DNA from: Synechococcus lacustris str. Tous
Lineage (GTDB): Bacteria > Cyanobacteriota > Cyanobacteriia > PCC-6307 > Cyanobiaceae
Direction of reading: 5' to 3'
Assembly (NCBI RefSeq): GCF_003011125.1
Contig: NZ_PXVC01000005.1
Coordinates: 1-64,000 of the forward strand
DNA length: 64,000 nt
This document shows positions 1 to 64,000 of this stretch, piece by piece (position 1 is the stretch's first letter; each line of letters opens with the position of its first letter). The position numbers and the translations under genes were made by a program. The notes below the pieces were generated by a model that saw only the letters and a program-made list of their open reading frames with translations, had not been told where the DNA came from and did no database searches.

Positions 1-2115
1 GGAATGCTTGGCCCTGTTTATTTAGATGGTAGTTATAGTGAAATCTATCCAGATAAAAGTGAGAATATTGAAGGCCTACAGCGATTTTTCAAACAATTCT
101 CCTTCCCTGGCCAAATCGGTAGCCACTGCACGCCTGAAACACCTGGGTCAATCCATGAAGGCGGTGAATTGGGTTATGTGCTCTCCCATGCCTGCGGAGC
201 AATTTTTGATAACCCAGAGCTGATTGCCCTTGCCTGTGTTGGTGATGGAGAAGCTGAAACCGGTCCATTGGCAACAGCCTGGCACATAAATAAATTTATT
301 AATCCAAGCCGTGATGGTGCCGTTCTGCCGGTGTTGCATTTAAACGGCTACAAAATTGCAAACCCCACAATCCTGGCCCGCATTCCCCACTGGGAGCTAG
401 ACAATCTGCTTAGGGGTTATGGCTGGGAGCCAATAACGGTTGAAGGCAGTGAACCGATGGCCATGCATCAAGCAATGGCTGAAGCGATGGAGCAGTCGGT
501 TAAGCAAATACGTGCCGCCCAAGAAAAAGCACGTAGCAGCGCTGAAACCTTCCGCCCCCTATGGCCAATGATCGTGCTGCGCTCACCCAAGGGATGGACA
601 GGCCCAACTGATTTCAACGGCCAAAAATTAGAGGGGTTTTGGCGCTCCCACCAGGTGCCCCTAAATAACCCCCGCAAAGATCCAGAACAATTAGCAGCAT
701 TAGAAACTTGGCTTAAAAGTTATAAACCTGAGGAGTTATTTGATAACGACGGCAGATTGCATGCTGAATTAAGAAAGCTGTCGCCAAAGGGAAACCAGCG
801 GATGGGATCTAATCCAAATGCCAACGGTGGTTTACTACGTAAAAAATTGCATTGGCCCAATGTGGAAGCCCTAGCGGTAAGGGTGGAAAGCCCAGGCCAG
901 CGGAAAGCGGAGAATACCTATCCCCTGGGTGAATTAATTCGCGATCTAATCAAAAAAAATCCAGGCCGTTATCGTTTATTTGGCCCCGATGAAACCCATT
1001 CCAATCGATTGCAAGCTGTATATGAAACCACCAAAAAAGTATGGATGGGCCAATATCTTCCAGAGGACCTAAATGGCAGTGAATTAAGTAGTGATGGCTT
1101 TGTGGTGGAGATGCTTTCCGAGCACACTTTAGTGGGAATGATGGAGGGTTATCTACTTACCGGCAGATATGGATTTTTCCACACCTATGAAGCCTTTGCC
1201 CATGTAATTGCATCGATGTTTAACCAGCATTGCAAATGGCTGGATGTGTGCCAAACCGTGCCCTGGAGAGCACCGATAGGGTCGTGGAACTGCCTGATTT
1301 CTTCCACCGTATGGCGCCAAGATCACAACGGATTTACCCACCAAGATCCAGGTTTTATCGACCTTGCAGGCAATAAGAAAGGTAGTGTTACCAGGGTTTA
1401 CCTACCCGCTGATGCCAATTGTTTATTGGCGGTGGCAGAAGAGGCCCTGCAGGAAACAAATGTGGTAAATATAATTGTTTCTGATAAACAGAAACATTTG
1501 CAATACTTAAATTTAGAAGATGCTCGCCGCCATGTGTCAAGGGGTATGGGGATGTGGCCATGGGCATGTAACGATAATTGCAATGGCAGCATCGACCATC
1601 CCGATGTGGTGATGGCTTCCGCCGGTGATGTGCCAACCAAAGAAACCCTAGCGGCGATTGAAATCCTAAGAAGGGAATTACCGATGCTAAAAATTCGTTA
1701 TATCAATGTAGTGAAATTATTTAGCCTCACCTTGCCAAGCGAACATCCCCACGGTATCAACAACCGCGATTTTGATGATTTATTTACCACTGATTGCCCT
1801 GTGATATTCAACTTCCATGGCTATCCATGGCTTATTCATCGCCTCACCTATAAGCGCCATAATCATGCAAATATTCATGTGCGTGGCTACAAAGAAAATG
1901 GCAATATCAACACCCCTTTGGAATTAGCAATTATCAATCAGATCGATCGCTTTAATTTGGTTATTGATGTAATTGATAGGGTTGAAATTTTAGGTTGCCG
2001 CGCCGCCCACCTAAAGCAAAGTATGCAAGATCAAATTCTACGTCAAAGGGCCTATGCCTATGAACACGGAATGGATGATCCATTAGTAAGTGATTGGCAG
2101 TGGACATCACCTTAA
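1..2115 (+). CDS. xfp: Phosphoketolase, 5' end cut by the window edge
   Basis: Thiamine-diphosphate enzyme that splits xylulose-5-phosphate (and often fructose-6-phosphate) with phosphate to give acetyl phosphate plus a triose or tetrose phosphate, in the cytosol. The reading frame is open from base 1. Counting from the first ATG at base 4, the family segment YLDGSYSEIYP lies near residues 6-16 and the cofactor motif GDGEAETG near 80-87. Phosphoketolases are usually about 800 residues and 703 are visible, so roughly 100 N-terminal residues lie outside the window; the ATG at base 4 is not the true start. The stop overlaps the start of the acetate kinase gene, which consumes acetyl phosphate, so the two form a pathway operon. 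The family call is very secure; substrate preference cannot be read from sequence. Confidence 0.96.
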   Translation, partial: GMLGPVYLDGSYSEIYPDKSENIEGLQRFFKQFSFPGQIGSHCTPETPGSIHEGGELGYVLSHACGAIFDNPELIALACVGDGEAETGPLATAWHINKFINPSRDGAVLPVLHLNGYKIANPTILARIPHWELDNLLRGYGWEPITVEGSEPMAMHQAMAEAMEQSVKQIRAAQEKARSSAETFRPLWPMIVLRSPKGWTGPTDFNGQKLEGFWRSHQVPLNNPRKDPEQLAALETWLKSYKPEELFDNDGRLHAELRKLSPKGNQRMGSNPNANGGLLRKKLHWPNVEALAVRVESPGQRKAENTYPLGELIRDLIKKNPGRYRLFGPDETHSNRLQAVYETTKKVWMGQYLPEDLNGSELSSDGFVVEMLSEHTLVGMMEGYLLTGRYGFFHTYEAFAHVIASMFNQHCKWLDVCQTVPWRAPIGSWNCLISSTVWRQDHNGFTHQDPGFIDLAGNKKGSVTRVYLPADANCLLAVAEEALQETNVVNIIVSDKQKHLQYLNLEDARRHVSRGMGMWPWACNDNCNGSIDHPDVVMASAGDVPTKETLAAIEILRRELPMLKIRYINVVKLFSLTLPSEHPHGINNRDFDDLFTTDCPVIFNFHGYPWLIHRLTYKRHNHANIHVRGYKENGNINTPLELAIINQIDRFNLVIDVIDRVEILGCRAAHLKQSMQDQILRQRAYAYEHGMDDPLVSDWQWTSP

Positions 2116-3131
2116 TAGTTAATGCCGGCAGCAGTAGCCTTAAATTACAGTTATTCAACCAAGAAGCTGAATCTTTTTGGAAAAGCTCAATTAACTGGAG
2201 CCCCCAAACCCAAACTATTGGGGATTTGCAAAAGCTATTTGCAGAACAATTAACTAAAGAATTAGGAGCACCCATAGCAATAAACCAAATCGATGCCGTG
2301 GGGCATCGGATTGTTCACGGCGGCGATAATTTCAATGGAGCCGTTGTTATTGATGCCAGGGTAAAAACAGAACTGCTGCAATTAAGGCGCTTAGCGCCAT
2401 TGCATAACGGCGCCGCCTTAAATGTAATTGAAGCCCTTGAACTCCTATTGCCTGGTGTGTGGCAAGCGGCGGCCTTCGACACCAGCTTTCATCGCAACTT
2501 ACCCGTAGAAGCAAGCACCTATGCCCTACCGCTGGAATGGCGTGAACGTGGTTTGCATCGTTTTGGTTTCCATGGCCTCAGCCATGGCGCCATTGCCCGC
2601 CGTTTTCCAAAACATAAATTGATCAGTGCCCACCTGGGGGCGGGTTGTTCCTTGGCTGTAATTAAAAACGGCCACTGCATCGACACCACGATGGGCTACA
2701 CCCCCCTCGATGGTTTGGTGATGGCTAGCCGCAGCGGCAGCGTAGACCCGGGAATCCTGCTGGAATTATTGGCGCAAGGTGTAACTGCAGCTGAATTAGA
2801 AGAGGGATTACAAAAACGCAGCGGACTGCTGGGGCTTTCAGGCCGCAGCGGCGATATGCAGGAATTACGTCAACTAGCAATGGCTGGTAATGCCGATGCC
2901 AATTTGGCAATTGCCGTGTTCCAACAGCAACTGCTCAAGGCAATTGGCGCTGGCTTTGCCCTATTGGGGGGCCTTGATGTGTTGGCACTAACAGGTGGCA
3001 TCGGTGAACACGACCAGGTTCTGCGGCAGTGGTTAAGAGGGCGGCTACAGCTACTAGGAACAGCCCAGATAGCGATCATTAGCGCTAATGAGGAGTTGGA
3101 GATCTACCAACAGATCACTGCCTTGAGATAG
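2094..3131 (+). CDS. ackA: Acetate kinase
   Basis: Transfers phosphate from acetyl phosphate to ADP, giving acetate and ATP. The N-terminal VNAGSSSLK phosphate-binding motif, HRIVHGG, FGFHGLSHG, the adenosine-binding stretch around HLGAGCS, and GGIGEHD near the C-terminus mark the ASKHA acetate kinase family. At 345 residues it is shorter than the usual 400; the shortening is mostly near the C-terminus, after GGIGEH, and all core motifs remain. The start is TTG at 2094 (GTG at 2100 is an alternative); both lie inside the end of the phosphoketolase gene, which suggests translational coupling. Its last 17 bases overlap the end of the convergent GMC oxidoreductase gene. Confidence 0.95.
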   Translation: MAVDITLIVNAGSSSLKLQLFNQEAESFWKSSINWSPQTQTIGDLQKLFAEQLTKELGAPIAINQIDAVGHRIVHGGDNFNGAVVIDARVKTELLQLRRLAPLHNGAALNVIEALELLLPGVWQAAAFDTSFHRNLPVEASTYALPLEWRERGLHRFGFHGLSHGAIARRFPKHKLISAHLGAGCSLAVIKNGHCIDTTMGYTPLDGLVMASRSGSVDPGILLELLAQGVTAAELEEGLQKRSGLLGLSGRSGDMQELRQLAMAGNADANLAIAVFQQQLLKAIGAGFALLGGLDVLALTGGIGEHDQVLRQWLRGRLQLLGTAQIAIISANEELEIYQQITALR

Positions 3132-4698
3132 CAGCCAAGCAAGCCCGCCTGGTGAGTGCCATTGAGGTGAGCGTTGGGCTTTGCCAACCGGATCTAGGCC
3201 AACAACTGCCATCGGTAACCAACAGGTTGCTGCAGGTGTGAAAACGATTCCAACGATCCAGCACTGATCGCTCAGGGTTATCGCCCATGGGTGCACCACC
3301 TAATTCATGGATGTAGTAGCCGGGTGGTGGCACCGCCTGGGAGCCGGCGGCACTAGCCGTTAGCCATGGTTCGATCAATGCCAAGCGGAACAAATCTTCG
3401 ATGGGTTTGATCTCACCGCCCGCCGCCTGCACCACCGTTTGCATGCGGCTGAGCATCAAATTCACCAGGGTTTGTTCTGCCATGCCCCAAGCCATGGCGA
3501 TATGGGCCACCGGTAAACCCCATGCATCACAACGGCCATGATCAAGGCAAACGCGGTTGCTGGGATTTGGCTGCACCTCCCCATGGCCAATCAAAAAACC
3601 AATTGCCGCCTTTGGATCACGGCGCAATAAAGCAGGTGGATCAAAGCGCTGCACGCCACACCACAGGCCATAGCCCTCGCCGGTATTGGGAATGAAAGCG
3701 CTTTCAGCCCCCGATAAACCTGTTCCCAAAGGCGCTGGCGCCTGGGCTGGCAAAGCAAAAAAACGGGCAACAGACACATGATCCATCAAGCCCAAACCGA
3801 TCAGGCCATGGGGATCGATCAAACCGTTGCTGCAGCGATCATCCCGAGAAAGCAACAGCAAGCGCAGGCTTTCGATTGTGGAAGCGCAAAGCACAACCAG
3901 CTTTGCCTTGGCGCGATGCATGGCACCGCTGGTGGCATCAATAAACAACACCCCCTCAAGTTGATCTTGGCTTGGCGATAGCAACAGCTCGGCAACAACC
4001 GCACCACTGCGCAGGGTTACTAAACCGGTGGCCAGGGCAGCAGCAAGGGCACCACCCTGGGCGCTGTAGCGGGGCCAACACCCATCCCGTTTGGCTTGGT
4101 GGCGCGGAAAACCGCGGGACGCAATAAAGGGCAAACCCAATTGCTTGCAGGCGCTTTGCAAATGCAATTCCCCCGGTGTGAAGGCAGCTGGCGGGGCGAA
4201 TTCACCATCGGGCAACAGTTCCAAACCATCGCGGCCACCCCATACCCCCAGCTGTTGCTCCAGGGCGCTGTAGTGGGGGCTTAGTTCGCTGTGGTTTAAG
4301 GGCCAGGCCTGGTTGAATTCATTATCGGAAAGCCGCAGGGTGATGCCACCCCAACTAAGGCTTTTACCGCCCACCTGGCGGCCACGGGTCCAAAGAAAAG
4401 GCTGATCAGCGGGGGTGGTGTATGGGTTTTGCTGTTCGTTTACATAGAGGTTGGGGTTGTTTTTCCAATAGCCAGGGTGCTGGCCTTGCAGCAAATGGTG
4501 GCCAGCACTGAGGTGTGCCACACGGCGCAGGCTATTTAACGGTTCTGCCCCAAGGGCATCGCCCACGGATTTATCAGCGCCGGCCTCCAGCACCAGCACA
4601 CTTAAACCCTGTTGGGCCAGGGTTTGGGCGGCAACGGCACCGGTGGCACCACTACCCACCACAAGGGCGTCGTAGCAATGGTGGGGGTCAAATTTCAT
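3115..4698 (-). CDS. GMC-family FAD-dependent oxidoreductase
   Basis: Flavoprotein of the glucose-methanol-choline oxidoreductase family. The N-terminal Rossmann motif GSGATG lies at residues 15-20 and is followed by an acidic strand end (VLEAG). The C-terminal GMC domain contains HELGGAPMGDNP and the ending LLVTDGSCWPRSGWQSPT, typical of sugar or alcohol oxidases and dehydrogenases of this family. Length is 527 residues, with an ATG start. No signal peptide is evident. The donor substrate cannot be predicted from what I see. The gene is convergent with ackA (17-base overlap) and divergent from psbQ, with about 60 bases between the two starts. Confidence 0.85.
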   Translation of the reverse strand: MKFDPHHCYDALVVGSGATGAVAAQTLAQQGLSVLVLEAGADKSVGDALGAEPLNSLRRVAHLSAGHHLLQGQHPGYWKNNPNLYVNEQQNPYTTPADQPFLWTRGRQVGGKSLSWGGITLRLSDNEFNQAWPLNHSELSPHYSALEQQLGVWGGRDGLELLPDGEFAPPAAFTPGELHLQSACKQLGLPFIASRGFPRHQAKRDGCWPRYSAQGGALAAALATGLVTLRSGAVVAELLLSPSQDQLEGVLFIDATSGAMHRAKAKLVVLCASTIESLRLLLLSRDDRCSNGLIDPHGLIGLGLMDHVSVARFFALPAQAPAPLGTGLSGAESAFIPNTGEGYGLWCGVQRFDPPALLRRDPKAAIGFLIGHGEVQPNPSNRVCLDHGRCDAWGLPVAHIAMAWGMAEQTLVNLMLSRMQTVVQAAGGEIKPIEDLFRLALIEPWLTASAAGSQAVPPPGYYIHELGGAPMGDNPERSVLDRWNRFHTCSNLLVTDGSCWPRSGWQSPTLTSMALTRRACLAAISRQ

Positions 4699-4758
4699 AT
4701 CTACGGTGAGAACTGAGGGAAGGGGCCGGTAAACTCGCTCCCATCCAGCCTTCTAATA

Positions 4759-5217
4759 ATGGTGTCTGCCCTGCGTCGCCTTGCCCTATGGGGCCTTGCG
4801 TTTGTGCTCAGCATTGGTTTAAGCGCCTGTGATGGCGCTAATGCCAAGGCAGCAGCCACGATCAGCCCTGAGGATATGGCCACCATCGGCCGCCAGGCCA
4901 AAGGTTTCCTAGCTGCTAAGGAGCGCCTGCCGGAGCTGGCAACTTTGGTGAATGAAAAGAATTGGGTGTTTACCCGTAATTTGATCCATGGCCCCATGCA
5001 AGAGGTGAGCCGTGAAATGAGCTACATCAACCAACGGCTACTGCCAGCAGATCGCGCCGAAGCAATCAAAAGAGCTAACGCATTGAAAGAATCATTAGCG
5101 GAATTAGACGAATCAGCACGCTTGCAAGATGGCAATAGCCTCAGCAAGAACTACATCCGTGTTGCCAGTGGTTTTGGCGCCTACGCCGAAGTAATCCCAA
5201 GCGCAGCGCTCAACTGA
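4759..5217 (+). CDS. psbQ: Photosystem II lipoprotein PsbQ (CyanoQ)
   Basis: Lumenal extrinsic subunit that stabilises the oxygen-evolving side of photosystem II. The N-terminus has basic residues, a hydrophobic stretch and a lipobox LSAC with Cys24, so the mature protein should be lipid-anchored on the lumenal face of the thylakoid. The mature part is helical, and the segment NEKNWVFTRNLIHGPMQEV with the following SREMSYINQRLLP is characteristic of cyanobacterial PsbQ. Length of 152 residues fits the family. ATG start. The next gene, a ThiO-like oxidoreductase, follows within a few bases, an unexpected pairing for a photosystem gene. Confidence 0.9.
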   Translation: MVSALRRLALWGLAFVLSIGLSACDGANAKAAATISPEDMATIGRQAKGFLAAKERLPELATLVNEKNWVFTRNLIHGPMQEVSREMSYINQRLLPADRAEAIKRANALKESLAELDESARLQDGNSLSKNYIRVASGFGAYAEVIPSAALN

Positions 5218-5222
5218 ATTTA

Positions 5223-6320
5223 ATTAATAAACAAAAAAAGGTTGCTGTTATTGGCGCTGGCTTCGTTGGCTGTTGCACAGCCTGGCTGCTAACAAAACAG
5301 GGCCATAATGTAACTTTGATATCTACTAATTCAAGTGGCAGTTCTGCAGCCTTAGGGCTTTTGATGGCCGATGTATTTCAGCGCAGCAGCGGCCGCAGCT
5401 GGAGGCTTAGGCAACAATCAATGCAGCTATTTGGCGAGTGGCAACAACATTTGCAAGGCGCCGGCCATCAAGCAAAAATCAATCGCGGCCTATGGCTATT
5501 AACAAATAACAGCAATCAATGGCAGAAATATCAAATGCTGGCCGAAGAGCGCAGCAAGCAGGGCATTGGCATGGAGATATTCAATGCAGCTGCCCTCAAG
5601 GAGCAGGTGGAATTAGGTGTGCTGCCACCCCTATCAGAGGGGCTGATTGGAGGGATCTGGAGCAGTAGAGATGGCCAATTAGATCCAACTGAATGGATGA
5701 AAGAATTACTACTAGATGGCCAAAATAAAGGCTTGAAATATATTAATAGCAAAGTTAGCCAGTTAACTCAAATTGATGGGAGCTGGCAACTTAGCTTGGA
5801 GGCAAACAACAAAGATAATGAAATATATGATTGGCTAATGGTTTGCGCAGGGCTTGAAAGCATTGCGTTATTAGCGCCGCTGGGTTTAAGTAATACAAAT
5901 AATCTTGCGATGCAACCGGTGTTGGGCCAGGCGCTTGAATTAAAACTTCCGGCTGGAATAAATTTACAGCAAAGCATCAATTGGGATGGCATTAATTTGG
6001 TACCACGGCCGGATAATCATCTTTGGCTTGGTGCCACCCTAGAGCCGGGCTTAAATCAAAATCAAGCAGGATCTATCGATGCATTAAAAGATATGCAGCA
6101 GCTGAATGGGGCTGCTCCAGAATGGCTAAATCAAGCAAAAGTAATACGCCATTGGCAAGGGGTTAGGGCCCAACCTTTAGCGCAACCAGCGCCGGTGCTT
6201 GAACAATTACTGCCGGGTTTATGCCTAATGGCAGGCCACTACCGCAATGGAATTTTGCTTGGCCCCGCTAGTGCAATGTGGGCGGCCACAATCATTAATG
6301 AAGACAGCAAGGATAACTAA
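5223..6320 (+). CDS. thiO: ThiO-like glycine/D-amino acid oxidase (FAD), non-canonical start
   Basis: FAD-dependent amine oxidase of the DadA/ThiO family. ThiO oxidises glycine to the imine used for the thiazole ring of thiamine. The dinucleotide motif VAVIGAGFVG begins about 7 codons after the proposed start. The C-terminal GHYRNGILLGP is a ThiO hallmark. In this frame there is no ATG, GTG or TTG between the upstream in-frame stop (TAG at 5136) and TTG at 5316, and that TTG lies after the FAD motif, so it cannot be the real start. I place the start at ATT 5223, just after the psbQ stop; CTG at 5214 is an alternative. A damaged start codon is also possible. Oxidase family is secure, ThiO assignment likely; thiG and thiL occur elsewhere in the window. 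Confidence 0.75.
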   Translation: MNKQKKVAVIGAGFVGCCTAWLLTKQGHNVTLISTNSSGSSAALGLLMADVFQRSSGRSWRLRQQSMQLFGEWQQHLQGAGHQAKINRGLWLLTNNSNQWQKYQMLAEERSKQGIGMEIFNAAALKEQVELGVLPPLSEGLIGGIWSSRDGQLDPTEWMKELLLDGQNKGLKYINSKVSQLTQIDGSWQLSLEANNKDNEIYDWLMVCAGLESIALLAPLGLSNTNNLAMQPVLGQALELKLPAGINLQQSINWDGINLVPRPDNHLWLGATLEPGLNQNQAGSIDALKDMQQLNGAAPEWLNQAKVIRHWQGVRAQPLAQPAPVLEQLLPGLCLMAGHYRNGILLGPASAMWAATIINEDSKDN

Positions 6321-6351
6321 TTGCTTTCCTTGCAACTTCAGCCATTTAAAG

Positions 6352-8370
6352 TTAACTTCTCCCCACTAACTTTTGGCGCAGCTTTTTGATTTGATCACGC
6401 AAACTAGCTGCTGCTTCGAAATCAAGTTTTGCAGCTGCTGTTTTCATTTTTTCCTCTAATTGTGTAATCAACTCAGGTAATGCTTCCAAAGGCACTCCAT
6501 TGTGTTGGGCAACTTCAACCGCCTCTGTAAGTTGATCATCATTTAATTTGCGCGACATCTCAAGAAAAGCAAGGATTGGATTATTACCAATCGATCTTTT
6601 GCCCGCTGCCGTTGGCGTTATACCATGTTTAAGGTTGTATGCATGTTGAACAGCCCGCCGTTGTTCAGTAACAGTAATTGCCTTAGCCATCGAATCAGTG
6701 AGATTATCTGCATATAGCAGTGCCTTGCCATCCACATGGCGAGCTGCCCTACCAATGGTTTGAATTAATGAGCGCTCAGCCCGCAAAAAGCCTTCCTTAT
6801 CAGCATCTAATATGGCCACTAAAGAAACTTCAGGCAGGTCTAAACCCTCCCTCAATAAGTTCACACCCACCAACACATCATATTCACCATTACGCAAATC
6901 TTGAATGATTTCAATCCGTTCAATCGAATGGATTTCAGAATGCAAATAACGCACTTTTACCTGGTTTTCAGCTAAATAATCTGTTAAATCTTCTGCCATT
7001 CGTTTCGTTAGGGTTGTTATTAGTACCCTTTCCTTGCGATCAGCGCGCACACGTATTTCACCTAATAAATCATCCACCTGGCCGCCGGTTGGCCTCACTT
7101 CAACAATCGGATCAAGCACACCCGTGGGGCGGATTACCTGTTCTGCCACATTGCCGTTAGAAATCTCTAATTCCCAATTGCCTGGCGTTGCACTAACAAA
7201 TATTGTTTGCTGCGCTTTTTGCCAAAATTCCTCTGCTTTTAAGGGGCGATTATCAGCGGCACTAGGTAAACGAAAGCCATGGTCTATCAATACCTGTTTG
7301 CGGGCCCTATCACCGTTATACATGGCATGTAATTGCGAGCAGGTAACATGGCTTTCATCCACAACTAAAAGCCAATCCTTAGGGAAGTAATCAATCAAAC
7401 ATTCAGGTGGTGTACCGGCCTGCCTACCAGCTAGATGCCGAGCATAATTTTCCACACCATTGCAATAACCCACCTGTTGCAGCATTTCAAGGTCGTAGGT
7501 GGTGCGTTGTTCAAGCCGCTGCGCTTCTAGTAATTTGCCCTGGCCTTGCAATTCATCTAAACGCATGCGCAACTCAGCGCGAATTTCAGCAATCGCACCA
7601 TCTAAACGATCTTTTGGTGTTACAAAGTGTTTGGCTGGATAGATATTAATTGCTTCTAAACTTTGTAGAATCTCACCAGTTGTTGGATCCACATAACGGA
7701 TCGCTTCCACCTCATCGCCAAATAGTTCAATCCGCACCAAACGATCTTCATAGGCAGGGCCAATTTCCAACACATCACCCTTAACGCGAAAGCGACCGCG
7801 GGCAATTTCAGTGTCGTTACGGGTGTATTGATTATTAACCAATTCCCGCAATGAAGAACGTAGATTTAAATTATCTCCCACCTTAAATGGAACCGCAGCT
7901 TTTAAATATTCAGAGGGAATGCCCAAACCATATATACAACTAATTGATGCCACTACTATCACATCGCGCCGCTCAAATAACGAACGCGTTGCCGAGTGGC
8001 GCAACATATCAATCTCTTCATTTATTGATGCTGTTTTTGCAATATATGTATCAGAAACAGGCACATACGCCTCAGGCTGATAATAATCATAGTAAGAAAT
8101 AAAATATTCAACTGCATTTTGCGGGAAAAACTCCCGCAATTCATTACATAGCTGTGCCGCAAGGGTTTTGTTATGGGCTAACACCAAAGCCGGCCGGCCG
8201 GTGCGCTGGATCACATTGGCAATTGAAAAAGTTTTGCCGGTGCCAGTGGCACCAAGCAATGTTTGATATCGCTCGCCATCATCCATGCCCTTAACCAAGG
8301 TTTCAATGGCAGTGGGCTGATCGCCATTGGGGCTATAGGGAGCTTGTAGGCGGAAATCCACCGGGGCCAA
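6352..8370 (-). CDS. uvrB: Excinuclease ABC subunit B
   Basis: Damage-verifying helicase-like subunit of nucleotide excision repair, working with UvrA and UvrC. Walker A GATGTGKT is at residues 40-47. The beta-hairpin region with [12 protein letters not shown] follows, then helicase motif [13 protein letters not shown]-terminal UVR domain ([23 protein letters not shown]) binds UvrC. Length of 672 residues is normal. The start is TTG at 8370, directly abutting the stop of the upstream membrane gene; GTG at 8361 is an alternative. Zero spacing suggests co-transcription with the upstream gene. No clear LexA box was seen directly upstream. Confidence 0.97.
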
Positions 8371-8754
8371 TCAGATGGCACCAAATACTAAAGACAAAAC
8401 AACCATGCTGATGATGCTGTAAGCCAAAGAACCAAGAATTGCGCTAAATACACCATTTTTCAGGCGGAAACCATCCACAAAACCAGCTGCTAAACCAAAT
8501 AGAATTGCCGTAATAAGCCAATTAAACAACAAACTGATCGGTTGAATTAAACCACCTAAGCTTGTTACAGCCCATGGCAATAAAAATAATGCTTTTAATG
8601 GCAAAGTTAACAAACTACCCAATAAACCAATGGCGCCAGCTGATAGCAGCGCAGCGCCAAAGCCTTCGAATTCCACCCCAAGGGGCAAACTGGCAATTAA
8701 AAGCAGCACTAATGCGCGAATCGGCCACTGCAACAACCAGTCAAAGCCAGTCAC
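8371..8754 (-). CDS. Small membrane protein, phage holin family 4 type
   Basis: 127-residue hydrophobic protein with about four membrane segments, resembling the family named phage holin 4 superfamily (PF04020-like). It is found widely in bacterial chromosomes outside prophages. The function is not established, and no phage genes are nearby, so holin activity should not be assumed. Start GTG. It lies 8 bases after ycf23 and abuts uvrB, so ycf23, this gene and uvrB probably share a transcript. Confidence 0.7.
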   Translation of the reverse strand: MTGFDWLLQWPIRALVLLLIASLPLGVEFEGFGAALLSAGAIGLLGSLLTLPLKALFLLPWAVTSLGGLIQPISLLFNWLITAILFGLAAGFVDGFRLKNGVFSAILGSLAYSIISMVVLSLVFGAI

Positions 8755-8762
8755 CTGTTAGC

Positions 8763-9512
8763 TCAGCGTTGATGTGTAAGTGAAACCCTAGCCACGAGCG
8801 CCTCCCGTAAACCACGCACCACCGCCAGCATGGCAATTTCATCGCTCAGGCGATTAACTGCCGATCCCACACCAACGCCTGCGGCACCAGCGGCCTGGGC
8901 CATGGGCAAGGTTGTGGCTGATAAGCCAGATGCACAAAGCACTGGCACCTGCACCGCCCGGCTGATGCAATGGGCTGCAGCCAGGGTGGGTGCTGCTTTT
9001 TCAATTAAGCCTTGGATGCCAGCGCTATATGGCCGAGCACTGGTGCCACCTTCTGTTTGGATTAGGTCAGCTCCTGCCGCCACCAACTCAATGGCCAACT
9101 GCTCCTGTTGATCAAGGGCCATGGTGTGGGGCACCGTTACCGAAAGGCTGAGCTGGGGTAGCAAAGCCTTTGTGCGCCTGGTGAGTTCAAGCACTTCAGC
9201 GCCGCTGAATACACGGCCCTGGGCATAGAAGCTGTCGTAGTTGCCGATTTCCAGCAGCGTTGCCCCCGCTGCTACCGCCGCAGGGAATAGTTCAGGATCC
9301 ACCGCCGAAACACAGATTGGTAAGCCTGATTCGGCTGCAGCCAGCTGAACGATGGCTGGATCACAGGCCACATCAATTAAATCCGCCCCACCTGCAGCCG
9401 CCGCCCTAGCCACCATTGCCACAGAAGCTGGATCAAAATTGGCGAGGCCAGCTATCACTTTGAGCAGGCGTTGCTCGTTTAGGGCAGCTTTAAGCAAGTT
9501 AGGAAGCAACAT
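8763..9512 (-). CDS. ycf23: Ycf23-like protein (DUF561), TIM-barrel fold
   Basis: 249-residue protein of the Ycf23/DUF561 family, conserved in cyanobacteria and some algal plastids and of unknown biochemical role. The sequence looks like an alpha/beta barrel related to phosphate-binding TIM barrels: repeated strand-helix units with segments such as GGADLIDVACDP, ATLLEIGNYDSFYAQG, QTEGGTSARP and a C-terminal GAAGVGVGSAVN phosphate-loop-like stretch. Start ATG, divergent from tilS with only about 11 bases between start codons, so the two promoters must overlap or lie inside coding sequence. Confidence 0.82.
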   Translation of the reverse strand: MLLPNLLKAALNEQRLLKVIAGLANFDPASVAMVARAAAAGGADLIDVACDPAIVQLAAAESGLPICVSAVDPELFPAAVAAGATLLEIGNYDSFYAQGRVFSGAEVLELTRRTKALLPQLSLSVTVPHTMALDQQEQLAIELVAAGADLIQTEGGTSARPYSAGIQGLIEKAAPTLAAAHCISRAVQVPVLCASGLSATTLPMAQAAGAAGVGVGSAVNRLSDEIAMLAVVRGLREALVARVSLTHQR

Positions 9513-9523
9513 GCAGGTGTTAG

Positions 9524-10600
9524 ATGCAGATCATTAATTCTCCCACGCAAGCTATGGCACCCCGCTGGAGTGCCGATCATTTGCGGCTGCATCAACAGCT
9601 ATTACGGCAGCCGCTGCTGCTACCCCAAGGGGCGCGGCTGCTGCTGGCCGTGTCCGGCGGCCAGGATTCAATGGCACTAGCAGGCTTGCTGCTGGATCTA
9701 AAACGGCTGCACCACTGGTGTTTACATATTTGGCATGGCAACCACCGCTGGCGGCAGGAAGCAAATCAACAGGCAGAACAACTATTGCAATGGGCAGAAA
9801 GCCAAGAAATAGAAAGCCATTGCGATAGTTGGCAAACACCGATTCACACTGAAGCCGCCGCCCGTGAATGGCGCTACAGCTGCCTTGAAAAACAAGCCAA
9901 GGCATTGGCTTGCAGCCATGTGCTCACAGCCCACACCGCCACCGACCGCAGCGAAACCGTGCTGTTGCATCTGGCCCGGGGCAGCCACCGCAAAGGCTTA
10001 GCAAGCCTTAGTAGCGCAAGAACTCTGGTTGAAAATATAACTTTGGTAAGGCCCTTACTCTGCTTTTCTAGATCGGACACCAGCCGCATCTGCGCAGAAT
10101 TAGGGCTGCCAATCTGGCTAGATCCAAGCAACACAGATCCGCGCTTTAGCCGTAATCGCATCCGCACTGAAGTATTACCGGTGCTAGAGCAACTACATCC
10201 AGGTGCCAGCAGGCGGATCGCTGCAATGGCAGAACGATTTGAGGCAGAAGAAGAAAGCCAGCAGCAATTACTAGATCTTGCCCTACAAACTTTACTTGGG
10301 GCGGATCAAAAACTGAAGCGAAGAGAACTTATGGCCATCGGCCAGGTAAATCGCGAACTACTTTTGTTGAACTGGTTGCAACGCCAGGGGGTTGAACCCC
10401 TTGGCGTTGAGCAGTTAAATCAGCTTTGGCCGCAACTTGAAATCAGCCGTGGTGCCAATCAAATGGAATTGGCAAAACAGCAAATTCTGAGTTGGAACAA
10501 ACACTATCTATGGCTTATCAACCCACCGTTGCGCTGGGGCGACGGCGGCGCTGGCGATTATCTTCCTCAGTTTGAGCAACTACCTGAGCTTCAGGCTTAG
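9524..10600 (+). CDS. tilS: tRNA(Ile)-lysidine synthase
   Basis: Converts cytidine 34 of tRNA-Ile(CAU) to lysidine so the tRNA reads AUA and is charged with isoleucine. The N-type ATP pyrophosphatase loop SGGQDS is at residues 44-49, followed by HGNHRWR and a second conserved block HTATDRSETVLLHLARGS. The later stretch FSRNRIRTEVLPVL is also typical. 358 residues fits cyanobacterial TilS. ATG start. The last 83 bases are antisense to the 3' end of the RNase J gene. Confidence 0.95.
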   Translation: MQIINSPTQAMAPRWSADHLRLHQQLLRQPLLLPQGARLLLAVSGGQDSMALAGLLLDLKRLHHWCLHIWHGNHRWRQEANQQAEQLLQWAESQEIESHCDSWQTPIHTEAAAREWRYSCLEKQAKALACSHVLTAHTATDRSETVLLHLARGSHRKGLASLSSARTLVENITLVRPLLCFSRSDTSRICAELGLPIWLDPSNTDPRFSRNRIRTEVLPVLEQLHPGASRRIAAMAERFEAEEESQQQLLDLALQTLLGADQKLKRRELMAIGQVNRELLLLNWLQRQGVEPLGVEQLNQLWPQLEISRGANQMELAKQQILSWNKHYLWLINPPLRWGDGGAGDYLPQFEQLPELQA

Positions 10601-12410
10601 CTTGCTGGGGACGATCCCGTTCCTCCCTTGCCGCCCGAGTTACGGGGGTGCGATCTTCTACAGGATTTTTAGATTTATAAGCAGGGGTACCAGCTGGGGC
10701 TGGCTGCACCAAACAAATAATCATTGGCTCCACCTGCAATTCACGCCTCATGCGCCGCTGTAAACCAACCTCGATTTCCCGTTGCACACCCACCCAATCC
10801 ACATCGGGGGCATTACCACCGGTGTTGCGTGATAACTGATTCCAACGGTTTTCCAATACCCAGCCCACTTCCCGCTCAGCCCACATCGACATCTTGCGGG
10901 GATCAGCAGTGGTAACCACACCGCGAAGGTTCACCCGTGGTGGAGCCACCATCAAACCTTCAGTGCTGATGGCAACAAGAAGGGTGATCACACCATCACC
11001 TGCTAATTGCTGGCGTTCTTTTAAAACGCGCGCATCAACAATACCGTTGCGGGAATTATCAAGCAATTCGATACCAGCCTTCACTGGATCACCCTTACGA
11101 ATTGAATCTGGGGTGAGCTCAACCACATCACCGTTATCGATGATTAATATATTTTCCTCTGGCACACCCATAGATTGAGCGGTGCGGGAATGGCACATCA
11201 ACATGCGATGTTCACCATGCACAGGCACAAAGAAGCGGGGCCTTGTTAGGGCAAGCATCAACTTTTGATCCTCTTGGCTGCCGTGACCTGAAACGTGAAT
11301 ACCTTCGCCTTTGCCATAAACCACCTTGGCACCGAGCATCATCAAGCGATCGATCGTGTTAACAACAGAGATCGTGTTACCTGGAATTGGGCTGGCTGAA
11401 AAGATGATTTTATCGGTGGATTTAACCTGCACCTGGGGGTGCTCACAACGGGAGATGCGGCTGAGGGCAGCGAGGGTTTCACCTTGGCTACCTGTCATCA
11501 ATAAAAGGGTTTCACGATCGGGCAGATCGCGTATTTGCTTAATTGGCACAAATAGATCATCTGGGCAGCGGATATAACCCAATTCCCGGGCCTTAGCAAT
11601 CACGTTGAGCATCGAACGGCCAAGCAAACTAACCTTGCGGCCATGCTTAAGCGCCAGCTCAAGAATCATCGATACCCGATGCACTGAACTAGCAAATGTT
11701 GTGATCAACACGCGGCCTTCTGCACTGCCCACATGGCGATCGAGATTGGGGAATACGGCCCGCTCAGAAGGGGTAAAACCAGGCAGTTCAGCATTGGTGG
11801 AATCACTAAACATGCAGAGCACACCCTGCTCGCCGTATTGGGCCATGCGCTGAATATCGAAATACTCACCATCCACAGGGGTGTGATCAAATTTGAAATC
11901 GCCCGTGAATACAACAACACCCACTGGGGTTGTGATCGCCAATGAAAAACTATCGGCAATTGAGTGGGTGTTGCGGATGAATTCAACCTTAAAATGTTGA
12001 CCAACTTTCACCACATCCCGTGGTGCAACTGTTTGCAGTGTGGTGCGATCTGCCACACCGGCTTCTGCCATCTTGCCCTCGAGCAGCGAAAGGGCTAAGC
12101 GGGGCCCATAAATAATAGGAATATTAAAATGCTTGAGGTGATGGGATATGCCGCCGATGTGATCTTCGTGGCCGTGGGTAACAATCATGCCACGGATACG
12201 TTTTTGATTTTCTCTTAAATAACTTGTATCTGGCATCACCACATTAACGCCATGCATGCCATCGCTTGGAAAGGCGAGGCCCGCATCCACCATCATCAAA
12301 TCATCGCCGTATTCAAATACGCAGGTGTTTTTACCAATCTCATGCAATCCACCTAAGGGAATCACCCGTAGGGCGGGGGTTTTGGTTGCAGATGTTGCGG
12401 AAGTAGCCAT
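10518..12410 (-). CDS. rnj: Ribonuclease J
   Basis: Metallo-beta-lactamase/beta-CASP ribonuclease for RNA maturation and turnover, with endo- and 5' exonuclease activity in the family. The metal-binding motif HGHEDH is at residues 79-84. Further metal ligands sit in FTGDFKFDHTP and in HVSGHGSQED; the C-terminal RNase J region follows. The final ~60 residues are rich in basic residues and glutamine, probably disordered, and most of the tail overlapping tilS is in this low-complexity part. 630 residues, ATG start. The gene follows dapA and asd on the same strand, though about 60 bases separate it from dapA. Confidence 0.95.
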   Translation of the reverse strand: MATSATSATKTPALRVIPLGGLHEIGKNTCVFEYGDDLMMVDAGLAFPSDGMHGVNVVMPDTSYLRENQKRIRGMIVTHGHEDHIGGISHHLKHFNIPIIYGPRLALSLLEGKMAEAGVADRTTLQTVAPRDVVKVGQHFKVEFIRNTHSIADSFSLAITTPVGVVVFTGDFKFDHTPVDGEYFDIQRMAQYGEQGVLCMFSDSTNAELPGFTPSERAVFPNLDRHVGSAEGRVLITTFASSVHRVSMILELALKHGRKVSLLGRSMLNVIAKARELGYIRCPDDLFVPIKQIRDLPDRETLLLMTGSQGETLAALSRISRCEHPQVQVKSTDKIIFSASPIPGNTISVVNTIDRLMMLGAKVVYGKGEGIHVSGHGSQEDQKLMLALTRPRFFVPVHGEHRMLMCHSRTAQSMGVPEENILIIDNGDVVELTPDSIRKGDPVKAGIELLDNSRNGIVDARVLKERQQLAGDGVITLLVAISTEGLMVAPPRVNLRGVVTTADPRKMSMWAEREVGWVLENRWNQLSRNTGGNAPDVDWVGVQREIEVGLQRRMRRELQVEPMIICLVQPAPAGTPAYKSKNPVEDRTPVTRAAREERDRPQQAKPEAQVVAQTEEDNRQRRRRPSATVG

Positions 12411-12472
12411 AGAAACCTTTTAAAAAATTAGTTGGTTGAAAAGATAATGAGCAGCTGCCCATCGCCTTGAGG

Positions 12473-13363
12473 TCAGGTAGGACGCAGGGCGGCAAGTAAA
12501 ACAGCTAAGGATTCCCGCACGGCATTAGAGGCGGGTAGCAATGGCAATCGGGCGGAGCCAACTGGCCAGCCCTCCAGCTCTAGGGCCGCTTTAAGAGGAA
12601 TTGGATTACTGCTGCAAAACAAACCTTTCATCAATGGTAATAGACGCTCATGGATGGCGAGGGCCTTTTGCACTTCCCCGGCAAGAAACGCTTGGATCAT
12701 CTGTTGCAATTCCTCGCCCACCAAGTGGCTTGCCACACTCACAACACCAACGGCTCCGAGGGCCAACATGGGCAAAGTTAATGAGTCGTCGCCGCTGTAA
12801 ATAGCCAACCGATCTCCGCAAACAGCCCGCAGCTGGCTCACCTCATCAACACTGCCACTGGCTGCTTTGTAGGCAACCACATTGGAATAACGCAGCAAAC
12901 GAGCCGTTGTTTCAGGCGCCAGGCTGGCACCTGTTCTGCCGGGAATGTTGTAGAGCATCAAAGGCAAATCAGCTGCCGCTTCCGCCACCGCGGCGAAATG
13001 GGCTTCCATACCCTCCTGGGGTGGCTTGTTGTAATAAGGCACCACCACAAGGGCACCATCGGCGCCAAGGGCTGCGGCCTGCCGGGTTGCTTCCACCGCT
13101 TCGGCGGTGCAATTACTGCCTGTGCCGGCTAAAACCTTGGCCTTTCCAGCAACCGCCAAGTGCACTGCCTGCAACAGGGCATGTTGTTCATCCCAGGAAA
13201 GGGTGGGTGATTCACCAGTGGTGCCACACACCACCAGGGCGTCGGAACCATGCTCCACCAGGTGATGGGCCAAGCGGCCAGCCAAACCGAGGTCAACGGC
13301 CCCATCAGCATCGAATGGGGTAACCATCGCCGTTACCAAACGACCAAATACAGCACTACTCAT
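12473..13363 (-). CDS. dapA: 4-hydroxy-tetrahydrodipicolinate synthase
   Basis: Condenses aspartate semialdehyde with pyruvate, the first committed step to diaminopimelate and lysine. It is a TIM barrel of 296 residues. The GTTGE motif is at 47-51, the catalytic tyrosine in [11 protein letters not shown] near 138, and the Schiff-base lysine in VAYKAASG at 166. Start ATG overlaps the asd stop in an ATGA arrangement (4 bases), so asd and dapA are co-translated; the product of Asd is the substrate of DapA. Confidence 0.97.
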
Positions 13364-14388
13364 CGCCCTATCCCCTGCAGTAATTCAGCGATCTGAATGG
13401 CATTCAAAGCCGCTCCCTTACGGATTTGATCACCACAAAGCCATAGTTCAAGGGCATTTGGATTGCTTAAATCCTGGCGAATACGACCCACCGCCACAGC
13501 ATCGCGACCGGTTACATCACTGGGCATTGGGAAGCGGTTAGCGGCAAAATCTTCGATCAATTCCAACCCTGGCGCTGCCGCCAATAGCTCCCGCGCTTCC
13601 TGCACCGGAAAGGGTTGTTCAAATTCCAAATTCACCGCCTCCGAATGGGCCCGCAATACCGGCACCCGCACGCAGGTGGCACTTAAACAAAGATTGCTTA
13701 GGCCCATTATTTTGCGGGTTTCGTTAAGCATTTTCAACTCCTCTTCGCAATAGCCATTGGCCTGCAGAGCGGAATTATGCAAAAACAAATTGAAGGCCAA
13801 GGAATAGGGCAAAACCTCACTTACCGGTTCGCCGCCAGCTAGCACCGTGCTGCTCAATTCCCGCAACTCTTCCATGGCCCTCGCGCCTGCACCACTGGCG
13901 GATTGGTAGGTGCTCACTATCACCCTTTTCAAAGGCCGCCGCGCTGCTAAGGGGGCTAACACCAAACTGAGCAGGATCGTGGTGCAATTTGGATTGGCGA
14001 TTATTCCCTTGTGCTGCAGGGCCGCCTGCGGATTAACTTCCGGCACCACCAAAGGCACCTCTGGATCAAGCCGAAAGGCGCTTGAGTTATCGATAACTAC
14101 AGCCCCCTGCTCCACCGCCAATGGCGCCCACTGGCGCGACACCGAACCCCCAGCTGATGCCAGCAACAGATCAACCCCTTGCAAAGCTGCTGCACTAACG
14201 GGCTGCACCTCTAGGTTTTGCCCCTGCCATGGCAACAAAGCTCCGGCTGAGCGGGGGGAGGCCAGCAGCCTTAATTCCTTAATTGGAAAGGCGCGTTCCT
14301 TCAATAAAGCAAGCAGCTCTTGGCCCACAGCTCCGGTGGCTCCAAGGATGGCAACTGTTTGCGGATTTGCCGCGGCTACGGGAGTCAA
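13360..14388 (-). CDS. asd: Aspartate-semialdehyde dehydrogenase
   Basis: Reduces aspartyl phosphate to aspartate semialdehyde with NADPH, feeding lysine, threonine, methionine and diaminopimelate synthesis. NADP motif GATGAVG is at 16-22 and the catalytic cysteine is C135 in NPNCTT. Later conserved segments include [13 protein letters not shown]. 342 residues, TTG start. The gene overlaps dapA by 4 bases and is divergent from tig with about 107 bases between starts, where promoters for both directions must lie. Confidence 0.96.
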
Positions 14389-14495
14389 CGGTGGTGGATG
14401 AAATCAAGCGAAACCTGAGAAGAAACAATAGGCGCTTGGGGGGTGTGCACCGGCCTGTTTCTAGGATCACGGGCTTGGTTCCATTTGGCCCACCC

Positions 14496-15875
14496 ATGAG
14501 CAGCACCCTTAAGGTCAGCACTTCTCCCCTCCCCGGCAGTCGTTTAGCCCTTGAGGTGGGGGTACCAGGCAGCCGCTGCCAAGCCTCCTACGAAGCTGCC
14601 CTGCTGAAATTAGGTCGCACGGTGAAGTTGGCTGGCTTCCGCCAGGGCAAGGTGCCGCGCTCGGTGCTGTTGCAACAAATTGGCCCACTGCGGGTGAAGG
14701 CCACCGCCCTTGAAGAATTGGTTGATGCGGTGCTGCGCGATGCCCTAAGCCAAGAAAACCTAGAAGCCCTGGGCCAACCGGAATTAAGCGGTGGCTTCGA
14801 CACGCTTTTGGAGCAATTTGAGCCCGGTAAGGAGCTGCTGCTGAAGCTCGAGATGGATGTGCCACCCACTCCAAAGTTAAAAACCACAAAAGGGCTTAAG
14901 GCAGAGGCCCAGGAGGTGCTCTACAACCCTGAGCGCATCGATGAATTGCTAGAGCAATCCCGCAAGCAACTGGCCACCTTGGTGCCGATTAGTGATCGGG
15001 CTGCCGCCATGGGTGATGTGGCAGTGGTGAGTTTCAGTGGCAGCTTTAGCGATACCAATGAACCGATCAGTGGTGGCAGCGCCGAAAGCCTTGAGGTGGA
15101 ATTGGAGGAGGGTCGAATGATTCCCGGATTTGTAGAAGGGATTGTGGGGCTAAAACTCGGCGCTGAAACCGAGGTGAACTGTGAATTCCCCAGCGACTAT
15201 CAAGATGAAACCTGCCGCGGCCGCGCTGCAAAGTTCAAAATCAGCCTCAACGACCTCAAGGCCAAGGAACTTCCCACGCTTGATGATGCCTTTGCTCAAC
15301 AGGCAAGCGATAAGGAAACCCTGGAGGAGCTGCGGGCCGAATTGGAAACCCGCCTAAAAGCAGATGCCGAAAAACGCCAAAAACAAAACCGCGAGCAGGC
15401 CTTACTCAAGGCTTTAGTGGCGGAACTTGAAGTTGAAATACCAGAGAGTTTGGTTAAAGAGGAGATAAACGCGATGTTGCAGGAAACCGCTGCTGAGATG
15501 GCCCAACAGGGGCTGGATATCAAAAAGCTATTTACCCCTGAGGTGGTGCGCAATTTGGCGAGTAAATCTCGGCCAGAAGCCACCGAACGCCTGCAAAGCA
15601 GCCTTGCCCTGCAAGCCCTTGCCAAGGCGGAGGCCATCAGTGTGGATGCGGCGGTATTGGAAGCAAAAATGAAGGAGGTGATCCGTGGTTTAAGCGACAC
15701 CAACCGGATCGATCAAAACCGCTTGCGGGCTGCGGTGTCGGAAGACCTACTCAAGGAAGCGGTTTTTGCTTGGCTGGAAGCCAATGCCAGCATCACCATT
15801 GTTGGTGCTGAAAAGCCCGCTGAAAGCCCTAAATCAAAAGCCAAGCCCAAGGCAAAGGCTAAAGCCATAGATTGA
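14496..15875 (+). CDS. tig: Trigger factor
   Basis: Ribosome-associated chaperone and peptidyl-prolyl isomerase that meets nascent chains at the exit tunnel. The N-terminal ribosome-binding domain carries the signature GFRQGKVP. A middle FKBP-type domain ([10 protein letters not shown] to the [10 protein letters not shown] block) and a long helical C-terminal arm follow. The tail is Lys/Ala/Pro-rich. I use ATG at 14496 because the frame is open further upstream but that extension has no family resemblance; the protein is then 459 residues. It precedes clpP and clpX, the common bacterial order for folding and degradation genes. Confidence 0.95.
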
Positions 15876-15895
15876 ATGGAATCCAGCAGCGGCCC

Positions 15896-16519
15896 GTGCT
15901 CAACGCTTTAAGCCACCATCCGGTTCATAGCCATTGGCAAAACACCCTGGTTCCCACCGTGGTGGAGCAATCCGGGCGAGGTGAGCGGGCCTTTGATATC
16001 TATTCAAGGCTCCTGCGGGAAAGGATCATCTTCCTCGGCACACCGATTAATGATGCGGTGGCTGATGCAATCGTTGCCCAGCTGCTTTTCCTGGAAGCGG
16101 AAGACCCTGAGAAAGATATTCAGATCTATTTGAATTCCCCCGGCGGCTCCGTTACGGCTGGCCTCGCCATCTACGACACCATGCAGCAGGTGAGCCCAGA
16201 TGTGGTAACGATCTGTTACGGCCTTGCCGCCAGCATGGGTGCCTTTCTGCTTTGCGGCGGCCGCAAAGGCAAGCGCTTAGCCCTGCCCAATGCCCGGATA
16301 ATGATCCACCAACCCCTTGGTGGCGCCCAGGGACAGGCCGTTGATATTGAAATCCAAGCCAAAGAAATTCTGTTTCTCAAAGAAACGCTCAATGGCTTAA
16401 TGGCCGAACACACGGGCCAACCAATCGAAAAAGTTGCCGAGGATACAGACAGGGACTACTTTCTTTCACCCCATGAGGCTGTGGAATATGGCCTTATCGA
16501 CAAAGTAGTAGTTGATTGA
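15896..16519 (+). CDS. clpP: ATP-dependent Clp protease proteolytic subunit
   Basis: Serine peptidase ring that partners with ClpX. The catalytic serine is in GLAASMGAF, the histidine in MIHQPLGG, and the aspartate in the DTDRDYF region. [19 protein letters not shown] is the conserved mature N-terminus. The start is uncertain: GTG at 15896 leaves an N-terminus ending just before this block as in related picocyanobacteria, while TTG at 15872 overlaps the tig stop. It forms an operon with tig and clpX. Confidence 0.95.
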
Positions 16520-16581
16520 CGATTGACGCGAGCCCTTTTGGGGTTGATCCTGTTTTCTAGGAAGGTAACCAGCAACAGGCG

Positions 16582-17931
16582 ATGGCCAAATTCGATGCCC
16601 ACCTGAAGTGCTCGTTCTGCGGTAAATCGCAGGAGCAAGTGCGCAAGTTGATTGCCGGGCCCGGCGTTTATATCTGCGACGAATGCATCGACCTATGCAA
16701 CGAAATCCTTGATGAGGAGCTGGTGGAAGCCCAAGGAGGTAGCCGCCATGCCCACCAGGAGAACAGTCGTAAAACGGTTCCAAGCAAAAAAGCAACTAAA
16801 CCTGTTCCCACCCTTGCCAGCATCCCGAAACCACGGGAGATAAAAAGTTTCCTTGATCGCCAGGTGGTGGGCCAAGAGGAAGCAAAAAAAGTGCTTTCCG
16901 TTGCTGTTTATAACCACTACAAACGCTTGGCCTGGCAGGGGGATGGCAGTGGTGAACGGGAGGAGAGTGCCACCCGTTTAAGCAAATCAAACATCCTTTT
17001 AATCGGTCCCACGGGCTGCGGTAAAACCCTGCTCGCCCAAACCCTAGCTGAATTGCTTGAGGTGCCTTTTGCCGTGGCTGATGCCACCACCCTCACGGAA
17101 GCCGGCTATGTGGGAGAGGATGTGGAAAATATCCTGCTGCGCTTACTGCAAAAGGCGGATTTAGATGTGGAACAAGCCCAAAGGGGCATTATTTATATTG
17201 ATGAGATCGATAAAATTGCCCGTAAAAGTGAAAATCCATCGATCACCCGCGATGTATCCGGTGAAGGTGTTCAGCAAGCACTACTAAAAATGCTTGAGGG
17301 CACAGTGGCGAATGTGCCACCCCAAGGCGGCCGCAAACATCCCTATCAAGACTGCATTCAAATAGATACCAGCCAGATCCTATTCATCTGCGGCGGGGCA
17401 TTTGTTGGCCTCGAGGATGTGATCCAAAGGCGTTTGGGCCGCAATGCGATCGGATTTGTGCAAACCGACAACAGGGGCCGCAATCGCAATAAGGAATTGG
17501 ATGCCGCCAAGGTATTGCGCCACCTGGAACCCGATGATCTTGTGAAATATGGCCTAATCCCTGAATTCATTGGTCGCATGCCGGTTAGCGCCGTGCTCGA
17601 ACCACTAGATGAGGATGCCCTAGAGGCAATTCTCACCGAACCGCGCGATGCCCTAGTGAAGCAATTTCAAACCCTGCTTTCTATGGATAGTGTGCGTTTG
17701 GAATTTGAACCAGGGGCGATTAGGGCAATTGCGATTGAAGCCAACCGCAGAAAAACTGGCGCCCGGGCCCTGCGCGGAATTGTGGAAGAGCTGATGCTTG
17801 ATTTGATGTACGACCTACCTGGCCGGGATGATGTACCCAAATTTGTTATTACCCAAGAATTAGTGGAAGAACGCCATGGTGCCAAGGTTCTAGCCCATCC
17901 CACCAGCCTGGATCAACAGGAAACGGCCTGA
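16582..17931 (+). CDS. clpX: ATP-dependent Clp protease ATP-binding subunit ClpX
   Basis: AAA+ unfoldase that feeds substrates to ClpP. The N-terminal zinc-binding domain uses C10, C13, C32 and C35. Walker A GPTGCGKT is at 142-149, Walker B is the [11 protein letters not shown] segment, and the pore-loop and sensor regions are intact ([23 protein letters not shown]). 449 residues, ATG start, about 60 bases after clpP. A gene for an LRAT/NC-domain protein begins 4 bases after its stop. Confidence 0.97.
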
Positions 17932-17935
17932 GCCA

Positions 17936-18463
17936 ATGGCCGCGGCCGATCACCTAGAGGTACCTAGGGGCCATGGTTTATTTATGCACCATGGCATCGA
18001 TCTTGGCGATGGAACCGTGGTGCATTATCTAGAGGGAAAACAAATTCTGCGCAGCAGCGTAGAAGAATTCAGCCTAGGTGAACCGCTAAAAATAGTGCCC
18101 CATGCTGATGCTGATCCCGTTGGTGTAACCCTGCGGCGAGCGATGGGACGCTTGGGGGAAGAACGCTACAACCTGTTATTAAATAACTGCGAACACTTTG
18201 CAGTTTGGTGTAAAACCGGTTGCCACCGCAGCAGCCAAGTGGAAAAGGCCTTGGGTTACGGTCAAATGTTATTAGAACAGGGCCTAAATATCAATCAAGA
18301 ACTAAATATTAGCCATGGCCTAAAAGAACTTAAAAATGGCCTAAAAAAATTGGAACAAAAGCGCCAACAACTCAGTGAACAAACCTTTGCAGATCAATTG
18401 CAGGCGGTGGAAACCCTAAAAAGCCAGCTCCAAGATTTACTGAGGGGAAAACCCCAAGCCTGA
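17936..18463 (+). CDS. LRAT/NC-domain protein (NlpC/P60-like acyltransferase or hydrolase)
   Basis: 175-residue protein with an N-terminal lecithin:retinol acyltransferase-like (NC) domain, a circularly permuted papain-like fold. Visible signature elements are histidines in MHHGI (18-19), HYLEG (30-33) and the nucleophile block NNCEHF with Cys85. The C-terminal third (about 110-170) is Lys/Glu/Gln-rich and looks like a coiled coil. There is no signal peptide. Family members act on phospholipids or peptides, but the role here is unknown. It sits 4 bases after clpX and 13 before dnaX, so it is probably in the same transcript. Confidence 0.75.
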   Translation: MAAADHLEVPRGHGLFMHHGIDLGDGTVVHYLEGKQILRSSVEEFSLGEPLKIVPHADADPVGVTLRRAMGRLGEERYNLLLNNCEHFAVWCKTGCHRSSQVEKALGYGQMLLEQGLNINQELNISHGLKELKNGLKKLEQKRQQLSEQTFADQLQAVETLKSQLQDLLRGKPQA

Positions 18464-18476
18464 GTAGCCTCTAGCC

Positions 18477-20180
18477 ATGGCTTACGAACCGCTGCACCAT
18501 AAATACAGGCCCCAGCGGTTTGATCAGCTAGTGGGCCAGGAGGCAATTGCAGCCACCCTTAGCAATGCATTACGCACTGGTCGCATTGCACCGGCCTACT
18601 TATTTAGCGGCCCGAGGGGAACGGGCAAAACCTCCAGCGCTCGCATTCTGGCTCGATCGCTTAATTGCATTGCCAGTGATGGCCCCACGCCAGAACCCTG
18701 CGGTAGCTGCGAATTGTGCCGCTCGATCGCAGCCGGCAGCGCCCTTGATGTGATCGAAATAGATGCCGCATCTAATACAGGCGTAGACAACATCCGCGAT
18801 TTAATCGAACGCTCCCGCTTTGCACCGGTGCAGGCGCGCTGGAAGGTTTATGTGGTGGATGAATGCCACATGCTTTCAACGGCAGCTTTTAATGCCCTAC
18901 TAAAAACCCTGGAGGAACCACCACCAAGGGTGGTGTTTGTGCTCGCCACCACTGATCCCCAACGGGTGTTACCAACGATCTTGAGCCGCTGCCAGCGGTT
19001 TGATTTTCGCCGTATTCCCTTGGGGTCGATGGAAAGTCATTTGGCTTGGATTGCCAAAGAAGAACAAATCCAAATCAATGCAGCAGCCTTGCACCTAGTG
19101 GCCCAATTGGCCCAAGGGGGCCTAAGGGATGCGGAAAGCCTGCTGGATCAACTCAGTTTGCTGCCGCCGCCGGTGGAACCAGAGGCGGTTTGGGAACTAC
19201 TTGGGGCGGTGCCAGAACAGGAATTATTGAGCCTGGCGAGGGCATTGGTTGCAACTGATCCCGTTGGCCTATTGGAAAATTGCCGCGGCCTTCTGGATCG
19301 CGGTAGGGAAGCCACCGCAGTGCTTCAGGGTATTGCGGGTTTATTGCGGGATTTAGTGCTGGCTTTAGCTGCACCGGAGCAACCGGAATTAAGCAGCTTT
19401 TCTCCAGCTAATAGGGCTGAATTACCGGAGTTAGCAAACCAAGCTGGCCTGCAAAAATTACTGGCTTGGCAACAGGGTTTAAAAGGTAGTGAGGCCCAAC
19501 TACGCCAGAGCGCCCAACCGCGTTTATGGCTTGAGGTTTTAATGCTGGGATTACTGGCGGAACAGAGCACTATCAGCGCGCCAACAGCAGTTTCAACACC
19601 AACTACAACCACCACTCCAGCGCAAACTTCTACTCATAGTCAAATTCCAGCTGCAATTCCAAATCCCCCAACTACAGCTACAGCTTCGCCAGTAGAAAAT
19701 CAAAACGGACCCGATTTAACAGCCATTTGGCAACAGATCTTGGCAAGTTTGGAATTACCTTCTACCCGCATGTTGCTATCACAACAGGGCGAACTAGTGC
19801 GGCTTGATAAATCAAAAGCTGTGGTGCGAGTAGCGCCAAATTGGCTGGCGATGGTGCAAAGCCGCCTGCCCCTATTGGAGCAAGCCACTGAGCGGGCCCT
19901 GGGCTCGCCGCGGCAGCTAATGCTGGAAACAGGTAGTGCCCAAACTCATGCACCTATTGAAGTAGCTGCACCGCTAACACCAGTTAAAATTATTCAAAAC
20001 AATCCAGTTATTGAAACCAAGCCAGTTATTGAGAGCAAAGCAGCTGTTGAAAGCAAACAAGAATTTCAACAAGAAACAAAACAACCAAGCCCAAGTAATG
20101 GCATTGAAGTGGAAGCTAAACGCTTAGCTGAATTTTTTAACGGCGAGGTTATAGCGGCCAATAATGAGATAGAAAATTAG
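18477..20180 (+). CDS. dnaX: DNA polymerase III subunits gamma and tau
   Basis: Clamp-loader ATPase that loads the beta sliding clamp. Walker A GPRGTGKT is at 45-52. The zinc module uses C64, C75, C78 and C81, and VVDECHML is Walker B. Residues ~365-410 are a Thr/Pro/Ala-rich linker, followed by a small C-terminal domain and a Glu/Lys-rich tail. 567 residues, ATG start. Its last 32 bases overlap the end of a convergent membrane-protein gene. Confidence 0.95.
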   Translation: MAYEPLHHKYRPQRFDQLVGQEAIAATLSNALRTGRIAPAYLFSGPRGTGKTSSARILARSLNCIASDGPTPEPCGSCELCRSIAAGSALDVIEIDAASNTGVDNIRDLIERSRFAPVQARWKVYVVDECHMLSTAAFNALLKTLEEPPPRVVFVLATTDPQRVLPTILSRCQRFDFRRIPLGSMESHLAWIAKEEQIQINAAALHLVAQLAQGGLRDAESLLDQLSLLPPPVEPEAVWELLGAVPEQELLSLARALVATDPVGLLENCRGLLDRGREATAVLQGIAGLLRDLVLALAAPEQPELSSFSPANRAELPELANQAGLQKLLAWQQGLKGSEAQLRQSAQPRLWLEVLMLGLLAEQSTISAPTAVSTPTTTTTPAQTSTHSQIPAAIPNPPTTATASPVENQNGPDLTAIWQQILASLELPSTRMLLSQQGELVRLDKSKAVVRVAPNWLAMVQSRLPLLEQATERALGSPRQLMLETGSAQTHAPIEVAAPLTPVKIIQNNPVIETKPVIESKAAVESKQEFQQETKQPSPSNGIEVEAKRLAEFFNGEVIAANNEIEN

Positions 20181-21129
20181 CAGATGCCGGAGCGCCAAAG
20201 AATTGCCAAGGAACAAAAATCATAGATAATATCAATACTGATGCCAGGGTAATAATCGGGAAAATATTTTGCTTTAGCCTACGAACAACAGCAAAAGGAA
20301 TAACAATAAATCCAATCAGTATCAAGTACGTGAGAATGGCAGCTCCATCAACTGGAGCTTGAGTAGCATTAGTATAAGAACCACGATCCAACCAAATAAA
20401 CAAGCAAGCAAATCGATAAAGTGCAGCGGAGCAAAGCACGATAAAAGCAGAGTAGCCATAATCCACGTGTTGGGCAAAGTTACCAGCGATAGCACTTCTT
20501 ATTGAAGCAATTAAACAACCAGCAATGATAATTGGCAAAGCCGCATAAGTAACCTGGTTAAAAGGTGTTCTTAAAACATATATAGAACTTAAGATGCCAG
20601 AGGCAACCATCACAGGTAATACGAGAAAAGCAGTAAACGATCCGATCAACCTATGAAGTTTAACCGTATCAACCGATCGACGCTTTCTCAACATTACGAT
20701 CCACTGATATGTAATCAATCCAGCCAATAAAAGGGCACTTGATGCGTGCAAAGTTATCATATGCTCACTATTAATTGCAAAGCCCATGGGATAAACCATA
20801 CGGGATGGCACGTAATAATTGCCTACACCCCAAGTACTTGTAAAAAACCATTCTTTAATTGAGGGTATGAAAATTGTATTTGCATACCCAGCAAAACCCA
20901 TGAAAACCAATAATATTGGCTGAATATTGGTGTTTTCATGATTACCCGCCTGCCTCATTGCCACAAGGGCTAAAGGCATAATTACAAAGCCAGCAAAACC
21001 CACCCAATGCCATGGGCTTAAAGTTGGAGTAACCAGAAGCATCCAAATATCTAAAACAACTAACCCCACATAAAGATAAAGGGCTGAACGCCAGCTTAGC
21101 CATCTCGCAGGGGCGGGCACATTGTCCAT
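20149..21129 (-). CDS. Multi-pass membrane protein, DUF2306-like
   Basis: 326-residue protein with about eight predicted membrane helices and few charged residues between them. The segment HASSALLLAGLITYQW followed by a basic loop and VKLHRLIGSFTAF resembles DUF2306-type membrane proteins, where histidines flank helices. No function is established. ATG start. It is the last gene of an A/T-rich same-strand trio and overlaps dnaX by 32 bases. The A/T-richness relative to dnaX and the glycosyltransferase gene may indicate a separate origin. Confidence 0.6.
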   Translation of the reverse strand: MDNVPAPARWLSWRSALYLYVGLVVLDIWMLLVTPTLSPWHWVGFAGFVIMPLALVAMRQAGNHENTNIQPILLVFMGFAGYANTIFIPSIKEWFFTSTWGVGNYYVPSRMVYPMGFAINSEHMITLHASSALLLAGLITYQWIVMLRKRRSVDTVKLHRLIGSFTAFLVLPVMVASGILSSIYVLRTPFNQVTYAALPIIIAGCLIASIRSAIAGNFAQHVDYGYSAFIVLCSAALYRFACLFIWLDRGSYTNATQAPVDGAAILTYLILIGFIVIPFAVVRRLKQNIFPIITLASVLILSMIFVPWQFFGAPASANFLSHYWPL

Positions 21130-21212
21130 TAAATGAAAAATTAACTTGCATTAATTTAGCAAAAAGTAAACGCCCTAAAACGCACCTTGTAATAAAAATT
21201 ACGAGGTCAAAA

Positions 21213-21731
21213 TTATTTAGGCTCACTCCGAAAGCGATTATTATCCTGCTGCAAATCAAAAAAAGTAATTTGATACGGGCGGCCTGGAATTATCTTTAAG
21301 CTTAATTTACCTAGAAAAAAACCAGGCCTAACAACAACCAACTCATCCAAAAATAATCTCACCCACCAAGGATTAGCTGAATTATTGTAATTAATTCTAA
21401 ACACCTGCAGATTCCCATCCCTTGACGAAGCCCCAATGGATGAATAAAAAGGATATTTTGCTGATGCTTTTCCTTGATTAACAAATATATTTACACCCCG
21501 GTCATTAATCGGATCAAATCTCTTGCCCTGCCAGGGTGATCCCGAAAGGCTAGGAACATAGCCTGCGTAAAATCCTTTTGGCGCTAAATGAGGCAAACCT
21601 CCAGTCAAATATTTTTTCTGCTGAGGAGAGCTCTGCACCTGCCAAGTGCGGAATTCGCCCAATAAAAGCAATCCAAAAATTATGACACCTAGAGCAGCTG
21701 AACTCATTAAAAGCAAACGTTTGAATAGCAT
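21213..21731 (-). CDS. Uncharacterised membrane-anchored or exported protein
   Basis: 172 residues, ATG start. Residues ~6-28 form one membrane segment without a clear signal-peptidase site, so the rest should face the periplasm or lumen. The remainder is a compact soluble domain with recognisable blocks: GFYAGYVP, WQGKRFDP, NPWWVRLFLDELVVVRPGFFLGK and ITFFDLQ. The pattern resembles small one-domain proteins of unknown role that I cannot name. It begins 4 bases after the DUF998 gene, so the two are probably co-transcribed. Confidence 0.6.
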   Translation of the reverse strand: MLFKRLLLMSSAALGVIIFGLLLLGEFRTWQVQSSPQQKKYLTGGLPHLAPKGFYAGYVPSLSGSPWQGKRFDPINDRGVNIFVNQGKASAKYPFYSSIGASSRDGNLQVFRINYNNSANPWWVRLFLDELVVVRPGFFLGKLSLKIIPGRPYQITFFDLQQDNNRFRSEPK

Positions 21732-21735
21732 TGAA

Positions 21736-22461
21736 TCAAGCCTCTAAAGTTAAAGGTATATTAGGATGAATCTTTTGGAATAGGGCATAAAATCCAATTA
21801 AAATTAACAATATCCCAATGGGATAGTTACATAATTTTTCCATCCCACCATCACCAAGGCCAAGGCTCAGAAAAGGAAGATTACCATAAAAACCTATGGT
21901 GTATAGAATATTAAACAATAAAAATAAAATTCCAAATCCTAGTATAAAAAATCCAAGCCTTCTATTTAAACGCTGCTTTGCTAGACTAATTCCCATCAGA
22001 ATAAATGCAAAAGATGCTCCATAAGCATTTAAATATGCGCCCACAATATGCCTAGCAATTTGCATATTCTCGGGATTTAGACCCACCATTGCAACACCAA
22101 TGCCACTAGTGATAAACAATGAGGTTGCCATAAAGCCAAGTGCTCCTGGCATTAAGCGAGCACGAAGCAGAATTGCTCCTATGCCTATAGTAATTCCAGA
22201 CAACACGAAACTTGAATTCATCCAATGGTGCTCTGGTGAGCACACATAACGTGCAGCATGTTGAATATTGCCGAGCAAGATGCCACAACTTGTAGCACCA
22301 AGATCACTAATAAAATTTATGCTTGGGCTATAGGGTTTTGGCCACGTACTTGCAATCCACCACTGCATCAAGAAGCTTTGAATGGAAACTATCCAGACGA
22401 TTGCTCCAAGTTTCAAGGCAACCCCATTGCCTACAAGCCCACATGTGCGGTTTTTGCCCAT
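21736..22461 (-). CDS. DUF998-family membrane protein
   Basis: 241-residue protein with about six membrane helices. The segment YSPSINFISDLGATSCG early in the protein is the typical DUF998 signature. Conserved helices with GLNPEN and HIVGAY follow. The function is unknown. ATG start. Its 5' 31 bases overlap the 3' end of the upstream glycosyltransferase gene on the same strand, so translation may be coupled. Confidence 0.7.
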   Translation of the reverse strand: MGKNRTCGLVGNGVALKLGAIVWIVSIQSFLMQWWIASTWPKPYSPSINFISDLGATSCGILLGNIQHAARYVCSPEHHWMNSSFVLSGITIGIGAILLRARLMPGALGFMATSLFITSGIGVAMVGLNPENMQIARHIVGAYLNAYGASFAFILMGISLAKQRLNRRLGFFILGFGILFLLFNILYTIGFYGNLPFLSLGLGDGGMEKLCNYPIGILLILIGFYALFQKIHPNIPLTLEA

Positions 22462-23741
22462 ACCAATCTTTTTGGTTTAAAAGCCATCTTTAAACTAACC
22501 CAAGGGATCACTAAAAACCAATGCATAAGATATGTGTTGGCAATTAATAAAGTTAATCCTGAGCTGGAAGGTAGGGCCGGGCCTTCGCTAAAGCGGCTGC
22601 CGGCACGTTTAATCGCAAGGGCGCTGAAACCTACCGTTGATATTGATAAAGGCCAGAGCAGTGGAAACTCACGCCAGGCTAATGCAGCAAATAAATCACC
22701 ATAAATTGCCACTGGTAATGCATATTGGAGAAGGAAAAACACTAATAAATCAAGCCTTTGTTTAATGCTCAGCTTGTTTGATATCAGAGCAGGCCAGTAA
22801 TCAAGGTAACGCTGCAAACCACCCTCAGCCCAGCGCTGCCTTTGGCGCAACAGGGCACCCCAACGGGTAACTGGTTCCTCTTGCACCGGTGGATTCCAGA
22901 TCACACCAATCGCTTCTCCAGCTAAAAGCAAACGAAAGCTCAGATCTAAATCATCGGTAACTGTGTCTTCATTAAATCCACCGCAGGCAAGCAACACCTC
23001 GCGCCGCAGTAGTTGTCCATTACCCCGTAATTCACCAATACCCCCAGAACAAATCCGACCCTCTTGCATCACCGCATCAAAGGCCATCTCAAGGGCTTGG
23101 GAGCGGGTTAGCCAACTGGTTTCAGCCTTATCCACAGCCTTGCGCAATTGCAGGGCACCCCATTGGCGCCGTTGCAAATGCGGCAGCAAACGCATCAACA
23201 GATCTGGAGCAAAGCTGGCATCTGCGTCTAACACCATCAACCAATCAGCTTTGAGCTGGGGCAATAGGGCATTGAGGGCTGCGCTCTTGCCACCACCTGA
23301 ATCCCGCAGGCGATGCTGCACGTGAAGGAAAGGAAAATGTTGTTTAAGGCCTTCCAGGATCTTGGCGGTGTTATCCAAGCTGCCGTCATTCATTACCCAA
23401 AGGTTGAGCTGATCCTTGGGGTAATCCAAATCCGCCACCGCCTGCACCAAACGGCCAATTACGGCCTCCTCGTCCCTGGCGGCCACCAGCACATCAACCC
23501 GGGGCAGCTGGTTGGCCCCATCCACAGGCAAACAAGGCTCCATATCAACGCTGCTGCTAAACATCGTGCGCAAGCCATAGCCGCACAGCAGTAACGCTGC
23601 GCCTAATGCCGGCAGCAGGCCCCGCAAGGGACCCAGCCAATGGGGTGCTGCCCCAGCACCTAAACAAGCCAAAACAAAAATTAGGGCCTTGCGCCTACGG
23701 CCTTCGGGCCAACACAATTGAGTGGAATCGCCTTCAGCCAT
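22431..23741 (-). CDS. Membrane glycosyltransferase, family 2
   Basis: GT2 processive-type glycosyltransferase, probably making or extending a cell-surface polysaccharide or glycolipid. Two N-terminal membrane segments (~18-55) precede the GT-A domain, which starts at VDVLVAARDEEAVIGRLV. The nucleotide-sugar motif DAD lies at 172-174, an acidic DDLDLSF block follows and RQRQRWAEGG is the QxxRW-type acceptor motif. Three to four C-terminal membrane helices end the protein. I choose ATG at 23741; TTG at 23768 would add nine residues. The sugar and acceptor are unknown. Confidence 0.85.
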   Translation of the reverse strand: MAEGDSTQLCWPEGRRRKALIFVLACLGAGAAPHWLGPLRGLLPALGAALLLCGYGLRTMFSSSVDMEPCLPVDGANQLPRVDVLVAARDEEAVIGRLVQAVADLDYPKDQLNLWVMNDGSLDNTAKILEGLKQHFPFLHVQHRLRDSGGGKSAALNALLPQLKADWLMVLDADASFAPDLLMRLLPHLQRRQWGALQLRKAVDKAETSWLTRSQALEMAFDAVMQEGRICSGGIGELRGNGQLLRREVLLACGGFNEDTVTDDLDLSFRLLLAGEAIGVIWNPPVQEEPVTRWGALLRQRQRWAEGGLQRYLDYWPALISNKLSIKQRLDLLVFFLLQYALPVAIYGDLFAALAWREFPLLWPLSISTVGFSALAIKRAGSRFSEGPALPSSSGLTLLIANTYLMHWFLVIPWVSLKMAFKPKRLVWAKTAHVGL

Positions 23742-23782
23742 ATGGCGTTTCCTCCCCAATGGCACCAACTTTAAGGGAATAG

Positions 23783-25273
23783 CTACCTGGGCAAGCTTTT
23801 CAACTTTTCCAAAACCGTGCCCGGGAAGTAGTACTTGAGGATTTGAGCACTGCTCCAGCCCTTTTGGGCCAATTCGATGGCACCGGCTTGGGAAAGGCCA
23901 ACCCCATGGCCAAAACCAGCGCCATCAAACCGCCAAACCCCAGGCTCTTCTTTTACAACCACAAAAAGTGTGCTTGGTAATTGGCGCAGGCGCCTGCGGA
24001 TTTGATCCCTACGCAAATTCAATGAACCCTCACTGCCCTGCACTAAAAGGTCCACCACCCGGCCGCTGGGGCCCCGCTGCTGCACCAACAAGTTTTGAAC
24101 ATTGCCCAATTTCGCTGAAGCGGCAAGGGCGGCAAGCTCTTGGCTGCTGATCCGCCGCTGCCAGCGGTGGCGCGGATGGGCTGCACCATGCAGGTTGGCA
24201 CCATCTTCCAGCAATTTATTGAGCCCAACCCCTTCGATGATTGGCAAGGGAAAACGTTTTTTCTCGCTACCTGGGCCATCCAGCTGGGCCTTTAGATAGG
24301 GCAGGGAACCACCCCCCCAACCCTCCTCAAACCCAGCTGAAACCCCGCCATTAGAGGCGCTGTAAACCCCATGGACCGGTTTTCCCTTCCAGGTGAGCAA
24401 TAAACCTTTGCTGGCATCAAGGGCCAGCCGCAATTTGCTGCCCACCTGGCTTGGGTCGCCGTAAACCTGGCATTGGCTATCGGCGCAAAGGTGATAACCA
24501 TCGATATGAAAGCGCTGTTGGTTAGCCAGGGCCCAGGTGCGGGCCAACACCGCTTGGGCAGCCTGGGCAGCGGCGGGGGCAGAAGCACCAATCTCATGGG
24601 GTACCACCCCCTGCAGATAGGTTTCCAAAGGCACCTGCTCAACTAGGGCCCAGGTGCCATAGGCATCCCGTTGCAAGCGGAAGGGTCCGCCATAAACGCC
24701 GCCATTCCAAAGCAACCCCCGGGGTGCTTTCAATTGAATCGGTCCATCAAGATTTAAAACCTGGCCGGCTTGCCTTAACTGCGGCTGCCAGTGCAGGCGA
24801 TTATTCAAACGCACCTCGCTGCTAATTCCATCAGGGGCTGGGCTTTCAAGGGGGGCCCACACCTCCCAATCCCCCGGCCGCGCCAACAGGGGCTGGGCAC
24901 CCTTTAAACGCCAAAGGCGAGCCTGCTCATATGCCGATTCATAGCTGGGGAAAGGTCCCAACACCCGCCGCTCCACCAGCAGCGGCCGAGCCAAAGGCTG
25001 GCGCACCCAATGGATTTCAAAGCGATCCGCCTGGCGTTGAACCCCCTTGCTATCCCGCAGGGTGAGCAACCCTGCTGCTGCCCTTAATTCCAGGGGTGCA
25101 GCGGCGGCCGGCAAGCGCTCAGCAATGCCCACCCACACCACGGGGTTACTGCCGGCTATGGCTGGCGGCGCCTTAGTGGGCCAGTGCAGGGGCAGATCAG
25201 CGGCCTGCAATTCGCTTCTACAGGCGGCCATTAAGGCCAAGGGCACAAATAAGGCGAATGGAACTAAACGCAC
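23783..25273 (-). CDS. SpoIID/LytB-domain exported protein
   Basis: SpoIID-like proteins cut or trim peptidoglycan glycan strands in other bacteria. The N-terminus after GTG at 25273 is a hydrophobic signal ending near LMAAC, possibly a lipoprotein site. The SpoIID domain lies in the second half: [37 protein letters not shown], the [12 protein letters not shown] block and the ending [15 protein letters not shown]. Earlier residues hold an SPOR-like segment ([23 protein letters not shown]). I reject longer starts because they would run through the divergent rpmI gene. 496 residues. Confidence 0.85.
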
Positions 25274-25334
25274 GCAGCTAGGCAAAAGGGAGGTTGAGAA
25301 GCTAGTTTGGTTGTTTGCGCGCCATACGTTAGAG

Positions 25335-25535
25335 ATGCCGAAGCTCAAAACCCGCCGGGCCGCCGCCAAGCGTTTCCGCATTACGGGCAGCGGCAAATTC
25401 ATGCGTCGTCATGCATTTCACAACCACCTGCTAGACCATAAAAGCCCTAAGCGCAAACGCTTTTTGGGCACCATGGCAGTGGTGGATGAAACCGACCACG
25501 ACCGCGTAAGCCTCATGCTTCCCTACGCCAGCTGA
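25335..25535 (+). CDS. rpmI: 50S ribosomal protein L35
   Basis: 66-residue basic ribosomal protein. [14 protein letters not shown] at the start and the [12 protein letters not shown] stretch are diagnostic. It is followed 48 bases later by rplT, the usual bacterial pairing. About 60 bases separate it from the divergent SpoIID-like gene. ATG start. Confidence 0.97.
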
Positions 25536-25583
25536 TCGCCGGCTGCTTCATTTTTTATTCCTACCTGCATTTATTTCTGAACC

Positions 25584-25931
25584 ATGGCCCGCGTTAAGAG
25601 GGGCAACGTTGCCCGTAAACGTCGTAACAAGATTCTTCGCATAGCCCGCGGTTTCCGTGGTGGCAACGGCAGCTTGTTCCGCACCGCTAATCAGCGGGTC
25701 ATGAAGGCCCTATGCAATGCCTATCGCGACCGTCGCCGCCGTAAGCGCGATTTCCGCCGCCTTTGGATTGCTCGCATCAATGCCGCTGCCCGCATCAATG
25801 GCCTCAGCTACAGCCGTCTGATGGGCGGTTTGAAAAAAGCTGATGTGCGCATTAACCGCAAGATGCTCTCTCAAATTGCAATCCTCGATCCCACCAGTTT
25901 TGAAAAGGTGGTGGGTGCCGCTAAGGCTTGA
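25584..25931 (+). CDS. rplT: 50S ribosomal protein L20
   Basis: 115-residue basic protein that binds 23S rRNA early in assembly. [18 protein letters not shown] and the [20 protein letters not shown] stretch identify L20. In several bacteria L20 represses its own operon; I saw no clear regulatory structure here. The TGA stop overlaps the ATG of the following TPR gene by one base. Confidence 0.97.
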
Positions 25932-26464
25932 TGGAAATAACACTGCCCCAGGCCTATCTACTGGGCTTGATTGGCCTGCTTGGCCTGGTGGCAGTGGTGG
26001 TAGCCCGGCAGGTATTGAGGGTGAGGAAAGATGAGGCTCGCCTGGCCAAGTTGGAGCTGCAGTGCAGTGGCAACACCAAGGCGGAAGCCGCCAGCCTCTA
26101 TGAACTTGGTTCGGTGCAATTGGATAAACGCTTATTTGCTCAAGCTGTTACCACTTTAAAAAAAGCGGTTAAACAACTTGACAATGAACCGGAAGAAGCC
26201 CAGGCCCTTGTGCAAAATGCCCTTGGTTTTGCATTAGCTGCTCAGCAAAACCATAACGATGCGATTCGTCATTACCGGCTCGCCTTAAGGGCAAAGGCTG
26301 AATATCCTGTGGCCCTAAATAATATGGCCTATTCCCTAGAGAAGCAGCAAAAACTCAGTGATGCAATCAATACCTATGTTCAAGTGCTGGAACTAGAGCC
26401 AACGAACCCAACAGCAATCAAACGCTTAAAATTACTTAAGCCAGAGGCAATACCAAACAAGTAA
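25931..26464 (+). CDS. Membrane-anchored tetratricopeptide repeat protein
   Basis: 177 residues. One N-terminal membrane helix (~8-27) precedes a soluble helical region from ~45 to 172 with TPR-type repeats, for example YELGSVQLDKRLFAQAV and PVALNNMAYSLEKQQKLSDA. TPR proteins scaffold complexes, and no partner can be named from sequence. It begins at ATG 25931, overlapping the rplT stop by one base, so it is probably translated with rpmI-rplT. Confidence 0.8.
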   Translation: MEITLPQAYLLGLIGLLGLVAVVVARQVLRVRKDEARLAKLELQCSGNTKAEAASLYELGSVQLDKRLFAQAVTTLKKAVKQLDNEPEEAQALVQNALGFALAAQQNHNDAIRHYRLALRAKAEYPVALNNMAYSLEKQQKLSDAINTYVQVLELEPTNPTAIKRLKLLKPEAIPNK

Positions 26465-26493
26465 ATAAAAGTTATATAATAGCTACAATCAAC

Positions 26494-27039
26494 TTACCAA
26501 AGGCCGCGCACCGCAGGGGCTGGGGCGCTATTTGCAACAGGTGCTAGCTCAAGGATTGCACCAGCACTGGTGAGCCGCGGGCCCTCCCAACTACTTAATT
26601 TCAACATTTCCAAACCTTGGAATTCACCACCGGGCTCCAAGCCAACTGGCAATTTATCACCTAGTAATAACATCTCCATTTGATCGCTTTTAGCATTTAT
26701 ATTTGCCTGCACCGGCACCGATTGGCCGCCTAAAGTGAGCACACCAAATAAATCTAAACGCTGGCCAATTGCCACAAGGCGATTGATATTTAATTCAGCA
26801 ACTATGGAACGGGGGGCATTTTTTGTACTCAGGGCACCGCGCCACTGGCGCGGCATGGTGCCAACTAAATATTGGGCATAGGCCTCTGGATCGAAATTAT
26901 CAACTTGAATGCGATCTGCATTAAGGGGATCCAAGGGCTCCAATCTGAGCAAACCAGAATCCACCCCAGCGGGTGGTTTAAATGGCACAAAAGCCGGCGG
27001 TGTTGCCGCTAGCAGGGGCAAGGTAAGCAACAGCGGCAT
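26494..27039 (-). CDS. Conserved-looking exported protein of unknown function
   Basis: About 181 residues. The first ~15 residues are hydrophobic and end near LLAATPPAF, a plausible signal peptide. The rest is a soluble beta-rich-looking domain with no motif I recognise; it ends in Ala/Pro-rich residues. I take ATG at 27039, while GTG at 27042 would add one residue. It converges on the TPR gene and is divergent from thiG. Confidence 0.55.
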   Translation of the reverse strand: MPLLLTLPLLAATPPAFVPFKPPAGVDSGLLRLEPLDPLNADRIQVDNFDPEAYAQYLVGTMPRQWRGALSTKNAPRSIVAELNINRLVAIGQRLDLFGVLTLGGQSVPVQANINAKSDQMEMLLLGDKLPVGLEPGGEFQGLEMLKLSSWEGPRLTSAGAILELAPVANSAPAPAVRGLW

Positions 27040-27130
27040 CACAGGATGGAGCTCTGCCCAAACCGTAGGGGGTTAACCCCCATAAATGGCTTTCGCCCCG
27101 CCAGCTCTTGATCCGTTCTGCCCCCCAGCC

Positions 27131-27949
27131 ATGCAAAACAACAACATGATTACCACTGCAGATCCACTGCTAATTGGCGGCCGAGAGTTCAGCAGCCGTT
27201 TGATCACCGGCACCGGCAAATATCCAAGCATCGATGCCTTGCAGCAAAGCATTACCGCCAGTGCCTGTGAAATCGTTACGGTTGCCGTAAGGCGTGTGCA
27301 AAGCAATGCCCAAGGCCATGGCGGCCTGATGGAAGCAATCGATTGGTCGAAAATCTGGATGCTGCCCAACACCGCAGGTTGTGCCACCGCCGCAGAGGCG
27401 ATCAGGGTGGCCCACCTAGGACGGGAACTAGCGGCCCTAGCCGGCCAATCGGATAACAATTTTGTGAAGCTTGAGGTGATTCCCCCAGGGCCCCACCTGC
27501 TGCCGGATCCAATCGGCACCCTGGAGGCCGCTGAAACCCTTGTGAAGGAAGGCTTTGCCGTGCTGCCTTATATCCATGCCGACCCAGTGCTTGCCCAAAG
27601 GCTGGAGCAGGTTGGTTGCGTAACGGTGATGCCGCTGGCCTCACCGATCGGCAGTGGCCAAGGCCTAGCCAACTTGGCCAATATCCGTTTGATCATCGAA
27701 GCAGCCCAGGTTCCCGTGGTGGTTGATGCCGGCATCGGCATACCCAGCGACGCTGCCCTCGCGATGGAAATGGGCGCTGATGCCGTTTTGATCAATAGCG
27801 CCATTGCCCTGAGCGCCAACCCCGCCCGCATGGCCAGGGCCATGGCTTTGGCCACCACCGCAGGCCGCGAGGCCCTGCTGGCCGGTGCAATGCCCCGCCG
27901 CAGGGAAGCAAGTGCCAGCTCACCAACAACCGGCTTGGTGGGCAGTTGA
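27131..27949 (+). CDS. thiG: Thiazole synthase
   Basis: Forms the thiazole phosphate ring of thiamine from deoxyxylulose phosphate, ThiS thiocarboxylate and a glycine-derived imine. TIM barrel with LITGTGKYPS near the start and the imine-forming lysine K113 in FVKLEVIPPG. Phosphate-binding GIGIPSDAALAMEMGADAV and NSAIA follow. 272 residues from ATG 27131; ATG 27086 would add an unconserved-looking stretch. ThiG is separate here, not fused to ThiO as in some cyanobacteria; the ThiO-like protein is encoded at 5.2-6.3 kb. Confidence 0.95.
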   Translation: MQNNNMITTADPLLIGGREFSSRLITGTGKYPSIDALQQSITASACEIVTVAVRRVQSNAQGHGGLMEAIDWSKIWMLPNTAGCATAAEAIRVAHLGRELAALAGQSDNNFVKLEVIPPGPHLLPDPIGTLEAAETLVKEGFAVLPYIHADPVLAQRLEQVGCVTVMPLASPIGSGQGLANLANIRLIIEAAQVPVVVDAGIGIPSDAALAMEMGADAVLINSAIALSANPARMARAMALATTAGREALLAGAMPRRREASASSPTTGLVGS

Positions 27950-28040
27950 TCCAAGCATCTGGGGCCCTTTGCAATTCCTACCGGGATCCCTGTAGTAGCT
28001 TGCCCTGATGGAGCCGGGCTCCAATCGACAGGAGACATGC

Positions 28041-29234
28041 GTGAAGGTCTTGGTGCTCGGTGGTGACGGCTTCTGCGGCTGGCCCTGTGCCGTGAACCTC
28101 GCAGATGGTGGCCACGATGTGGTGGTGGTAGACAACCTCAGTCGCCGCAAGATCGACATCGATCTGGAGGTTGAGTCCCTCACCCCCATCAGCAGCATCG
28201 GCGAGAGGTTGCGGGTATGGGAGGAAGTGGGCGGTAAACCAATGCGGTTTATCAACCTTGATATTGCCCAGGATTACGACCGCTTAGTGGAACTGCTGCG
28301 CCAGGAGCAACCGCAAGCGGTGGTGCATTTCGCTGAACAGCGGGCTGCTCCCTACTCGATGAAAAGCAGTGTTACAAAGCGCTACACCGTTGATAACAAC
28401 GTAAACGGCACCCACAACCTGCTCTGCGCCATCGTTGAAAGCGGCCTGGATGTGCACATAGTGCACCTGGGCACCATGGGGGTTTATGGCTATGGCTCCC
28501 ATCGCGGTGCCACCATCCCCGAGGGTTACCTCACCGTTGAGGTGCCCCAACCAGACGGCAGCCGTTTTGTGGAAAAAATCCTGCATCCATCGGATCCAGG
28601 CAGCGTTTATCACATGACAAAAACGCTTGATCAACTGCTTTTTCATTACTACAACAAAAACGACGGCATCCGCATCACCGACCTGCACCAGGGCATCGTG
28701 TGGGGCACCAATACAGAACAAACCAGCCGCGACCCGCGCTTAACCAACCGTTTTGATTACGACGGCGACTACGGCACCGTTTTAAATCGCTTCTTAATGC
28801 AGGCGGCCATCGGCTATCCCCTCACCGTGCACGGCACCGGCGGTCAAACCCGCGCCTTTATCCACATCCGTGATTCCGTGCGCTGCGTGCAACTTGCCCT
28901 TGAACATCCCCCCAGCGCAGCTGAAAAGGTAAAAATCTTCAACCAGATGACCGAAAGCCATCAGGTTGGTGCCCTAGCTGAAAAAGTAGCTGCCCTCACT
29001 GGAGCGAGCATCAACTATCTGCCCAATCCCCGCAAAGAAGCGATTGAGAATGATCTGATCGTTGACAACCGCTGTTTTATCGAGCTTGGCCTTGAACCCA
29101 CCACCCTCGATAACGGTTTGATGAATGAGGTGGTGGATGTGGCCAAACGCTATGCCGATCGCTGCAACCGCAGCCGGATCCCATGTGTGTCTGCCTGGAC
29201 CCAAACCCAGGCCCAGGCCTTAAACCAGGGCTAA
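28041..29234 (+). CDS. sqdB: UDP-sulfoquinovose synthase
   Basis: Makes UDP-sulfoquinovose from UDP-glucose and sulfite for the thylakoid lipid SQDG. This extended short-chain dehydrogenase has the NAD motif GGDGFCG at 7-13, catalytic YHMTK, and the conserved HLGTMGVYGYG. Start is GTG 28041, with a purine-rich ribosome site (aggaga) at 28030-28035. That decides it over an upstream ATG in a region without family resemblance. 397 residues. It is followed 4 bases later by sqdX, so both SQDG genes are an operon. Confidence 0.97.
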   Translation: MKVLVLGGDGFCGWPCAVNLADGGHDVVVVDNLSRRKIDIDLEVESLTPISSIGERLRVWEEVGGKPMRFINLDIAQDYDRLVELLRQEQPQAVVHFAEQRAAPYSMKSSVTKRYTVDNNVNGTHNLLCAIVESGLDVHIVHLGTMGVYGYGSHRGATIPEGYLTVEVPQPDGSRFVEKILHPSDPGSVYHMTKTLDQLLFHYYNKNDGIRITDLHQGIVWGTNTEQTSRDPRLTNRFDYDGDYGTVLNRFLMQAAIGYPLTVHGTGGQTRAFIHIRDSVRCVQLALEHPPSAAEKVKIFNQMTESHQVGALAEKVAALTGASINYLPNPRKEAIENDLIVDNRCFIELGLEPTTLDNGLMNEVVDVAKRYADRCNRSRIPCVSAWTQTQAQALNQG

Positions 29235-29238
29235 GGCT

Positions 29239-30390
29239 TTGAAAATTGCCTTCTTCACCGAAACCTTTCTGCCCAAGGTGGATGGGATTGTTACCAGGCT
29301 CACCCGCACGGTTGAGCAACTGGTAATTGCTGGCGATGAGGTGTTGGTTTTTTGCCCAGAGGGGGCACCCAGCAGTTTTGCCGGTGCCCGCATCGTTGGG
29401 GTGCCAGCGATGCCGCTGCCCCTATACCCCGAGCTCAAATTGGCCCTGCCACGGCCAGCGGTATCTGATGCCCTCGATCAATTTCAACCTGATCTGGTGC
29501 ATGTTGTTAACCCAGCCGTGTTGGGTTTAGGGGGCATTTGGCTGGCAAAAACCCGTGAATTACCACTGGTGGCCAGCTATCACACCCATCTGCCCAAATA
29601 CCTCGAGCACTACGGCATGGGCATGTTGGAGCCGCTGCTTTGGGAATTGCTCAAGGCGGCCCACAACCAAGCTCAGCTGAATCTCTGCACTTCAACGGCC
29701 ATGGTGGCTGAATTGCGCAGCCATGGCATTCAACACACCGCCCTTTGGCAACGGGGTGTTGATACCGATCTATTTCAACCGGAACGGGCTCGGCCTGAAA
29801 TTCGCAACCGCTTGCTTGGCAACCACAGCAACAGCGATGCCCTTTTGCTTTATGTGGGCCGCCTATCAGCTGAAAAACAAATTGAACGGATTCGGCCCGT
29901 GCTTGATGCCCTTCCCCAAGCCCGTTTGGCTTTGGTGGGTGATGGACCCCATCGGCAGCAGTTGGAAAAAGTATTTGCCGGCACCGCCACCACCTTTGTG
30001 GGTTACCTAGGGGGGGAGGAACTGGCTGGCGCCTATGCCAGCGCTGATGCCTTCCTGTTCCCCTCCAGCACTGAAACCCTAGGCCTGGTGCTACTGGAAG
30101 CTATGGCCGCCGGCAGCCCGGTGGTGGCCGCCCGCCGCGGCGGCATCCCCGACATCGTTACCGATGGTGTTAATGGCTGCCTATACGAACCGGATGGCCC
30201 GAGCGATGGGGCTGCCAGCTTGATTGCTGCCACTAAACGGCTACTGGGTAACCACAATGAGCGGCAGCAACTGCGGCAGCAGGCCAGGGCGGAAGCGGAA
30301 CGCTGGGGTTGGGCTGGCGCCACCGCTCAACTGCGCAATTACTACGGCCAGGTGGTGGGTTTAGCGCCTGAATTAGTTAAAGCAGCTTGA
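29239..30390 (+). CDS. sqdX: SQDG synthase (sulfoquinovosyltransferase)
   Basis: GT4-family GT-B glycosyltransferase that moves sulfoquinovose from UDP onto diacylglycerol. The N-terminus KIAFFTETFLPKVDGIVTRL is typical of cyanobacterial SqdX. The C-terminal nucleotide-binding segment includes FPSSTETLGLVLLEAMAAG. 383 residues. The start is TTG at 29239, with no nearer ATG before the conserved motif. Its last 49 bases are antisense to the end of the PBP2 gene. Confidence 0.95.
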   Translation: MKIAFFTETFLPKVDGIVTRLTRTVEQLVIAGDEVLVFCPEGAPSSFAGARIVGVPAMPLPLYPELKLALPRPAVSDALDQFQPDLVHVVNPAVLGLGGIWLAKTRELPLVASYHTHLPKYLEHYGMGMLEPLLWELLKAAHNQAQLNLCTSTAMVAELRSHGIQHTALWQRGVDTDLFQPERARPEIRNRLLGNHSNSDALLLYVGRLSAEKQIERIRPVLDALPQARLALVGDGPHRQQLEKVFAGTATTFVGYLGGEELAGAYASADAFLFPSSTETLGLVLLEAMAAGSPVVAARRGGIPDIVTDGVNGCLYEPDGPSDGAASLIAATKRLLGNHNERQQLRQQARAEAERWGWAGATAQLRNYYGQVVGLAPELVKAA

Positions 30391-32138
30391 GCTGGCATTT
30401 TTTTAAAAAATACCTCCATTAGTTTTTTCACCATCGGCGCTGAAACCGTACCGCCATAACCACCGCTATTTTCGGCAAACGCAACGATCACAAGCTGCGG
30501 CTTTTCGGCTGGGGCATAGCCACCAAACCAGGCATGGTCTGGCCTGGGTGGATCCTCGCCAGTGCCGGTTTTACCTGCCACTGCCGGCAGATTTGGATCG
30601 GCTAGCACCTTTGCCGTACCTTCCGTTACGGCGCGGCGCAGGCCTTGATGCAACATCTTGATTGTGTCTGCTTTTAAACCCATTCCTTGCGGTTTTGGCA
30701 CATGCTTACCCTCCACCAAATGGGGTGTTACCAAATTGCCACCATTTGCTACCGCTGCATATAAACGAGCCATTTGTAATGGTGTTACCTGCAATGCTCC
30801 CTGGCCAATTGCAGAGGTAATTGTGTCTACGGGCGTCCAAGCTTCTTTCAATACCTGCTTTTTCCAGGCGGCATCACCTAGCAAACCAGGTGATTCTTCC
30901 GTTTTTAATTCAATACCCGTATAACTGCCATAACCAAAACGCCTAGCCGCCTTAAATAATTCCGCCTCACCCACCTTTAAACCAACCTGGTAATAGAAAC
31001 TATTACTACTAACTGCTAGGGCCAAGGGAAAGCCAATCGCCCCAAAACTACCGTGGTCGCCGTAGCACATCCCCGCATAGCAAAATGAATTAAAGGTTGG
31101 CAATGTTGATTTAGCATTCATCAAGCCAGATTCAATACCTGCGGCGGTGGTAACAATCTTGAAGGTGCTGGCCGGTGGAAATCCCTGCAGCGCCCTATTT
31201 AATAATGGAGCCTCAGTTCGATTAAGAAATTTCCACTCGGCTGTGTTGATATTACGCGAAAATATATTTGGATCATAATTAGGTTTACTTGCCATTGCTC
31301 GCACCGCTCCGGTGCGAGGATCTAAGGCAACGATCGCTCCTTTTGCAACGGTTCCCAAGGCCTCATCTGCAGCCCGTTGTAGATCCAAATCCAAGGTGAG
31401 GGTGAGATCTTTTCCTGCTTTTGCCTGCTTATCACCCAATACCCTTTGCACCTCACCGGCAGCATTAACCTCCAATTGCTGGCCTCCCCATTCGCCCCTT
31501 AGGTGATTTTCATATACAGCTTCTATGCCGATGCGGCCAATGCGATCTTGGATGCGGTAACCCTTCTCTTCTAAATACTGATATTCAGCATCAGTAATTG
31601 GGCTGGTGTAACCCAACACATGGGCACCGAGGGCGCCGTAGGTATAGGAGCGGCGATAATCCTGATCCACTTGTAAACCCTGTAAATTCGCCTGTTGTTC
31701 CTTTAAACGCAGCACCTGATCAGGTTTTAAATCAGCGATTAATTCAATGCGATAACCATCGGGGTTAAGGCCACTTTGGCGCTGATGATTTAAACGATCA
31801 GCCGGTATTTGCAGCAAATTAGCTAAACGCGGTTGCAGTTGCTGCCAGCGGGCATCATTGAGCTCCTTAGGTAATAAATAAAGGTTATAGGTGAGGCGAT
31901 TACCGGCCATCAACCGGCCGCGGCGATCCAATAACCTGCCCCGCATTGGCGAACGGGGCACTAGGCGCACCCGGTTTTCATCGGCCAATACGCGATTTTC
32001 GCTGCCATGGGCCAATTGCAACCAGGCCAATCGGCCTGCCATTGCAGTTAATAGGGCAATAATAAAAATCAGCAGCAAAGCCGGCTGTTGATCCATGCCG
32101 CTAAAACGCTGGCCTCGGCGCCCCATGGACGGGGTCAT
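30342..32138 (-). CDS. mrdA: Penicillin-binding protein 2 (elongation transpeptidase)
   Basis: Class B PBP that cross-links peptidoglycan during cell elongation with RodA. A short cytoplasmic N-terminus and a membrane helix (~19-40) precede the dimerisation/pedestal domain (~45-260). The transpeptidase domain has SxxK at S324-K327 (PASTFK), SxN at 377-379 (SSN) and KTG at 523-525. 598 residues, ATG start, which overlaps the upstream small gene by 4 bases (ATGA). The 3' end overlaps sqdX by 49 bases in antisense. Confidence 0.95.
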   Translation of the reverse strand: MTPSMGRRGQRFSGMDQQPALLLIFIIALLTAMAGRLAWLQLAHGSENRVLADENRVRLVPRSPMRGRLLDRRGRLMAGNRLTYNLYLLPKELNDARWQQLQPRLANLLQIPADRLNHQRQSGLNPDGYRIELIADLKPDQVLRLKEQQANLQGLQVDQDYRRSYTYGALGAHVLGYTSPITDAEYQYLEEKGYRIQDRIGRIGIEAVYENHLRGEWGGQQLEVNAAGEVQRVLGDKQAKAGKDLTLTLDLDLQRAADEALGTVAKGAIVALDPRTGAVRAMASKPNYDPNIFSRNINTAEWKFLNRTEAPLLNRALQGFPPASTFKIVTTAAGIESGLMNAKSTLPTFNSFCYAGMCYGDHGSFGAIGFPLALAVSSNSFYYQVGLKVGEAELFKAARRFGYGSYTGIELKTEESPGLLGDAAWKKQVLKEAWTPVDTITSAIGQGALQVTPLQMARLYAAVANGGNLVTPHLVEGKHVPKPQGMGLKADTIKMLHQGLRRAVTEGTAKVLADPNLPAVAGKTGTGEDPPRPDHAWFGGYAPAEKPQLVIVAFAENSGGYGGTVSAPMVKKLMEVFFKKMPAQAALTNSGAKPTTWP

Positions 32139-32365
32139 TTAATCAATAGTTTTTGCAATGCACTTAAACGCTTTGAAATAGCAGCTAAGCGCTCACTTAA
32201 ATCAACTGTTTCTGCAGGTGGTTCTGAAACGGTTACCTGCACCGTTACTAAATCGTTGCTATCAACAGGTGCACCTTGAAACTTTGCCAAGGCCTCCTGC
32301 ACAAGCCGTTGGGCCGCCTGCAACCCCAAGTTCAAAAGCGGATTCGAGGTTGGGGATTGGCTCAT
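32135..32365 (-). CDS. Small helical protein of unknown function
   Basis: 76 residues from ATG 32365. Two amphipathic helical stretches flank a short Pro/Glu linker, with a C-terminal heptad-like pattern (LSERLAAISKRLSALQKLL) suggesting a coiled coil. No signal or membrane segment. It overlaps the PBP2 start by 4 bases and follows the 232-residue membrane protein by 8, so all three appear to be one operon; the function is unknown. Confidence 0.6.
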   Translation of the reverse strand: MSQSPTSNPLLNLGLQAAQRLVQEALAKFQGAPVDSNDLVTVQVTVSEPPAETVDLSERLAAISKRLSALQKLLIK

Positions 32366-32373
32366 GAGTTGCG

Positions 32374-33072
32374 TTAACGCAGCTGTTGCACACCGGGTTG
32401 CAAGATTAACGGACGGCAAAACTGTTGGGCGCCCATAAACCAACCGCCTAAACCAGCAAGCAACACCAAACCACTGATTGGCAGCAGGGCATTGCGGGTA
32501 ACGGGGTCAAGGCTCCACTCCTGCCATTCCTTAAGCCAACGGTCGCGGGAGAAACGCCGCTTCTCGGCCCGTTGGGCTTGGCTGCGGCGCTTAAGCGACT
32601 TAGCCACCCAGCGCTCAAAGGCCCGTTTTTTTGTAACCGCCATCTTGCGCTCCAGTTCCAGCAACTGGCCAGCGGTGAGCTCAGGATTAAAGGTACTGAT
32701 CAATTCAAGGCTTTTAAGGAACATTTCCACTGCCCCTGCCTTGATAGCCCTTTCTTCTTCACTGAGGCCGTCCCACACCACCTCGGGATAGAAACGCAGT
32801 CGATTTTTTAGAATTTGCTCCTCTTCCATCTGGCCCGGTTCCCGCAGCCAGCGGTCGGTGTTGGCATCAAAGCGACGCCAATAGAGGAATGGATTCAGAT
32901 AGATGGTTTTACCAGCAATCTCGATGCTGTCTTGCTGCAACCTGCGTTGCAGCTGGGGATCCTGCTGAAGCGAAGCGGTGGCGCCCACAGGTTTAGGTAA
33001 GGGGCCTAATTTTATCGCTGCTGGCAAGGGCGCACCAGTCTTGACAGATCCGCGAACCTTGGGCTGGGCCAC
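32374..33072 (-). CDS. Membrane protein of unknown function upstream of PBP2
   Basis: 232 residues, GTG start. The first ~170 residues are soluble and charged, with a conserved-looking centre (YLNPFLYWRRFDANTDRWLR, then LRFYPEVVWDGLSEEERAIKAGAVEMFL) and a strongly basic stretch ~155-175. One membrane helix lies near 198-213, followed by a short tail. The architecture suggests a cytoplasmic protein tethered by a C-terminal helix. I cannot name the family. The operon with PBP2 hints at a cell-envelope role, which is inference. Confidence 0.65.
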   Translation of the reverse strand: MAQPKVRGSVKTGAPLPAAIKLGPLPKPVGATASLQQDPQLQRRLQQDSIEIAGKTIYLNPFLYWRRFDANTDRWLREPGQMEEEQILKNRLRFYPEVVWDGLSEEERAIKAGAVEMFLKSLELISTFNPELTAGQLLELERKMAVTKKRAFERWVAKSLKRRSQAQRAEKRRFSRDRWLKEWQEWSLDPVTRNALLPISGLVLLAGLGGWFMGAQQFCRPLILQPGVQQLR

Positions 33073-33144
33073 CCCTGCCTGTCAACGCCATCCATGGCCA
33101 AGTCCCGGTGACACAAGACCACCGGGCAACTATTACAAGCTCAA

Positions 33145-34470
33145 CTATTCCCATTCAATGGTGCCTGGGGGTTTACTGGTGATGTCGTATACAACTCGGT
33201 TAACACCCTCCACCTCATTAACAATGCGGTTTGAGATGCGTTCCATCACCTCGTAGGGCAAGCGCGACCAATCGGCGGTCATGCCATCTTCACTGCCAAC
33301 ACAACGCAACACGATTGGGTAGGCATAGGTGCGTTTATCACCCATTACCCCCACACTGCGCACGGGCAAAAGCACGGCAAAGGCCTGCCAAATTTCGTGA
33401 TAGAGCCCCGCATCACGCACCTCCTCCCGCACGATTAGATCTGCATCCCTAAGGATTTGTAATTTCTCCTCATTCACCTCACCCAAAATACGAATAGCAA
33501 GGCCGGGTCCGGGGAAAGGATGGCGCCTAACTATCTCCTCTGGTAAACCTAAACTACGGCCAACTTTACGCACTTCATCTTTAAATAAACGCCGCAAAGG
33601 CTCAACAAGTTTAAACTGCAAATCCTTTGGCAAGCCTCCAACATTATGGTGACTTTTTATTTTTACTGCCACCCTTTCGCCGGTTTTTGGATCAACATTA
33701 GTGCCAGCACTTTCGATCACATCAGGGTAGAGAGTGCCCTGGGCTAAGTAATCAAAAGGCCCTAATTTTTTACCTAGTAGCACTCGCTTATCTCCCACCT
33801 GAGCTCGCACTGAGGCGATTGCCTCATCAATAAATACATCGGTGGTCCAATCGGGGGCACAGCCACAAATGTGATAAACAAAATTGCGCAATAGCGCCAT
33901 GCCACAACTTGAATGCACCACCTCTGGGTGAAATTGCACGCCGTAAAGCCTGCGCTGGTGGTTGGCAACAACTGCCTCTGGAGTGTTATCGGTGTGGGCT
34001 AATCGACTAAAACCCTCTGGCAGGGCCACCACCGAATCCCCATGGCTCATCCACATGGTGGAACCATCGTCCACATTGGTTAGTAGATCGGTGGGATCAT
34101 CAACCCAAAGCGGTGCTTTGCCGTATTCACCCCGCTCCGAGGCCTCCACCCGGCCCCCCAATTGCTGCACCATCAACTGCATGCCGTAGCACACACCAAG
34201 CACTGGTATTCCCAATTCCCAGAGGCCCGGATCGCTTACTGGTGCGCCATCTGCATAAACGGAATTCGGGCCACCGCTGAGGATGATCCCCTTTGGCGCC
34301 AACTCCCGCAGCTGCTCCAATGTGGTGGTGTGGCTTAACACCAGGGAATACACCTCGGTTTCCCTCACCCTGCGGGCGATCAACTCCGAATACTGGGAGC
34401 CGAAATCGAGGATCACGATGGCTGGGCGACGCCCCTCCGCCCCCTCTAGGCCGGCCAGAGCAGCGGACAT
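33145..34470 (-). CDS. guaA: GMP synthase with an internal in-frame deletion of the ATP-binding loop
   Basis: GMP synthase aminates XMP to GMP using glutamine and ATP. The N-terminal class I glutamine amidotransferase domain is complete: Cys94 in GVCYGMQ, and His181 and Glu183 in FHPEV. The C-terminal dimerisation/XMP-binding part is also well conserved ([23 protein letters not shown], ending TIEWE). Between them the sequence jumps from DKRVLLG straight to [17 protein letters not shown] at residue 233 (bases 33772-33774). Normal GuaA has about 90 more residues here, including the pyrophosphatase loop SGGVDSS. The protein is 441 residues against a usual 525-530. As read, it should not adenylylate XMP, so it is either inactive, a sequence error, or altered. 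Start ATG 34470; TTG 34476 is an alternative. Confidence 0.9.
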
Positions 34471-34494
34471 CAGCAAAAAGGCATTCGCTCTAGC

Positions 34495-35607
34495 CTAGGG
34501 GCAAGGGGGTGGAAACCAAAATTCAGCCTGGGAACCAACGGCCCATAGCCGTCTGGAGCGATCAAATAGGGCCGCCCCCGGCTTGAGGCTAGAACCCACC
34601 GTTTCCCGCAGATAGGTGCTGCAGCGCTGTTCAATGCTGGTGGCAATGCGCCGCCGCAGGCGCTGAGCAAGCAATGGTTGCTGCAGTTCCAACTGCACCA
34701 TGGCCTGCTCCACCGTGGCGGCCTCCCATAATTTGTGCAGCGCTTCCCCCTGCAAACCCTCAAGGGCGGCAAGGGCTGTAAGCACCTCCGCACGACCATC
34801 GGCCAGATGGTGATGGGTGTGAAAAATACCCCCCGCTAATTTCAATAATTTGCCGTGGTAGCCAAACAACAACAGCCGCTCCACCCCAGCCGCCGCTGCC
34901 GCCGCCAAAAGGGGCCCAAGCCAATTGCCAACCTTGAGTAATTTCGCTTCTGAGATACCCAGCTGGGGCGCCAGGTTTAAGCCGTTTTCACCCACCACCA
35001 ACACCAATTCTTTGCAACCCTCAGGGGTTTCCAGCCGGCGTTGCAATTCAGCTAATGCCTGTTGCAAAGCATCTGGGCCAGCACTTTGCTGCACCTTGGC
35101 CTGGTTACCAATCAAAGCCAAACCTTCCACCACACCGAAAGCGGCATTGCTGGTGCGTTCCGCCAGAACCCTGCCCCTGGGAATAATCAATTGCAAAACC
35201 AACTTGGCTTGCGCTGGCAGCAGCGGCAGCAAGTTGATTTCCAACAACTCACGGGCATAGCTGGATAAACAGAGCTCACCAGAATCAGCAAATACGCCAA
35301 GGCCTTCTCCGGCCATCAGCTGCAGCCTCTGCTCGCCAGCACCCCAATGGGCCTCAACCCAAATCATTAGGCCCCTGGTGAGATCCAGGGCCGCACCCCC
35401 TTCACACACAGCCATCGCCAAACAGCGACCCTCCCCCAGGGGTGCCACCGCCTGCACTGGCAACAATTCAGGCTGCTGCGCACCTCGCTCAAGCAGCAAT
35501 GGCTGTTCATCGCAGAAGGGTTCACCTAGCAATTGCTGCAGGGCTGCCCTAGCCGCGGCCGCCACCCACACCGGCAGGGTGTAACCAGAGGCACCGAGCT
35601 CAGCCAT
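34495..35607 (-). CDS. cbiD: Cobalt-precorrin-5B C1-methyltransferase
   Basis: CbiD acts in the anaerobic (early cobalt) route to the cobalamin corrin ring. The N-terminus SGYTLPVWVAAAARAAL is the CbiD opening, followed by the LPVQAVAPLGEG region, RTSNAAFGVVEGLALIG and LLLFGYHGKLLKLAGG. The 370-residue length is typical. Start ATG. It sits 24 bases before guaA with no functional link. The divergent aminotransferase begins about 80 bases away. Confidence 0.88.
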   Translation of the reverse strand: MAELGASGYTLPVWVAAAARAALQQLLGEPFCDEQPLLLERGAQQPELLPVQAVAPLGEGRCLAMAVCEGGAALDLTRGLMIWVEAHWGAGEQRLQLMAGEGLGVFADSGELCLSSYARELLEINLLPLLPAQAKLVLQLIIPRGRVLAERTSNAAFGVVEGLALIGNQAKVQQSAGPDALQQALAELQRRLETPEGCKELVLVVGENGLNLAPQLGISEAKLLKVGNWLGPLLAAAAAAGVERLLLFGYHGKLLKLAGGIFHTHHHLADGRAEVLTALAALEGLQGEALHKLWEAATVEQAMVQLELQQPLLAQRLRRRIATSIEQRCSTYLRETVGSSLKPGAALFDRSRRLWAVGSQAEFWFPPPCP

Positions 35608-35690
35608 ACAGAAACGAAAGCTTCAGGGGGGAAATCGACTTATGGAGGATCATTTTTTATCCTGATCTATTGCCTCCGCCCCCCGCAGCC

Positions 35691-36845
35691 ATGCAGGACA
35701 AGCTCAGCCTGATGATCCCCGGCCCAACGCCTGTGCCTGAGCGGGTATTGCTAGCGATGGCACGCCACCCAATCGGCCACCGCAGCGCTGAATTTCAAAC
35801 GATTGTGGCCCGCACCACCGAACAATTGCAGTGGTTGCACCAAACCAAAAACAACGTTTTGGTGCTGGCTGGCAGCGGCACCGCAGCCATGGAAGCCGGA
35901 ATCATCAATGTGCTCAGCAAGGGTGATCGGGTGCTTTGCGGTGATAACGGCAAATTTGGCGAACGCTGGGTAAAGGTGGCCCAGGCCTACGGCCTTGATG
36001 TGCAAGTGATCAAAGCCGAATGGGGACAACCCCTAAATCCTGAGGATTTCCGCGAAGCTTTAGAAGCCGATGGCGCTAAACAAATCAAGGCGGTAATTAT
36101 CACCCATTCAGAAACATCCACAGGGGTGATTAATGACCTTGAAAGCATCAATAAGCATGTGAAAGCCCACGCTGAAGCACTGATCATTGTTGATGCTGTT
36201 ACCAGCCTTGGTGCCACCGATGTGCCCATTGATCAATGGGGTTTAGATGTGGTTTGTTCCGGCTCCCAAAAGGGTTACATGATTCCCCCTGGCCTTGGTT
36301 TTGTGGCCATGGGCGATAGGGCCTGGGCTGCCCATAAAACTTCTAACCTTCCCAAGTTCTATTTAGATCTTGGTAAATATCGCAAATCAGCGGCTGATAA
36401 CAGCAATCCCTTCACCCCAGCGATAAATCTCTATTTCGCCCTTGAAGCTGCTTTGGAAATGATGCAAACCGAAGGGCTAGAAGCGATCTTTAAGCGCCAC
36501 CATCGCCATCGCCATGCCACCACCGCTGCCATGCAGGCGATCGGCTTGCCCCTATATGCAGCTGCAGGCTGTGGCAGCCCTGCGATCACAGCGGTTGCCC
36601 CCCAGGGCATCGATGCTGAGCTGATCCGCAAGGTGGTGAAAAAGCGTTTCAACATTCTTTTGGCTGGCGGCCAAGACCACCTCAAGGGCCATGTATTTCG
36701 AATTGGCCACCTCGGTTTTGTTTGCGATCGCGACATTCTTTGCGCCGTTGCTGCGATCGAAGCAGCCCTACAGGAGCTAGATGCTGCCCCCAATCCAATG
36801 GGAGCTGGTGTAGCAGCTGCTGCCGCTGCACTCCAATCTGTTTAA
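35691..36845 (+). CDS. Serine/alanine-glyoxylate aminotransferase (class V)
   Basis: Pyridoxal-phosphate aminotransferase of fold type I, probably in photorespiration, converting glyoxylate to glycine with serine or alanine as donor. MIPGPTPVPERVL is a typical opening; the PLP lysine is K194 in SGSQKGYM; VDAVTSLGA holds the pyridine-binding aspartate. 384 residues from ATG 35691, preferred over a TTG seven codons upstream. Related cyanobacterial proteins were once labelled soluble hydrogenase small subunit, which this sequence does not support. Donor preference is unresolved. Confidence 0.9.
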   Translation: MQDKLSLMIPGPTPVPERVLLAMARHPIGHRSAEFQTIVARTTEQLQWLHQTKNNVLVLAGSGTAAMEAGIINVLSKGDRVLCGDNGKFGERWVKVAQAYGLDVQVIKAEWGQPLNPEDFREALEADGAKQIKAVIITHSETSTGVINDLESINKHVKAHAEALIIVDAVTSLGATDVPIDQWGLDVVCSGSQKGYMIPPGLGFVAMGDRAWAAHKTSNLPKFYLDLGKYRKSAADNSNPFTPAINLYFALEAALEMMQTEGLEAIFKRHHRHRHATTAAMQAIGLPLYAAAGCGSPAITAVAPQGIDAELIRKVVKKRFNILLAGGQDHLKGHVFRIGHLGFVCDRDILCAVAAIEAALQELDAAPNPMGAGVAAAAAALQSV

Positions 36846-36870
36846 CCTGCAACCGCCAGACCCTTTCCCA

Positions 36871-37311
36871 ATGCGTTTTGCACTGATCTTTGCTAGCGGC
36901 CTCATGGCCCTAAGCCTTGTTGCCTGCCAACAAAATCCAGAAAAAGCAGAAAAAAAGGCGGAGGTGGCGATTTGCGAGAACCTCGCCGCCGTTGGTGATG
37001 CCGTTGAAAACGTGCAAGCTCTAACACCCACCTCCACGGTGGGTGATGCGGTGAAGGCACAAAAAAGCCTATTCACAGCAATTACCAACCTAGAAAAATC
37101 AGAGGATGCCCTAGAAAAAGCCCGTGTACGCGATCTGCGCGATCAATTGAAAGCCTTTAACGCTGATGTGGAAAAGGTTTCCAAACAGAAAAAACTCACC
37201 CTTGAGCAAGCGGCCCAAGAACTACGCACCAAAGCCCAGCCTTTGATTGCTGCCCGTCAACGGGCCCTGGCCGAAGTGGATTGCATCGAGGAGCCAGCCA
37301 CCAAACCATAG
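36871..37311 (+). CDS. Putative lipoprotein, helical
   Basis: 146 residues. The N-terminal signal ends in lipobox LVAC (about residue 19), so the protein is probably lipid-anchored. The mature part is charged and alpha-helical with Lys/Glu-rich segments and two later cysteines (in AICENL and VDCIEE) that could pair. No family recognised. ATG start, 25 bases after the aminotransferase gene and 20 before tRNA-Gly. Confidence 0.65.
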   Translation: MRFALIFASGLMALSLVACQQNPEKAEKKAEVAICENLAAVGDAVENVQALTPTSTVGDAVKAQKSLFTAITNLEKSEDALEKARVRDLRDQLKAFNADVEKVSKQKKLTLEQAAQELRTKAQPLIAARQRALAEVDCIEEPATKP

Positions 37312-37331
37312 GTTTGCTAACTTTGAGCAAT

Positions 37332-37403
37332 GCGGGTGTAATTCAGTGGTAGAATGTCAGCTTCCCAAGCTGAACGTCGCCGGTTCGAATCCGGTCACCC
37401 GCT
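37332..37403 (+). tRNA. trnG-CCC: tRNA-Gly, anticodon CCC
   Basis: The 72-base sequence folds as a cloverleaf. The acceptor arm gcgggtg pairs with cacccgc with discriminator T at 37403. The anticodon arm tcagc/gctga closes a seven-base loop ttcccaa with anticodon CCC, and ggttcgaatcc is the T arm. CCA is not encoded (TGC follows). It reads the glycine codon GGG. Confidence 0.95.
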
Positions 37404-37484
37404 TGCTCTTTTCATAACATAAATTAATAATTTAGACGTTTATTAACTATAAAAATGCTTTTCTGGGTTTAGATAATCTTCAAT

Positions 37485-37733
37485 TCACTCGCGCTTTTTA
37501 ATTAGCCCTAGCACCTGGGGGCCACGCGCTTTTGCCCTGCGTTCGCAATCAAGCCCTTTAAGAATCAATAAACCAGCCTCTTGCAATTCACCTTTAGCCG
37601 CAAGAACTTGCGCCTGTTGGTGCAAAGTTTCAGCCTGCTGCAATAGTTTTTGCCTTTCTAAACCGCCATCTGTTGCGGGCGTAGCTACTAAAGATGGTTT
37701 TAGAGGTAGTTTTAGCTTTGTTGCCGTGACCAT
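37485..37733 (-). CDS. Small helical protein of unknown function
   Basis: 82 residues, ATG start. A Lys/Pro/Ala-rich N-terminus precedes a helical hairpin-like region (QKLLQQAETLHQQAQVLAAKG then LQEAGLLILKGLDCERRAKA) resembling a single TPR-like unit. No signal or membrane segment. No named family is recognised; it is isolated between tRNA-Gly and another small gene. Confidence 0.5.
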   Translation of the reverse strand: MVTATKLKLPLKPSLVATPATDGGLERQKLLQQAETLHQQAQVLAAKGELQEAGLLILKGLDCERRAKARGPQVLGLIKKRE

Positions 37734-37805
37734 GGCAGTGATGTTGCCCTTATTCCAATTAAACCTACATTGACAAATTTCTGCGCCAAAAGCAAATCCA
37801 AATCT

Positions 37806-38009
37806 TCAGGTACCCGGTTCCTCACGGTTATCTCCTAAAGCTTCAATCCTTGTGCGCAATTCCTGAATACGAGTTTGATCACCACTACCTACAGCTACGG
37901 CCAAGGCGAATTCAAGTTTTTCAAGCAGATGACCACTCTCCACATAGCCCCGTTGCTCACAACCGGGATTGATGGATTTTTGGTATTGAGCCTGGGTGAA
38001 GGTGCCCAT
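37806..38009 (-). CDS. Small protein of unknown function
   Basis: 67 residues from ATG 38009, or 73 from ATG 38027. Starts MGTFTQAQYQKSI, contains CEQRGYVESGHLLEKLEFALAVA and ends ALGDNREEPGT. The composition is ordinary for a folded soluble protein. It lies 47 bases downstream of umuC on the same strand and may be read with it, but I cannot link it to mutagenesis. No family recognised. Confidence 0.55.
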   Translation of the reverse strand: MGTFTQAQYQKSINPGCEQRGYVESGHLLEKLEFALAVAVGSGDQTRIQELRTRIEALGDNREEPGT

Positions 38010-38056
38010 GGTTCGCTTTCTTTTCATTTTGACACGTTGCGCAAGCTTTCGGAGGC

Positions 38057-39334
38057 TCAACGGGCTTGAACTAGGGGCAACTCCTTCAACCTGGTGGTGT
38101 AGCTGGGTGATAGATGGCCGCGGCGCATAAACCAAGGGGGCTGCAAGCCCGTTACCGCCCACTGCAAGGTGCCGGCACCAAAGCGACCATTGAGCTGATC
38201 CACCAATTGCATCAAAGCTTCCCGCCTTTGCTGTTGCTGCGGAGATAAAGACACAAATAAATGCTGCTGCAATTGGCCTAGGGGCTGCAGTTCCTGCAAC
38301 AGCACCCCCGCCTTATGGAAGCGGTAACCCCTGCGAAATAGCTGTGCCACCAGGGGTAAAGCCGCCTGCAACAACACCGTGGTGTCGTTAGTAGCTAGGG
38401 GCAACTTAACGGTGGCACTGTTGCCATAGAAACCCGATTGGAATGGGCTGGTGCGAATAAATACCGTGAGGCAAGCGGTTAGTTGGCGTTGGCGCCGCAA
38501 CTTCTCAGCCGCCCGCACCACATAGGTGGCTACCGCCTCACGCAATTGCCGTAGATCCTCAATTGGTTGGCTGAAACTACGGCTCACGCAGGTTTCCCGC
38601 TTGGGGGTGGGCCCCTGCACCAGGGGCAAGCAACTAATGCCGCGCAGCTCCTGCTGCAGCCGCAAACCCACCACCCCCCATTGACGCTTCACTAGGGCAG
38701 GGTTGGCTTGGCTCAAGGCCCAGGCCGTAGTTAATCCCCGCAAGCGGCACCAACGGGCCAACCGTTGCCCCACTCCCCAAATCTCCTCCACCGGCACCGC
38801 CTCAAGCCAGGGTTCCAAAGCAGCTGCCGTTGGAAAGCGAAATACCCCAGCTCGAGCCGGATCCACCTTGGCCAAACGGTTAGCCAATTTTGCAAGCACC
38901 TTGGATGGCGCCATGCCAACCGCAATCGATAGGCCGAGTTGTTGCTTCACCAGCACCCGCAATTCCGCCCCCCAAGCCAACAAAGCCCCAGCTTCCAAAG
39001 CTGGTGTGCGGGCAAAGGCTTCATCCACGGAATACACCTCCAACTCCGGCACCCGCGCCCCTAAACAAGCCATCACCCGTGCACTCATGTCGCCATAGAG
39101 GGCGTAGTTAGAACTGCGCACCACCACCCCAAGGCCTTGCAACTGTTGCGCCACCTTGAAATAAGGGGTGCCCATGCCAATGCCCAGCTGGCGCGCCTCA
39201 CGGCTGCGGGCAACGATGCAACCATCGTTATTCGACAACACCACCACCGGCCGCCCCTGCAACAAGGGATCAAAGGCCTGCTCGCAGGCGGCATAGAAGT
39301 TGTTGCAATCAATCAAAGCCAAGGTGCTAGCCAC
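38057..39334 (-). CDS. umuC: Y-family DNA polymerase, UmuC-like
   Basis: Catalytic subunit of translesion DNA polymerase V. The metal-binding aspartate D9 is in LALIDCNNFYAACE, and the second acidic pair is in VYSVDEAFAR. The palm motif VLSNNDGCIVARS, helix-hairpin-helix-like WGVGQRLARW and a little-finger domain to the C-terminus follow. 425 residues, GTG start. It begins 4 bases after the umuD stop, and both genes lie downstream of a likely LexA box. Confidence 0.95.
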   Translation of the reverse strand: MASTLALIDCNNFYAACEQAFDPLLQGRPVVVLSNNDGCIVARSREARQLGIGMGTPYFKVAQQLQGLGVVVRSSNYALYGDMSARVMACLGARVPELEVYSVDEAFARTPALEAGALLAWGAELRVLVKQQLGLSIAVGMAPSKVLAKLANRLAKVDPARAGVFRFPTAAALEPWLEAVPVEEIWGVGQRLARWCRLRGLTTAWALSQANPALVKRQWGVVGLRLQQELRGISCLPLVQGPTPKRETCVSRSFSQPIEDLRQLREAVATYVVRAAEKLRRQRQLTACLTVFIRTSPFQSGFYGNSATVKLPLATNDTTVLLQAALPLVAQLFRRGYRFHKAGVLLQELQPLGQLQQHLFVSLSPQQQQRREALMQLVDQLNGRFGAGTLQWAVTGLQPPWFMRRGHLSPSYTTRLKELPLVQAR

Positions 39335-39338
39335 TGGC

Positions 39339-39698
39339 TCAAAGCGGATGGATTACATGGGTGGCAACCCCCCAGATCTGCAGCTCCATGGCACTTGTTA
39401 GATCGATCGGGGGATAGGCGGGATGGGCGGCCTGTAAACGCAAACCACCGCGGAAACGCTCCAACCGCTTCAAGGTGAAGGCCCCTTCAAACACAGCCAC
39501 CACCACCCGCCCCGGCCGCGGTTGCAGGCTGCGATCCACCAGCAGCAGGTCGCCATCAAAAATGCCAGCCCCCTGCATCGCTTCACCACTCACCCGCCAA
39601 AGGAAGGTGCTAATCGGATGGGGAATCAACAGCGAGTTGAGATCCAATCCCGCCTCGATGTAGTCGTCGGCAGGGCTGGGAAAGCCACCCACCACCAT
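39339..39698 (-). CDS. umuD: UmuD-like S24 peptidase lacking the N-terminal arm
   Basis: Partner of UmuC, related to LexA. The catalytic Ser-Lys pair is visible in VSGEAMQGAGI and FTLKRL. Length is 119 residues against about 139 in E. coli UmuD. The protein opens MVVGGFPSPADDY, and in E. coli the matching FPSP block comes directly after the self-cleavage point, so this protein starts roughly where activated UmuD' would. An in-frame stop lies nine codons upstream and no ATG, GTG or TTG lies between, so a longer form is ruled out. It probably needs no RecA-triggered cleavage. Confidence 0.85.
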   Translation of the reverse strand: MVVGGFPSPADDYIEAGLDLNSLLIPHPISTFLWRVSGEAMQGAGIFDGDLLLVDRSLQPRPGRVVVAVFEGAFTLKRLERFRGGLRLQAAHPAYPPIDLTSAMELQIWGVATHVIHPL

Positions 39699-39704
39699 GG
39701 AAGC

Positions 39705-39718
39705 AATACATCTGTACT
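39705..39718 (-). promoter_or_regulatory. Probable LexA box upstream of umuDC
   Basis: On the minus strand the 14 bases read AGTACAGATGTATT, matching the cyanobacterial LexA pattern RGTAC-N3-D-GTWCB with one mismatch in the right half. It lies 6 bases upstream of the umuD start, in the 24-base gap between umuD and the next gene. This is a fitting place for SOS repression. Confidence 0.55.
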
Positions 39719-39722
39719 GATC

Positions 39723-40031
39723 TTAGCCCTGTTCTGGGGTTTCTGCCTGGGACCAGTCTTCCCAAACCACCTCAGGGGTTTCCGCTGCAGGCTGGGCCAA
39801 TAGGGAGCGGCAATCGGCCAAAAGAGCTTCCACCGTTTGCAAGGAGGCCAATTCCTGGGGATGGGGCGAGATCTCATGCTGCAACTGCAGCTCCATGGCC
39901 GCCAGCCGCTGTTCCAACTTCACAAGCCGGTGGGAAAGGGTGGCGAGGGTTTCCGCCAACCCTTCAGTGCTGCGACTGATGCGAAACGAAATTGGTTCCG
40001 GCACGGAATCGGCAATGGTTGCTGCGATCAC
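39723..40031 (-). CDS. Small coiled-coil protein of unknown function
   Basis: 102 residues, GTG start, ending 24 bases before umuD. The centre (residues ~20-55) has a heptad pattern rich in Leu, Glu and Gln (LAETLATLSHRLVKLEQRL) consistent with a coiled coil. The tail is acidic and contains WEDW. No known family. It could share a promoter with umuDC or not; the LexA box lies downstream of its stop. Confidence 0.5.
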   Translation of the reverse strand: MIAATIADSVPEPISFRISRSTEGLAETLATLSHRLVKLEQRLAAMELQLQHEISPHPQELASLQTVEALLADCRSLLAQPAAETPEVVWEDWSQAETPEQG

Positions 40032-40147
40032 AACACAAAGCAGCCCTCAACTCAAGGGAAGCCCCATAAACCGTATCGAGAACCACAGAAAAACCCTAGA
40101 CAGACGCCAAGCAATCGATACCTTGGGCCCAGTTGATCGGCGTAGCA

Positions 40148-40543
40148 ATGGCGCATTTTCAAGGTTCGGCTTTAAAACTGTTGGCATTGGCCCTCGCTCT
40201 TGGCAGCATTAGCTACGGCAAACCAGCTGCTGCAGAGGAAGCAGGCAATAAAGGGGCCGAGATCTATTGCTTCATGCGTCAGGCGGGCAATCCCCATGGG
40301 GTGAGCTGGGACGCGGCCTATGCCCGCATCAAACGTCAAAGCAGTGGCCTATTTAAAACCTCACCGGAACACGCCGCTGTGCTGATCACAGAAACGGTGG
40401 TTACCAATAAAGATAAATACAGCAGCTGTGCGAAATTCCTCGGTGCCCTCTATTCAGGCCGTGAGGAAGTGGGTGTTGACAGTATTCCAGGTGCAAGTGC
40501 AAATCCCAGCAAAAGCTCAGACACCAGCCGCTACAACTACTGA
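40148..40543 (+). CDS. Exported protein, DUF6554-like
   Basis: 131 residues from ATG 40148 (an upstream start at 40133 adds five). Residues ~8-30 form a signal peptide ending near PAAAEE. The mature part has IYCFMRQAGNPHGVSWDAAY, FKTSPEHAAVLITETVV and two later conserved-looking residues in SSCAKFLG, a pattern I associate with a small exported picocyanobacterial family (DUF6554-like). The tail is Ser-rich. Function unknown. It is followed 7 bases later by a lipoprotein gene. Confidence 0.6.
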   Translation: MAHFQGSALKLLALALALGSISYGKPAAAEEAGNKGAEIYCFMRQAGNPHGVSWDAAYARIKRQSSGLFKTSPEHAAVLITETVVTNKDKYSSCAKFLGALYSGREEVGVDSIPGASANPSKSSDTSRYNY

Positions 40544-40550
40544 ATTAGTA

Positions 40551-40880
40551 ATGGCAAAGGGTTTTTGGGCCAACGTTGCTGCCGTTGGCCTGGGGCTGCT
40601 CATGGTGGCGGCTTGCCGGCAGGTAAAACCTGAGGTTGATAGTTGCCTAAAAGATGTGGATGCCAATGCCCTGCCCCAAGCCCTAGAGCGCTGTAATCGC
40701 GTGGTGGCAGCCCACCTAAATGATCCCAGGCCCCTAAACGATCGTTTCCTATTGCATACCCTGCTGCAAAATAAAGCGGCCGCCTGCGCAGACATCAGCA
40801 AAGCAGCGGCGATGGTGAAAACAAAAGGCGATCTAAAAGATGAAATTGAAGTGCGCCTCGATAGTTGCCGAATTCCCTAA
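40551..40880 (+). CDS. Putative lipoprotein
   Basis: 109 residues from ATG 40551. The signal helix ends at VAAC (about residue 22), a lipobox. Four further cysteines (in DSCLKD, LERCNR, AACADI, LDSCRI) suggest two disulfide bonds in the exported domain. No family recognised. It follows the DUF6554-like gene closely and ends at a probable bidirectional terminator. Confidence 0.6.
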   Translation: MAKGFWANVAAVGLGLLMVAACRQVKPEVDSCLKDVDANALPQALERCNRVVAAHLNDPRPLNDRFLLHTLLQNKAAACADISKAAAMVKTKGDLKDEIEVRLDSCRIP

Positions 40881-40910
40881 AAAATCACTATTTCTGTAGT
40901 GGTTAATTTA
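40879..40910. terminator. Probable bidirectional intrinsic terminator
   Basis: The inverted repeat aatcacta / tagtggtt (40883-40890 and 40897-40904, one G-T pair) has a six-base loop. On the minus strand it is followed by a run of six T (complement of 40879-40884), right after the helicase stop. On the plus strand it follows the lipoprotein stop and is followed by an A/T-rich stretch. It suits termination of both convergent genes. Confidence 0.65.
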
Positions 40911-42506
40911 TTCCTGCAGTATTTCATTAAGCATCTTGGCGAGGGGCTGACGCTGCAATAAACGCCGCCTGCCGGCAAGCACCACTTCGATGCGATCGGC
41001 CTTACTAAGAATCAGTGCATCGATAAGAGCATCAGCGCTGCCAAGCTGCAACCAATGGCTGGTAACCGTGCTTTTGCTGCCGAGGCGATGGCAACGATCT
41101 TCCGCCTGTTCGGCATCACCTGGGGTCCAGGGGCGCTCCAGCAACACCACCTGGGAAGCCCGTTCTAAACCGAGCCCAATGCCACCAACCCCATAGGTGG
41201 CAAGCAACAGATCGCTGCTGCCAGCTTGAAAGCGCAATAGCCGTTGCTGCCTTTGCAGCAGGGGCACCTGTCCCGTTAGCAACTCGCCCCCTAAAAAACG
41301 CTGCAGTTGGGCCAGTGGTGCCACAAAACTGCTGAATAACACCACCGCTTCGCCAGCGGCGCGCAGCTGCTGCACAAGGCTGATGGCGGCTGGCAATTTC
41401 TGCAAAGCGCATAAACGACGCATTGCCGTTAGCAGGGCAAGGGTTTCTGCGTCGGATCGCACTAAACCAGCAGTAGCCCGTTGGCGATAGTTTTCCAGCC
41501 GTTGTTGCAGGGCGAGATCAAGGCGTTTCTGCTGGGAAGCAGCCAGAAGCACAGGCCGGAAACAACGCAGCTTTGGCGGTAGATCCAAACAATCGGCTTT
41601 GCGGCGAAACAACAGTTGCGGCCGCAGCAACCGCTGTAGTTCCTCCAGCCGGCTGGCGCCTTGGCAATCCCACACCATGCGGGCACCGGCCTGGCGCCAA
41701 TGGCCATTGCAAAACAATTCCTCGTAGGCGCGCCGATCGCGGGCCAAAGGATGGCCAATCGCCATCAACAAGGGAAGCAACTGCACTGGCCGGCCATTTT
41801 TAAGCGGTGTGCCGCTCAGCAACCACACGGCCCGCATCCGTGGATGACGGGCCAAACGCAACAGGGCCTGGGTGCGCTTGGCATCAATGTTTTGGGCGAA
41901 GTGGGCCTCATCCACCAGCAACACCACCCCAGCAGGGGGGGGCTCCTGGGGCAAGCGGGCCCAACTGAGCAACTGGGGCGCTAATTCAAGGCTTAAAGCT
42001 TCCCGCTGCCAGTGCTGATGCAACGCCACAGGGGCAACCACTAACAGGCGCGAGTCGCTGCAGCGCAGCAAGGAACGGGCGGCGGCTAGGGCCGTGATCG
42101 TTTTGCCTAGGCCCATTTCATCGGCCAGCACTGCCCCCCGCCGGGCCAACAGCCAACGCACCCCTGCCCTTTGATGGCGCAACAGCTGCCGGCCATCGCT
42201 AAGGGGCGCGTTTAAATCGGCCGCTGCCACCAAATTGGCGTGGGTTGGCAAGGGGGGAAGGGGATGATCTACCGCCTCAAGCCATTGCTGCAGGGCTGGA
42301 TCTATGGGGAAATGCGCACCAAACTGGTTTTTGAGCAGCTGGGCTGCCTCAAAGGGAAATAACCAACCTTGATGGCGGGAATGCCAAAAACCCCGGGGCC
42401 GAATCCGACGCAATTGCGCCACCGTAACGGGATCAAAAGGGCAACGAAATAAAACGTCCCCGGCGGCGGTAAGCGAAAAACCGTTAACCACAACCAACGG
42501 AGCCAA
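40908..42506 (-). CDS. SNF2-family DEAD/DEAH helicase
   Basis: Superfamily 2 DNA translocase, 532 residues, TTG start. A short N-terminal region (~15-60, CPFDPVTVAQLRRI and WHSRHQGWLFP) resembles HARP-like annealing-helicase repeats. Walker A lies in DEMGLGKT (129-136), DEAH at 199-202, and motif VI in the block starting LERPWTPGDAEQAEDRCHRLGS. By analogy with SMARCAL1-like proteins it may act on stalled or branched DNA, but the target is not known. Convergent with the lipoprotein gene. Confidence 0.85.
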   Translation of the reverse strand: MAPLVVVNGFSLTAAGDVLFRCPFDPVTVAQLRRIRPRGFWHSRHQGWLFPFEAAQLLKNQFGAHFPIDPALQQWLEAVDHPLPPLPTHANLVAAADLNAPLSDGRQLLRHQRAGVRWLLARRGAVLADEMGLGKTITALAAARSLLRCSDSRLLVVAPVALHQHWQREALSLELAPQLLSWARLPQEPPPAGVVLLVDEAHFAQNIDAKRTQALLRLARHPRMRAVWLLSGTPLKNGRPVQLLPLLMAIGHPLARDRRAYEELFCNGHWRQAGARMVWDCQGASRLEELQRLLRPQLLFRRKADCLDLPPKLRCFRPVLLAASQQKRLDLALQQRLENYRQRATAGLVRSDAETLALLTAMRRLCALQKLPAAISLVQQLRAAGEAVVLFSSFVAPLAQLQRFLGGELLTGQVPLLQRQQRLLRFQAGSSDLLLATYGVGGIGLGLERASQVVLLERPWTPGDAEQAEDRCHRLGSKSTVTSHWLQLGSADALIDALILSKADRIEVVLAGRRRLLQRQPLAKMLNEILQE

Positions 42507-42641
42507 GAATAAATTTAAAGCTTTTTAAACGCAGCACAAGGGTTGGAGCTAAACCAGAAAAAAGAGCCAAAAGTGCAGCCTTAAACACATTGACACTGGG
42601 CTTACAGACCCCACACTTGAGGCATATCCGGGGGGTTTCGG

Positions 42642-43040
42642 ATGCATGCAAGCGATGCGGTGTTCCTTGAGGAACTGTGTCCCAAGCTCCGAGTGCGCCA
42701 TTGGCGTCAATCGCTTCACGAACACACGCAAAGGTGCTGCATCTACTGCGGTAAACCCTCCGAATCCATAGATCATGTGTTGCCCCGCAGCCGCGGCGGT
42801 TTAAGCGTTACCGAGAATTGCGTGCCCTCTTGCCTTTCCTGCAACGGCCACAAAAGCGATTCCGATGCTTTTCAGTGGTATCGCCGCCAGCGTTTCTACG
42901 ATCCACGCCGGGCCATGGCGATCCGCGCCTGGCTTGATGGCGACCTCAGATTGGCGATTCGCCTCTTGCAATGGGCTACCCCAGACCAAAACTCCGAAGC
43001 AACAACGCCGCAAGCCAACCTAAATTTGCAAGCCGCTTAG
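42642..43040 (+). CDS. HNH endonuclease
   Basis: 132 residues with a compact HNH nuclease core. Two zinc-binding pairs, C33-C36 (CIYCG) and C64-C67 (CLSCN), flank the metal-binding IDHVLPRSRGG (D44, H45), with N68 completing the motif and NGHKSD after it. Such stand-alone HNH proteins are common in cyanobacteria and need not be restriction enzymes. A DNA role is likely, the target unknown. ATG start; divergent from the helicase with 135 bases between. Confidence 0.82.
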   Translation: MHASDAVFLEELCPKLRVRHWRQSLHEHTQRCCIYCGKPSESIDHVLPRSRGGLSVTENCVPSCLSCNGHKSDSDAFQWYRRQRFYDPRRAMAIRAWLDGDLRLAIRLLQWATPDQNSEATTPQANLNLQAA

Positions 43041-43045
43041 TTAGC

Positions 43046-43234
43046 TCACCACACTTTGCAAGCGGTTGCACTGCTGTATTGCAAACAGATCTGCTCTTGC
43101 AGCTGTGGTTGCTCCGGCAGGATTAGTCCAGCCATGGCCACCACGGCAGTGAGGATGGAAGGGGCAACACAGCGCTTAGCCCTAAGAGCGCAAGGGCGAA
43201 CCCAAGCACGAACCCGCAAGGAAGACTGAGCCAT
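43046..43234 (-). CDS. Small protein with hydrophobic segment, unknown
   Basis: 62 residues from ATG 43234. A basic N-terminus (RVRAWVRPCALRAKRC) precedes a hydrophobic segment (~28-43), and the tail has IC and ACKVW, giving several cysteines. I recognise a tail pattern of this kind from small picocyanobacterial proteins but cannot assign a family. It lies 5 bases after the HNH stop, convergent, and is divergent from the epimerase-like gene. Confidence 0.45.
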   Translation of the reverse strand: MAQSSLRVRAWVRPCALRAKRCVAPSILTAVVAMAGLILPEQPQLQEQICLQYSSATACKVW

Positions 43235-43249
43235 GGAACGCACGTACCA

Positions 43250-44197
43250 ATGAATACGAGTACAGATGTACCCGCGGAGTTGAATTTTGTCAAGGCGGGG
43301 CTGCTGGAGCCCCTGCCAGCCGATTTTCAGTTGCTGATAATCGGTGGGGGCTACAGCGGCAAAAGGCTGGCTGCTGAAGTGCAACGCCGCGGTGGCAAGG
43401 TGCTGATCACCAAGCGGCAACACCAAAACGCTGATTTCCAGCTGCTGTTCAACAGTGAAACCGGTGAACTGCCGCCCCTGGAGGCCCTAGCCGGCACCAC
43501 CCACCTGCTCAGCACTGCCCCGCCGGAATTAAGCGGCACTGATCCCTGCCTGCGTTGCCTCGGGCCATTGCTGCAGGAATTACCCCTGCGCTGGGTGGGC
43601 TACCTATCAAGCACGGGCGTTTATGGCGATAGCCAAGGGCGCTGGGTGGATGAACAAACTGCCCCCAATGAACCACTACAAGCACGCAGCGCCGCCCGCC
43701 TCGCCTGTGAGCGGGCCTGGGCAGATCAAGGCTTGCCCCTACAAATATTTCGCCTGCCTGGAATTTATGGACCAGGTCGCAATCCTTTGGCGGCCCTGAG
43801 CCGTGGGCTGGGCAGGTTGGTGCATAAACCAGGCCAAGTGTTTGGCCGCATTCATGTAGACGACATTGTTGGCGCCCTGCTCCATTGCATTGCCCTGGCT
43901 CCAGCGCAACGGCCTGCTTTGCTAAACGTGATCGACAACTTGCCAGCCCCCAGCAGCAACACCTGGAGCTATGCCGCCCATCTCTTGGGTTGTGAGCTGC
44001 CAGCTTTTCAAAGCTACGCCAGTATCGAGGCTGAATTAAGCCCGATGGCAAAAAGTTTTTGGCAGGAAAACCGCAGGGTAAGCAACCGGCTTTTGTGCGT
44101 TGAGCTCGCCTATCAACTCAGATATCCCACCTACCGAGAGGGCTTACGGGCCTGTTTCAACGAGGAGGGTTTTTTGAACCCCCATCAGCTGGATTGA
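43250..44197 (+). CDS. NAD-dependent epimerase/dehydratase-family protein (YeeZ-like)
   Basis: 315-residue atypical short-chain dehydrogenase. The Rossmann motif IIGGGYSGKRLA lies near 30-41. STGVYGD contains the catalytic-type serine/tyrosine region, and GIYGPGR is a further family block. It lacks an obvious YxxxK lysine in the usual spacing, consistent with atypical family members. The substrate is unknown. ATG start at 43250. Its last 41 bases overlap a small antisense ORF. Confidence 0.75.
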   Translation: MNTSTDVPAELNFVKAGLLEPLPADFQLLIIGGGYSGKRLAAEVQRRGGKVLITKRQHQNADFQLLFNSETGELPPLEALAGTTHLLSTAPPELSGTDPCLRCLGPLLQELPLRWVGYLSSTGVYGDSQGRWVDEQTAPNEPLQARSAARLACERAWADQGLPLQIFRLPGIYGPGRNPLAALSRGLGRLVHKPGQVFGRIHVDDIVGALLHCIALAPAQRPALLNVIDNLPAPSSNTWSYAAHLLGCELPAFQSYASIEAELSPMAKSFWQENRRVSNRLLCVELAYQLRYPTYREGLRACFNEEGFLNPHQLD

Positions 44198-44309
44198 TTT
44201 GCCGCTGCAAATCATGGCCGAGGCGGTCCCAGCGAATTTCAAGCCAACCGCGCTGCAGGCCAATGCCTAGCCCCAGCAGCAACCCAGCTATTAGCAGCAA
44301 ACGAAGCAT
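44157..44309 (-). CDS. Possible 50-residue membrane protein, partly antisense to the epimerase-like gene
   Basis: ATG at 44309, stop at 44157. The translation begins MLRLLLIAGLLLGLGIGL, a single hydrophobic helix, and continues with GWLEIRWDRLGHDLQRQI. A hydrophobic N-terminus followed by an aromatic/charged segment is a plausible small membrane protein. The last 41 bases overlap the epimerase-like gene's end, otherwise it fills the 200-base gap before the next gene. Supported only by composition. Confidence 0.45.
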   Translation of the reverse strand: MLRLLLIAGLLLGLGIGLQRGWLEIRWDRLGHDLQRQINPADGGSKNPPR

Positions 44310-44396
44310 GGCGGCCGGCTTGGAAAGTGTGCCTAAAAAGACTGTGAATTAAAGCGGCTTATGGTGTTCTTAAACTGAAATGTAAACAATAATTAG

Positions 44397-44726
44397 ATGG
44401 CAAGGTACGAGTGCTTCACCAGATCTAAGCAGGAAGGAGATTCTCTGATAACCCCTGCCACCAAAGCACTTGAGCAGATCGGTTTCAAGGTGCGCTCGAG
44501 CGCTGAAGGTTCAATCAGTTTGATCGAAACAGCTCCCGTGCAGCGGCTGAGGGACCGCGTACTGGTTCAAATGGACCAAACCCCAAACAACGAACTGCAA
44601 TGCGTTGTGAGCAATGAAGCGATTGCCACCAGCAAACACAACCCTTGCCTCGCTGCTTTTCAAACCCTAATCAACACACTTAATAGCCTGCAGGGAGTGG
44701 AGGTGGATTGCCCCGTATTGCAATAG
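44397..44726 (+). CDS. Small conserved-looking soluble protein of unknown function
   Basis: 109 residues, ATG start. No signal or membrane segment. The protein resembles a small alpha/beta domain with LITPATKALEQIGFKVRSS, and a C-terminal LQGVEVDCP strand. I cannot name the family. Its last 19 bases overlap the start of pdxA, so translation is probably coupled. Confidence 0.6.
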   Translation: MARYECFTRSKQEGDSLITPATKALEQIGFKVRSSAEGSISLIETAPVQRLRDRVLVQMDQTPNNELQCVVSNEAIATSKHNPCLAAFQTLINTLNSLQGVEVDCPVLQ

Positions 44727-45727
44727 CCCTTGGTGATCCCGCCGGGATCGGGGCAGAGGTGGTACTCAAAGCCATCCAACAAATTCGTGAACTGCAGCCA
44801 AATTTCAATCCCCTATTGGTGGGTTGTCGCCACTGGCTGGAAACTAGCTTCGCCCAGCTGCAAGCCCAAGGGATCGGTGGCCTTTGTTCGCCTGCTGAAC
44901 TTGAGCTGCTGCATTTGCCGCTAAACCATTCGATTAGCCCCGGCCAGGGCAGCGCTGCTAGCGGCAGCGCTGGTTTTGCTTGGCTCACTGCCGCCACCGA
45001 AGCAGTGCTAGCAGGCGATTGCACTGCCCTATGCACAGCTCCGATTGCAAAACATTGGTGGCATGCCGCCGGCCACCACTATCCAGGACAAACAGAGCGC
45101 TTGGCTGAACTTTGCAACGCAAAAGCTGCGGCGATGTTATTCACCGCTTGCTCACCCCATAACGGCTGGCGTTTTAATACATTGCTTGCCACCACCCACA
45201 TTCCCCTCAGCAAGGTTTCGGAAAGCCTCACCCCCGCACTATTAGAGAAAAGGATCGAACAACTAAACAACTTTTGCCTACGTTTTAACCCTGCACCAAA
45301 GCTAGCAATAGCCGGTTTAAATCCCCATGCTGGTGAAGAAGGGGAATTGGGAACAGAGGAAATTGAATGGATCACACCATTGCTAAATAAGCTTCGCTGC
45401 CCCGCAAATAATGGGCAAGCTGGCCTCAATCTAGAGGGGCCAATAGCACCAGATAGCTGTTGGCTTGGGGCAAGTGAAGCGTGGCACCAGCCTGCTGCCG
45501 CAGGCCCTAATCAAAAAGCGATGGATGGTTATTTGGCCTTGTATCACGACCAAGGCCTGATCCCAACGAAGTTATTAGCCTTTGATCAGGCTGTTAACAC
45601 AACCCTTGGCCTACCGTTTTTACGCACCTCCCCCGACCACGGCACCGCCTTTAATTTGGCAGGCAAAGGTATTGCTAGGGCTGAAAGCATGGTGGCTGCA
45701 ATTAATACTGCCATTGAGCTTGGTTAA
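44708..45727 (+). CDS. pdxA: 4-hydroxythreonine-4-phosphate dehydrogenase
   Basis: Oxidises 4-phosphooxy-threonine in pyridoxal 5'-phosphate synthesis by the DXP-dependent route. Motifs are IALGDPAGIGAE at the N-terminus, the substrate-binding GQTERLAEL, NPHAGEEG and YHDQGLIPTKLLAF, and SPDHGTAFN near the C-terminus. 339 residues, TTG start within the previous gene's end. Clear family membership; a metal-dependent dimer in known homologues. Confidence 0.93.
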   Translation: MPRIAIALGDPAGIGAEVVLKAIQQIRELQPNFNPLLVGCRHWLETSFAQLQAQGIGGLCSPAELELLHLPLNHSISPGQGSAASGSAGFAWLTAATEAVLAGDCTALCTAPIAKHWWHAAGHHYPGQTERLAELCNAKAAAMLFTACSPHNGWRFNTLLATTHIPLSKVSESLTPALLEKRIEQLNNFCLRFNPAPKLAIAGLNPHAGEEGELGTEEIEWITPLLNKLRCPANNGQAGLNLEGPIAPDSCWLGASEAWHQPAAAGPNQKAMDGYLALYHDQGLIPTKLLAFDQAVNTTLGLPFLRTSPDHGTAFNLAGKGIARAESMVAAINTAIELG

Positions 45728-45761
45728 ATCCCTTGAGCTTGGCTAAATAATTAATAGAGCC

Positions 45762-46229
45762 CTAAACAGGCCTCAAAAGCATCAATACTTGGTTGTATTC
45801 CACTGGCGTGCCATTTGTAACTAAAATCTCAACAACTTCACCCGATTGTTCAGCTTCTAGTTCATTCATCAACTTCATTGCTTCAAGGATGCAAATGGTT
45901 TGGCCGATGCTTACCTTGCTACCTATTTGCACAAAAGCATCCTCTCCAGGGGCTGGAGAGCTATAAAAAGTACCCACCATTGGCGCCTTGATTTCAATTA
46001 AATCACTGCGGCTGGCTGCAGCTGCAGGGGGGGGCGTTGGCGGAGCTGCTGCGGCTTGAGCCGGTGCAGGCGCGATAGCCACTGGCGCTGCCGGCGGCGG
46101 TGCCAGTGGGGCCGGCAAATTGCGACGCACCTCAAGGCGAAAATCATCGCCTTCGAGCTTGAATTCCTGAATGTCGCTGGTGGAAAGGAAATCCAGTAGC
46201 GAACGCAATTCCTTTTGGTCCATCTCCAT
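45762..46229 (-). CDS. accB: Biotin carboxyl carrier protein of acetyl-CoA carboxylase
   Basis: 155 residues, ATG start. A short helical N-terminus is followed by a Pro/Ala-rich flexible linker (~39-73) and the biotinyl domain. The biotin lysine is K119 in LEAMKLMNE. It starts 5 bases downstream of the efp stop, the efp-accB pair seen in many cyanobacteria. It carries the carboxyl group for malonyl-CoA and fatty acid synthesis. Confidence 0.96.
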
Positions 46230-46234
46230 CTCCC

Positions 46235-46795
46235 TCAGGACTCCCGACCTAGGTAACTGTCGGAACGGGTATCAATTTTGATTTTCTCACCAATGGTGAT
46301 GAAAAGGGGCACCATCACCTGGGCGCCGGTTTCCACAATCGCTGGCTTGGTGCCACCGGTGGCGGTGTCGCCCTTAACGCCAGGGTCGGTTTGGGTTACT
46401 TCAAGCACCACCGAATTTGGCAGTTCCACCTCGATCGGCTTGCCATTCCAAGCCACCACACTCACCTCCATGCCTTCTTTCAGGTATTTCTTGCCATCAC
46501 CGATTTGCTTTGCGGTGAGGCGGGTTTCCTCAAAACTGGCCATGTCCATAAACACATATTCCTCAGCCTCCATGTAGGTGTGCTGAAGGGTGGATTTTTC
46601 CAACAGGGCGGAGGCAACCATCTCGCCGGCCCTGAAGGTTTTTTCCACCACGCTGCCGCTTTGGGCTGATTTCAGTTTCGTGCGCACAAAGGCAGAACCC
46701 TTGCCCGGCTTCACGTGGAGGAACTCCACCACGCGCCATACCTGACCATCAAGCTCGATTGTGGTGCCGGTGCGGAAGTCGTTGCTAGAGATCAT
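46235..46795 (-). CDS. efp: Elongation factor P
   Basis: Relieves ribosome stalling at proline runs. ATG at 46795 gives a normal 186 residues and the start [10 protein letters not shown]; longer frames add no family sequence. Three beta-barrel domains: KOW-like N-terminal, OB and C-terminal OB. The modification-loop residue is K32 in PGKGSAFVR. Upstream of accB by 5 bases. Divergent from the cyclophilin gene with about 79 bases between starts. Confidence 0.97.
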
Positions 46796-46874
46796 TCCGG
46801 CAGAAAGGATTGAGGCGGATTGTACGGTGGTCTGCGCTACCGAAGCAGCGGCCGTGCCCAGCACCATTTATTCA

Positions 46875-47930
46875 ATGCTGTTGGCCCTCGCCTTGGCCTT
46901 GGGGTTCAGCATCTCAAATCCTGGGGAGGTTTTGGCTGCCCTGCCCCCCGGCAACGCAATAACCGACCCTGCGGCGATCCTGAGGGATTCCCTGCCGGTA
47001 CAGCAACCCGACCTGCGGGAATTGCAACATCGCCTCGAAGGCACCAGCAACGACCTGCGGGCCCGCCGCTGGAGCAGCATCCAACAGGCCTGCGAACGCT
47101 CCTCAAAACTGCTCAATCAAAGGCAGGGGCGCATCATTGGCGATCTGCCACCCCAGCAGCAGGAAACGGCAAAGCAAGAAATAGAAAATTTGCAACAAAA
47201 CCTAATCAACCTATGCAGCAGCAGCGAAAGCCAAAACCGTGATGAATTCCTCGAGCAAAGGCGAGAGGTGCTAGCGGCGGTGGGCCGTTTAGAAGAGCTT
47301 GCCATTGAAAGTTTTCCCTATGAAATCCCTGAGGAGTTCAACAACCTGCCGCGACTGCTGGGCCGGGCAAGCGTGGAAATTCGCACCAATAAAGGCAACC
47401 TCACCGCCGTGGTTGATGGCTACAACGCCCCCCTAACCGCAGGCGCATTTGTGGATTTAGTGCAGCGCGGCTTCTACAACAACCTGCCCTTCAACCGCGC
47501 TGAAGATTTCTACGTTCTGCAAACCGGTGACCCCGTAGGAGCTGCCACGGGCTACATCCCCGATGGCAGCAAGGGCGAACGCCAGGTGCCATTGGAAATC
47601 ATGGTGCCGGGCGAAAAGCAACCGCAATACAACAAAACATTTGAGGATCTGGGTTTATTTAAAACCACCCCAGTACTACCTTTTGCCACCCTCGGCACCA
47701 TGGGTTGGGCCCATTCAGACGAAGCCCTAGGCGATGGATCCTCACAATTTTTCTTTTTTCTCTACGAAGCTGAATTAACACCTGCTGGCTTGAATTTGGT
47801 GGATGGTCGCTACGCCGTGTTCGGCTATGTGGTGGATGGATTTGATGTGTTGGAAAATCTTGGCGTAGACGACAAAATTGAAACAATCACCCTGCTTAGT
47901 GGAGCTGAAAATCTGCAAGCCCATGGCTGA
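46875..47930 (+). CDS. Peptidyl-prolyl isomerase of the CYP38/TLP38 type
   Basis: 351 residues from ATG 46875. An N-terminal signal-like helix (~1-22) indicates export to lumen or periplasm. An alpha-helical N-domain (~35-160) precedes a cyclophilin-type domain (RASVEIRTNKGNL to the end), including FVDLVQRGFYNN, and SSQFFFFLYEAELTPAG. The arrangement matches plant CYP38, which helps photosystem II assembly; that role here is inference. Its stop overlaps the thiL start by 8 bases. Confidence 0.85.
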   Translation: MLLALALALGFSISNPGEVLAALPPGNAITDPAAILRDSLPVQQPDLRELQHRLEGTSNDLRARRWSSIQQACERSSKLLNQRQGRIIGDLPPQQQETAKQEIENLQQNLINLCSSSESQNRDEFLEQRREVLAAVGRLEELAIESFPYEIPEEFNNLPRLLGRASVEIRTNKGNLTAVVDGYNAPLTAGAFVDLVQRGFYNNLPFNRAEDFYVLQTGDPVGAATGYIPDGSKGERQVPLEIMVPGEKQPQYNKTFEDLGLFKTTPVLPFATLGTMGWAHSDEALGDGSSQFFFFLYEAELTPAGLNLVDGRYAVFGYVVDGFDVLENLGVDDKIETITLLSGAENLQAHG

Positions 47931-48885
47931 ATTAGCTGAGCTTGGCGAAGCAGAACTAATCGCCAAGCTCAGTTGTTTTGCTGCAGCGGGTCAATTTGAT
48001 GATGATGCGGCCCTTCTGGCGCCTGATCAACAGCTGCAGCGGGTAATTAGCACCGATGCCATGGTGGAAGGGGTTCATTTTTCAGCTAACACCACCCCAG
48101 CTTTCAGTGTTGGTTGGCGTGCTGCCGCTGCGAATCTCTCTGATTTAGCTGCGATGGGCTGCCTTGAGGCCGAGGGAATAACCGTTGCCCTCGCTGCCCC
48201 TGGCCACACACCCCTGGCCTGGGTTGAGGCGGTTTATGGGGGCCTCTCAGCATTGCTAAAACGCCATAACTGCCAGCTATTGGGTGGTGATTGCAGCAGC
48301 GCACCGGTGGTGATGCTTGCTATCACTGCCATCGGCAAGGTGGCTGCCGATCGCTTGATTCGGCGCGGGGCCGGCAGGGCTGGTGATCGCTTGGTGGTTA
48401 GTGGACCCCATGGCCTGAGTGGCCTAGGGCTACAGCTGCTGCAAAACCCCAACGATCCAGCCACAAGCCATCTAAGTGAAAGCCTGAAACAAGCAGCGAT
48501 CAAGGCCCATCAACAACCAATACCCCGCTTTGATGCGGTGGCGGCTTTGCATCAGAGCCAGCCGGCAGCATGCCCCTGGCGGGTGGCAGGCACCGATAGC
48601 AGCGATGGCCTACGCCGCAGCCTGGAATTGCTGGGCAACGCCTGCGGCCACCAACCAATGCTGGATCTGAACATGGGCCCATTGGAACCCTGGTGCCTTG
48701 ATGGTGGTGAGGATTTTGAGTTGGTTTTAGCCCTTGATCCCCTTTGGGCAGATAACTTTGTTGCCCAGCTGCCTGGGGCCCAATGCATTGGTTGGCTTGG
48801 GGATAAGCCCGGGCCACCCTGTTGGTTAAGCAATAAAAAACCCCTACCGGTGGGCAGGGGTTATGAACATTTCAAAGGCAATTAG
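47923..48885 (+). CDS. thiL: Thiamine-monophosphate kinase
   Basis: Phosphorylates thiamine monophosphate to the diphosphate cofactor. It belongs to the PurM/ThiL superfamily, with GQFDDDAALL, STDAMVEGVHF, NLSDLAAMG, LLGGDCSSA and GTDSSDGLRR as typical metal- and ATP-binding blocks. ATG at 47923 (an upstream frame extension lies inside the cyclophilin gene). 320 residues. The 3' end contains a minus-strand terminator for the convergent gap2 gene. Confidence 0.93.
   Translation: MAELAELGEAELIAKLSCFAAAGQFDDDAALLAPDQQLQRVISTDAMVEGVHFSANTTPAFSVGWRAAAANLSDLAAMGCLEAEGITVALAAPGHTPLAWVEAVYGGLSALLKRHNCQLLGGDCSSAPVVMLAITAIGKVAADRLIRRGAGRAGDRLVVSGPHGLSGLGLQLLQNPNDPATSHLSESLKQAAIKAHQQPIPRFDAVAALHQSQPAACPWRVAGTDSSDGLRRSLELLGNACGHQPMLDLNMGPLEPWCLDGGEDFELVLALDPLWADNFVAQLPGAQCIGWLGDKPGPPCWLSNKKPLPVGRGYEHFKGN
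48835..48862 (-). terminator. Intrinsic terminator of gap2, inside the thiL 3' end
   Basis: The repeat aacccct (48839-48845) pairs with aggggtt (48856-48862) around a ten-base loop. Read on the minus strand the hairpin is followed by six T (complement of 48835-48840), a classic intrinsic terminator placed about 25 bases past the gap2 stop. It lies within the coding end of thiL, so the same bases encode protein and terminate the convergent transcript. Confidence 0.65.
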
Positions 48886-48886
48886 T

Positions 48887-49909
48887 TCAGGCCCAGTTGC
48901 GTGCCACCACTTCAGCTAGATCAACCACCCGCTGGCTGTAACCCCATTCGTTGTCGTACCAGGAAATAACTTTCACCATGTTGTCGCCCATCACCAGGGT
49001 GAGCTCTGAATCAACGATGGTTGATTCATCGGTGCCGGCATGGTCGGAGGAAACAAGCGGCAGGTCGGAATATTTAATGATCCCTTTCATCGAACCCTCA
49101 GAGGCGGCCTTAAGGGCAGCATTCACTTCGTCTTTATTGGTGGCGCGCGCCACTTCAAGCACCATGTCCACCACCGACACATTTGGGGTGGGTACCCGCA
49201 TGGCAATGCCGCTCAATTTGCCCTTCATGGGTGGGTAAACCAAGGCAACGGCGCTTGCAGCACCAGTGGAGGTGGGAACGATGTTGATGGCGGCTGCCCG
49301 GGCCCGGCGCAGGTCGCGGTGGGAGGCATCCAGGATGCGTTGGTCGCCTGTGTAGCTGTGGGTGGTGGTCATCGTGCCCTTCACGATGCCGAAGGTTTGA
49401 TCGAGCACCTTCACCAATGGCGCCATGCAATTGGTGGTGCAGCTGGCATTGCTGATGATGTCGAAATCTTCATGGCGATATTGATCAGCGTTTACTCCCA
49501 CCACAAAAGTACCCACCCCTTCACCTTTGCCAGGGGCTGTGATCAATACTTTTTTGGCACCGGCCTGAATGTGCTTACCAGCTCCTGCTTTATCAACAAA
49601 AACACCCGTGGCTTCAATAACTAAATCAACTTCCCATTCCTTCCAAGGCAGGTTGAGGGGGTTGCGATCTGAAAAGCATTTGATCGGCCTGCCATTCACC
49701 GTGATGGTGTCGTCGGTGTAGCCCACTTCAGTGTCGCGAATCCTGCCCAGCATTGAGTCGTAGGTGAGCAGGTGGGCATTGGTTTTGGGATCGGAAGTGT
49801 CGTTTAAACCAACAACTTCGATGCCCGTGTTGGCACCGCGGCTCAGCCAGCAGCGCATGAAATTGCGCCCGATACGGCCGAATCCGTTAATGGCAACACG
49901 AAGGGTCAT
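48887..49909 (-). CDS. gap2: Glyceraldehyde-3-phosphate dehydrogenase (Gap2 type)
   Basis: Calvin-cycle type GAPDH using NADP or NAD. NAD-binding motif [10 protein letters not shown] is at 8-17, the catalytic cysteine is C157 in SNASCTTNC, and [13 protein letters not shown] plus [11 protein letters not shown] are diagnostic. 340 residues, ATG start. A single-gene transcript is likely: convergent thiL ends 1 base away, and an intrinsic terminator lies just downstream. Upstream, the 136 bases to murC contain an A/T-rich stretch with a possible -10 element (TATGAT on the minus strand at 49955-49960). Confidence 0.96.
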
Positions 49910-50045
49910 GGCAGCTCAGAGGGAATCCCAGTAAAAAAGGGAATTTGGCTGCGAATCATACAGACCCAAACGTGTTTTGAAACTAGTCAAAGTTTTTTGC
50001 CATTCCACCCAGAGGGTTTAAGTTCTGCTCACCCTTTCCTCAGCA

Positions 50046-51482
50046 TTGAGCAGCCAACTCTCCCTCCCCCCTGAGCGCCCTGTGCACTTCATTGGTGTTG
50101 GGGGCATTGGCATGTCTGCCCTTGCTGGGATCCTGGCCGACCGCGGCTATGCCGTAAGCGGTTCAGATCCGCGTCAATCGGATTTATCCCAGGGGTTGCG
50201 CAAACGGGGTGCCCGCATTTTTAGGGATCAAAACAAGGCCACGGTTGATGCAATCCGCAGTGGTGTTTCCTGCTCACCATTGGTGGTAATCAGCAGCGCG
50301 ATTCCAGCTAACAATCCAGAGTTGCTTGCCGCAAAAGCCGCGGGGCTTGAAATATGCCACCGGGCCGCCCTTCTCGCTTGGTTAATCGCTGAGCAACGCA
50401 GCATTGCCGTTGCCGGCAGCCATGGCAAAACCACCACCAGCAGCCTGATCGCCAGTTTGCTAAGCGCCGTGGGCATGGACCCCACAGCAATCATCGGTGG
50501 TGTGGTGCCAGCTTTTGGTAGCAATGCCCGCACCGGTGCCAGCAATCTGTTGGTGGCAGAAGCCGATGAATCCGATGGCTCCCTGGTGCAATTTCACCCT
50601 GCCCTTGGCGTAATCACAAATCTGGAGCTTGATCACACCGATTTTTATCCAAACCTCGAAGCATTGGTGCAAACCATGCAGCGCTTTGCTGGCAATTGCA
50701 GCGAAGTGCTCGCAAATGCCGATTGCCCAGTGCTTCAAGAGCACATCAAAGCCCACCACCGCTGGAGCCTGGCTGAAGAAGGCCCTGGCCAAGAAGCCTA
50801 TTTCCGGGCCATACCCCTCAGCATGGCGGGGGACGGCAGCAGGGCGGATTACCTCGAAAACGGCCATCGCTTGGGGGAGCTCAGCCTTCCCTTAGCCGGT
50901 CGCCACAACCTCAGCAATGCCCTCGCGGCCATCAGTGCCTGCAGGCTGATGGGAGCCCCCTTCCACGACCTGCAACAGGCCTTAACCGGCTTGGTGCCCC
51001 CTGGCCGTCGCTTCGATCTGCGGGGCGAGTGGCAGGGCCGTTTAGTGGTAGACGACTACGCCCACCACCCCAGTGAGGTGGCCGCCACCCTGAGCATGGC
51101 CCAATTGATGGTTAGCTCCGGGCGCAGCACCCTGCCGTGGGTGCCCAAACGGGTGGTGGCCGTATTCCAGCCCCATCGCTACACGCGCACAGCGGAATTT
51201 CTCAACCGTTTTGCCGAAGCCCTAACCACCGCGCCCAAAACCCTGCTGGCGCCCCTCTACGGCGCCGGTGAATCCCCCCTCCCTGGCATCAGCAGCGCTG
51301 CCCTAGCGAAAGCGATGCAAAATCTGGGCGCTGATGTGAATGCCTATGGCTGCCTTGATGAACTGGCAAGCGCCCTTGAAACTGAAACAAGTCCCGGGGA
51401 TTTAGTGCTGGTGATGGGAGCAGGTGATGTGAATCAAATCTGGGGGCGTTTGCAAAACCAAACCCTGGCCGCGGCCGCTTAA
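50046..51482 (+). CDS. murC: UDP-N-acetylmuramate-L-alanine ligase
   Basis: Adds the first amino acid of the peptidoglycan stem peptide. UDP-binding GVGGIGMS is at 17-24 and the ATP loop GSHGKTT at 124-130. VVDDYAHHPSEV and FQPHRYTRT follow in the C-terminal domain. 478 residues, TTG start. MurB follows three bases after its stop, an expected operon for consecutive precursor steps. Confidence 0.96.
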   Translation: MSSQLSLPPERPVHFIGVGGIGMSALAGILADRGYAVSGSDPRQSDLSQGLRKRGARIFRDQNKATVDAIRSGVSCSPLVVISSAIPANNPELLAAKAAGLEICHRAALLAWLIAEQRSIAVAGSHGKTTTSSLIASLLSAVGMDPTAIIGGVVPAFGSNARTGASNLLVAEADESDGSLVQFHPALGVITNLELDHTDFYPNLEALVQTMQRFAGNCSEVLANADCPVLQEHIKAHHRWSLAEEGPGQEAYFRAIPLSMAGDGSRADYLENGHRLGELSLPLAGRHNLSNALAAISACRLMGAPFHDLQQALTGLVPPGRRFDLRGEWQGRLVVDDYAHHPSEVAATLSMAQLMVSSGRSTLPWVPKRVVAVFQPHRYTRTAEFLNRFAEALTTAPKTLLAPLYGAGESPLPGISSAALAKAMQNLGADVNAYGCLDELASALETETSPGDLVLVMGAGDVNQIWGRLQNQTLAAAA

Positions 51483-51485
51483 ACC

Positions 51486-52382
51486 GTGCTGCAGCAGTCC
51501 ATACCCCTAGGGGGCTACACAACATGGAAAGTGGGGGGCCCAGCTGAATATCTAGCCGAACCGGATTCACTAACAGCCCTGCTGGAAATATTGGCAGCCC
51601 ATAAACAAACAGGCAGGCCACTACAAATTATTGGGGCCGGTTCCAATTTATTAATTAGCGACCAGGGTTTGCCTGGCTTAGTGATTTGCACCCGGCGGCT
51701 TCAGGGGGCCCAACTAGATGGCAGCAGTGGGCTGGTGGAGGCCCTGGCGGGGGAACCATTGCCCACCCTGGCCCGCCGCGCCGCCAAGGCAGGCCTGAGC
51801 GGTTTGGAATGGTCGGTGGGGATTCCAGGCACCGTTGGTGGCGCAGTTGTTATGAATGCCGGCGCCCAAGGGGGCTGCCTGGCCGAACGCTTAATCGATG
51901 CCACCGTGATTGATCCCCATGGCGGCGAAGCATTTGTTTTAAGCAATCAAGAGATGGATTACAGCTATCGCCATAGCCGCCTCCAAACTGAAAAGTTAGT
52001 GGTGCTTTCAGCCCGATTTCAGTTAACTCCGGGTCAAAACCCCAGCCTGCTGAGCGCTCAAACCAGTGCAAATCTGCAAAGCCGCACCAGCAGCCAGCCA
52101 TACCACCTGCCAAGTTGCGGCAGTGTATTTCGTAATCCTGAACCACAAAAAGCTGGCCGCTTGATCGAAGCCCTAAACCTGAAGGGATATCGCATTGGCG
52201 CTGCTGAGGTATCGGAAATCCATGCAAATTTCATTGTTAATAACGGAGGCGCTAAGGCCGCCGATATCCAGGCGCTGATTAGCCATGTGCAAACTGTTGT
52301 GCATAAATCCCATGGCTTCTGGCTGCATCCAGAAGTGATTCGTTTAGGGGTGTTTAGTGAAAGCCTGCAGGCGGCGGCTTAA
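51486..52382 (+). CDS. murB: UDP-N-acetylenolpyruvoylglucosamine reductase
   Basis: FAD enzyme that reduces the enolpyruvyl ether to form UDP-MurNAc. The FAD-binding stretch includes [14 protein letters not shown] and [28 protein letters not shown] holds the catalytic serine region and [11 protein letters not shown] the C-terminal acid. 298 residues, GTG start. It acts one step before MurC in the pathway and is encoded directly after it. A YbaB-family gene follows after about 26 bases. Confidence 0.95.
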
Positions 52383-52408
52383 CCTGATTTCACTTGTTCA
52401 AAGGGGCC

Positions 52409-52750
52409 ATGGCCGGTTTCGGACTACCCAACTTCGGTCAACTAACCGAAGCCTTCAAGAAAGCGCAGCAGATTCAGCAAGATGCCCAAAAGCTCCAGGA
52501 AGAACTGGATGCCATGGAAATTGAAGGCACCAGTGTTAATGGCCTTGCCAGCATCTGGTTATCGGGCAACCAGCAGCCTTTGCGGGTGCAGTTAGCAGCC
52601 GAATTGCTCACAGAAGGTAAGGAAGCAACGGAAGCGGCCACCCTGGAAGCTTTGCAAAATGCCTACGCCCAATCCAGCGCCACCATGAAGGGAAAAATGG
52701 AGGAGCTCACTGGCGGTTTAAACCTCAATCTGCCTGGGTTTAACGGTTGA
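52409..52750 (+). CDS. YbaB/EbfC-family nucleoid-associated protein
   Basis: 113 residues from ATG 52409; TTG 52394 would add five. Small DNA-binding protein family with long helices at both ends. [22 protein letters not shown] is the typical amphipathic opening. The stop abuts the stop of the convergent rsgA gene with no spacer. Confidence 0.88.
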
Positions 52751-53626
52751 TCACAGCTGATCCTGCATCAGGCTTTGATACAACCCATAACGCTCCCAGC
52801 TGCGCTCAAGCCCACAGCCCGGTTCCTGTAGGTGGCGGCAATCATTAAAACGACAGCGCCTACCAGCCCTGAGCTGCTGGCGAATTTCAGGAAATAAAGA
52901 AGCAAATTCCCCTGGATTAGGGGGCAATTCAGGTCGATTAAAACCCGGAGTATCAGCGAGCAAAGCGTTTGGCGCTAGCGGAAAGAGTTCCACATGGCGG
53001 GTGGTATGGCGGCCCCGTTGCAACTTTCCAGAAACTGCAGCGGTTCGCAGTTGCAAATCGGGCAGCAAAGCATTCAGCAAGCTGGTTTTACCCACACCAC
53101 TGGGGCCGCAGAGCACTGAGATGCCAGGGCATAACCGCAAACGCAAGCCCTCGAGGGCCTGAACGTTGCCATGGGCGATGCTGTGGGGTTCATAACCCCA
53201 ACTGCGCAGGCGCTCAAGCCATTCCAAACACTGCTCGCTGCTAACTAAATCGGCCTTGCTGAGCACAGGCAGCACCTCAAGGCCAGTGGCTTCAGCGCTG
53301 AGCAAAAATCTGCTGAGCCCTTGGGCATCAAGGCTGGGTTGGGCCAAAGCCACCACCACCACCACCCGATCTGCGTTGGCAAGGGCTGGCCGCTGCAGGC
53401 TGCTGCTGCGGGGCTCAAGGGCGGCAATGGCGGCGCGGCCGTCAAGCCAATCAACACCATCAAGGCCCACCCAATCGCCCACCATTACCTGTTCGCCTTG
53501 GTGAGCAAGGCGCGAACGACGGGTGCAAAGCAATATTTGTTGGCCGGCTGGGCCGGGTTGTTGCAATTTAACTCTGCAAAAATTTGCCTCTAGGGCCATC
53601 ACCTGAGCCCGCAGCAATTCAGCCAC
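52751..53626 (-). CDS. rsgA: Small ribosomal subunit biogenesis GTPase RsgA
   Basis: GTPase of late 30S maturation with the circularly permuted order G4-G1-G3: the G4-type LSKAD at 122-126 comes before the loop GPSGVGKT (174-181), then DTPGF (225-229). The N-terminal OB domain (~1-75) binds RNA. The zinc ligands C258, C263, H265 and C271 are in the C-terminal module. 291 residues, GTG start. It overlaps the upstream TusA-like gene by 8 bases. Confidence 0.93.
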   Translation of the reverse strand: MAELLRAQVMALEANFCRVKLQQPGPAGQQILLCTRRSRLAHQGEQVMVGDWVGLDGVDWLDGRAAIAALEPRSSSLQRPALANADRVVVVVALAQPSLDAQGLSRFLLSAEATGLEVLPVLSKADLVSSEQCLEWLERLRSWGYEPHSIAHGNVQALEGLRLRLCPGISVLCGPSGVGKTSLLNALLPDLQLRTAAVSGKLQRGRHTTRHVELFPLAPNALLADTPGFNRPELPPNPGEFASLFPEIRQQLRAGRRCRFNDCRHLQEPGCGLERSWERYGLYQSLMQDQL

Positions 53627-53837
53627 GGATGATCTTTAACTGCACCGAACCATCGATTTGAGGTATGCGTTCTAACTGCTTTACCTGATCTGAACCCTGC
53701 AGGGATTCCACCACCAGGCGATCCGGTTCACCAGCATCAAGCCACACCTGCAGGGTGCTGCCCGGCGCTAATGCTTCAAGGGCAAGGCGGGTGCGGATAA
53801 AATTTAAGGGGCAGGGTGTGCCACGCAAATCAAGCAC
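53619..53837 (-). CDS. TusA/SirA-like sulfurtransferase-family protein
   Basis: 72 residues, GTG start. The TusA nucleophile motif is present as TPCPLNFIRTRL with Cys9; the usual second proline of CPxP is asparagine, a variant I regard as common in cyanobacteria. The fold is a two-layer alpha/beta sandwich. It may move sulfur for tRNA or cofactor thiolation, but partners are not visible. Overlaps rsgA by 8 bases; dnaJ lies 42 bases upstream on the same strand. Confidence 0.85.
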   Translation of the reverse strand: MLDLRGTPCPLNFIRTRLALEALAPGSTLQVWLDAGEPDRLVVESLQGSDQVKQLERIPQIDGSVQLKIIRG

Positions 53838-53879
53838 GGTGATGGCAAAGTTTGAAATTAATTATCATTGAAATAAATG

Positions 53880-54983
53880 TCATTGGAATAAACCGCCAAA
53901 TAAACCTTTCCCCTTGGGATGGCTTCTAGCGATAGTGGTTAACTCTTCCAATAGTTCCCGCTCTTTTGCTTCTAACTTTTGCGGCACCACTACTTTTATG
54001 GTGAACATGTGATTACCGCGGGCCACGGGATTACCCAGGCGGGGCACACCGCGATCTTTAAGGGTGAGCACCGTTCCGGGTTGGGTGCCGGGGGGTATTT
54101 GAAATTCTTCTGGCCCATCAACGGTTTCCACCTGCAGGCGATCACCTAAAATCGCCTGTAGATAACTGATCGGCAATTCGGAATTTATATGAATTCCATC
54201 ACGCCGCAATTTGGCATCAGCCTGCACAAATAACACCACATAAAGATCACCGGAGGGGCCGCCCCTCATGCCGGCATTGCCCTCATTATTAACGCGTAGC
54301 CTTGTACCTGAATCAACACCAGCGGGAATATTAATTCTCAATTTCTTGCGCACCTGTTGCACCCCTTGGCCAGCGCAATCGGAACAGGGATCAGCAATCA
54401 CCTGGCCATTGCCTTCGCAGGCTGGGCATGGTGCCACTTGGGTGAAGGTGCCAAAGGGGGTGCGGGTGGCCCTACGCACCTGGCCGCTGCCCCCACAGGT
54501 GCTGCAATTAACAGGGCCACTGCCAGCCTTTGCGCCACTGCCTTTACAGGTGTTACAGGTTTCTAAATGGCGAATTTGGATTTCTTTTTCTTGGCCAAAA
54601 ACCGCCTCTTTAAAACTGATATTTAGGTCGAAACGCAGGTCGTCGCCTTGGCGAGGTCCCCGCTGCCGTTGGCCTTGGCCGGCGGCACCACCAAAACCAC
54701 TAAAAAAGGTTTCAAATAAATCAGCAAAACCGCCCATGTCGCCCATGTCGGGAGCGCCGGCAGCACCTGATACACCGGCTTCACCGAATTGGTCGTAGCG
54801 GGCCCTGGTTTTGGGATCACCCAACACCTCATAGGCACGGCCCACCTCCTTGAACTTATCTTCAGCTCCGGGATCTTTATTTACATCAGGGTGATACTGA
54901 CGGGCCAAACGCCTGTAGGCGCGTTTTAAGCTTTCAGCATCAGCATCCCTGGGAACTCCGAGGAGCTCGTAATAATCAGCCAT
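53880..54983 (-). CDS. dnaJ: Chaperone DnaJ (type I)
   Basis: Hsp40 co-chaperone of DnaK. J domain residues 1-70 contain HPD at 31-33. A Gly/Phe-rich linker comes next, then four zinc repeats: [24 protein letters not shown] and [10 protein letters not shown]-terminal substrate-binding domain follows. 367 residues. The ATG overlaps the grpE stop by one base, so translation is coupled. Confidence 0.96.
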
Positions 54984-55636
54984 CAGTTACCTTCAGCCTC
55001 AACATTGGTTTCAACGGAAGTATTTTCAATTGGGTTGCCATTATTTGGGTTGCCATCAGCAGCGCCCGGACCCATCGATACCTTCACCATGGCGTGACGC
55101 AAAACGCGGCCATCAAGGTGATAACCGCGCTGTAGTTCTTCGATAACCACATCTTCAGAGTGGATTTCACTTGGTTCATGCAGAACCGCCTCGTGGAGGC
55201 TGGGATCAAAGCGTTCACCCTCCACCCGCATCGGCGATACGCCTAATTGCTTCATCACATCCACCAACTGTTTATACAAACCCTGGTAACTGCGATGTAA
55301 ACCCTGGGCCTCTTCCCCTTCGGGATTGAGCTGTTGGCGGGCCCGCTCAAAGTTGTCTACCACCGGCAGAATTTCGCTCAAGGTGCTGCAGATCAACTGC
55401 ACGCGCAGATCTTCAGAGTCCCGTTGCTGCCGTTTACGAAAGTTATCGAAATCGGCGGCAATCCGCATGTATTGCCCGCGCAGGGATTCATTTTCTTGGC
55501 GCAGGCTGGTGAGTTCAGCCGTTAGATCGGGCTCAACAGCCCCATTGTTCAGCTCCTCCACCGGTGCCGCTACTTCCTCAGGAGCTGAATTATCAAGCTC
55601 AGGGGCGGGGGATTCTTCGTTCATGGGGCGGCCCAT
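54983..55636 (-). CDS. grpE: Nucleotide exchange factor GrpE
   Basis: DnaK nucleotide-exchange factor. An acidic, probably disordered N-terminus (~1-40) precedes the long coiled coil and the [16 protein letters not shown] block, then a C-terminal beta domain ending [12 protein letters not shown]. 217 residues from ATG 55636; ATG 55624 would remove four. It is operonic with dnaJ and divergent from the pilB-like gene, with about 86 bases between starts. Confidence 0.95.
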
Positions 55637-55722
55637 TGGAATTCATCCATGTTGCTGGGAGCCCTACCCATGAATCAAGGTCGGGAAACCCCGCCATCCT
55701 GAAACCAGTTGTTTGGTTTGCG

Positions 55723-57069
55723 GTGGAGAAATTTGAACTCACGGAAAGCGCTGCCACCGGCAACGCCTCCCCAATGGTGCAATTGGCAGATCGCATCCTG
55801 CTGCAAGCTCTCGATAGCCAAGCCAGCGACATTCACATAGAACCCCAAGAAACTGAATTGCGGGTGCGCTTAAGGATCGATGGGGTGCTGCAAAACGCCT
55901 TTGAACCGCTGCCGGCCGGGCTGATTCCAGCCCTCACCAGCCGTTTCAAAATCATGGCTGATCTGGATATCGCCGAGCGGCGTTTGGCCCAAGACGGCCG
56001 CATCCGTTGTGGTTATCGGGGCCGCACCGTTGATTTCCGCATCAATTCAATGCCAAGCCGCTTTGGCGAAAAACTGGTGTTGCGCCTTTTGGATACCAGT
56101 GCAACCGAGCTCAACTTGGAGCAGCTCATTAATGATCCATTTGTGCTGGCGGAACTGCGGGAACTGGGCCGCATGCCCTACGGAATCCTGCTGGTAACAG
56201 GTCCCACCGGTTCCGGCAAAAGCACCACCCTTTATGGCTTGCTTGCAGAACGCAATCAAACGGAAATCAACATCTCAACGGTGGAAGATCCGATCGAATA
56301 CACCCTGGCTGGTGTTACCCAAACCCAGGTAAATCGTGAAAAGGGCTTTGATTTTGCCCAGGCCCTAAGGGCATTTATGCGACAAGACCCGGATGTGTTG
56401 CTGGTGGGCGAAACCCGCGACCTGGAAACCGCCAAAACTGCCCTTGAAGCTGCATTAACCGGTCACCTGGTGCTCACCACCCTGCATTGCAACGATGCCC
56501 CCAGCGCCATAGCCCGCCTAGGGGAGATGGGGGTAGAAACATTTTTATTGAGTGCAGCATTGGTGGGTGTGTTGTCGCAGCGCTTGCTGAGGCGCCTATG
56601 CAGCCACTGCTCTGAAACGCACGAGCCAGCTGGGGCAGACCTGGCAAGGCTGGGGTTCCTAGCGAGCCAAAGCAGTAAGCACAGCTTTCGCCGTGCTCCA
56701 AAAACAAACACTTGCCGCCATTGCGCTGGCCTTGGTTACCGCGGCCGTATTGGTGTATTCGAACTGATGCGCATCAATGAGCCAATGGCCGCGGCCATCG
56801 CCAAGGGTGCCAGCAGCAATGAATTGAGAGATTTAGCGATAGCAAATGGCATGCAAACGCTCTTGGGCAGCGGCCTACGCCTGGCCCAACAGGGCCTCAC
56901 CAGCCTTGAGGAAGTTGAACGGGTGTTGTTAACCGATGGGGGACTCCAGCAGGAGTTGCGTAGGCAACAAATAAACGGCGCCACCTGCAGGGGCTGCAAG
57001 GCCGGCCTTAAAAATGAATGGCTGGATTGCCCCTATTGCTTAACCCCGAGGGGAACACTGCAGCCATGA
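55723..57069 (+). CDS. pilB: PilB/GspE-family secretion ATPase, N-terminal domain missing, zinc-ribbon tail
   Basis: Motor ATPase for type IV pilus assembly or DNA uptake. Walker A GPTGSGKST, the Asp-box segment VEDPIEY, the Walker B-type DPDVLLVGETRD and the His-box TGHLVLTTLHC are intact. A four-cysteine zinc site (CSHC and CRHC) follows in the C-terminal domain. The core begins almost at once (LADRILLQALDSQASDIHIEP), without the extra N-terminal domain that makes usual PilB about 550-670 residues. I use GTG 55723, giving 448 residues; ATG 55774 is an alternative. The tail has a second CxxC pair (CRGC and CPYC), a zinc ribbon. Confidence 0.85.
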   Translation: MEKFELTESAATGNASPMVQLADRILLQALDSQASDIHIEPQETELRVRLRIDGVLQNAFEPLPAGLIPALTSRFKIMADLDIAERRLAQDGRIRCGYRGRTVDFRINSMPSRFGEKLVLRLLDTSATELNLEQLINDPFVLAELRELGRMPYGILLVTGPTGSGKSTTLYGLLAERNQTEINISTVEDPIEYTLAGVTQTQVNREKGFDFAQALRAFMRQDPDVLLVGETRDLETAKTALEAALTGHLVLTTLHCNDAPSAIARLGEMGVETFLLSAALVGVLSQRLLRRLCSHCSETHEPAGADLARLGFLASQSSKHSFRRAPKTNTCRHCAGLGYRGRIGVFELMRINEPMAAAIAKGASSNELRDLAIANGMQTLLGSGLRLAQQGLTSLEEVERVLLTDGGLQQELRRQQINGATCRGCKAGLKNEWLDCPYCLTPRGTLQP

Positions 57070-57081
57070 AGCCCATGGCCC

Positions 57082-58170
57082 ATGGCTACAACCCTTGATC
57101 CACTACTGAATGATTGGCTGCTACGGCTGCTTGCTGGTGGCGGCAGCGATCTACATCTATCCGCCAATGCACCCCCCTACGGCCGTTTTAATGGCTCGCT
57201 GGCAAAGATGGCAGAAACCAGCCTAAACAGGGTTCAAACAGGGCATTTGATTTGTTCTTTACTCACAACTAATCAAATAGAACAGCTCGAAAAAAACCTG
57301 GAACTAGATTGCGCCTATGAATTAAACGGCGCCGGTAGATTCCGGCTAAATGTATTTAAAGAGAAGGGTTGCTATGCAGCCTGCCTGAGGGCCTTGGGTG
57401 ATCGAATCCCAAGTTTTGAACAACTGGGGCTTCCCGCTGCGCTGCAGCAAATAAGCAAACGTCCAAATGGATTGGTGTTGGTTACTGGCCCAACGGGCTC
57501 GGGAAAAAGTAGCACCCTAGCGGCCCTATTAGAGTATATAAATCAAAATCAAGCAAGCCACATAATCACCATAGAAGATCCCATTGAATTCGTATATAAT
57601 TCTGCAAAAAGCTTAATTCATCAGCGTCAGCTTGGTGAGGATACCCACAGTTTTACAAATGCCCTCAGAGCTGCATTAAGGGAGGATCCAGATGTGATAT
57701 TAGTTGGTGAATTAAGGGATCTAGAAACAATTCAATTGGCAATTAGTGCCGCCGAAACTGGTCATTTGGTATTTGCAACCCTGCACACCAGCTCCGCAGC
57801 CCAAACGGTAGATCGCCTTGTTGATGTATTTCCGGCAGACCAGCAAAGCCAGATTCGCATGCAACTAAGCAGCAGCCTAGTGGCTGTTTTTGCCCAAAAC
57901 CTATGCAGAGCAGTAGAGCCCAAAAATGGCTGTTTTGGCAGGGTGATCGCCCAAGAAATTATGCTAAGAACCCCTGCCATTGCCAATTTAATCCGCGAGG
58001 CTAAAACAGCCCAAATATATTCACAACTGCAAACTGGCAATCAATATGGCATGCAAACAATGGAGCAATCGCTTGCAAATCTAGTAAATAGCGGCAAGAT
58101 TAGCCAGCAAGAGGCATTAAGGAAAACAAATAAATCAGCGGAATTAGAATATTTAATTGGGGGCAGCTAA
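57082..58170 (+). CDS. pilT: Type IV pilus retraction ATPase PilT
   Basis: Hexameric ATPase that powers pilus retraction for motility and DNA uptake. Walker A GPTGSGKS is at 136-143. The Asp-box segment IEDPIEF, Walker B-type DPDVILVGELRD and His-box TGHLVFATLHT are present. The N-terminal PAS-like domain (~1-110) is complete. 362 residues, ATG start. It begins 12 bases after pilB and its stop overlaps the pilC start (TAATG). Confidence 0.93.
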   Translation: MATTLDPLLNDWLLRLLAGGGSDLHLSANAPPYGRFNGSLAKMAETSLNRVQTGHLICSLLTTNQIEQLEKNLELDCAYELNGAGRFRLNVFKEKGCYAACLRALGDRIPSFEQLGLPAALQQISKRPNGLVLVTGPTGSGKSSTLAALLEYINQNQASHIITIEDPIEFVYNSAKSLIHQRQLGEDTHSFTNALRAALREDPDVILVGELRDLETIQLAISAAETGHLVFATLHTSSAAQTVDRLVDVFPADQQSQIRMQLSSSLVAVFAQNLCRAVEPKNGCFGRVIAQEIMLRTPAIANLIREAKTAQIYSQLQTGNQYGMQTMEQSLANLVNSGKISQQEALRKTNKSAELEYLIGGS

Positions 58171-59405
58171 TGGCTCCCAAAATATTTCTTTGCAGCCATC
58201 GCAGCCGCCAAGGCACTGAGCAGATTATTAAAATTAAAGCGAATAATGAATCAGATGCTAAAAGAATTTTAAGGCAGCGGGGCATCCTAGCTTTTGCCAT
58301 CAAAGAAAGCCTGGCTGAAAGCAAGCAATCAGCAAAGCCTCTGGGCATTAAATTAAATTTTGAAAAGCGCCCAGGGGTTAGGGAAAAAGCATTATTTGCA
58401 AATAAATTAGCAGCTTTGGTTGGCGCAGGACTGCCGATTATTCGCAGCCTTGATTTAATTACTAAACAACAAAAACAACCACTATTTAAAAGGGCCTTAT
58501 TAAATGTTTCCCTCAATGTGAATGGGGGCAACTCCCTTGGCGACAGCCTTAGGCAATGGCCCCAAGTATTCGATCCATTGATCGTAACAATGGTGGAGGC
58601 TGGCGAAGCCGGTGGGTTGCTGGAGGAGGTTTTGAAGCGCTTGGCAATGCTGCTGGAAAATAATGCAAAATTGCAAAACCAAATTCGCGGCGCCTTGGCT
58701 TATCCGATAACTGTGCTGATAATTGCTCTGCTGGTATTTCTTGGCATGACAATCTTTCTAATACCCACATTTGCAGATATCTTTAAAGAATTGGGTGCTG
58801 AACTACCTGCATTTACCGTATTGATGCTTAATTTTAGTGTGCTGTTGCGCTCGCCATTTGCGATTATATTTATGGCGCCAGTAATTGCTGGTTATTTTAT
58901 ATTGCGTCGCAGCCACGCAACCCCAGAAGGGCGGCTAAAAATCGATGGCTTTTTACTGCAATTACCGATCTTTGGAGAGCTGATTCAAAAAACGGATACC
59001 GCCCAGTTTTGTAGAACATTTAGCAGCCTTAGCAGGGCGGGTGTGCCGATACTAATGGGCCTTAAAATAGTTGCCGACAGTGTTGGTAATCGGGTACTTG
59101 CCAACGGGCTGGTTGCGGCGCGCCTAGGGGTGCAAGATGGCATTAGCTTAAGCCAAGCCCTCGGCCGTAGCCACTTATTCCCATCCCTTGCAATCAGTTT
59201 AATTGCTATCGGAGAGGAAACAGGTGAAATGGACGTGATGCTTTCCAAGGTTGCAGATTTTTATGAGGATGAAATCGCCATAGCTGTAAAAACAATTACC
59301 ACAATGTTGGAGCCAATGATGATTGTTGTTGTTGGCGCGATCGTGGGCTCAATTTTATTAGCTATGTACTTACCAATGTTTAGTGTATTTAATAAAATTG
59401 CTTAG
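58170..59405 (+). CDS. pilC: Type IV pilus inner-membrane platform protein PilC
   Basis: GspF/PilC family platform on which the ATPases act. Two homologous halves (~60-190 and ~265-395) carry long hydrophobic helices. The repeat-typical blocks LVGAGLPIIRSLDLI and LSRAGVPILMGLKIV start each half, and GEEAG/TGEMD-like turns (VEAGEAGG, IGEETGEMD) follow. 411 residues, ATG start overlapping pilT. The minor pilins and secretin genes are not in the window. Confidence 0.93.
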   Translation: MAPKIFLCSHRSRQGTEQIIKIKANNESDAKRILRQRGILAFAIKESLAESKQSAKPLGIKLNFEKRPGVREKALFANKLAALVGAGLPIIRSLDLITKQQKQPLFKRALLNVSLNVNGGNSLGDSLRQWPQVFDPLIVTMVEAGEAGGLLEEVLKRLAMLLENNAKLQNQIRGALAYPITVLIIALLVFLGMTIFLIPTFADIFKELGAELPAFTVLMLNFSVLLRSPFAIIFMAPVIAGYFILRRSHATPEGRLKIDGFLLQLPIFGELIQKTDTAQFCRTFSSLSRAGVPILMGLKIVADSVGNRVLANGLVAARLGVQDGISLSQALGRSHLFPSLAISLIAIGEETGEMDVMLSKVADFYEDEIAIAVKTITTMLEPMMIVVVGAIVGSILLAMYLPMFSVFNKIA

Positions 59406-61430
59406 TTAGGGGCTCCTGAATTGCGGCTGTTTTAGCAACCAACTACCCAGGGCGGCGCTGCCATAACCACTGAGGTGGTCATGGTCGGCATAGAGGGGCA
59501 GTGTGCCGCGCCAATTGCTGCAGGTTTTAGCATCACAAAATAAATTTATTGGATCAATTATTTGCAAACCCGGTAAACGCTTTTGCAAGCGCATTAGGCG
59601 TTCTAGGGCAGGTGCCCGATCGCTTTCAAAATCGGCACGCCTTTGGCTGCAATCCAGCTTGAGCTGTTGCTGCCAACCAAGGCATTGTTTACCAAGCACG
59701 TTGTAAACAGGCCAGGGGGCAAGCAAGCCAACCTGCACGCCACTGGCTTGCAATCCACGCAAGGCTGGCTCTAGGTGTGAACCCATCACGGGAGTGTTTG
59801 GGTTTACGTAACTTGCCACCTGCAACCGAGGCGAAAGGCGCGGCAAGCGCAAACTTGGCAGCAATAGGCGATCACCAGGCTTAGCCAGCCGTTTCACCAA
59901 TGCAAGCGATTGGGCCTCATAAACGGAGCAGCGGCCTGGATCAAAGCTGTAGGAAAGCAATGAACAACCGCCCATTCCCGGCGGTGTTACAACAAAACCC
60001 ACCAGGCCCGTCTTCGCTGCCACCAAGCTGCGCACCGCTGCCAGCAACGACCCGGCATGGGAATCACCCACCACAAATAAATGGCGGCGTTCTTCAGCAA
60101 TGGCTTTGCCCGTTGCCTGCACCATGGTGAGCTGCAGGGCCATCCCAGGCGCCAATTGCTCAATTTGGCTAGCGGTTAGGGCAGAAGCAATTGCATCATT
60201 ACTGGAAACATCCGCCGGCAATAGTTGTTGAATTGGCCTTGGATCATTGGCTGTCCAGGCATATTCTGAAAAAGTTGCCAAACCCAAAGGGGCCCGCAGC
60301 CGTTGCGCCTGGCTATCAAATAAAGCCAAACCAACTAAACCAAAGCCCCCCAACAAACCCAATCGAGCCAGGGAAGCACTCCTGCTCCAACCCAGTTCCA
60401 CAAAGCGATAGGAAAACCAGGTGAGTAGGGCAGTTGCAAGCAAAGCAACGGGCAACCAAAACCCAGATTGGCTGCCAAATAAATAACGGGCAAACACAAT
60501 GCAAGGCCAGTGATAAAGGTAGAGCGAATAGGAAACAGCACCCAAGGCCTGCAACCCATTGGATTGGGCCAAAACCGCCAAGGGCGTTCCAGCGCCAAAG
60601 CCAAGCAAAACAGCACTAGCCAACACCGGTAGAACCACACCTGGCATTGGGTAGGAGCCTTTATTGGAAAGCAAAGCAAAACTGAGCAACAGCAATAAAA
60701 GGGCAAAAACTTGAATCAAACCGGCAAACTTTTTAAATTTGGCCAACAACCGCTTAAACCTGCTCGTTACTCCCGCCAAAGCAAGCAGCACACCTGTGGC
60801 CAGCTCCCAAAAGCGACTAAGTGGTGATAGATAGGCCCGCTCCGCTGCAACTTGCGACCAGTGCCAGGCCAGCAAAAAAGAGGCAAACCAAAGCGCCCCT
60901 GCGGCAAGCCAAAAGTGCCAACGGCGCTCAGTTCGAACAAAAGGCAGAAATATCAGCGGAAAAATTAAATAAAATTGCTCTTCAATTCCCAAAGACCAAG
61001 TATGCAGATAAGGATTTAAATACTCATCTGGGCTAAAATAATTTGTTTGCTGTGATATAAGCTTTAAATTAGATACCCCCAATAAACCAGTGATCGAATA
61101 GCCGGAAAAGCTATGGAACAAGCGCTTGTCGTAAATCAAATAACTAATGGCTGCAATAATCAAAAGAGCAACCAATAACGGTGGCATTATTCGCCGCAAA
61201 CGCCGTTTAAAATAATCACTGAAACCCATTTCCCTATCTGGATCTTTAGCTTGCCTCGCAAGCAATGCATAGGTAACTACATATCCCGAGATAACAAAAA
61301 ATAGATCCACACCGCCGTAGCCACCAGGCAGTAAATCAGGGAATAAATGAAAGATGAGCACCGCCAGCACCGCCACACCACGCAGGGCTTGAATATCTGC
61401 GCGAAATGGCAACCTATGGCCTTGAATCAT
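59406..61430 (-). CDS. OafA-type acyltransferase fused to an SGNH domain
   Basis: 674-residue membrane protein. The N-terminal acyltransferase-3 domain (~8-350) has about ten membrane helices, opening with FRADIQALRGVAVLAVLIFH; H28 and the GGVDLFFVISGY block are hallmarks. The C-terminal domain (~430-670) is SGNH-type, with FVVGDSHAGS and DHDHLSGYGS (Ser, and the Asp-His pair). The combination O-acetylates surface glycans in known bacteria, but the acceptor here is unknown. ATG start overlaps the flavoprotein gene by 4 bases. Confidence 0.88.
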   Translation of the reverse strand: MIQGHRLPFRADIQALRGVAVLAVLIFHLFPDLLPGGYGGVDLFFVISGYVVTYALLARQAKDPDREMGFSDYFKRRLRRIMPPLLVALLIIAAISYLIYDKRLFHSFSGYSITGLLGVSNLKLISQQTNYFSPDEYLNPYLHTWSLGIEEQFYLIFPLIFLPFVRTERRWHFWLAAGALWFASFLLAWHWSQVAAERAYLSPLSRFWELATGVLLALAGVTSRFKRLLAKFKKFAGLIQVFALLLLLLSFALLSNKGSYPMPGVVLPVLASAVLLGFGAGTPLAVLAQSNGLQALGAVSYSLYLYHWPCIVFARYLFGSQSGFWLPVALLATALLTWFSYRFVELGWSRSASLARLGLLGGFGLVGLALFDSQAQRLRAPLGLATFSEYAWTANDPRPIQQLLPADVSSNDAIASALTASQIEQLAPGMALQLTMVQATGKAIAEERRHLFVVGDSHAGSLLAAVRSLVAAKTGLVGFVVTPPGMGGCSLLSYSFDPGRCSVYEAQSLALVKRLAKPGDRLLLPSLRLPRLSPRLQVASYVNPNTPVMGSHLEPALRGLQASGVQVGLLAPWPVYNVLGKQCLGWQQQLKLDCSQRRADFESDRAPALERLMRLQKRLPGLQIIDPINLFCDAKTCSNWRGTLPLYADHDHLSGYGSAALGSWLLKQPQFRSP

Positions 61431-62668
61431 TGCTTAAAGCCCGCCGCAATCGCCCCGCCTGCAATCCAGCCACTACTCCAACAGTGTTGAAAATTAAAAC
61501 CACCTGTTACCCCATCTATATCCATTATTTCACCGGCAAAAAACAAACCTGGTTGTTTACGGCTCTCCATTTTAACTAGATTTATTTCAGCTAGATCTAC
61601 ACCACCAGCAGTTACAAACTCCTCACCAAATGGCCCCCTGCCCAGCACTGAATAAACACTGCGTTGCAATATCTGTTGCAGCCGTTGTTCCCCCTGGCGA
61701 GATAACTCAGCCCAAGGCATGGCTGCATCTAGCTGGGCTTGATTAAGCAGGGCTAACCAAAGCCGTTTTTTAATAGCTAGCAACAGTTCAGGCCTGCCAT
61801 TAGCCAATTGCTTACGGGCTAAATCCAAGCGCGCCTGGCGCAATTGTTGCTGCAGGATTTGCGGATCAGCGCCTGCAGTCCAATCAACACGCAATTCAGC
61901 TCGATATTGATTTTGATGCAGGGCCCTGGCGGCAAAAGCGGTTAGCCGCAACAGGGCCGGGCCGCTTAAACCCCAATGGGTTATCAGCACCGTGCCCCGT
62001 TGACGAAAAATTTCAGCGCCCACATGCAATTCCAGCGGCACCAACCCCTGGGATACCCCAGCCAGCTCCCTTAAAAATTTGCCAGCCAAGCGCAGGGTAA
62101 AAAGCGACGGCACCGGCGCTATCAACCGGTGGCCTAGGGCCTGGGCCAATTGCCGGCCGCTGGGGTGTCCGCCGGTGGCAAGCAGCAATTTGGCGCAATG
62201 AAGCGGCTGCCCTAATCCCCGCCCCTTCAAGGCAAAACCACCGGAGGCCAGGGGCTGCACCGCCTGCAGTGCCCTTTGGCTGTGCAGTTCTACGCCAACG
62301 GCTTCAGCCCTGCGGCGCAGGGCATCAACAACCGTGGCTGAACTGTTGCTTGTGGGAAACATGCGGCCATCGGCCTCTTCGTGTAAGTCCACCCCCCGCT
62401 CACCAAACCAAGCCACTGCATCACCAGCAGCAAAGCGACTAAACGGACCCCGCAGCGGCTTTTCACCCCTGGGATAGTTAGCCACCAATTCCGCTGGATC
62501 CCAGCAGGCGTGGGTGAGGTTGCAGCGGCCGCCGCCGCTTATCCGCACCTTGGCCAAGGGTTCAGCTGTGGCTTCCCAGATCTGAACCTGCTGCAAACCT
62601 GCCTCAGCGGCTGTGATGGCCGCCATAAAACCGGCGGCACCACCACCTGCCACCACCAGCTCAGGCAT
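61427..62668 (-). CDS. BaiN/HI0933-family FAD-dependent oxidoreductase
   Basis: 413-residue flavoprotein of the family that includes E. coli YhiN and BaiN-like reductases. FAD motif GGGAAG lies at 8-13. VRISGGGRCNLTH is the family's signature, with FFAGEIMDIDGVTGGFN at the end. The activity of this subgroup is poorly defined. ATG start; its start overlaps the msrB stop by 8 bases and its stop overlaps the acyltransferase by 4, so the three genes form one transcript. Confidence 0.85.
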   Translation of the reverse strand: MPELVVAGGGAAGFMAAITAAEAGLQQVQIWEATAEPLAKVRISGGGRCNLTHACWDPAELVANYPRGEKPLRGPFSRFAAGDAVAWFGERGVDLHEEADGRMFPTSNSSATVVDALRRRAEAVGVELHSQRALQAVQPLASGGFALKGRGLGQPLHCAKLLLATGGHPSGRQLAQALGHRLIAPVPSLFTLRLAGKFLRELAGVSQGLVPLELHVGAEIFRQRGTVLITHWGLSGPALLRLTAFAARALHQNQYRAELRVDWTAGADPQILQQQLRQARLDLARKQLANGRPELLLAIKKRLWLALLNQAQLDAAMPWAELSRQGEQRLQQILQRSVYSVLGRGPFGEEFVTAGGVDLAEINLVKMESRKQPGLFFAGEIMDIDGVTGGFNFQHCWSSGWIAGGAIAAGFKQ

Positions 62669-63152
62669 CGGCCTTAAAAGTTAGGGCCACGCCGTTATTG
62701 CAATAGCGCTTACCGGTGGGTTTTGGACCATCGTTGAATACATGGCCTTGGTGGCCCCCACAACGGCGGCAATGGTATTCAGTGCGAGGCACGATCAATT
62801 TGAAATCCACTTCCGTATCCACTGCTTTTTGCAGCGGCGCCCAAAAACTTGGCCAACCGGTGCCGCTATCAAATTTTGTAGCACTGGAAAATAGGGGCAA
62901 TGCACAGCCGGCACAGAGATAGGTGCCCTTGCGTTTTTCTGCATTCAAGGGGCTGCTGAATGGTGCTTCGGTGCCTGCTTGGCGCAAAACCTTAAAAGCA
63001 CTGGCGGATAAACGCTCTCGCCATTCGGCTGGGCTTAGTTGCCAGGCGGGATCAACGGCAGAGGCGGCGGAGGCAGCGGCAGTTGGTCGCCAAAGCCCCA
63101 TGAAGGCGGCAGCCAGGGCCTGAAGCAAAGATCGACGTTGCCAATTGGCCAT
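62661..63152 (-). CDS. msrB: Peptide-methionine (R)-S-oxide reductase, exported
   Basis: Repairs methionine R-sulfoxide in proteins. Zinc ligands are C80, C83, C128 and C131, and the catalytic cysteine is C151 in RYCNNG; GTGWPSF is conserved. The N-terminus from ATG 63152 (MANWQRRSLLQALAAAFMG) looks like a twin-arginine signal, suggesting export to the periplasm or thylakoid lumen. 163 residues. Longer starts at 63170 or 63209 lack support. Divergent from the DusA gene by about 37 bases. Confidence 0.93.
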   Translation of the reverse strand: MANWQRRSLLQALAAAFMGLWRPTAAASAASAVDPAWQLSPAEWRERLSASAFKVLRQAGTEAPFSSPLNAEKRKGTYLCAGCALPLFSSATKFDSGTGWPSFWAPLQKAVDTEVDFKLIVPRTEYHCRRCGGHQGHVFNDGPKPTGKRYCNNGVALTFKADA

Positions 63153-63189
63153 TTTCAATAAATTGCACATCAAGCTGCAGCATGGGGTA

Positions 63190-64000
63190 GTGACCCCCTC
63201 AAGCGCCACTCCTAACCAGCACCCCGCCCACCGGTTCAGTGTGGCGCCAATGCTGGATTACACCGATCGTCACTTTCGAGTGTTGATTCGGCAGGTGAGT
63301 CGCCATGCGCTGCTCTATTCAGAAATGGTGGTGGCCCAGGCCCTGCACCATGGCGATAAGAGCAAACTGCTCAGCTTTGATCCGATTGAGAAACCCCTGG
63401 CTCTGCAATTGGGTGGCGACAGCCCTGAGCTGTTAGCTGCCGCTGCCGAATGGGCCCAGAAATGGGACTACAGCGAGGTAAACCTAAATGTGGGCTGCCC
63501 CAGCGCCAAGGTGCAACAGGGACGATTTGGCGCTTGTTTGATGGCGGATCCCAAGCGGGTGGCTGATTGTGTTTCCGCCATGGCTGAAGCCTCTGGTTTA
63601 CCGATCACGGTGAAACATCGCATTGGCATTGATAACCACGACAGCTATGCCGAACTACTCAATTTCGTAGATACCGTGGCTGCGGCTGGCTGCCAACGCT
63701 TCATTGTTCATGCCCGTAAAGCTTGGTTGGAGGGCCTTGATCCAAAACAAAACCGCACCGTGCCACCTTTGCGCTACGACCTTGTGCAAAAACTGAAACA
63801 AGATCGTTCTGATTTGATCCTGGAACTAAACGGTGGTTTAGAAAGTTTGGAAAGCTGCCAAACACATCTGCTTTGGGCCGATGGGGTAATGGTGGGCCGG
63901 GCGGCATACCACCACCCTTTGCAGTGGAACAGGGTGGATCAAGAGGTTTTCAACGACCTCGAGGCAATGCCAGCTCGAGCATCAACGGTATTGCGGGGCA
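63190..64000 (+). CDS. dusA: tRNA-dihydrouridine synthase (DusA-like), 3' end cut by the window
   Basis: FMN enzyme that reduces uridine in the tRNA D loop. The frame opens at GTG 63190 and stays open to the window end, showing about 270 residues of a family of about 330. RFSVAPMLDYTDRHFR is the family opening, VNLNVGCPSAKV holds the catalytic cysteine, and HARKAWLEGLDPKQNR and ADGVMVGRAAY follow, features that favour the DusA subgroup. The start is chosen as the first valid codon ahead of the conserved motif. Confidence 0.9.
   Translation, partial: MTPSSATPNQHPAHRFSVAPMLDYTDRHFRVLIRQVSRHALLYSEMVVAQALHHGDKSKLLSFDPIEKPLALQLGGDSPELLAAAAEWAQKWDYSEVNLNVGCPSAKVQQGRFGACLMADPKRVADCVSAMAEASGLPITVKHRIGIDNHDSYAELLNFVDTVAAAGCQRFIVHARKAWLEGLDPKQNRTVPPLRYDLVQKLKQDRSDLILELNGGLESLESCQTHLLWADGVMVGRAAYHHPLQWNRVDQEVFNDLEAMPARASTVLRG

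Follow-up and report, generated by a model that had tools for sequence, protein, structure and literature searches.

The window, a 64,000-nucleotide stretch of Synechococcus lacustris str. Tous, carries on its minus strand a deletion form of guaA, the gene for glutamine-hydrolysing GMP synthase (Table 1). Its open reading frame spans 33145-34476 when read from a TTG codon (443 amino acids), with an alternative ATG start at 34470. On its upstream side guaA is followed by cbiD and, beyond it, by an aminotransferase gene whose product reaches none of the curated cut-offs of the named families BhcA and PhnW. The guaA product scored 638 bits against NF000848 (cut-off 400), 257.7 bits against TIGR00888 (cut-off 172.15) and 342.2 bits against TIGR00884 (cut-off 338.75), a margin of barely 3.5 bits in the last case. 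Of the features that define GuaA, we found the class-I glutamine amidotransferase (GATase) domain with its Cys-His-Glu triad, the C-terminal GMP_synt_C domain and whole-protein scores above the curated cut-offs; the N-type ATP pyrophosphatase P-loop SGGxDSS and the ATP-binding subdomain are lacking, 90 residues being gone. Because the protein nevertheless passes the GuaA equivalog cut-off, automated annotation would call the gene normal.

Table 1. Features of the guaA locus (positions in the window)
Feature	Position	Strand	Basis or remark
guaA, glutamine-hydrolysing GMP synthase, deletion form	33145..34470	-	441 aa from ATG; NF000848, TIGR00884, TIGR00888
Class-I glutamine amidotransferase (GATase) domain, complete	33871..34416	-	PF00117, 147 bits, profile 1-189 of 190
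GATase triad codons	Cys 34189-34191; His 33928-33930; Glu 33922-33924	-	read from sequence
Junction Gly codon GGT; 90 codons (270 nt) of relatives gone, SGGVDSS P-loop included	33772..33774	-	alignment with relatives
C-terminal XMP-binding and dimerisation domain GMP_synt_C, complete	33151..33426	-	PF00958, profile 1-92 of 92
cbiD	34495..35607	-	
Aminotransferase gene	35670..36845	+	

The gap in guaA and its join

For alignment of the gap region we used homologues from the same genus (genomes G001, G002 and G003) and from related genera (G027, G035 and others). Wherever the limits of this region could be set in a homologue, the window protein proved to lack exactly 90 residues (270 nt) between VLL and [KR][KR]LGPFDY. 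In pairwise alignments to G002 and G003, the two matched segments follow each other directly in the window protein (dq 0), and the relative has 90 residues between them (ds 90), which carry SGGVDSS and the first half of the ATP pyrophosphatase domain. The reading frame is open across the join, with no stop codon and no foreign bases. The initial annotation, made from the letters alone, had described a clean in-frame loss of the ATP pyrophosphatase loop, SGGVDSS included, amounting to about 90 residues (~270 bases) between near-perfect flanks, with the glutaminase Cys, His and Glu kept; the alignments and the frame bear out each of these points.

At the join the window reads CTAGGT followed by AAAAAATTAGGGCCTTTTGATTA, and G002 reads GAAGAAAGT followed by AAAAAATTAGGGCCTTTTGATTA. 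Relatives carry an alanine codon (GCN) at the junction, and in G002 a serine codon, AGT, precedes AAAAAATTAGGGCCTTTTGATTA, with bases identical to those of the window. The junction glycine codon lies where it had been placed, and can be built, as had been proposed, from the first base of the alanine codon and the last two of the serine codon. With relatives serving as proxies, we detected no 270-nt-spaced homology of at least 3 nt spanning the join in the four relatives tested (a single 3-nt match, in L006, lies away from it); glycine instead of alanine in the species itself would allow 2 nt of homology. Deletion mediated by a repeat or by microhomology was rejected, as the join reconstructed from relatives needs no shared bases, and for want of microhomology a simple repeat collapse by the assembler is not an obvious cause either. 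Judged by its bases, the join could stem from a chimeric molecule or from faulty gap closure as readily as from an end-joined deletion. That the gap is in frame is a one-in-three chance event and carries little weight.

Distribution of the short form and age of the lesion

Searched as a DNA pattern, the joined form R[VI]LLx[KR][KR]LGPFDY occurs once in the genome itself and in none of the 389 other genomes of the class; it is not a chance similarity. The exact join had no match in IMG/VR. We also fetched 80 loci from annotated genomes with the guaA protein and found the SGGxDS motif in frame with the C-terminal half in 74; the six loci without a match to the motif pattern comprise four frames of at least 507 amino acids, one frame of 239 amino acids and one locus without a C-terminal match. 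In same-genus relatives guaA is single copy and full length. A short form common to relatives, which the initial annotation had allowed for as a shared real variant, is thus ruled out by the same-genus genomes and by the absence of the pattern from all 389 others.

The retained codons show strong constraint. Against G002, dN/dS was 0.046 in the N-terminal half and 0.021 in the C-terminal half; against G003 the values were 0.046 and 0.025, respectively. Of the positions identical in 12 other homologues, the junction glycine is the single one at which the window guaA deviates; other family members deviate at 0 to 4 such positions. The low dN/dS and the absence of substitutions in the retained halves rule out an old pseudogene. 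Since an inactive gene of any age should drift, the constraint on both halves indicates that the lesion is either very young or absent from the organism.

Search for a second copy and for other routes to GMP

The genome from which the window derives (G000) is a draft picocyanobacterial assembly of 2.67 Mb in 305 contigs. In its readable sequence we detected one GMP_synt_C match only, and so no second guaA C-terminal domain. A 92-residue query for the missing loop found no match in the readable sequence of this genome, although it found the loop in four of four control relatives. A second guaA or a displaced loop is therefore rejected for the readable sequence, all four sampled contigs shorter than 2.5 kb being entirely N; a loop-bearing allele could sit unseen in such contigs.

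The genome has no match over the curated cut-off to the HGPRT model TIGR01203, and its two sub-threshold matches are PyrR and PRPP synthetase. A general phosphoribosyltransferase model had six matches, none recognised as a purine-salvage enzyme, with family-scan classification for those outside C13, C224, C251 and C280. A PfkB family protein (guanosine-kinase-type) is present as in relatives, the assignment being at family rather than subfamily level. The IMP dehydrogenase homologue is uninterrupted and of the short, 397-amino-acid kind also seen in relatives. With no other readable guaA or loop and no HGPRT match over the cut-off, fixation of a null allele would deprive the cell of every known visible route to GMP.

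Nature of the assembly

We sampled parts of 36 contigs (639 kb of G000), including the window contig. Most of the sampled contigs, C251 and C265 not among them, contain single-base Ns, usually ~6 to 20 per kb. Within stretches aligned to the genes of a relative, 992 of 1274 Ns (78%) fall at third codon positions, a pattern that we take to mark a consensus built from polymorphic strains. Abrupt changes from N-free to N-rich sequence were observed inside contigs C254 and C259; these changes and the third-position bias together suggest merged strain assemblies. A literature search on mixed-strain misassembly returned nothing. The window contig has no N in 90,785 bases (90.8 kb), and given the N-rich state of the others its assembly history is probably different. 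It is syntenic with G001 over ~84 kb. Origin of the contig from another organism is ruled out by this synteny, and its guaA is closest to those of same-genus genomes.

Comparison of the 639 kb with 1.7 Mb of G001 matched 299 ORFs at an identity of at least 65%. Among these, guaA shows the only clear loss within a conserved globular domain of a native gene, and the reverse comparison flagged no such loss in G001. The other flagged gaps were low-complexity linkers (including one in dnaX), antisense frames, a low-identity gene end, an intein-like insert in the thyX of the relative and a broken extra copy of secA; this composition led us to reject a general degradation of the assembly.

Two of these cases were noted in their own right. 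The thyX of G001 (C13, 230258-232246, plus strand) contains an intein-like in-frame insert of ~1.28 kb, and its homologue in G000 (C263, 10476-11204) is without it. On C259 of G000 a second, broken secA (6057-7102, minus strand) sits in inverted orientation a short way upstream of the native copy, which is intact (8183-11002, plus strand). The C-terminal part of the broken copy has 98% protein identity to G231, a genome of another genus, and the copy shows clean in-frame gaps of ~243 nt and ~60 nt (the latter with a short repeat) and a further, large gap past residue ~85, as well as a 1-nt frameshift.

Origin of the gap

We consider it probable, if well short of certain, that the 270-nt gap is an artefact of assembly or consensus, including the case of a rare deletion molecule picked for the consensus. 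A false join may have arisen while several co-occurring strains were merged into one consensus or, alternatively, a rare deletion-bearing molecule may have been picked, the frame happening to survive the gap as it would one time in three. This reading is favoured because both retained halves are strongly constrained, because no other readable guaA or loop was found with four positive controls and no HGPRT scored over the cut-off, because the Ns point to strain polymorphism and the window contig differs in N density, and because guaA is the only clear conserved-domain loss among the matched ORFs. Counting against an artefact are the join without microhomology and the gap being exactly in frame, and the window contig, which is long, clean and syntenic, is not generally badly assembled. 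The living organism very probably has, or had until very recently, a full-length working GuaA. Of the three causes offered by the initial annotation, a second intact guaA found no counterpart in the readable genome, nor did a separate loop fragment; a population variant and an assembly error both continue to fit, given the mixed-strain assembly and the lack of decay in the rest of guaA.

The main competitor of an artefact is a real and very recent 270-nt deletion, a null allele present in the sampled population or in some chromosome copies. Such an allele would be tolerated thanks to intact copies surviving in sister cells or sister chromosomes, or to scavenging of guanine nucleotides. We judge such a deletion unlikely, while taking it seriously. 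In its favour, the join is blunt and clean, perfectly flanked and free of foreign bases, the remainder of guaA shows no decay, and guaA alleles were heterozygous in S. elongatus suppressor clones (PMC13273366). However, guaA, like guaB3, is essential in Synechococcus elongatus according to a passage of PMC13273366 citing Rubin et al. 2015, no purine-salvage phosphoribosyltransferase, HGPRT-type or other, was recognised among the visible family matches, and a lethal allele should not climb to consensus frequency. We give little credence to the idea that short contigs of the same bin contain an intact guaA or a second strain's allele with the loop, which would make the organism fully prototrophic and the short gene a duplicate or allele. 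The all-N short contigs leave room for this, as the absence of the loop holds for readable bases, and the assembly appears strain-mixed; yet the genome has a single GMP_synt_C match, guaA is single copy in same-genus relatives, and the proposal overlaps with an artefact, of which it is a compatible variant.

It is very improbable that the short GuaA truly exists and has been kept for a different function, for example as a glutaminase-only enzyme or an XMP-binding scaffold, GMP being made otherwise. The kept frame, the intact glutaminase triad and XMP-binding domain and the strongly constrained flanks would suit such a protein, but the genome has no other readable copy and no visible alternative route to GMP, the short form is absent from same-genus relatives and unique among 390 genomes, and the constraint equals that of full-length relatives, as a brand-new lesion or an artefact would give. 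Hardly to be expected, too, is a free-living picocyanobacterium in which a guaA unable to activate XMP has reached high frequency, no purine salvage enzyme is visible and guanine nucleotides come from neighbours through an unknown uptake, or GMP from an unrecognised synthesis. We found no support for a functional GMP synthase without the loop.

A real and common deletion would mean that a photosynthetic bacterium is without the last step to GMP and without a visible salvage gene, a striking metabolic dependency. In practical terms, guaA illustrates how an essential gene in a draft genome of high completeness can contain a clean, in-frame gap free of stops, of a kind that can lead metabolic reconstructions and protein databases astray.

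Comparison with known GMP synthases

The archaeal two-subunit GMP synthase consists of separate GATase and ATPPase genes, and the window GATase could in principle pair in the same manner. Unlike that type, the residual ATPPase half in the window is still fused to the GATase, and the readable genome, with its single GMP_synt_C match, has no separate gene for an ATPPase subunit and no separate loop.

The window gene resembles instead the two-domain bacterial GuaA (E. coli 1GPM; NF000848), and the gene order in the window equals that of G001. On the E. coli enzyme the gap corresponds to approximately residues 234-324, so that, unlike 1GPM, the window protein is without the P-loop and the strand bearing Val260. 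In 1GPM the pyrophosphate is held by the P-loop, and adenine specificity comes from strands 229-233 and 255-261 with Val260 (PMC10526850). The gap takes out the P-loop and strand 255-261, about half of the ATP-binding subdomain, and with these elements gone the short protein is predicted to be unable to adenylylate XMP or make GMP; as written, it could at best hydrolyse glutamine. Binding of ATP and XMP to GMP synthase triggers a domain rotation that builds the glutamine site (PMC10526850), so the remaining glutaminase half of the window protein would probably be poorly active as well.
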